A DNA stretch of 37,692 nucleotides from positions 1-37,692 of the forward strand of contig RHBS01000005.1 in the NCBI GenBank assembly GCA_010030895.1, given 5' to 3'. How positions within the stretch are numbered: position 1 is the stretch's first letter; each line of letters begins with the position of its first letter. Both the position numbers and the translations under genes were made by a program. This DNA is from Actinomycetota bacterium (lineage in GTDB: Bacteria > Actinomycetota > Actinomycetes > Nanopelagicales > Nanopelagicaceae). This document shows positions 1 to 37,692 of this stretch, piece by piece. The notes under the pieces are model-generated. The model was not told the DNA's origin. It made no database searches and saw only the letters and a program-made list of their open reading frames with translations.

Positions 1-968
1 ACGCGGCCTTTTCCATAGACGGTTTTAAACTCTTTTTCCTGAGGTGCTGCCACCGCAAAGCCGTGATTATGAGCCGTAATCTCAACCTTTCCTGTTGTCA
101 GGTCTATTACTGGTTGGTTAATTCCACGGTGCCCAAATGGCAATTTATAAGTTTCAAATCCAAGTGCCCGTCCAAGAATTTGGTGACCAAAACAGATACC
201 AAAAAACGGGATTTCATCTAGCAGCACATTTCTTACCAATTCAACAATATCTGTCATTGCCGCTGGATCTCCAGGTCCGTTTGAAAGAAACACTCCATCC
301 GGATTCAATTTTTTAATATCTTCAAATGAAGTCGTTAGTGGTAAGACATGGACCTCAATACCGAGATTTGCCATAGCTTTAGGAGTTGCGCCCTTAATTC
401 CAAGATCAATTGCTGCAACTTTAAATCTAGTCGGAGTCCCAGCTGGTGGTGAAACAACGTAGGATTTTTCCGTCGTCACATCTTTTGCCAGGTAGGCACC
501 ACTCATTGGAGATGTTTTTCTTACTTTTACTACCATCTCTTCCCTACTTAAATTTGTGTCACTAAAAATTCCAACGCGCATTGCCCCCCGCTCCCGAAGG
601 TGTCGAGTTAAGGCACGCGTATCAATACCTTGAATTCCGACTACCCCAGAATCGATTAGTTCCTCCTCCAGCGATTTGTTACTGCGCCAATTGCTAGTTA
701 CTGGAGATGGATTTCTAACCACAAACCCGGCAACCCAAATTTTTCGAGACTCTTTATCAAGATCATTTATTCCAGTGTTTCCAATATGAGGGGCAGTCAT
801 AACCACAATTTGCTTGTGATACGAAGGGTCAGTGAGAGTTTCTTGATATCCAGTCATTCCAGTTGAAAATACTGCTTCACCAAATGTTTCACCAGTTTTT
901 GCCCATGATTTTCCTTCAAAAATTCTTCCATCATCTAATACTAAATAGGCGGTGGTTGGTTTAATCAT
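1..968 (-). CDS. carA: Carbamoyl-phosphate synthase small subunit, C-terminus cut by window edge
   Basis: Reverse-strand translation starts [21 protein letters not shown] at 968 and contains GHQILGRALGFETYKLPFGHRGINQPV and ITAHNHGFAV (class I glutaminase of CarA). No stop inside the window, so absent from the ORF track. Confidence 0.95.
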   Translation of the reverse strand, partial: MIKPTTAYLVLDDGRIFEGKSWAKTGETFGEAVFSTGMTGYQETLTDPSYHKQIVVMTAPHIGNTGINDLDKESRKIWVAGFVVRNPSPVTSNWRSNKSLEEELIDSGVVGIQGIDTRALTRHLRERGAMRVGIFSDTNLSREEMVVKVRKTSPMSGAYLAKDVTTEKSYVVSPPAGTPTRFKVAAIDLGIKGATPKAMANLGIEVHVLPLTTSFEDIKKLNPDGVFLSNGPGDPAAMTDIVELVRNVLLDEIPFFGICFGHQILGRALGFETYKLPFGHRGINQPVIDLTTGKVEITAHNHGFAVAAPQEKEFKTVYGKGR

Positions 969-2257
969 TGAGTTCTGCATTCACAACAGTTAATTTGCCT
1001 GATTTCATCACCAAATTTCCGGAGTAAATTACATCACTAATCACTCCAGGAAGCTGCATTTGATGGAACGGAGTATTTCTACTTTTTGATTTAAGGTTAT
1101 CTCTATTTACTGTCCAACTGGCGTTTGGATCTACAAGAATTAAGTTAGCTGGGGCTCCTTCAATAATCTGCCTACCCTGATTCTCATATCCGGCAATCTG
1201 TGCGGGCCTAATAGACATACGAGCAGATAGATCTTCCCAGGTCATTAATTTTGTTTCAACCATAGTTTTAATTACGACTGATAATGCACTCTCAAGCCCA
1301 AGCATTCCAAAGGCGGCAGATTGCCATTCGCAATCTTTGAGCTCAGCTGAATGCGGTGCGTGATCGGTAGCGACAATATCAATTACTCCCTCAGCTAAGC
1401 CCTGCCTTAGCGCCATAACATCTCTTTCGGTCCGAAGTGGTGGATTAACTTTGTATATCGGGTCATAATTTTCTACCAAGTCATCGGTAAGTAGTAAGTG
1501 ATGTGGAGTTACCTCAGCGGTTACCGCTATCCCGCGTTGTTTTGCCCAACGTATTAATTCAACACCCCCTGCAGTTGTTACATGGCAGATATGTAATCGG
1601 GATTGAACATGGTCGGTAAGCAATATATCCCGAGCGATGATCGCCTCCTCAGCAACTGCTGGCCAACCTTTAAGCCCAATTCTTGCTGAAACAATTCCTT
1701 CGTTCATTTGCGCATTAATTGTTAACTTAGGCTCCTGCGCATGTTGGGCAATGATTCCATCATAAGTTTTCACATACTCAAGTGCCCTACGCATAATTAA
1801 TGGATCAGCAACGCAGTTGCCATCATCGCTAAAAATACGTACTCGAGCAATTGATTCGGCCATCGCACCAATCTCAGCCAACTGATCACCATTTAATCCC
1901 TTTGTTACTGCGCCAATTGGGTACACATCACATATGCCTGCACTTTTACCTAATCTAAAGATTTGTTCAACTACTCCTGCTGTATCAGCTACTGGATTTG
2001 TATTTGCCATCGCCGAAATTGCTGTATATCCACCATTAACTGCTGATTGGGATCCAGTAAGAACGGTCTCTGAGTCTTCTCTGCCCGGTTCGCGTAGATG
2101 GGTATGTAGGTCAACTAAACCAGGCATAAGAATTTTTCCAGAACCATCAATCCCTTCAACCTTGTCTTTACCACTCGATTTTACGATTGATTTAATTACT
2201 CCCTGATCAATTTCTACATTGACCAAACTTCCATCAACTAATTTTGCATTACTTAAT

Positions 2258-2265
<8 letters not shown>
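961..2265 (-). CDS. pyrC: Dihydroorotase
   Basis: [10 protein letters not shown] metal-binding motif, IVATDHAPH. Preferred start is the internal ATG ([10 protein letters not shown]) at 2265, giving an 8-bp overlap with pyrB; the ORF track extends to 2289. Confidence 0.95.
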
Positions 2266-3456
<1,191 letters not shown>

Positions 3457-3460
3457 TTAC

Positions 3461-3502
3461 TTCTCCTTCGCCGCCTCTCTGGACGGATCGTTAAAGGAAC
3501 GC
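3461..3502 (-). promoter_or_regulatory. PyrR-binding leader hairpin overlapping the Shine-Dalgarno of pyrR (putative)
   Basis: Minus-strand RNA GUUCCUUUAACGAUCCGUCCAGAGAGGCGGCGAAGGAGAA: UCCAGAGAGG loop as in the known PyrR-binding consensus, CCG/CGG stem, and outer UCCUU pairing with AAGGA of the SD, just upstream of the pyrR ATG. Confidence 0.8.
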
Positions 3503-3570
3503 CCGAATGGTAGCAGAGAGAGTGTGGATAAATAAAATCATCAATTTTTGGGTGTGGCTAATCTACGATT

Positions 3571-4020
3571 ATGAATACAAACAATCCAGCACAACGCCTA
3601 CGAGATATCAGAAAATCAAAAGGGTGGAGCCTGCAAGATGTTGAGCACCACTCAAATGGAAAATGGAAAGCGGTAGTGATTGGCTCTTATGAAAGAGGCG
3701 ATCGAGCGATTTCACTTAAAAAAGCGATCTCCCTGATGCAGTTCTATCAAGTGCCTATTACTGAGCTTTTTCCAGATGTTACTACACAGGTAAGTGTTAG
3801 AAGTATAAGTGTAAACCTTAACAAGTTAACTACCAGTAGTGAGGTCAAATCTCAGGTTTTACAGCGGTTTACAAAAAGTATTATTAATCGACGACGGGAT
3901 TGGAATGGTCAGATATTGACTATCCGAGCAAATGATCTTCAATTTTTGGCGCTGCAAGTTGATAAGAGTGAGTCTGACACCTTGGATTGGTTAATCGAAT
4001 CTGAGCTGATTCATCTTTAA
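3571..4020 (+). CDS. bldD: BldD-like transcriptional regulator (N-terminal HTH, C-terminal putative c-di-GMP binding domain)
   Basis: HTH AQRLRDIRKSKGWSLQDVEHHSNGKWKAVVIGSYERGDRAISLKKAISLMQFYQVPITELFPD; C-terminal RRDWNGQILTIRAND fits RxD-X8-RxxD. Located next to nusB-efp as in other actinobacteria. Confidence 0.88.
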   Translation: MNTNNPAQRLRDIRKSKGWSLQDVEHHSNGKWKAVVIGSYERGDRAISLKKAISLMQFYQVPITELFPDVTTQVSVRSISVNLNKLTTSSEVKSQVLQRFTKSIINRRRDWNGQILTIRANDLQFLALQVDKSESDTLDWLIESELIHL

Positions 4021-4424
4021 ATTGCGATTGAATCTTTTACTTTGACAATTCTTCCTAGTACACCATTAATATAACTAGCTGATTCATCGGTCGAAAGTGA
4101 TTTTGCAAGCTCTACCGCTTCATCACATGCTACTTTAAGATCGACTTCGCTCACCCAAAGAATTTCAAAGATTGCTATTCTCAAGATATTTCTGTCAATT
4201 GCTGGCATTCTATCCATATCCCAATCTTGGGCGTAGGTAGTGATTAACTCATCGATTTTGATTAAGTGGTCTGCTACCCCTGAAAGTAATTTTTCAACAT
4301 ATGCAGACTCAGATAATTCAGTAGCTCCTCGTAACTGCAATAAATCTAAGGCCTTTGCTTTTTTGATCTCAGCCTCATATAGATAATCTAAAGCCCGCTT
4401 TCTAGCTTTACTACGAGCAGGCAC
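4017..4424 (-). CDS. nusB: Transcription antitermination factor NusB
   Basis: ARSKARKRALDYLYEAE ... MPAIDRNILRIAIFEIL ... DEAVELAKSLSTDESASYINGVLGRI. Confidence 0.95.
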   Translation of the reverse strand: MPARSKARKRALDYLYEAEIKKAKALDLLQLRGATELSESAYVEKLLSGVADHLIKIDELITTYAQDWDMDRMPAIDRNILRIAIFEILWVSEVDLKVACDEAVELAKSLSTDESASYINGVLGRIVKVKDSIAI

Positions 4425-4426
4425 TA

Positions 4427-4987
4427 TTAGTTGGCTCGCCCTAGGTATGCACCTGTGCGAGTATCGACCAGAATTTTTTCATCCTGCTTGATAAATAGTG
4501 GTACTTGGACTGTGATCCCAGTTTCTACTGTGGCAGGTTTAGTGCCACCAGAAGATCTATCACCTTGTAATCCAGGTTCGGTATAGGTAACTAGTAGCTC
4601 AACCGATGCTGGTAACTCTATAAACAATGGATTACCTTCATGCATTGCCACTATGGCATCTGAATTCTCAAGCATATAGTTAACTGCATCGCCTACTGTC
4701 TGCTTACTTATTGAAATTTGATCATAATTAGTAGAGTCCATAAAAATGAAATCTTCTCCATCACGATACAAAAACTGCATATCCCGTTTCTCAACCGATG
4801 CAACTTCAACCTTTACTCCCGCATTAAAAGTTTTCTCGACCACTTTTCCAGAAAGCACAGAGCGCATCTTTGTTCTAACAAAAGCTCCGCCTTTACCAGG
4901 TTTAACATGTTGGAACTCAATGACATTCCACAACTGTCCATCAAGATTTAAGGTCATACCATTCTTAAGGTCATTTGTTGTTGCCAT
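4427..4987 (-). CDS. efp: Elongation factor P
   Basis: [42 protein letters not shown] with typical EF-P C-terminus [12 protein letters not shown]. Confidence 0.97.
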
Positions 4988-5050
4988 TATTTTCCAATCT
5001 TCCCTTTAGCGATTACAAAGTAAAATAAATCCTAGTCGAAGTCTACCTTG

Positions 5051-5482
5051 CTACTTTGCAAGATTTTGCATTGCTGTTAACGCCAGTAGGTAGCTATCCA
5101 CTCCAAATCCAGCGATAGTTCCTTGAACAACTCCACTCACTACCGAGGTATGCCTAAATTCTTCACGTGATAACGGATTAGAAAGGTGTACCTCTATGGC
5201 GGGAGCTTTCAACATACTAATTGCATCTCGCAGGGCGTAGGAATAATGTGTAAACGCTGCCGGATTAATTATAAGTGGTTGCCTCTTGTCGGCCGCCTCA
5301 TGGATCCAAGAGATTAATTCACTCTCACTGTCACTTTGTTTAATCTCTATCTCAACACCCATTGCATCAGCTTTAGTTGAAATCGCTTCTGCTAAATCTT
5401 TATAAGTTAAATCTCCATAATAATTTTTCTCACGAAGATCAAGTCTTGATAAATTTGGCCCATTAAGAATGAGAATTTTCAC
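5051..5482 (-). CDS. aroQ: Type II 3-dehydroquinate dehydratase
   Basis: ILNGPNLSRLDLREKNYYG, NPAAFTHYSYALRDA, EVHLSNPLSREEFRHTSV. Confidence 0.95.
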   Translation of the reverse strand: MKILILNGPNLSRLDLREKNYYGDLTYKDLAEAISTKADAMGVEIEIKQSDSESELISWIHEAADKRQPLIINPAAFTHYSYALRDAISMLKAPAIEVHLSNPLSREEFRHTSVVSGVVQGTIAGFGVDSYLLALTAMQNLAK

Positions 5483-6504
5483 TTCGTAATTCTCTCATAT
5501 ACCTTAGTAAGGGTGCTGGACGGCACATCTTCCAACCATACGGGTTTGCCAATCTTGCTTAACCCTATAAATCTGACTTTTCCCTGCTTCACCTTTTTAT
5601 CTTTCAGTAAAAGATCAACCAATGAGCTCCACCTAGATTTTGGATAGGAAGTAGGAAGGTTAAGATTTCCTAAAAGTACTCGGTGCAGTTCAACAATCTC
5701 ATCTGCTAAACCAAGTAGCTCGCGACTTAATTCAGCCGCATAAACCATACCAATTGAAACCGCCTCACCATGCCGTAATTTATATTTACTATCCTTTTCA
5801 ATTGCGTGTCCAAGGGTGTGACCATAATTCAAAACTTCGCGGATTCTGCTTTCTTTAAAATCCTTTGCGACCACATTTGCTTTGACCTTTACGGCACGAG
5901 AGATAAGTTTTTCAAAATCTAATACATCATCTTGAACTAAATTCAAAATTTTGTAATCTGAAATAAATCCGCACTTAATCACCTCGGCTAATCCAGCAGA
6001 TAAATCTCTGTTTGGCAATTTTGAAAGGTATTTAATATCAATAAATACACCACTTGGAGAATAGAAAGAACCAATTAAATTTTTCCCACTTTGGGCATTG
6101 ATACCTGTCTTACCGCCTATAGCAGCATCTACCATTCCAGCTAATGAGGTTGGTATTGCATACCAATCAACTCCACGCAACCAGGTAGCAGCTGCAAAAC
6201 CTGCTAAATCTGTAGTTGCCCCACCACCAAATCCTATGATTGCGTCGGATCTTTCCAAACCAATAGCCGAACACTTTCGCCAAACACTCTCTAATACCCT
6301 TATATTTTTCTGACTTTCACCTGATGGTGTACCAATGATTGATAAATTCTTAGATTCCTTAATCTTAAATGACTTGATTAAGTTTGAGGGTGCGATCAGT
6401 AATACCCTTCTATGTAAAGCGGTGATGGCTTTAATCTCATCGAGGGCATTCGCCCCTACTACTACTCGGTAATTTCTATCAGCGACTATTTCAATTATCT
6501 TCAT
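5479..6504 (-). CDS. aroB: 3-dehydroquinate synthase
   Basis: GFGGGATTDLAGFAAATWLRGVDW, PTSLAGMVDAAIGGKTGIN, NYGHTLGHAIE. Confidence 0.97.
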   Translation of the reverse strand: MKIIEIVADRNYRVVVGANALDEIKAITALHRRVLLIAPSNLIKSFKIKESKNLSIIGTPSGESQKNIRVLESVWRKCSAIGLERSDAIIGFGGGATTDLAGFAAATWLRGVDWYAIPTSLAGMVDAAIGGKTGINAQSGKNLIGSFYSPSGVFIDIKYLSKLPNRDLSAGLAEVIKCGFISDYKILNLVQDDVLDFEKLISRAVKVKANVVAKDFKESRIREVLNYGHTLGHAIEKDSKYKLRHGEAVSIGMVYAAELSRELLGLADEIVELHRVLLGNLNLPTSYPKSRWSSLVDLLLKDKKVKQGKVRFIGLSKIGKPVWLEDVPSSTLTKVYERITK

Positions 6505-7016
6505 ATTTTGCTCTTAATTCTCTCGGTAATCGACCTGGCAACTTCACTAGGTTTTTGACTATCTGATGAAACGGTAACCGAGGCCAACTTTTCATAGATT
6601 GGTCGGCGCTCACTCATTAAATGCAACCACTGTTGTCTCGGATTGATTAATAGCAAGGGCCGATCTTTATTAAATCCAATTCTAATTGCTGCCTGAGAGA
6701 TAGAAACATCTATAAAAATTACTGGATATTGAGCGCTACCTAGGAGTTCTTGAATTTCTGGATTAATTGGAGCTCCCCCACCTAAAGCGATCACTCCATC
6801 AAATTGAGACAATAATTTACTAACCACATCAACCTCAATTTTTCGAAATACTTCTTCACCTTCATCTACAAAGATATCTGAGATTTTCTTATTGACACTT
6901 CGCTCTATTTCAGAATCACTATCAGCAAAAGCCATACTTAGCTCCTTTGACAATGCTTTACCAATACTAGTTTTTCCCGCACCGGGAGGTCCGATTAGGA
7001 CTATTTTGTTGAACAT
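6501..7016 (-). CDS. aroK: Shikimate kinase
   Basis: P-loop IGPPGAGKTSIGKALS, FADSDSEIE, ALGGGAPINPE. Confidence 0.95.
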   Translation of the reverse strand: MFNKIVLIGPPGAGKTSIGKALSKELSMAFADSDSEIERSVNKKISDIFVDEGEEVFRKIEVDVVSKLLSQFDGVIALGGGAPINPEIQELLGSAQYPVIFIDVSISQAAIRIGFNKDRPLLLINPRQQWLHLMSERRPIYEKLASVTVSSDSQKPSEVARSITERIKSKI

Positions 7017-8200
7017 TACTTAATTTCGAGCGTATTGATGTAATTTTCAAAGTTACGTTTGGTCTCTTGAACGCTATCTCCGCCAAATTTTTCTAACACC
7101 GCATCAGCAAGCACTAAGGCGGCCATTGCTTCGGCGACTATGCCAGCTGCCGGTACAGCGCAAACATCCGACCTTTGATTAATAGCTTTAGCAGGCTGTC
7201 CTGTAGATACATCAATCGTGTCTAATGCCTTAGGAACAGTTGAGATTGGCTTCATTGCAACTTTGATGCGCAAAATTTCACCGTTGCTCATACCGCCTTC
7301 AGTACCACCAGCTCTATCTGTACGACGAGCGATTGCTCCTTTACTATTTTTTTCAATTTCATCATGAGCGACCGAGCCTCTACGCTTTGCTGTTTCGAAA
7401 CCATCACCAATCTCAACTCCCTTAATTGCTTGAATTCCCATCATTGCACCGGCCAATCTGGCATCCAACCTCTTATCCCAATGAGTATGTGATCCAAGAC
7501 CTGGTGGTAAGTTGTAGGCAAGCACTTCAACAACTCCGCCTAATGTATCTCCGTCTCGATGAGCTGCTTCAATCTCGGAAACAATTTTCTCACTTATTTT
7601 CTTATCAAAACATCTCACAGGATCTTCATCAATTATCGATCGGTCGCTAGATTTTGGTAGATCATAATTATCTGGAACCGAAATTTTTCCAATAGATAAC
7701 ACGTGGCTTAAAACTTCTATTCCTACACTTTGCCTTAAGAAAGCCCGTGCCACTGCCCCCAAAGCAACCCTTGCAGCTGTTTCGCGCGCACTTGCGCGCT
7801 CTAGAATCGGCCTCGCATCTGAAAAATTAAACTTTTGCATTCCTACCAAGTCAGCGTGACCAGGTCTTGGCCTAGTTAACGGTGCATTTCTCGCTAAATC
7901 CTTAATCTCAGATTCAGCCACTGGATCGGCACTCATAACCTTTTCCCATTTTGGCCATTCAGAGTTAGCTACCTGGATTGCAATTGGACCACCTTGAGTA
8001 ACTCCCAATCTAATTCCACCAGTGATCGTAATTTTGTCCGCTTCAAAATTCTGTCGAGCACCTCTGCCAAAACCAAGTCTCCTTCTTTCTAAATCCTTAT
8101 CAATATCCTTACTCGTAATTAGAACATGTGCCGGAATGCCTTCGATAATTGCCGAAAGTGCTGGACCATGAGACTCGCCAGCCGTAAGCCATCTAAGCAT
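7016..8200 (-). CDS. aroC: Chorismate synthase
   Basis: [53 protein letters not shown]. Confidence 0.98.
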
Positions 8201-8273
8201 TTATCCTCCGTAAATTTGAGTAACCCATTCTCTCAGATCAATAAGAGATCTTGCCCGTAATTAAAGGGATTAG

Positions 8274-8672
8274 TCACCAAATTTTCACTATATAGGTTCC
8301 AATGATCATAAATGGCGCAAACGGTATGGCAGATGTCCTACTAAACAGAGCAAAGGCACCTCCAGTAATCCACGTAATCGAGATTGAATTCAATATCTCA
8401 TTTACCGAACTTAATGGAGCTGCACAAAGGAATGAGAGTTTTACATCACCTGATCCAATTTTTCCCTTAGCTATAAAATTCAAGGCTGTATAGACCAAAA
8501 CGGCCACCAGTGCATTTAGAAAATTCTCAATATAGAAAAAACTCTGAACTACAAATAGCAATAAAAGATCAACATTTCTAATGAGATGAAATTTTACGTC
8601 GTAATACGCAATCCAAATAAAGACTCCTAGTACTAGTAAATTACCCCACACCTGCTTATCGTAGAAAACCAC
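8274..8672 (-). CDS. A24-family prepilin peptidase-like membrane protein (short form without methylase domain)
   Basis: Hydrophobic protein with the two aspartyl motifs IAYYDVKFHLIRN and KIGSGDVKL (GxGD). Confidence 0.8.
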   Translation of the reverse strand: MVFYDKQVWGNLLVLGVFIWIAYYDVKFHLIRNVDLLLLFVVQSFFYIENFLNALVAVLVYTALNFIAKGKIGSGDVKLSFLCAAPLSSVNEILNSISITWITGGAFALFSRTSAIPFAPFMIIGTYIVKIW

Positions 8673-8696
8673 TATTAGTCGTGGTTTGCCTGTGGA

Positions 8697-9494
8697 TTAC
8701 TTTCTTATAGATTCATACCCTACTTTTAAGAGAGTTTGGCGCATTTGATCAAAGTCAAAATCTTTTTGTGAGAAGTATTTAATCTGAAATAAAGCTTGTT
8801 CAACCAAGAGTGATAATCCACCGATTACTGACTTTCCTAAGTTTTGATACCTCTTTGCTAACTCGGTTGGCCAAGGATGATATATAACTTCAAAGAAATC
8901 AGCCTTGCTAGAGATTACAGACAGTCCATCAGTTGCACCAGCCGGTGTAGTTGAGATTATCAAATCTCGATCTTGTATCTCCTCAAAGTTGTGCCAGTCC
9001 AGAAAACTTAACTCTAGATCAACTGCTGCAGCATGAAGTTGATCGTGTCTAGTCATAGATCTAGTTAAAACTGTTACCTCGGAACCTGTTCCCTTAAGTG
9101 CTCCAATTGCCGCTCTCGCTGTGCCACCAGCACCTAGAATTCCAATTCTTTTTCCAAAATATGGTTTCAATAAACTTTTAAATGCCATCAAGTCAGTTGA
9201 CAAGCCAATACTTCCAGTTGACTCAAAAATAATGGTATTTATTGAAGATATTTGTTTCGCTACTGGATCTACCCGATCAACAAATCCAATTGAAATCTCC
9301 TTTAGTGGCATGGTCAAAGCCAGTCCTCTGTAACCTGAAGCTTTAGCTTTGAAATAGAATTCTCCGAAATCCAAATCGGTAAGCTCTTTGGTCGAAAATG
9401 TTGCCTGCACTCCTAGTAACTCATATGCAGTTGTGTGCAGCAATGGTGAGAGTGAATGAGAAATCGGACTTCCTGCAACGGCTAACTTAATCAT
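8697..9494 (-). CDS. aroE: Shikimate dehydrogenase
   Basis: AGSPISHSLSPLLHTTAYELLG, LTMPLKE, GILGAGGTARAAIGAL. Confidence 0.93.
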   Translation of the reverse strand: MIKLAVAGSPISHSLSPLLHTTAYELLGVQATFSTKELTDLDFGEFYFKAKASGYRGLALTMPLKEISIGFVDRVDPVAKQISSINTIIFESTGSIGLSTDLMAFKSLLKPYFGKRIGILGAGGTARAAIGALKGTGSEVTVLTRSMTRHDQLHAAAVDLELSFLDWHNFEEIQDRDLIISTTPAGATDGLSVISSKADFFEVIYHPWPTELAKRYQNLGKSVIGGLSLLVEQALFQIKYFSQKDFDFDQMRQTLLKVGYESIRK

Positions 9495-10486
9495 TCAAAC
9501 AATCCTGCTTTCTCATTTTTACGAAATTCATTTGCCCAAACTAAAAACTCATCATACGATTTCGTAAATCTAGTATCACCCGGTTTGACAGTAACATAGT
9601 AGAGCCAATCACCCGCCACAGGATTTACGGTAGCAACCATAGCCTCTTGTCCTGGATTACTTATCGGGGTCGGAGGTAAGCCCCGATATTTATAAGTATT
9701 GAACTTCGAATCTATTTCTAATCTTTTATATGGCAGTCTGATGTTTCCACGTAAATTAAGAGCATAATCAATTGTGGCATTAATCTGCAGAGGCATACCA
9801 ATTCTTAATCTGTTGTAAATTACCCGTGAAATCTTTGGAAAATCCACTGGATCTCCTTCAGATTGGACCATAGAAGCAATAATCAATAATTGATAAGGAG
9901 TAAAACCAAATTTGCCTTTATCCAACTCACTCTTGTTTGCGGCCAAATAATACCTATCAATCATTAGAGCCACTGCCTGATCGAAAGTAGTGCCAGGTGA
10001 GAAGGAGTACTGTGCTGGAAAAAGAAACCCTTCAATTTCGTTAGTTTTATAAAGCTTGCTAGGGACAATTCTTCCTGAAAGTTTGCCATCCACTAGCCCA
10101 GATTTATCTAACAAGTTAAGAATTTCTCTCTTTCGTAAACCCTCTGAAAATCCAAAAATTCCAATTATGCGCTTGGAATCTAACAATTGATCAAGTGCTG
10201 CGGCAGATGAAATTCCCCGATCAAGTTCATGAATTCCTGCAGCGATAGATTTAGATCTGGAGTCGTTAAGCGCTAATTTATAAAAGACTTTTGCTGCCTT
10301 AATTACACCTGCGTCTGAAAGTTTTTGAGCAATTTCAAATCCAGTTTCACCGGATTCGATAACAATTTGTACCTTCTCAGAAGTAGAAACCGCCCTATAG
10401 TCATTAAGTAGAAATGTGTTATGAATTAACACCGCCAAAAAGGTTGCTACTACCAAACCAAATATTAATCCGAAGTACTTTTTCAA
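9491..10486 (-). CDS. mltG: Endolytic transglycosylase MltG (YceG-like)
   Basis: N-terminal TM, EGFLFPAQYSF, LLIIASMVQSEGDPVDFPKISRVIYNRLRIGMPLQINATIDYAL. Confidence 0.93.
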   Translation of the reverse strand: MKKYFGLIFGLVVATFLAVLIHNTFLLNDYRAVSTSEKVQIVIESGETGFEIAQKLSDAGVIKAAKVFYKLALNDSRSKSIAAGIHELDRGISSAAALDQLLDSKRIIGIFGFSEGLRKREILNLLDKSGLVDGKLSGRIVPSKLYKTNEIEGFLFPAQYSFSPGTTFDQAVALMIDRYYLAANKSELDKGKFGFTPYQLLIIASMVQSEGDPVDFPKISRVIYNRLRIGMPLQINATIDYALNLRGNIRLPYKRLEIDSKFNTYKYRGLPPTPISNPGQEAMVATVNPVAGDWLYYVTVKPGDTRFTKSYDEFLVWANEFRKNEKAGLFE

Positions 10487-10935
10487 ATTAAATCACCTAT
10501 GGTTCGATTAGATCTTTCGTTTTCTATCGCACTCTCTAAAATACCGATTGCGGCTATTTGATCGATTATGGATTTTCCTTTACGTTCATTAATGCCTACT
10601 TCGCGTAGTTTTCGATTTGATGTAATTGTTGAAAAACGCTCATCCACTAAATAAATTGGACGATCAAACAATGATTTGATTAAGTGTGCAAAATCGATAG
10701 CAGATTGGGATGTTTTGCTAAGAGTGCCAGAAAGATGTCTTGGATTACCCACTACTATATAAATTGGATCGAAATTGAGGATTATCTCCTTCAGTTTAAT
10801 TCCAATCTTGTCATCATTTAGAAGTGTCGAGTGTGGCGAAACCAAGATCGACTCTCGATCGCTTGTGGCAACTCCAATTCGCTTCTCTCCGTAGTCAAAG
10901 CCAACTCTCGTACCAAGTGGTATTGGCTCAACCAT
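10483..10935 (-). CDS. ruvX: Holliday junction resolvase-like / YqgF RNase H-fold protein
   Basis: RVGFDYGEKRIGVATSD, VVGNPRHLSG, YLVDERFSTI. Confidence 0.92.
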   Translation of the reverse strand: MVEPIPLGTRVGFDYGEKRIGVATSDRESILVSPHSTLLNDDKIGIKLKEIILNFDPIYIVVGNPRHLSGTLSKTSQSAIDFAHLIKSLFDRPIYLVDERFSTITSNRKLREVGINERKGKSIIDQIAAIGILESAIENERSNRTIGDLI

Positions 10936-10944
10936 CTAACACTC

Positions 10945-13626
10945 CTATTTAGATTTTTCCGCTATGAAACTGGTTATCTCATTTAGAGCCTTAGGAATTA
11001 GATTGCTATCACTTCCCCCTCCTTGAGCGAAATCATCCTTACCGCCACCACCACCGCCTAAAATTTCAGAACCAAGCTTTATCAGGCTTCCTGCCTTTAC
11101 CCCAATTTTAATTGCCTCAGCAGAAACTGCGGCAACGATTATAGGTTTTCCAGAGTTTATTGTGGCAAGAACTACGATCGAGGATTCAATCTTTGCTCTC
11201 AAATTGATCGCCAAAGTTCTTAAATCATCAACTGAGATTTCATCCTCTAATTTTTCTATTACCAAGTTACTCTGATTAATTTTCTTAACCTTTTTTGCCA
11301 AATCACCGATTGAGGCCATTGCCTTTGCTGATCGAGCGGAGGCAATTTCCTTTTCCATACTCTTAACTTTGTCGAGAAGCTCTGAAATTCTTTGTGGAAG
11401 ATCCTCGGCTTTACTTCCCTTGAGTATTTCAGTTAATGAGTTAATAAGTAAATGCTCCTTAGCTAGATAGGCATAAGCATCATGACCAACAAGTGCCTCT
11501 ACTCTTCTTACGCCAGCTCCGATAGAGGATTCGCTTAATAGTTTTACTAAACCTAATTCACCTGAACCTTTAACATGTGTGCCTCCGCAAAGTTCTTTAG
11601 CCCAATCACCCACACTCACAACTCTTACCTGATCGCCATATTTTTCACCAAAAAGCGCCATGGCTCCTACTGCTTTAGCTTCAGATTGAGACATAACCTC
11701 TGCATGAACTGGAAGATTGGAAATCAATAATGAGTTCACACGACTTTCCACATCATTTAAAACCGAAACTGGCACTGCACTTGTGGAAGGAAAATCAAAT
11801 CTAAATCGACCAGGAGCATTTTCTGAACCAGCTTGAGTAGCGGTTTCACCTAGTGCTTCTCTAAAGGCCTTGTGCACCATATGTGTTGCAGTATGTGCTC
11901 TAGAGATTGCAAGTCTTCTCTGCAAATCTATTTCTGCGATTGCTTGCTCAGTACTCTTTACTAAGCCAGATTTGACGACTCCTCTGTGGACAATTAATCC
12001 GGGTAATGGGGATTGGACATCAGTAATTTCAATTACCGCACCATTAGCTAATTTAATTTCACCGGCATCTGCTAATTGCCCACCTCCTTCAGCATAAAAA
12101 GGAGTTCTATCTAGAACCAATTCAATTTCAGATCCAGCAATTGCCTCAGAGACTAATTTTCCATCCACTAAAATTCCGGTGAGTTTGGCTTCGGCGACCG
12201 TATCTTCATATCCGATAAATTTCGACAAACCGGATTTATCAACAATCGACCGATATTCAGAAAGATCTGTATGGCCACTTTTTTTAGCCTTAGCATCTGC
12301 TTTCGCTCTATCTCGCTGTTGATTCATTAGCTTTCTAAATCCAGCCTCATCTACTTCCAACCCCTTTTCTCTAGCCATCTCTAGGGTTAAATCAAAAGGG
12401 AACCCATAGGTGTCATGTAATCTAAAAACGGTATCGGCAGATAGTGACTTCTGTTTAGTGTTTTTTAATTCAGTGGCTGCTATGTCAAAGATGCTGGTAC
12501 CACTCTTTAGAGTTTGAGCAAAGCTATCTTCTTCTGCTTGAGCTACTGCAAGAATTCTTTCACCACCAGTTACTAGCTCTGGATACTGAGGTCCCATAGC
12601 AGAAATAGCACTTTGTATTAACTCTGTAATGACCAAATCTTGCGAACCTAAGATTCTCATATTTCTTATAGCTCTACGCATCATTCTGCGAAGAACATAT
12701 CCGCGACCTTCATTTCCTGGAGTAACACCATCTCCAATTAACATCATGGCAGTTCTAGCATGATCTGCAACAACTCTTAAAGAAACATCCATTTGTTCAT
12801 TACTACCGTACTTAACTTTGGTTAGTTCGGATGCCTTATCTAAAATTATCCTCGTAGTATCAATCTCATAGATGTTCTCAACACCCTGCAGAAGTGCTGC
12901 AGTCCGCTCCAACCCCAATCCGGTATCAATATTTTTTGCTGGCAATTCTCCGACTATTGGAAAAGAGTTTTTATCCCCACCTTCACCGCGGATGTTTTGC
13001 ATAAATACTAAATTCCAAATTTCTAGATAACGATCTTCATCTGCAACCGGTCCGCCCTCTTTACCGTATTCTTTACCTCGATCGAAATAAATCTCAGAGC
13101 ATGGTCCACATGGACCAGGTATACCCATCGACCAAAAATTATCTGCCATACCTCTGCGTTGGATTCGATTTTTCGGAATTCCAATCTGTTTTTCCCAAAT
13201 TTGCGCAGCTTCATCATCATTCTCAAACACCGTTACCCATAATTTATTCTCAGCAAATCCATAGCCACCATCTGCTACAGATCTAGTAAGTAATTCCCAA
13301 GCTAGAGCGATAGCACCCTCCTTAAAATAATCGCCAAAAGAGAAATTGCCACACATTTGGAAAAAAGAAGCGTGCCTAGTTGTTTTGCCGACTTCGTCTA
13401 TATCTAAAGTTCTCACACACTTTTGCACAGAAGTAGCACGCTTGTATGGCGGCTTCACCTCGCCTAAAAAGTAGGGTTTAAAGGGAACCATGCCTGCATT
13501 TACTAGTAGTAAATTTGGATCATCTGCAATCAGTGATGCAGAAGGAACAACTGTATGGGTCAGTTTTTGTGAATTGCTTGATTCAAAGAAATTCAACCAA
13601 CGCGAGCGAATATCAGCGGAGTTCAA
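10945..13626 (-). CDS. alaS: Alanine--tRNA ligase
   Basis: [91 protein letters not shown]. Confidence 0.98.
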
Positions 13627-13629
13627 TTG

Positions 13630-13941
13630 CTACTCCCTAGCTTTACTTTTTTTCTTACTCTTTTTTTTCAACTTTGCGGCTGAAATAACTGCAGCAGCAG
13701 CCTTCATTGCAATCGGATTATCATCAAGAAAGTCTTCGGCAGCTCTGGTTACTTTCTTAGTTATCTGTTCAATCGACTTACCAGCGTTACTAATATTCTG
13801 AAGCGGACCATTGATCATGGAAACAGTTTTAGTAATCTCATCAATTAACCTAGATGCCCGAATTACTGTGTAAGAAATGGCAACTGCAATTACCGCCAAT
13901 GAAGACGCCGCGATTATTGTTGCAATACCACCTGGACCCAT
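13630..13941 (-). CDS. DUF948-like membrane protein with Lys-rich C-terminus
   Basis: Single N-terminal TM followed by an amphipathic region typical of DUF948; sits between alaS and aspS as in other actinobacteria. Confidence 0.65.
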   Translation of the reverse strand: MGPGGIATIIAASSLAVIAVAISYTVIRASRLIDEITKTVSMINGPLQNISNAGKSIEQITKKVTRAAEDFLDDNPIAMKAAAAVISAAKLKKKSKKKSKARE

Positions 13942-13970
13942 ATTAGGAAGAATACCTGATTGGCAGGTGA

Positions 13971-15722
13971 CTATTTAACATCTAGCGGTGTATCTACCCC
14001 TGTCTCTTTGCGTTGCGCAGGTGTAATAGGTGTCGGTGCACCTGTTAGAGGATCACCACCGCTTGCAGTCTTTGGAAATGCAATCACCTCACGAATTGAC
14101 TGAGCACCAGCTAGCAATGCACATAGACGATCTAACCCAAGTGCAATTCCACCATGTGGTGGTGGACCGTAGTTAAATGCTTCTAGCAAAAAGCCAAATT
14201 TGCTTTCCGCCTCTGCACTGCTAAGTCCAATAGTTTTGAAGACTCGTTGTTGTACATCTCGTTGATGAATTCGAATTGATCCACCGCCAATTTCATTTCC
14301 ATTCAAGACAATATCGTAGGCATAAGCCAATGCCTCGCTTGGATTCTTATCAAAAGAATCTGCAAACTCTGGCTTAGGACCAGTAAATGGGTGGTGAACT
14401 GCAGTCCAGCCTGCTGATGGATTGTCAGCATCAACTGGCTCAAACATAGGAGCATCTACGATCCAAACAAATTTCCAGGCATTTGAATCTATCAAATTAC
14501 ATCTGGCTCCTATCTCTAATCTAACCGCACCCAATAAGTTTTGAGATGAAACAGTAGAGCCAGCGGCAAAAAATATTGCATCGCCATTTTTTGCTCCTAC
14601 AAAAGAGGCTATTTCAGCACTTTCTCTTTCAGAGAGATTTTTTGCTACTGGACCTGAAAGTACGCCATCCGACCCAACTAATATGTAAGCCAAACCTTTA
14701 GCACCTCTGGCTTTAGCCCACTCCTGCCAAGCATCCAACTCTCTTCGAGGTGAGTTAGCACCTGCAGGCATAACAACTGCACCAACATACTCAGCCTGAA
14801 AGACTCTAAAACTAGTCTCCTTAAAAAACTCGGTCACCTCAACGATCTTATTTCCAAATCTTAAATCTGGTTTATCAGATCCATAATCTCTCATAGCATC
14901 TTTGTAACTCATATGAGGAATTGGAGTCGGAATCCTATAATTTAAAACTTTCTCAAAGACATTAGACAGTACTTTTTCTGCTATTGAGATCACATCTGAT
15001 TGATCGGCAAATGAGATTTCAATATCTAATTGGGTAAATTCAGGTTGTCGGTCAGCTCTAAAATCTTCATCTCTAAAGCATCTTGCAATTTGATAGTAAC
15101 GTTCCATCCCAGCGACCATTAACAATTGCTTAAAAAGTTGAGGTGATTGCGGAAGTGCATACCAAGATCCAGGTTGGAGTCGAACAGGTACCAAGAAATC
15201 TCTAGCACCTTCCGGAGTTGAACGGGTTAAATAGGGGGTTTCGATCTCTAAAAATTCACTTTCAGCCATTACTTCTCGAATAGCAGTTGTAACTTTTGAA
15301 CGCAACCTTAAGTTCTTAGCTGGACCTTCCCTCCTTAAATCCAGATACCGATACTTAAGCCTTACCTCCTCCGATATATTTGCAATATCGCCACTATCAA
15401 CCGGAAAAGGTAGTGCGGCTGCCTCACTTAAAACCTCTAATTTTTCGCATACAACTTCAACTTCACCAGTTGGAATTTCCTTATTTTCATTTCCAGCTGG
15501 TCTTAATTTTACTGTTCCTGTTATCAAGACACACCACTCAGCTCTTAATTCACCGGCAATCTTCTCATCATTGATTACAACTTGTACGGAGCCTGTTGAA
15601 TCCCGTAAATCAATAAAAGCAACACCACCGTGATCTCGCCGACGTGCAACCCAGCCTGCTAGAACTACCTTTGTATCTATATTTTTTGAATTTAATTTAC
15701 CTGCATCATGAGAGCGCAACAT
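13971..15722 (-). CDS. aspS: Aspartate--tRNA ligase, bacterial type
   Basis: [74 protein letters not shown]. Confidence 0.98.
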
Positions 15723-16990
15723 TAATTTGAATTCCCTAGTTTACTAATTAAATCCGATACATCTAGCTTACTAGAAATAATATTTCCACTACTCATCTCT
15801 TTAATCTCACATTTACCTGTTGTTATTTCATCATCACCAATTACTAAAGCAAAAATTGCACCACTTTTATCTGCGGCCTTCATCGCTCCTTTTAGCCCTC
15901 GATCACCATAGGCCATGTCACACCTAATGCCAGAGTTTCTTAACTCGGATATTAGTTTGAAACTAAATGATTTTGCAGCTTGAGTTATCGGAGCTATAAA
16001 CAGATTAATTGGATCAATTACAGTTGGCAGGCATTTTTCAGCGTTGCAAGCCATCAAAACTCGATCCACGCCAAGTCCAAAACCAATTCCACTTAGATCA
16101 GATCCGCCAAGAGAGCCCATTAATCCGTCGTATCGGCCTCCGCCACCGATTCCAGATTGCGCTCCTAACAGTGGATGGTCAAATTCAAAAGTAGTACCTG
16201 TGTAATAATCCAAACCTCTAACCATTCTCGGGTTTACCTGGTATGAGATATTTAGTGAATCTAGCAAGCTCTTAACTTTATTAAAGTGGTTTGCGCTCTC
16301 ATCACTTAAATAATCCATCAACAATGGTGCATCACTCATCAGTGACTTGATCTCTTCTCGCTTATCGTCAAATAGTCTAAGCGGATTAAGTCTTGCTCGT
16401 TGAGCTGTAGCCTCATCTAAATTCAAATTGCTAATAAATTTTACAAGATCTTTCCGATGAGCCTCTCGGCTTTTGCTATCGCCAAGTGAAGTAATATTCA
16501 AAGTAAATTGCTTAAGTCCTAATTCTCTAAATGCATTCTCTGCAACTGCGATTACTTCAACATCTATTTCTGGATCGTCATACCCAATTGCCTCAATTCC
16601 CACCTGATAAAACTGCCGATACCGTCCAGCTTGGGGTCTTTCAGCTCTGAAGAAAGCACCCGAATAAAATAGTTTTACCGGCAACTGCCCCTTATCTAAA
16701 TTGTGTTCAATTACCGCGCGCATAACACCGGCAGTTCCTTCAGGACGCAACGTAATTGATCTGCCACCTCGATCCTCAAAGGTATACATCTCTTTGCTAA
16801 CTACATCAGTCGATTCACCAACACCTCTAGTAAAAACCTCAGTCTCTTCAAAAACTGGTAGCTCAATTAATGAATATCCAGCATTCTTAGCCTTTTGAAG
16901 TAATAGGTCTCTGACATATTCAAATTGAATAGATGAAGGTGGAAAATACTCACTAACACCTTTGGGGGCTTGAAACTTACTCAACTTCAC
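15722..16990 (-). CDS. hisS: Histidine--tRNA ligase
   Basis: [70 protein letters not shown]. Confidence 0.97.
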
Positions 16991-17706
16991 CGCCCAATCT
17001 GATCTAGGAAATCACCTTGCAAGTAGGGATTTCTTACTCGCTCTATGCCAATTGTAGTTTGCTCCCCATGTCCAGGTAGGACATTTAACTCATCAGAGAG
17101 AGTCAAAATTCGCTCTTTTAAGGTCCTTTTCATATCTACTGCGGACCCAGTGGGTAAATCTGTTCGTCCAATGCTACCTGCAAACAAAACGTCACCTGAA
17201 ATAAGTTGCTCATTATTTACGGTGAAAACTACTGAACCTTTTGTGTGGCCTGGAGCAAAAATTGATTCAAAATTTAGACCTGCTAATTCAAAAACAGAAA
17301 AATCTTGTAACTCAATAATTTCGGATGGCTCTTTAAACTTAGTAATACCAAACGCCCTTAAAAGCTGTTCACTTTCACCACCACTTTTTAGGGCTCCAAA
17401 TGGATTTTCCAAGAGAAAGCGATCTTCCTTGGAAATAAAAGTTCGCATTGGAGTAGATTTAGTCAACGGAAGTACCGAAAAAAAATGGTCTAGATGCCCA
17501 TGAGTAATTAAAACTGCCACCGGCTTTAATTTGTATTTAGTAACCTTTAAACTAATTTGACTTACTAAGTCTGGATTGCCTATTCCTGGATCAACAATTA
17601 CGCACTCTTGGCCTGGCTCTGCAGCAATAATCCAGCAGTTGGTCTCAAAGTAATCAGCGACTACCCGATCAATTAGCATCATCACCCCTGCTTTCTCATC
17701 GCACAA
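16987..17706 (-). CDS. MBL-fold metallo-hydrolase (glyoxalase II-like)
   Basis: [48 protein letters not shown]. True start may be the internal [15 protein letters not shown]. Confidence 0.9.
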
Positions 17707-17854
17707 TACGCATAGAATTTCACAAATATCAGGTGACTAGGCTATCTTTTAGCCAGATAGAAACACGTATTTAAGGGCTGTAAGGCTTTTAAATATAACG
17801 CCACCCCATAACGAAAGCTCACAAGAGCAATCGCGCAATGAAAGGTAAACATGT

Positions 17855-19162
17855 ATGAGTAATCAAGAGTCATTAAACCTTTCAAGCACAGGGGCTGCGT
17901 CAGTATTAATTGGAGATCCTTCAAAATTTGGCCGTGTTGGTGAAGATGGCACTGTTTATGTAATAACTCCAGAGGGTGACCGCGTAGTTGGTTCATATCC
18001 GGGAAAAAATTCAGATGAGGCTCTTGCCTACTTTGTAAAAAAGTTTGAAATGGTTGCATCAGAGGTAGCACTTCTTGCAGCCAGGATTAGATCTGGCGCC
18101 ATGGTTCCAAGCGATGCCCTCGATGCGGTAAATAAGTTACGTAATCAGATTAAGGATTTAAATGGAGTTGGCGATCTGGTAAATCTTGCAAATTCTCTTG
18201 AAAAAATTCCTGCCTTGATCGTTGAACATGAGTCAACTTATCAAGCCAAAAAGGCTGCTCAAGCTGCTGAAAAAGAAGCTAGAAAAGCTGAAGCAACTGC
18301 AATTAAGGAGAAAATTGTTACTGAAGCAGAGTCTCTCGTTGACTCAGTAGCATGGAAAGCAACCACCGCTCGGTTAAAGGAATTACTTGATGATTGGAAA
18401 AAGGCTCCTCGTCTAGACAAAAAAGTTGATACTGCGCTATGGAAGAGATTTTCATCTTCACGAAATAAGTTTGATAAGAGGAGACGAACCCATTTTGCAG
18501 GTTTAGAAGCTGAGCATAAAAAGGTGGCAGCAACCAAAGAGATTATTGTCAATGAAGCCGAAAGGATTTCCAACTCTAAGGATTGGGTTAATACGGCAAA
18601 GCAATACAAGGTACTCATGGACAAATGGAAAGCTTCGGGTAGAGGTAAGAAATCAACAGATGCTGCACTTTGGAGTAGATTCAAAGCTGCTCAAGACAGA
18701 TTCTTTACCGCCAAAAATGCAGATATGGAAAAGCGGAAAGGCTCAATGGCTGAAAACTTAACTAAGCGCGAGGCGATGATGGTTGAGTTTGAGGCACTAC
18801 TTCCAATATCTGATTTCAAGTCAGCTAAGAAAAAGTTTTTTGATCTTATGGCCAAATGGCAAAAAATTGGTATGACTGATCGTAAAAAGAGAGCTGCATT
18901 TGAAAGCAAAATTAAGAGAATTGAAGAAGAAATTAATGAAGTTGAAAGAAACTTCCAACGTAAAAGTGATCCAACCGCAAAAGCACAAGCAAACAAAGTT
19001 GTTCAAGGTTTGGCTGAAGCAATTGAGAACTATGAAAAACAAGCTGAAAAAGCCGAGGCGGCTGGCCAAATTGCCAAAGCAATGGTTGCGCGTGAGGCTG
19101 CAGCGGCAAGAAGGGCTTGGCTAGAGCAAGCTCAAAAGGGTTTAACTGAATTTACCTCTTAG
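17855..19162 (+). CDS. DUF349 domain protein, Lys/Ala-rich coiled coil
   Basis: Repeated DUF349-like units (WKATTARLKELLDDWKKAPRLDKKVDTALWKRFSSSRNKFDKRR; WVNTAKQYKVLMDKWKASGRGKKSTDAALWSRFKAAQDRFF); GAAAGG RBS-like upstream. Confidence 0.88.
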   Translation: MSNQESLNLSSTGAASVLIGDPSKFGRVGEDGTVYVITPEGDRVVGSYPGKNSDEALAYFVKKFEMVASEVALLAARIRSGAMVPSDALDAVNKLRNQIKDLNGVGDLVNLANSLEKIPALIVEHESTYQAKKAAQAAEKEARKAEATAIKEKIVTEAESLVDSVAWKATTARLKELLDDWKKAPRLDKKVDTALWKRFSSSRNKFDKRRRTHFAGLEAEHKKVAATKEIIVNEAERISNSKDWVNTAKQYKVLMDKWKASGRGKKSTDAALWSRFKAAQDRFFTAKNADMEKRKGSMAENLTKREAMMVEFEALLPISDFKSAKKKFFDLMAKWQKIGMTDRKKRAAFESKIKRIEEEINEVERNFQRKSDPTAKAQANKVVQGLAEAIENYEKQAEKAEAAGQIAKAMVAREAAAARRAWLEQAQKGLTEFTS

Positions 19163-21327
19163 TTATTGAATACTCTATTTACATCATAAACACCCTCAAC
19201 AGATCTGACCGCAGTTAAGACTGTATCCAGATGAGAAGCATCCGCCATTTCAAATAAGAACTTGCTGATAGCTGTTTGATCTTTATTGGTTACAACTGAT
19301 GCACTGAGTATGTTTACATGCTGATCGGAAAGGGCCTTTGTCACATCGGAGAGTAATCTCGCTCTATCCAAAGCCTCAACTTGAATATTAACGAGAAATG
19401 TACTTTTTGCTGAGTTATTCCACTTGACTGTGACGATTCGATCCCCTTGATGCACCTTAAGATCTGCCATATTGATGCAGTCACTTCGGTGCACGGAGAC
19501 CCCACTTCCACGGGTTATAAATCCAGTAATTTGATCGCCAGGTACAGGCGCACAACATCTTGCAAGTTTTACCAAAACATCTTCTGCGCCCTCAACATCG
19601 ATACCGGTAACACTCTTTCGCTCACGTTTTATCGGTGCAATTAATGGGGATAAGTCATTTTCTGGATGCGCATCAACTGTTCCAATTAAAACCATTAGCT
19701 TTTCGATCACCGAGTGTGCTGATACATGACCATTTCCTACAGCCTCGTACATGCTTTCGATATCTTCAAACCTTAACTCGTGAGCTAATTCCAAAAGTGC
19801 GTGGCCACCTAAAATCTTCTGAATTGGAAGACCAGCTTTGCGCATTTGTCTAGCTATTGATTCTTGCCCAGCTTCGATTGCCTCTTCTTTTCTCTCTTTT
19901 GAAAACCATGCTTTGATTTTCGAACGAGCCCTAGATGAAGTAACAAAATTTAGCCAATCATGACTTGGGGCCGCATTAAGACCTTTATTGGTAACAATTT
20001 CAACTACATCCCCATTTACCAAGTGAGACTCAAGTGGGACTAATTTTCCATTAACTTTTGCGCCTACACACTTGTTCCCAACCTCAGTATGTACTGCATA
20101 GGCAAAATCCACTGGGGTAGAGCCGGAAGGTAAAGCAATGACACTTCCCTTCGGCGTAAACACAAATACCTCTGGAGTTCGTAAGTCATATCGAAGAGTC
20201 TCAAGAAAATCAGAAACATCTTCACTTTCTTGTTGCCACTCATGAAGTTGACGCAACCACATAACATCAGGAGCAGAGCCTGATTCCTTGTTTTTCATCT
20301 TGTACTTCCAGTGTGCAGCAATACCAAACTCTGCTCTTGCGTGCATATCAAAAGTTCTTATCTGAATCTCGACTGCTTTACCGCCTGGTCCAATCACTGT
20401 GGTATGAAGTGATTGGTAAAGATTAAATTTTGGCATTGCTATGTAATCTTTGAATCTTCCAGGAACTGGGCTCCATCTAGCGTGAATTGAGCCAAGCACT
20501 CCGTAACAATCTCTCACCGAATCTACAAGTATTCGAATGCCTACCAAATCGTAAATTTCATTGAATTCTCTGCCACGAACAACCATTTTTTGATAAACAC
20601 TATAGAAATGCTTCTTTCTTCCAGTGACCTGTGCCGTAATACCCTCAGAGATTAAATCGGAATTTATAGCTGAAACCACCTCATTTGTTAATAGGTCTCG
20701 CGCTGGAGATCTTTCTCCAACCAATCGTTCAATCTCTTCAAATTTTTTAGGCTCTAAAACTTTAAATGATAAGTCTTCCAACTCCCACTTAATGGCATTC
20801 ATTCCAAGGCGGTGAGCTAGTGGAGCATAGATATCAATAGTTTCCCGTGCTTTGCGTTTAGCTTTTTCGATATCGATGAAGTCCCAGGTTCTAGCATTGT
20901 GAAGGCGATCAGCTAATTTAATTACTAATACCCGAATATCTCGGGACATCGCTACTACCATTTTTCTTAGAGTTTCAGCCTCAGCGGTAGGTCCATAAGT
21001 TAATTTGTCTAATTTTGTAACACCGTCTACTAACGATGTAACTTCGTCGCCAAATTGATCCCTAATTTGCTCAATAGAGTAGGAAGTATCTTCAACCGTG
21101 TCATGAAGAAGCGCAGCCATAATAGTAGGTAGATCCATACCCAGCTCAATCAAAATCTGTGCTACCGCAACTGGATGAGTTATGTAATCTTCACCAGATT
21201 TTCTGACCTGTCCAGTGTGTGCTTTTTCAGCTGCAATAAATGCTCGCTCAAGCTCCCCTGCTGATACTCCAGGGTGAGATTTAGTTAGCCCATCAATTAG
21301 CGGCTTTAACAATTGTGTAGTTGTCAT
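19159..21327 (-). CDS. relA: Bifunctional (p)ppGpp synthetase/hydrolase (RelA/SpoT homologue, HD-SYNTH-TGS-ACT)
   Basis: LLHDTVEDTSYS (HD), GRKKHFYSVYQKMVVRG ... YDLVGIRILV (synthetase), VFVFTPKGSVIALPSGSTPVDFAYAVHTEVG (TGS), C-terminal ACT. Confidence 0.97.
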   Translation of the reverse strand: MTTTQLLKPLIDGLTKSHPGVSAGELERAFIAAEKAHTGQVRKSGEDYITHPVAVAQILIELGMDLPTIMAALLHDTVEDTSYSIEQIRDQFGDEVTSLVDGVTKLDKLTYGPTAEAETLRKMVVAMSRDIRVLVIKLADRLHNARTWDFIDIEKAKRKARETIDIYAPLAHRLGMNAIKWELEDLSFKVLEPKKFEEIERLVGERSPARDLLTNEVVSAINSDLISEGITAQVTGRKKHFYSVYQKMVVRGREFNEIYDLVGIRILVDSVRDCYGVLGSIHARWSPVPGRFKDYIAMPKFNLYQSLHTTVIGPGGKAVEIQIRTFDMHARAEFGIAAHWKYKMKNKESGSAPDVMWLRQLHEWQQESEDVSDFLETLRYDLRTPEVFVFTPKGSVIALPSGSTPVDFAYAVHTEVGNKCVGAKVNGKLVPLESHLVNGDVVEIVTNKGLNAAPSHDWLNFVTSSRARSKIKAWFSKERKEEAIEAGQESIARQMRKAGLPIQKILGGHALLELAHELRFEDIESMYEAVGNGHVSAHSVIEKLMVLIGTVDAHPENDLSPLIAPIKRERKSVTGIDVEGAEDVLVKLARCCAPVPGDQITGFITRGSGVSVHRSDCINMADLKVHQGDRIVTVKWNNSAKSTFLVNIQVEALDRARLLSDVTKALSDQHVNILSASVVTNKDQTAISKFLFEMADASHLDTVLTAVRSVEGVYDVNRVFNN

Positions 21328-21358
21328 AGCGCGCTGACCTAATTAGTAATTCAAGATT

Positions 21359-22408
21359 TTATCGACGACGATCGCGCTTTGGTTGATTTCTTGGTCCACG
21401 CTGAATCTTTGGATCAACAATACCAACACTACTTACGACTGGCTTATCTGCGCGATTACCTACTCGCTTAGCTAACGCTTTCATTGCCGGTTCACGCTCG
21501 CGCAGTGCAGCAAGAATTGGCGTAGCAATACAAAGTGAAGAGTATGTTCCAGTTGCAAGACCAATAAACAGTGCAAGTGATAAATCCTTCAATGTTCCAG
21601 CGCCCAGCAATCCCGCACCCACAAACAAAATTGAACCTACTGGTAATAACGCAACCAATGAAGTATTAAACGATCTCACAATAGTCTGATTTACTGCAAG
21701 ATTCGCAGCCGCTGAGTATGTGCTTCTTCCACTCGCTGCTATACCTTTGGTGTTTTCGCGAACTTTATCAAATACAACTACGGTGTCATACAATGAATAA
21801 CCTAGAATCGTTAAAAACCCAATCACTGTAGCTGGTGTTACCTCAAAGCCAACAAGCGCATATATACCTACTGTGATAAAAACATCATGTACTACCGCGA
21901 TAATTGCAGCTAGTGCCATCTTGCCCTCAAGAACCATTGCCAGATAAATCATAACTACCAGAAGAAATCCAAGTAATCCTTGAATTGCCTTACGGGTAAT
22001 CTCCTCGCCCCATGATGGCCCAATTATCTGTGAGTCAATAGAGTCTACAGATACATTGAATTTAGCTGCTAACGCATTTTCTACTGCAGTTTGTTCAGCT
22101 GCTGAAAGTGCATCTGTTTGAACTCTTACTTTATCATTACCAATTTTTTGGATAATTGTTTGCGAATCAATTCCAGCACTCTTTACCGCCGCATCAGCAC
22201 CTGGAATTGATGCCGAACTTGAGTTCACAGTAAAAGAGGATCCACCTTTAAACTCAATGCCAAGGTGTAACCCTTGAGTAAAAATTGTGACTGCAGATAA
22301 AATAATTAAGAGCGAACTAAAGGAGTACCAAATCTTGCGACTTCCAATGAAATTAATTGAGGTTTCGCCACGATATAAACGACCACCTAATCCAGATAAT
22401 TTAGCCAT
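21359..22408 (-). CDS. secF: Protein translocase subunit SecF
   Basis: GIEFKGGSSFTV, TILGYSLYDTVVVFDKVRENT, SFNTSLVALLPVGSILFVG. Confidence 0.96.
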   Translation of the reverse strand: MAKLSGLGGRLYRGETSINFIGSRKIWYSFSSLLIILSAVTIFTQGLHLGIEFKGGSSFTVNSSSASIPGADAAVKSAGIDSQTIIQKIGNDKVRVQTDALSAAEQTAVENALAAKFNVSVDSIDSQIIGPSWGEEITRKAIQGLLGFLLVVMIYLAMVLEGKMALAAIIAVVHDVFITVGIYALVGFEVTPATVIGFLTILGYSLYDTVVVFDKVRENTKGIAASGRSTYSAAANLAVNQTIVRSFNTSLVALLPVGSILFVGAGLLGAGTLKDLSLALFIGLATGTYSSLCIATPILAALREREPAMKALAKRVGNRADKPVVSSVGIVDPKIQRGPRNQPKRDRRR

Positions 22409-23934
22409 TATTTGACCTCCAGACCTTCGGTGGATTTTTTAACTAATCCAGTTGATTTAGATGAAAATCCTGAAAGTGAATGGCCCTCGTTGAAAAATGA
22501 GTACTTTGCTAGATAAGTTACTAGCGGTTTAGTGAAGAAAAAGACGACAATTAAATCAATAATAGTTGTGAGTCCAAGTGTGAAAGCGAATCCTCTAACA
22601 CCACCAACTGCAAAAAAGTAAAGAATTATTGCAGCAATCATCGAAACTACGTCAGCAACAATTACTGTACGACGAGCCCGAATCCACCCAGTTTCAACTG
22701 CTGACTTAATGGATTTTCCATCTCGAATTTCATCTCTTACGCGTTCAAAATAGACAATAAATGAGTCAGCTGTAATTCCGATTGCCACAATAGCTCCGGC
22801 AATACCAGCCAGCGTAAGTGTGAACCCAATCCACTCACCCAAAAGTAGGAAGGAAAGTAAAGTGATAGTAGTTGCAACTATTAATGAGCTGACTGATACC
22901 AGTCCAAGGCCACGATAGTAAAGAATTGAATAGATGAATACTAGAAGTAACCCAAGGATACCAGCGGTCAAACCACCCTTTAATTGCTCAGCACCTAAAG
23001 TAGGTGAGACTTGTTGTACTTCACCGCGATCAAAAGCCAGAGGCAAGGCTCCATATTTCAAAACATTTGCTAAATCTTGCGCATCTAATTGAGAAAAATT
23101 TCCAGTAATTTGAGCAGTTCCAGTGTTAATAGCTTCATTAATTCTAGGTGCTGAATAAACTAAACCGTCTAAAACTATGGCTGCTTGATTTTGTGGGGCA
23201 GGCAGCGAAGTTAGCCTAGATGTCATAGCTCCAAATTTGCTTGTACCTTCACTATCAAACTCTAAAGTTACATACCAACCAGATGCTCCTTGCGGATCTA
23301 TTAAGGAGGTTGCTTTTGTGACTTGCTTTCCTAATACCTCTGCGGGGGCGAGAATATATTTTGCAGTTCCACCCCGATCACAACTTACGACTGCTTGAGA
23401 TTCATTACCACTAGTTCCGCCTTGTCTATTCTTTGGCAAGGTGCAATCAAGGCTGGCAAATTGGGCACTCAATTCAGGAGTGACGCCTGATGGAAGAGCA
23501 GCAGGATCGCTACTTACTGTGGTTGCATTTGCGGCACCTTCAACTAATACTGGCCTAAATCTCAACTCAGCTGTTTGACCTACTAAATCAACAATTCGCC
23601 TTCCAGTTTCACCTGGAACTGAAATTACAATCTGCCGATTTGCTCCAGTACCTTGAGCAGCTACCTCGGATTCAGCAACACCTAATGAGTTAACACGTTG
23701 ACGAATAATCGCTACTGCTTGATCAATAGATTCAGTGGTGACACTGCCACTTAAGCCAGTCTCGATTCTAGGCTGCAAAGTAACGCTAGTTCCACCCTGC
23801 AGATCTAATCCTAATTTGAAAGAAGTAGCACCAATAGCAAATGCAATTCCTGAAAATGCCAAAATACTCAAGAGCAAAATAGAGATAGTCCTGAGCGCGC
23901 GTGATTGGGAATTCGCTATTTTATTAGTGGACAT
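22408..23934 (-). CDS. secD: Protein translocase subunit SecD
   Basis: LGLDLQGGTSVTLQPR, YGALPLAF, GITADSFIVYFERVRDEIRDGKS. Confidence 0.97.
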   Translation of the reverse strand: MSTNKIANSQSRALRTISILLLSILAFSGIAFAIGATSFKLGLDLQGGTSVTLQPRIETGLSGSVTTESIDQAVAIIRQRVNSLGVAESEVAAQGTGANRQIVISVPGETGRRIVDLVGQTAELRFRPVLVEGAANATTVSSDPAALPSGVTPELSAQFASLDCTLPKNRQGGTSGNESQAVVSCDRGGTAKYILAPAEVLGKQVTKATSLIDPQGASGWYVTLEFDSEGTSKFGAMTSRLTSLPAPQNQAAIVLDGLVYSAPRINEAINTGTAQITGNFSQLDAQDLANVLKYGALPLAFDRGEVQQVSPTLGAEQLKGGLTAGILGLLLVFIYSILYYRGLGLVSVSSLIVATTITLLSFLLLGEWIGFTLTLAGIAGAIVAIGITADSFIVYFERVRDEIRDGKSIKSAVETGWIRARRTVIVADVVSMIAAIILYFFAVGGVRGFAFTLGLTTIIDLIVVFFFTKPLVTYLAKYSFFNEGHSLSGFSSKSTGLVKKSTEGLEVK

Positions 23935-24021
23935 GGGGTCTGATTCTATGCGCTCAACACTTTATTGAGAAATCCTGCTGAGCAATTCAGATTTATGCCT
24001 AAATTATCGAGATTTTTTCAC

Positions 24022-25077
24022 TCACTGCGCAATATCAGGATCTTGGTCAAAGAGTGTGGCATCAGTACCAATCTGAGCTGAAAGCGGTGGCTTAATTCCA
24101 AGGTGCATCCAACCTGCAGCAGTTGCAATTCTGCCCCTAGGTGTTCTTGCAATAAATCCCATACGAACTAAAAATGGTTCAGCAAGTGATTCGATTGTTT
24201 CGATCTCTTCACCAACAGACATCGCCAAAGTTGAAACTCCAACCGGTCCGCCATTAAAGTGCTTAACCAGTGCAGTTAACACAGCAGTATCCAATCTATC
24301 CATTCCAATCTCATCTACCTCATAAATCTTTAGTGCCACTTGAGCATGATTTACCTGTATTAATTTTTCCTTATTAACTTGGGCATAATCGCGTACCCTT
24401 CTTAGTAGGCGATTTGCAACCCTAGGAGTGCCGCGTGATCTAGATGCAATTTCTAAAACCGCAGAATCATCAATTGATATTTCCAATAATTCAGCGCTTC
24501 GATCAATAATTTGAGCCAATTCCTTAGAGTCATAAAAATCTAGTTGGGCTGTAAAACCAAAACGATCCCTTAACGGACTAGGCAAAAGTCCCGCTCTTGT
24601 GGTGGCACCCACCAAAGTAAAATGCGGTAAATCAAGTGGTATCGATGTTGCTCCGGCACCTTTACCAACAATCACATCAACTCGAAAATCCTCCATAGCC
24701 ATATATAACATTTCTTCTGCTGGTCTTGACATTCGGTGAATCTCATCAATAAACAGGATTTCACCTTCTGTTAAAGATGAAAGAATTGAAGCCAAATCCC
24801 CAGCATGTTGGATGGCAGGACCAGATGTAATTCTTATTGGTGTATTCATCTCAGATGAAACAATCATGGCCAAAGTTGTTTTACCAAGACCCGGCGGACC
24901 AGAAAAAAGAATGTGGTCTGCAACCATATCTCTTTCTTTAGCAGCAGTTAGAAGAAGATCTAACTGCTCTCTAACCCTAAATTGACCAACAAACTCTCTA
25001 AGTGTTTTTGGGCGTAAGGCAAGTTCAGCAATTCGCTCTGCTTCATCGGCATCATTGTTCATAATTCGCTCACTCAT
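24022..25077 (-). CDS. ruvB: Holliday junction branch migration helicase RuvB
   Basis: [54 protein letters not shown]. Confidence 0.98.
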
Positions 25078-25664
25078 TACTTACTTCCAGTTGTTTTTAA
25101 GGCCAATTTTAGAATCTCTGCTGCAGATAAATCATCAATTTTTAAACCGTTGGAAACCTCTGAAACCATATTTGCGGCATCTTTTGCTGAATAACCTAAA
25201 CCTTGAAGTGCATTTTCTACCTGATTCTTAATTGCATGTTCTTTTCCGGAGTGGCCCTTGGAAAATAATGCAGCTTTATCTTTTAGCTCAAGTACCAAGC
25301 GCTGTGCCCCTTTTTTGCCAAGACCTGGAAATGATTCCAAAGTTTTTAGATTTCCATTAGATATAGCGGCTGCAACAACTTCTGAGTCTGATGTTGAAAG
25401 TATTGATTGGGCAACCTTTGGTCCAATTCCAGTCACAGATAGAAGTAATTCAAAAAAATCTCGATCAGTTATATCTGTAAATCCAAAAAGTGTTAACGCA
25501 TCCTCGCGGACAACTAAATATGTATAAAAACTCTCAATACTGCCTATTTTGACCCCGGATGCAATTCGATTGGGCACCTGAATTAAAACTCCAATGCCAC
25601 CAACTTCAACCACTATAGTGTTTGAAGTTGCCGACTTAATCATCCCTGTTATTGAGCTAATCAT
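25077..25664 (-). CDS. ruvA: Holliday junction branch migration protein RuvA
   Basis: [66 protein letters not shown]. Confidence 0.96.
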
Positions 25665-26182
25665 TTTTTCTTTAGTGCCTTCTTCTTAGCTTTGGCCAAA
25701 CGGGCATTTCCTTCACCACGCCAATGATGGCAGATGGCAAGAGCTAAAGCATCGGTACTATCTACCGGTTTGGGAATTTCTTTTAACTTAAGCAATCGCT
25801 TAACCATTTGAGCCACCTGTTTTTTATCAGCCCTACCCGATCCAGTTACCGCCGCTTTAACCTCACTTGGCGTATGAATTCCTACTTGAATACCATTTTT
25901 AGCTGCCAGCAACAAAGCGACTCCGGCAGCTTGTCCTGTTGCCATTGCGGTCCTGACATTTAACTGTGAGAAGACCCGTTCAACAGCTATCACATCTGGA
26001 TTAAATTTGATTATCCAGTTGGAAATCTCTTTTTCCAACTCAAGCAATCGATATTCCAACTCGGCATTTGGATCAGTCTTTATGACTCCAACACCTATCA
26101 TTTTAAGATTTTGAGGACCGATGGAATCAACAATCCCAATGCCACATCTAGTTAATCCAGGGTCAATTCCCAATACTCGCAT
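25661..26182 (-). CDS. ruvC: Crossover junction endodeoxyribonuclease RuvC
   Basis: [57 protein letters not shown]. Confidence 0.97.
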
Positions 26183-26212
26183 GGGGTAAGCCTAATCAGC
26201 GGAAAATGCTTC

Positions 26213-26968
26213 TTAACTAAGGCTCGCCATTACCTCATCTGAAACATCAAAATTACCATAAACGTTTTGCACATCATCTAGCTCTTCAATTGCCTCAATT
26301 AATTCAAAAACCTTTTTTGCTGTTTCACCATCGATCGGAATGGACATAGTAGGTAAAAATGATGTCTCCGCTGAATCATAATCAATACCTGATTTTTGTA
26401 ATGACGTACGCACCGCAACTAAATCAGAGGGAGCAGAAACTATTTCAAATGAATCACCAAGATCATTAACCTCTTCAGCGCCAGCATCTAGCACTACCTC
26501 TAGAAGTTTATCCTCGGTGACTTTCCCGCTTTGTTTTGAAACTATTAAAACTCCTTTGCGATTAAACAGATAGGAAACTGATCCTGGATCTGCCATATTT
26601 CCACCATTACGTGTGACAGCAACACGAACCTCCGATGCTGCACGATTTCGATTATCAGATAGGCATTCGATTAATAAAGCGACTCCGCCTGCTGCATAGC
26701 CTTCATACATAATTGTTTCCCACTCTTTACCGCCAGTTTCAAGTCCGGCTCCACGCTTTACTGCACGATCAATATTGTCTGCTGGCACAGAATTCTTTTT
26801 TGCTTTTGCAATCGCGTCAAACAATGTCGGATTACCAGAAATATCAGCTCCACCTGCTCTAGCTGAAACCTCTATCGCCTTGATCAATTTAGCAAAATTT
26901 TTTGCTCTCCTGGAATCAATAATGGCTTTCTTATGTTTAGTTGTTGCCCACTTGGAATGACCACTCAT
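26213..26968 (-). CDS. yebC: YebC/PmpR family protein
   Basis: [65 protein letters not shown]. Confidence 0.97.
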
Positions 26969-26978
26969 AATTTATCCC

Positions 26979-27495
26979 TTAGAAAGTTGCCAATTGACGA
27001 CAGATATTCTCAACAAAATATTTGTGCACCCTATTATCTCCGGTTAATTCAGGATGAAATGAGGTTGCTAGCAAATTTCCTTGACGCACCGCAACTGGGT
27101 GAATTACACCAGAGGGATCAGATACTTCAGCAAGTACCTCTACCTCATTTCCAACTGATTCCACCCATGGTGCGCGAATAAATACTGCACGGATCTTGGG
27201 TTCTGTAATTCCCTTGAACTTTAGATCGGTTTCAAATGAATCTATTTGCCTTCCAAATGCATTTCTTCTTACAACCATATCAATTCCACCAAAACTTTCT
27301 TGACCCTCTGCTGCATCCTTAATTTTATTTGCTAATAAGATCATTCCAGCACACGAACCATAGGTAGGCATACCACTGATTATTCGATCTGAGATTAAAT
27401 CAAATAAATCAAATGATCGAGCCAATTTGGCAATTGTTGTTGACTCTCCGCCAGGAATTACCAAAGCTGAGATGCTTTGTATATCGCTCTTTGTT
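26979..27495 (-). CDS. pdxT: Pyridoxal 5'-phosphate synthase glutaminase subunit, N-terminus missing (junction with adapter)
   Basis: PdxT-frame reading resumes after the adapter as ...[28 protein letters not shown] and retains [10 protein letters not shown] and SFHPELTGD. The normal start region (about 30 codons) is absent; the ORF-track start is an internal TTG. Confidence 0.9.
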
Positions 27496-27522
27496 CTGTC
27501 TCTTTATACACATCTGACGCTG
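27496..27522 (-). other. Residual Illumina Nextera (Tn5 mosaic end) adapter sequence
   Basis: Plus strand CTGTCTCTTTATACACATCTGACGCTG versus Nextera CTGTCTCTTATACACATCTGACGCTG(CCGACGA): identical except one extra T in the TT run. Confidence 0.95.
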
Positions 27523-28122
27523 TTTTACCAACTCATACGGAGCTTGCATATCCTTAGCCGCAACAAACAACTCATCCTCACGCATTGAGGTTAGTCGACG
27601 AATCTCGGAAGAGATTGAACGCATGTGTGTAGTTGCGTTTGAAACATCTCCTGTTCCAGCCTCACCCTTTGATCTAATCATGGCGGCACCCTCATTAATA
27701 CGGCGAAGTGCTTCGCCTAAATTAGTTGCACCACAAACAAATGGAATAGTGAAATTCCACTTATCAATATGATTTGAATAATCTGCAGGTGTTAAAACTT
27801 CTGATTCATCAATGTAATCCACGCCAAGTGATTGCAAAACTTGTGCCTCAACAAAATGGCCAATTCGAGCCTTAGCCATTACTGGAATAGAAACCGCCTC
27901 TTGAATCGCTGCGATCATATCTGGATCAGACATTCGAGCCACTCCACCTTGGGCACGAATATCTGCTGGCACGCGCTCTAGCGCCATTACCGCAACTGCA
28001 CCTGAATCTTCGGCAATCTTTGCTTGCTCGACATTAACAACATCCATAATTACGCCGCCCTTTAGCATCTCTGCCATGCCGCGTTTTACTCGTGCCGTTC
28101 CTGTTTCCTTGGCCATCACCAC
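27523..28122 (-). CDS. pdxS: Pyridoxal 5'-phosphate synthase subunit PdxS, C-terminus missing
   Basis: [81 protein letters not shown]; then reads into adapter-derived residues (CIKRQ). The expected GGIATPADAA...GSGIF C-terminal region is absent. ORF-track tail 27409-27522 is not genuine PdxS. Confidence 0.93.
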
Positions 28123-28212
28123 TCCTTGAAATTCTGTAGTCGCTAAGTGTACTAATTAATAGAGAGAGGTAAGGACAATAATGGTGAAGCCCTGCTCACA
28201 GTACTACGCGTA

Positions 28213-29202
28213 TTACGGGGTAATCACCGGTTGCTGGTCGGTTAAAAAAACCCAAATCCTTCCAGCTTTGAATTTCGCTACCTCTCCATCTAAGTAGCGC
28301 CAAGTAGTTACATCCTCAGGCCTATCTCTTTGCCAATTTAGCTCAAAACTCATGCCATCTCGAAACATAATTGCCTTACCACTTCCAGTGGTCTTACTAA
28401 AGGGAGTTACTCCCCCAAACTTATCTCCATAATTCGATGGTGTAATTGAAACCAATTGAACTATGGCTGTATCTGCATAAAGATGTTCTCCAGAAGCTGC
28501 CAAATTTGCCTCTCCAGCAAAGTAGATTAAATACCTCTGCTGACTCTTATCCCAACGCAATTCATATCTAGCATTTGGCCACTTAATTTGAATTGATGAA
28601 GCTGTGTTCTTGGTTTCTTTCAAATCTCCAAAAACCCATGGTGATCGAATTGGTTTATCAATTACAGTATCTGCCCGTTCATTTGCGCGCTCCAGAAGTA
28701 GCTCTGGCTTTAGAATCATGTTGACTGGAGCTGATCTGTTTGGATCTTTTCCATAAATACTTGGTGGATTTCTCTCAGCAGATAAATTCTCTAAATTTGC
28801 TGCTGCCAATACTGGGCGAAGTTTGGATTGAGCTCCACTATAGGCAAAACCAACTCGACCATACTGAGCAAGCAGTTCGATATCAGATATTCGGGCACTT
28901 CTAACTGGCCCGATTAGTGGTGGTAACTTTGATGAATAAATAGTTGCCAAGCGTGTCAGGCCAGATTCAACCTGTTCAACATAGACCACATCTGCATCTT
29001 CAATACCTATCTGTGGATGAGCTGGTTTAGTGTCATCGACTTTCACAACCAATATTTGATTATTTTCTCCGGACACACCATTGAAAAGATTTTTTTCAAC
29101 TTCAGGCCTAGAGACAATCTCACTGATGTTTGTAAGGCTAAATATGGATATAAAAATTATTGCTAGAGAAATAACTAACAGACCTCTTTTTAACATTTTC
29201 AT
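28213..29202 (-). CDS. DUF3048 domain lipoprotein/secreted protein (YerB-like)
   Basis: N-terminal TM/signal, VKVDDTKPAHPQIGIEDADVVYVEQVESGLTRLATIYSSKLPPLIGPVRSARISDIELL. Confidence 0.88.
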   Translation of the reverse strand: MKMLKRGLLVISLAIIFISIFSLTNISEIVSRPEVEKNLFNGVSGENNQILVVKVDDTKPAHPQIGIEDADVVYVEQVESGLTRLATIYSSKLPPLIGPVRSARISDIELLAQYGRVGFAYSGAQSKLRPVLAAANLENLSAERNPPSIYGKDPNRSAPVNMILKPELLLERANERADTVIDKPIRSPWVFGDLKETKNTASSIQIKWPNARYELRWDKSQQRYLIYFAGEANLAASGEHLYADTAIVQLVSITPSNYGDKFGGVTPFSKTTGSGKAIMFRDGMSFELNWQRDRPEDVTTWRYLDGEVAKFKAGRIWVFLTDQQPVITP

Positions 29203-29717
29203 AATGCGTCATCTTCAAATTTATATCGCACCGGCAATGGTGCTTTTCCAGCTAATCTAAAGAGCCGAATTATCAACTTAGACCTGACATTTCTGGTTGC
29301 ATGAACAGCCTCTAGATGAATATTGATCGCTAATTTAACTTTGCTCGTTAAATCCGATAACTCAACTAATAATTCAGATGGAAGTTCTAAAGCATTATCC
29401 AGAGCCGCATTCTGAACTAATTTAAGAGACTCAGATAAAATACTTTCAGCAGATGATCGTTCGACTAGATTTGCATCCCGTGCTGCTGTTGCAGAGGTTG
29501 AGATGAGATATGCAGTTGCTGGATCTAAATTCGATTTAACCACAATCTCTTGAGCTAGAGCAGCTCTTTTTTGTAGTAGTGAATCAAGAGTTGCCCATGA
29601 GGTCTCAACTCGATGGTGCAATCTATCTAGGCGCGAGGCGGAGAAGGATAGATACCACCCAATTAATACCACCAGTAACAGCGCAATTAAGCTCTCGAGA
29701 TTCATCGCCGGCTCCAA
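29199..29717 (-). CDS. LemA-like membrane protein
   Basis: N-terminal TM then LDRLHHRVETSWATLDSLLQKRAALAQEIV, resembling the LemA start region; position next to pimA. Confidence 0.55.
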   Translation of the reverse strand: MEPAMNLESLIALLLVVLIGWYLSFSASRLDRLHHRVETSWATLDSLLQKRAALAQEIVVKSNLDPATAYLISTSATAARDANLVERSSAESILSESLKLVQNAALDNALELPSELLVELSDLTSKVKLAINIHLEAVHATRNVRSKLIIRLFRLAGKAPLPVRYKFEDDAL

Positions 29718-30862
29718 AATCTATTCTCAGATGAGAGTGTTACGCGTTGGCCACCAGCAATTGCCATCTCGTACACACTTTCAATCTGCTCTGCAATAAC
29801 CTGCCAATCATATTTTTGAGCACTTAACTTTCCATTGTTAGCCAGTTTTTTTCGCCTTTCATCATCGCGTAGTAAACCGACAATTACCTTTGCTAAATCT
29901 GCAGAATCTTGATTCTTAAATAACGCTCCGACCTCACCATTTTCCAAAACCGCTTTAAATGCAGGAATATCACTTGCAACCACTGCTGTTCCAGCCGATA
30001 AAGCTTCGGTAAGAATTATTCCAAAAGACTCCCCACCTGTATTTGGGGCGACATAGACATCTACCGATTTTAGAAAACTCTCCTTTTCTTGATCACTTAA
30101 TCTTCCTAAGAATTCAATCCGACTTTGTAGCTGAGGGTTTAATTGCTTCAAAAATTCTTCACTATCTCCAGGACCTGCAATCAAATACTTAACATTTGGT
30201 ATAAATCGAGCAACAATCGCAAGCGAATCAATTAATACTTGTAAACCCTTTCTTGGCTCTTCAAACCTGCCCATAAAACCTATGGAATTTGGACCACTAT
30301 ATTCTGGATTCACTTTGGCATTCGCGTATTTTTGTCCATCAATTCCATTTGGTATTACAACCGCATCAGTATCAAAATGGGCTTTAAGTGTTGACCTAGC
30401 TAACTCACTAACTGCTATTCGAGCAGTTAGTTTTTCTACAATAGGTTCTAGTATCGGACCGATTGCATAAATTGCCTTCTTCTTTGGCGTTGAAACGTGA
30501 AAAGTTCCAACTATTGGCCCTTCGGCAGCTGAACATGCCAATAGTGATAACGATGGTATTGCTGGTTCATGTAGGTGCAGCAGATCAAAATCTCCGGCGG
30601 CAATCCATTGTTTAGCCCGCGAGCTAGCAAGTGGTCCAAATAAGACTCGTGCAACTGAGCCATTAACTGGGATTGAAATTGGCTTTCCCGCATTTACTAC
30701 ATAATCTTCAACTCTAATTGAGTCATCACTTACAGGGGCCAGGACAGATACATAATGGCCCTCACTAATTAAATACTCTGCCAAATCTTTCATATGTGTT
30801 TGCACACCGCCAGGAGTATCCCAGCCATATGGACAAACCATTCCAATTCTAATTTTCTTCAT
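29702..30862 (-). CDS. pimA: GT4 glycosyltransferase, phosphatidylinositol mannosyltransferase PimA
   Basis: RIGMVCPYGWDTPGGVQTHMKDLAEYL, GFMGRFEEPRKGLQVLIDS, APNTGGESFGIILTEALSAGTAVVASDI; adjacent to pgsA and acyltransferase. Confidence 0.92.
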   Translation of the reverse strand: MKKIRIGMVCPYGWDTPGGVQTHMKDLAEYLISEGHYVSVLAPVSDDSIRVEDYVVNAGKPISIPVNGSVARVLFGPLASSRAKQWIAAGDFDLLHLHEPAIPSLSLLACSAAEGPIVGTFHVSTPKKKAIYAIGPILEPIVEKLTARIAVSELARSTLKAHFDTDAVVIPNGIDGQKYANAKVNPEYSGPNSIGFMGRFEEPRKGLQVLIDSLAIVARFIPNVKYLIAGPGDSEEFLKQLNPQLQSRIEFLGRLSDQEKESFLKSVDVYVAPNTGGESFGIILTEALSAGTAVVASDIPAFKAVLENGEVGALFKNQDSADLAKVIVGLLRDDERRKKLANNGKLSAQKYDWQVIAEQIESVYEMAIAGGQRVTLSSENRFWSRR

Positions 30863-31712
30863 TTATCCATATCCGCTGCAACATATGCCAATCAACTGGA
30901 GACTCCTTTATTCGCTTGGCAAAGTTATCCGCCATTGATTGGGTCACAATCTTAATTTGCTCCTCTTGACTTCCAGATATTGGCAATTTTATCGTTTCAT
31001 CAAAGGTTATTTCGATCCCATTACTTAAGTAACGTATATATGCAGTAAGTAATGGGGATCCACTTTTTAAAGCTAAAATCGCAGGACCCGAAGGCATTTT
31101 TGCAATACCACCCATGAAATCTACTTCAATTCCATTTCTTGACATGTCCCTATCAGCAACAAGCGCTACTAATTTACCGGCCGCCAATCTTTCTAAAAGA
31201 ATTGGGATAGTTTTTTCTTTGTGACTAATCGGCTCAATCCCAATACTTGATCGATACTCCAAAAACTTCCTAAATATCGCTTCGGGCTTTAACTTTTCCA
31301 CTACCGCAGTCAATGTTATTCCTGTTGAACAGAAATATGCTGCAGCATGATCCCAATTTCCAGCATGTGGTAGGGCTACGATGCATCCTTGCTTTAATGC
31401 AATTGGGTCTCGAAGCAAGTTCTCTCTTTTAACAGTTGTGCTATCAATAATCTTTGATTTACTCCAGGTATTTAACCGAAAGGTATCAAACCAGTATCTC
31501 AAATATGATCTCATTCCTAATTTGGTCAAATTTTCAAGTTCACTATTTGAAATTTCAGGAAGAACTTTTCGGTAATTACTACGAAGGCGCTTGATTCCTT
31601 TTCCATTCCGCTTGAAAAAATAATCTGCAACTAAATTTGCTACTTGATAAGCAGTTTTTTCAGGCAGTAACGATATTATTTTCCAAGCAAGAAGATATAC
31701 TAAATACACTAC
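30849..31712 (-). CDS. Phosphatidylinositol mannoside acyltransferase (LpxL/HtrB superfamily)
   Basis: LPHAGNWDHAAAYF (HxxxxD), between pimA and pgsA. ORF-track start 31781 probably over-extended; VVYLVYLLAWK start overlapping pgsA stop is more plausible. Confidence 0.88.
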   Translation of the reverse strand, partial: VVYLVYLLAWKIISLLPEKTAYQVANLVADYFFKRNGKGIKRLRSNYRKVLPEISNSELENLTKLGMRSYLRYWFDTFRLNTWSKSKIIDSTTVKRENLLRDPIALKQGCIVALPHAGNWDHAAAYFCSTGITLTAVVEKLKPEAIFRKFLEYRSSIGIEPISHKEKTIPILLERLAAGKLVALVADRDMSRNGIEVDFMGGIAKMPSGPAILALKSGSPLLTAYIRYLSNGIEITFDETIKLPISGSQEEQIKIVTQSMADNFAKRIKESPVDWHMLQRIWINEEN

Positions 31713-32305
31713 TTCACCGCTTTGTACACAATCATCATTCTTTGATACACAGTAAAGAGAGAAATCAAAGTAACAATCCATAATCCAATAGCCATCGCAT
31801 AATCAACACCTAAGCCGTGAAGTCCGTAAGCCGCAAGCACGATTATTAATCGCTCACTTCTCTCCGCTAATCCTCCAGTACAAGAAATCGATAGCGATTC
31901 TGCTCGAGCTCTGATGTAGGAGACAAGAAAGGAGGCTGAAACTGCAATTAAAAATAGAACTACGAGTGGATCTGAAGTTTGATTGAAAAAGAGAAAACCG
32001 CCAAAAAAGATGGCCGCATCACTTGCACGATCTAAAGTGGAATCCAATAACGCACCCCATGCGTTTTCTCCCTTGTTTGATGCCCTTGCCACTGCGCCAT
32101 CAAAGAGATCTGAGAGCACAAACAGACAGACGAAAACCACCCCAATAAAAAACTCACCTTTCGGGAAAAAATATAAGGCGCAAAATATCGTTCCAAAACC
32201 GCCAATTGTCGAGATCGTATTTGCGCTCACGCCTAAATTGACCAATTTCTTTACGACCGGAGAGATAATTTTGGCGACTGGATCGCGTAATGAACGCTGC
32301 AACAT
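31709..32305 (-). CDS. pgsA: CDP-alcohol phosphatidyltransferase (phosphatidylinositol phosphate synthase)
   Basis: SDLFDGAVARASNKGENAWGALLDSTLDRASDA (DGxxAR...GxxxD...D). Internal ATG at MLQRSLRDPV preferred over ORF-track start 32359. Confidence 0.92.
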   Translation of the reverse strand: MLQRSLRDPVAKIISPVVKKLVNLGVSANTISTIGGFGTIFCALYFFPKGEFFIGVVFVCLFVLSDLFDGAVARASNKGENAWGALLDSTLDRASDAAIFFGGFLFFNQTSDPLVVLFLIAVSASFLVSYIRARAESLSISCTGGLAERSERLIIVLAAYGLHGLGVDYAMAIGLWIVTLISLFTVYQRMMIVYKAVK

Positions 32306-32330
32306 AATTCCCATCGTAGGCTTACCACCG

Positions 32331-32924
32331 ATGAGTAACCTAATTAACGCTCGGTTCATACTCGGAATTTCTCCTGAGAATCAGCAAATCGCTACCGCTT
32401 TAGGGTTGCCAGTAGCAGATATCCAAGATCCAACTTTAATTACAGCTGATGTAGTTGTAGTGGTCGCAAGTGCGAAAACTGGAATTGATTCAAAGATTCT
32501 AAATAATTGGCCCACATTTCGTGAGTTATATATTCCAACGATTGTAATAGTGATTGATTTTGAGGATGGTGACGTTGATTTTGAAGATATGTGCGCAATT
32601 GTGGGAAGGATGCTAGAACCGGTTTTAACTCCCTATTTAGTCCTTCATGCAGATGATGGCCAGCCAACCGCCGTAATAAATCTTGAGGATCAAATGATTA
32701 CAGATTACTCAGCTGGTAAGGCTTCACATATTCCGAGTGAAAAAGAACATCGCGAATTAGTTTTAGATTTTAAAGAGGAGTTATCAGCAGCTCTAAGTGA
32801 AGGTGGTTGGGATCAGTTTGTTCAAGGATTGCTCATCCCAGCAATTCCACTTATTTTCAAAAATAATTTGGGTATTGCTGAAGTAAAGCGATTTTTAAAT
32901 ATGATTCCAACCAGAGGCCAGTAG
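32331..32924 (+). CDS. Divergent EF-G-like G-domain remnant, ~198 aa, without recognisable P-loop/NKxD
   Basis: ATG start MSNLINARFILGISPENQQ. LITADVVVVVASAKTGIDSKILNNWPTFRELYIPTIVIVIDFEDGDVDFEDM and LIPAIPLIFKNNLGIAEVKRFLNMIP resemble the EF-G G-domain (ADxxVVVxDAxxGV...IPxIVxxNKxDxxxADF; PVLxGSAxKNxGVxxLLDxxxxxxP). Confidence 0.5.
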   Translation: MSNLINARFILGISPENQQIATALGLPVADIQDPTLITADVVVVVASAKTGIDSKILNNWPTFRELYIPTIVIVIDFEDGDVDFEDMCAIVGRMLEPVLTPYLVLHADDGQPTAVINLEDQMITDYSAGKASHIPSEKEHRELVLDFKEELSAALSEGGWDQFVQGLLIPAIPLIFKNNLGIAEVKRFLNMIPTRGQ

Positions 32925-33437
32925 CGCCCTACTATCCTGAAGTAATTGCGGAAGTACCTTAGTCTTTCCAATTATCGGCATAAAATTTGAATCACCCGCC
33001 CACCTTGGAACCACATGTTGGTGAAAGTGGCCAGCAATACCAGCACCGGAGACACTTCCTTGATTTATGCCAACATTAAATCCAATCGCATTACTAACCT
33101 TTCTCAATACTTTCATGGCATGTGCGGTAAGTGCGGTAACCTCATTTTGCTCTGATGTAGTTAGTTCTGGTAACTCAGCCACATGTCGGTTGGTACAAAT
33201 TAAAAGATGCCCTGCGTTATAAGGGTAGAGATTCATGACAACATAAGCCTCTTTGCCTCGAAAAACTATCAAAGCCTCTTCATCATCTAAATTTGGAATT
33301 CGACAAAATGGGCATTCAATTTCATTTCCAGGAAGCGGCCTATTTTCTCCCTCTAAATATGACATTCGATGTGGTGCCCAAAGTCGCTGCCAATTATCAG
33401 GCATTCCTGCGCCACCAGAAATAGATTTATCTGACAT
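32895..33437 (-). CDS. HIT family hydrolase/AP4A phosphorylase-like protein
   Basis: CPFCRI, NLYPYNAGHLLICTNRHVAEL, GIAGHFHQHVVPRW (HxHxHxx). Confidence 0.93.
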   Translation of the reverse strand: MSDKSISGGAGMPDNWQRLWAPHRMSYLEGENRPLPGNEIECPFCRIPNLDDEEALIVFRGKEAYVVMNLYPYNAGHLLICTNRHVAELPELTTSEQNEVTALTAHAMKVLRKVSNAIGFNVGINQGSVSGAGIAGHFHQHVVPRWAGDSNFMPIIGKTKVLPQLLQDSRALLASGWNHI

Positions 33438-33439
33438 AT

Positions 33440-35434
33440 TTATATTTGCTTACGATCTTTAATTGCGATCAAAACCTCTGAAATAGCATCCTTGATTGGA
33501 ATCTGATTCTTTTGCTCACCATTTCGATACCTAAATGAAACTGCATTTACTTTCTGATCTTCCTCTCCGGCAATCATCATAAATGGCACCTTCTCCAACT
33601 GAGCATTTCTAACCTTTTTTTGCATCCGATCATCAGAGGTGTCTATGTCTACTCTTATTCCAGCTTGCCTAAACTGTTTTACTACATCTGATAAATAGGG
33701 CGTGAAGGAGTCTGCAACTGGAATTGCTCTGACCTGTACCGGTGCTAACCACGGTGGGAATGCTCCGGCATAATGCTCTGTGAGCACACCAAAAAATCGT
33801 TCGATTGAGCCAAATAGCGCGCGATGAATCATTACTGGTTGTTTAATGGTGCCATCAGATGCGGCATAACCTAAATTAAATCGTTGTGGTAGTTGGAAAT
33901 CTACTTGAATTGTCGACATCTGCCAGGTGCGGCCAATCGCATCCTTGGCTTGAACTGAAATCTTCGGTCCGTAAAATGCTGCACCACCCGGATCTAAAAC
34001 TAGCTCAAGTTTTTGTTTGGCAGCTGCTTGGCGCAACGCCTCAGTTGCACTCTCCCAGTCTTTATCATCACCCACTGATTTTTCAGGATTTTTTGTCGAT
34101 AGCTCTAAGTAAAAATCGGTTAATCCGTAATCTCTCAATAAATTAAGCACAAAAGTAAGTAGTGAATCTAACTCATCTGCCATCTGCTCTTTAGTGCAAT
34201 AAATATGTGCATCATCTTGAGTAAATCCTCGAGCTCTAGTTATGCCATGCACTACGCCAGATTTTTCGTATCTATAAACAGTTCCAAATTCAAATAATCT
34301 AAGTGGTAAGTCGCGATATGACTTAGAGGAAGATTTATAGATTAAATTATGAAAAGGACAATTCATAGGCTTCATGTAATACTTTTGGCCCGCTTTTTTA
34401 ATCGTGCCATCAGCATGTAACTCTTCATCCATCTCCATTGGCGGATACATACCCTCGGCATACCATTGCAAATGTCCGCTAGTTTCAAATAGTGCTGCCT
34501 TTGTTAGATGAGGCGAATAAACAAATTGGTAATCCTCTTCTTCATGCCGCATTCTCGAGTAATCCTCCATCGCTCTACGGATGATTCCACCCTTGGGATG
34601 AAAGACTGCTAATCCAGAACCGATCTCCTCTGGAAATGAAAATAGATCTAACTCAGCTCCTAATTTTCGGTGATCACGCTTTTCAGCCTCTTCAAGTAGG
34701 TGAAGGTAATCATCTTGCGCCTGTTGAGTAGGCCATGCAGTCCCATAAATTCTTTGCAACATTGGATTTTTTTCAGATCCACGCCAATAAGCACCTGCTG
34801 AGCGCATTAACTTAAATGCTGGAATGTGTTTTGTAGAAGGTAGGTGGGGGCCTCGGCATAGATCACTCCAAACTGGATTTCCATCTCTACCTAAATTGTC
34901 ATAAATAGTTAGTTCAGCACCACCAACTTCGACTGAAGAGTCACCCTCAATAGCTACCGACTTCAAACCAATTAATTCACATTTATATGGTTCAGCCTTT
35001 AACTCAGCTAAGGCATCTTTCTCAGTAACCACACGTCTGCGAAATCTTTGGCCTGCCTTAATGATTTTACGCATGGCACTTTCTAATTTTTCTAAATCAG
35101 ATGGCGTAAACGGATTTTTTGGATCAAAGTCGTAGTAAAAACCATCCCTAATCGGAGGTCCAATTCCTAATTTAGTCTCAGGAAATACCTCCTGGACCGC
35201 TTGAGCTAAAACATGTGCAGTTGAATGGCGCAACACATTTAGGCCATCTGGTGAATCAATGCTCACAGATTCAACAACATCTAAATCTTTTAATGGACTC
35301 CACAAATCTTGAAGTTGACCATTAATTCGGCAAACTACTACATCGCTACGTTCCTCAAATAGGTGTGTGGGCCTTTTATCAGGATCTATAGAGGTTGATT
35401 TGCCATCAACAGTAACTTTAATTTGGCCTGACAC
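33440..35434 (-). CDS. thrS: Threonine--tRNA ligase
   Basis: [87 protein letters not shown]. Confidence 0.98.
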
Positions 35435-35472
35435 AACACTAGGTTAGCAAAGCAGAGGATAAAGAGGTGTTA

Positions 35473-35766
35473 TTAACGAAGGTATTCATACCAAATTACT
35501 AGAAAAATCAAAGAGGCTACTGATAACCCAGCAAAAAGCAGGAGTTGATGCTTTTTTTGAATTTTTGCAGCATCCGCTGCGCGGGATGCAACGCCTTTGG
35601 CAGATGTAAGAACCCGAGCAGCCCATGCAAACTCTGTAGCTAATATTCCAAGCCCCGTAAAAATAATCAACCAACCAGGCCCTGGTGCAATTAAAGCTAC
35701 AACTCCAACTAAGGTAATTAACCCGCCAACGATGCCAATTAATACTCTTTTTATAATTGGACTCAT
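35473..35766 (-). CDS. PGPGW (TIGR02611-like) two-TM membrane protein
   Basis: LIAPGPGWLIIFTGLGILATEFAWAARVL. Confidence 0.85.
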   Translation of the reverse strand: MSPIIKRVLIGIVGGLITLVGVVALIAPGPGWLIIFTGLGILATEFAWAARVLTSAKGVASRAADAAKIQKKHQLLLFAGLSVASLIFLVIWYEYLR

Positions 35767-36533
35767 GGGTTTATGTTACTAAATAACTTTGCTTTAAACC
35801 GATTAATTAACTCATTTCCTAGTAGATTCTCATCAAACAACTTATCATCAACTCTTCTGACTGGTTGAATCAACCGTAATGATGAGGTTACATAGAGTGC
35901 ATCAGATGCTAAGAGCTGGTTATATGTAATTTCACACTCGGAAATATCAAACCACTTGATGAGTAGCTCCCTTATTACACCGGGTAGACATCCTGTTTTA
36001 AGTGCTGGAGTTTGCCAATTTGAGCCTTTTAGAATTAAGAGATTGGAAAATCCAGTCTCAACCACAAAGCCATCCTCATTTACAAAAATTGAGTCGTCAA
36101 AACCAAGTGCTTTTGCTGTTCTTATCGCCAGCATCGATAACCCATAGGAGGTTGATTTATTTCCTACCAACCCAGCCTTAGTAAAAATTGGTGCTTCAAA
36201 TTTTGTAAGTGAGATTGATGTTAAAGCTGGTGAAAGTGGCTCTAAGCTCACAAACCAATTACCATCACTTAATACAACTAGTCGAAGTTTTGCTTGGCCA
36301 ATTTCACCCTGCAATAATTTTGTGATCCCTACTTTAATATCAATAATTGCAGGTAAAACAATTTGTAATTTTGAAGCTGAGTTTTCAAGGCGAGATAGGT
36401 GGCGCTCTAGAGCAATTGGCTTATCATCTAACGCTAAAATACTTTCAAATAATCCATCACCGCGAATTAGTGCCTCTGAGTAAGGTAGTTTATCGACCTC
36501 AGATTTAATCTGACCATTTATTAATAGCTTCAA
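35763..36533 (-). CDS. pabC: Class IV aminotransferase, probable 4-amino-4-deoxychorismate lyase
   Basis: RGDGLFESILALDDKPIALERHLSRLENSA, FVNEDGFVVETGFSNLLIL; translationally overlaps pabB-like gene. Confidence 0.8.
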   Translation of the reverse strand: MKLLINGQIKSEVDKLPYSEALIRGDGLFESILALDDKPIALERHLSRLENSASKLQIVLPAIIDIKVGITKLLQGEIGQAKLRLVVLSDGNWFVSLEPLSPALTSISLTKFEAPIFTKAGLVGNKSTSYGLSMLAIRTAKALGFDDSIFVNEDGFVVETGFSNLLILKGSNWQTPALKTGCLPGVIRELLIKWFDISECEITYNQLLASDALYVTSSLRLIQPVRRVDDKLFDENLLGNELINRFKAKLFSNINP

Positions 36534-37516
36534 ACTAATGCTCCAGATGCGATTGAGATTAATCTATTAGCCTTCAACTGCGTCTCTTCCCACTCACTAT
36601 TTGCATCACTTTGCCAAGTAATTCCAGCACCAGTACCAAAGTTTATCTTGCCATCATTATTCGACCAGAAGATACGAATCCCAACAGATAGAAGTGCCTG
36701 ATCATTATCAACCCAACCAATTACTCCACAGTATGGCCCTCTATCAATTTTTTCTACCTCCTTGATTACCTTTAATGCTGCTGACTTCGGCGCACCACTA
36801 ATTGAGCCTGCCGGTAGTAAGCAAGAGAGTAACTCGCTCCACTTTAATCCGGATTTTAATCTTCCGGTGATATCAGAAACTAAGTGATACAACCCCGGAT
36901 GTGATTCACTTGCTAATAATCTAGGCACATCAACACTGCCAGGAACACAAATTGCACCAAAATCATTTCGCATTAAATCTACAATCATCACATTCTCGGC
37001 ACGATCCTTCTCACCAAAATCATCGGATTTTGAGGTGCCTTTGATTGGCGTTGTTTTTATAACCTCGCCTTTGCGCTCTAAAAATAACTCCGGAGATGCA
37101 GATGCAATCTCAAGTCCAGGAACACTTAGGTAAGAGGCGAAGGGTGCGGGATTAGATTTTTGTAATTTGCCGGCAAGCCCAAGTAGAGATTGATTTGAGC
37201 TAGATGTTAAGACCCGGCATAGATTTACCTGATAAATATCGCCAAGGGCAATCTTCTCTCTTATTAAATTAACATTATTTTCAAAGACTGATTGAGATTG
37301 TGATGATTGCCAACTCTGACTTACGCCCTGCCAATTACTAAGAGGCAACTTACTATCAATTACGGTTTCAAATCTTGCACAAATCCATTTACCTTCAAAG
37401 GTATTTACTACCGCCCAAAACCCACCTTGATCTAGGCAGCTTGGATCATTTGAAATCTCAACACACTCTGTTGCTAGCCGACCTGCCATCCAAAAGGTTG
37501 AGTTGAAGTTGTCCAT
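36530..37516 (-). CDS. pabB: Chorismate-binding protein, aminodeoxychorismate synthase component I
   Basis: IASASPELFLERKGEVIKTTPIKGTSK, ENVMIVDLMRNDFGAICVPGSVDVP, SISGAPKSAALKVI, GAGITW. Confidence 0.88.
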   Translation of the reverse strand: MDNFNSTFWMAGRLATECVEISNDPSCLDQGGFWAVVNTFEGKWICARFETVIDSKLPLSNWQGVSQSWQSSQSQSVFENNVNLIREKIALGDIYQVNLCRVLTSSSNQSLLGLAGKLQKSNPAPFASYLSVPGLEIASASPELFLERKGEVIKTTPIKGTSKSDDFGEKDRAENVMIVDLMRNDFGAICVPGSVDVPRLLASESHPGLYHLVSDITGRLKSGLKWSELLSCLLPAGSISGAPKSAALKVIKEVEKIDRGPYCGVIGWVDNDQALLSVGIRIFWSNNDGKINFGTGAGITWQSDANSEWEETQLKANRLISIASGALV

Positions 37517-37610
37517 GTTTGAACGCTACCGCCAACGGCAGTTTTAGGTTAAATAAATTACAATTGTGCGCACAGTGGCATAATGCGATAGATTTCACCC
37601 TCTGTAATAT

Positions 37611-37686
37611 GCGGACGTAGCGCAGTTGGTAGCGCGGAACCTTGCCAAGGTTCAGGTCGCCGGTTCGAACCCGGTCGTCCGCTCCA
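37611..37686 (+). tRNA. tRNA-Gly(GCC), CCA encoded
   Basis: Cloverleaf: acceptor GCGGACG/CGTCCGC, anticodon arm GAACC-TTGCCAA-GGTTC (anticodon GCC at 37644-37646), T-arm GCCGG-TTCGAAC-CCGGT; discriminator T at 37683 then CCA. Confidence 0.96.
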
Positions 37687-37692
37687 CCAACA

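Follow-up and report, generated by a model that had tools for sequence, protein, structure and literature searches.

A shortened EF-G2 descendant, putatively a pseudo-GTPase, at the pgsA-HIT locus of Nanopelagicaceae

Pseudo-GTPases and divergent EF-G paralogues are both known already. Eukaryotic pseudo-GTPases such as CENP-M and the dynein light intermediate chain keep a G-domain fold without nucleotide binding and use it for protein interaction, and the EF-G2 of Bacteroides thetaiotaomicron is a paralogue reported to be active without GTPase activity. Actinobacteria have an EF-G2 of their own (NF009377/PRK12740; FusA2 in Mycobacterium), a protein of about 715 amino acids (aa). Here we describe a 197-aa protein related to this factor, encoded in a window of 37,692 nucleotides (the whole stretch of DNA analyzed) from a genome of the Nanopelagicaceae; by its named relatives, the window belongs in or next to Candidatus Nanopelagicus. 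The protein is homologous to actinobacterial EF-G2 over EF-G2 positions 99-214, and its gene occupies the chromosomal site that EF-G2 has in most families sampled, divergent from pgsA and toward a HIT gene. In contrast to EF-G2, however, it is without the P-loop, switch I/II, NKxD, a canonical G5 motif, domains II-V, and the acidic G' helix. The B. thetaiotaomicron factor is likewise an EF-G paralogue, one in which GTP hydrolysis is dispensable, but it is a full-length multi-domain factor, whereas here the G/G' module stands alone. With the eukaryotic pseudo-GTPases the protein shares a G domain without nucleotide motifs, known here from sequence; those proteins derive from small or other GTPases, while this one derives from a translational GTPase and has lost switch I/II and beta2-beta3. 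In the open-access literature we found no paper that treats elongation factor G together with either Nanopelagicales or pseudoGTPase, nor any description of a free-standing pseudo-G-domain protein from a translational GTPase that is universal in a family and paralleled elsewhere.

The pgsA-HIT locus and its EF-G2-like gene

The features of the locus are listed in Table 1. The open reading frame is intact, its translation reproduces the residues quoted in the first-pass annotation, and it lies divergent from pgsA as that annotation had described, with overlapping 5' ends. The HIT gene is of the actinobacterial ATP adenylyltransferase type, with a score below the cut-off of that model, and the other genes around the locus are thrS, a PIM acyltransferase gene (above cut-off), and a pimA-like glycosyltransferase gene. 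The conserved block upstream of the start codon holds TAGGCT, a sequence of the TANNNT type, 8 bp before the ATG, which is a leaderless distance. The block may be a leaderless promoter, or its conservation may be due to its overlap with the 5' end of pgsA. Elsewhere in the window, a pdxS-like ORF (27409-28122, minus strand) is only 237 aa long and seemingly goes out of frame, possibly through a frameshift or an assembly error.

Table 1. Coordinates of the EF-G2-derived gene, its parts, and the adjoining genes in the window
Feature	Position	Strand	Remarks
EF-G2-derived ORF, putative pseudo-G-domain protein, 197 aa	32331..32924	+	ATG at 32331, stop at 32922-32924 (included)
pgsA (phosphatidylinositol phosphate synthase)	31709..32359	-	NF045883 above cut-off; divergent, 5' overlap of 29 bp
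HIT family gene	32895..33437	-	convergent, 3' overlap of 30 bp
CATCGTAGGCTTA block	32312..32324	+	just 5' of the ATG; invariant among 10 members of the genus
beta1/P-loop/alpha1 remnant (ARFILGISPENQQIATALGL)	32349..32408	+	from alignments; P-loop lost
Junction, about 60 EF-G2 residues missing (switch I, beta2, beta3, DTPG/switch II)	32409..32444	+	from occupancy
beta4-alpha3-beta5, former G4 motif, and DFED start of alpha4	32445..32588	+	from alignment; IDFE substituted for TKLD
Most constrained stretch, codons 81-120 (DVDFEDMCAIVGRMLEPVLTPYLVLHADDGQPTAVINLED), alpha4 and G' beta strands	32571..32690	+	from pN/pS; secondary structure from model
Junction, acidic G' helix of EF-G2 (ESEDESLMDRYL...) missing in 200-aa forms	32805..32816	+	20% occupied
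beta6-alpha5 remnant, altered G5 motif	32817..32906	+	from alignments; PAIP in place of PVLGSA

The NCBIfam EF-G2 model NF009377 matched residues 36-151 of the 197-aa protein (E = 8e-9; 34 bits over model positions 99-214) and all 14 sampled Nanopelagicaceae members, at best with 4e-20 and ahead of canonical EF-G models; the 197-aa protein fails the curated cut-off of this model, which is 890 bits over about 700 positions. Alignment by hhalign of the family profile with a profile of full-length actinobacterial EF-G2 gave a probability of 99.7% (E = 4e-25). Furthermore, a PDB search with the family profile retrieved Mycobacterium smegmatis EF-G2 on the 70S ribosome (9k0z, 2.4e-14) and Thermus EF-G2 (1wdt, 6e-10). 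Pfam was uninformative with the single window protein sequence (GTP_EFTU, 0.18), and chaperonin epsilon matches in a single-sequence PDB search (0.013) were spurious and disappeared when the profile was used. A search of viral contigs gave no relatives, and plasmids gave one weak match.

On the basis of the NCBIfam, PDB profile, and profile-profile matches, we assign the relative specifically to EF-G2 (EFG II). As judged from these profiles and from gene order, the results show that the gene descends from this subfamily and sits at the ancestral EF-G2 locus. The first-pass annotation had called the homology to EF-G by eye, and the call was borne out, the profiles pointing to EF-G2; the term EF-G-like can be refined, as EF-G2 is closer than canonical EF-G. 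Resemblance to the back part of an EF-G G-domain, as stated there, is real, but the protein also keeps a beta1/alpha1 remnant at its N-terminus, in which the P-loop is dead. The other two sequence observations were reproduced: the protein contains no GxxxxGK[ST], and its IDFED does lie at the NKxD position, IDFE aligning with TKLD of full-length EF-G2.

Lost and retained parts

The P-loop region reads ILGISPENQ in the window protein and is GHPSAD-like in other family members, in place of GHSGAGKTTL in full-length EF-G2. The segment carrying G2 (switch I) and the G3 DxPG motif (switch II) is deleted, EF-G2 positions 47-108 showing an occupancy of only 14% among the 200-aa forms. The G4 motif [NT]KxD is absent; most members of the family have other non-motif residues instead of IDFE. 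Domains II-V are missing (0-2% of their positions occupied in the 200-aa forms). The long helix after the G' beta strands is retained in these forms as well. The acidic G' helix region missing here is, we presume, the L7/L12 stalk-contact region of the factor; the helix was identified as such after PMC3150367. Since the nucleotide-site motifs are lost, we infer that the protein works independently of nucleotide, a reading that leaves room for binding of GTP or GDP by an unusual mode as far as the sequence alone can tell.

With genus sequences as input, AlphaFold gave a weak model (pLDDT 55) whose helices and strands followed the expected order; the top Foldseek matches of this model were Thermus EF-G2, EF-G, and RF3, with poor superposition. 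Statements on the fold therefore rest mainly on homology. Beta2 and beta3 are edge strands of the G domain, and from the known G-domain topology their removal would leave a plausible four-strand parallel sheet. The 197-aa protein would thus be expected to fold as a compact alpha/beta sheet (beta1-beta4-beta5-beta6) bearing the G' beta meander.

Distribution and reduction of EF-G2 in actinobacteria

Most of the other actinobacterial families that were sampled have a full-length EF-G2, with intact GHSGAGKTTL, DTPG, and TKLD, beside a divergent pgsA, usually between pgsA and HIT. These copies carry RQQRSV, which corresponds to qqRSV, the form of the G2 motif described for actinobacterial EFG II (Margus et al., PMC3150367). 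In 18 of 20 outgroup genomes, an EF-G2 scoring above 890 bits was accompanied by a lower-scoring canonical EF-G. The exceptions are G040 and G058, in which thrS directly adjoins pgsA (loci L110 and L111, respectively) and HIT and EF-G2 are both gone from between; the two genes were lost together from this site in both lineages. In G038 and G039, EF-G2 did not adjoin pgsA or HIT in the stretch read.

Among the genomes of the window's order, the 113 Nanopelagicaceae genomes that are at least 90% complete, none had a full EF-G2 above the NF009377 cut-off, and a profile found the shortened form in 110 of them, covering 12 genera and including genomes of about 1.2 Mb. In the remaining three (G081, G129, and G148) there was no proper pgsA match, and the HIT gene was missing too, so the locus is probably unassembled and the result was not taken as true absence of the gene. 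When occurrence and length of the gene between pgsA and HIT were compared as the first-pass annotation had proposed, the full form of about 715 aa elsewhere was found to be replaced in Nanopelagicaceae by forms of 195-235 aa, or of 330-363 aa in an early-branching genus. An EF-G gene of the genome that carries the window (G000:C13:19662-21352; L001, L002) appears to be disrupted by a frameshift and a TGA close to the end of a contig. This is probably an assembly error, and whole EF-G genes are present in relatives.

Genus g5, which branches first within the family with a support of 100 on a tree of neighbouring genes, has a form of 354-363 aa (L066:5941-6927, L098, and L099) with a degenerate P-loop region, without the switch regions, and with the G' helix region. 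It carries an extra C-terminal tail of roughly 100 aa, in which EF-G domain V was suspected by eye; hhalign, Pfam, and scores against shuffled tails lent this no support. Reduced EF-G2s at the pgsA locus were also found in two other families (loci L115-L117 and L120-L146), where HIT adjoins too as far as the contigs reach. Those of f38 are about 320-360 aa (g84) and about 223 aa (g104) long, and those of f33 are 198-201 (g93), 232-249 (g86), 262 and 423 (g97), 377-422 (g78), and 352-363 aa (g62/g91). In genus g78, full (711 and 762 aa) and reduced EF-G2 both occur. Switch II is missing from every reduced form and the P-loop from most, several reduced members of g78 retaining a GKT-type P-loop; a DTPG string in g93 is a chance match within the N-terminal stretch and not a real G3 motif. 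The part from beta4 to G', by contrast, is 94-100% occupied in all reduced forms.

Full and reduced forms are interleaved on the neighbouring-gene tree, which implies at least five reductions if reduction is irreversible and inheritance vertical. A tree of the retained region, however, places all reduced forms in one clade with 93% support, and AU tests rejected the strict species-tree topology (p = 7e-6), as would be seen if the reduced form had arisen a single time and then passed from one actinobacterial family to another by recombination. We consider such a single origin rather unlikely compared with repeated reduction. Because the reduced forms have long branches, their mutual attraction is likely; coarse vertical inheritance was not rejected (p = 0.09), nearly every lineage has the gene at the same syntenic site, and sizes and deletion patterns vary between lineages.

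Selection and candidate roles

Among 19 genus members, the median dN/dS was 0.076 outside the overlaps and 0.087 over the full ORF, and the same method gave 0.062 for HIT, 0.134 for PgsA, and 0.076 for the PIM acyltransferase. Close, unsaturated pairs gave 0.03-0.10. In the genus, pN/pS was lowest (0.07-0.10) at codons 81-120, downstream of the former nucleotide site. Moreover, within the family F147, E150, P173, H106, and P112 are near-invariant, whereas EF-G2 varies there or has other residues, and these new positions argue for a remodelled function against residual constraint. Purifying selection on the remnant is strong, and the protein has gained invariant positions of its own. Frames are open throughout the genus with one exception, a copy outside the 113-genome set on a contig binned as Bacteroidetes (L049:1170-1693), which lacks about 65 bp internally and is frameshifted, reflecting either true loss of the gene or an error of assembly.

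These values bear on whether the gene is a decaying EF-G2 pseudogene that is being lost as genomes are streamlined. The gene has been shortened and lacks the motifs, relatives carry a full EF-G2 at the locus, the streamlined G040 and G058 dropped EF-G2 together with HIT from the thrS-pgsA interval, and one copy is broken. Yet dN/dS is about 0.08, no worse than that of the adjoining genes, the gene is kept in nearly all near-complete genomes of 12 genera, even in the small ones, and its invariant residues were not dictated by the ancestor. Decay, contradicted by dN/dS and retention, is thus extremely improbable. The first-pass annotation had suggested a selected rather than a decaying protein and had named dN/dS as a check; the ratio, in line with the neighbouring genes, the open frames, and the retention all agree with it. 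It had also anticipated that relatives might carry a full EF-G paralogue here beside a neutrally decaying copy. The former is the case, but the window copy does not show neutral decay. With G-domain homology, nucleotide motifs gone, and selection and retention as above, the protein is classed as a putative pseudo-GTPase.

Quite probably, in our view, the gene is an EF-G2 that has been remodelled and greatly shortened, that would now be neither GTPase nor translocase, and whose G/G' part would be retained to bind a protein. Such a protein would bind its partner without GTP via the alpha4/G' face, and the first candidates for the partner would be the ribosomal stalk-base site or a former partner of EF-G2. 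Counting against this explanation are the lack of the acidic, stalk-linked G' helix in the 200-aa forms and the broken copy at L049.

As for the kind of partner, one version of the shortened-EF-G2 explanation is a GTP-free ribosome factor at the G'/stalk-base site of EF-G2, for example a hibernation factor or an EF-G antagonist. The retained part is the G' module, the M. smegmatis EF-G2 binds 70S ribosomes (PDB 9k0z), and the G' tip has been reported to show higher conservation in EFG II than in EFG I (PMC3150367); this conservation and the 70S binding make a stalk-base partner a reasonable candidate. The parts through which EF-G contacts the stalk, the sarcin-ricin loop, and the decoding centre, namely the acidic G' helix, switch regions, and domains III-V, are missing, however, and we regard the ribosomal role as doubtful. 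Its simple version is weakened by the missing helix, and simple bL12 stalk binding was discarded as the kept role because that helix is deleted in Nanopelagicaceae. Loss of the main ribosome contacts of EF-G would instead suit recruitment to a non-ribosomal role, in regulation or scaffolding linked to pgsA or another partner. The long-standing divergent pairing with pgsA would fit as well, but it is older than the reduction and so provides no special evidence, and we know of no functional link between the 197-aa protein and pgsA. A non-ribosomal partner is therefore a tentative proposal that falls somewhat short of an even chance, and we rate it slightly higher than a ribosomal one.

The reduced forms can be viewed as natural deletion experiments, in which several lineages drop the GTPase site and four domains and keep the same part, which points to where a non-translocase function of EF-G2 is located. 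We hold it evenly balanced whether the beta4-to-G' module has a GTP-independent function separable from translocation, with lineages independently stripping the rest and leaving a pseudo-GTPase family. A compact protein of 200 aa offers a handle for finding the partner of EF-G2. The smallest form is found throughout one of the most abundant families of freshwater bacteria, and because it is universal despite heavy gene-loss pressure on their genomes, the gene likely matters to Nanopelagicaceae.
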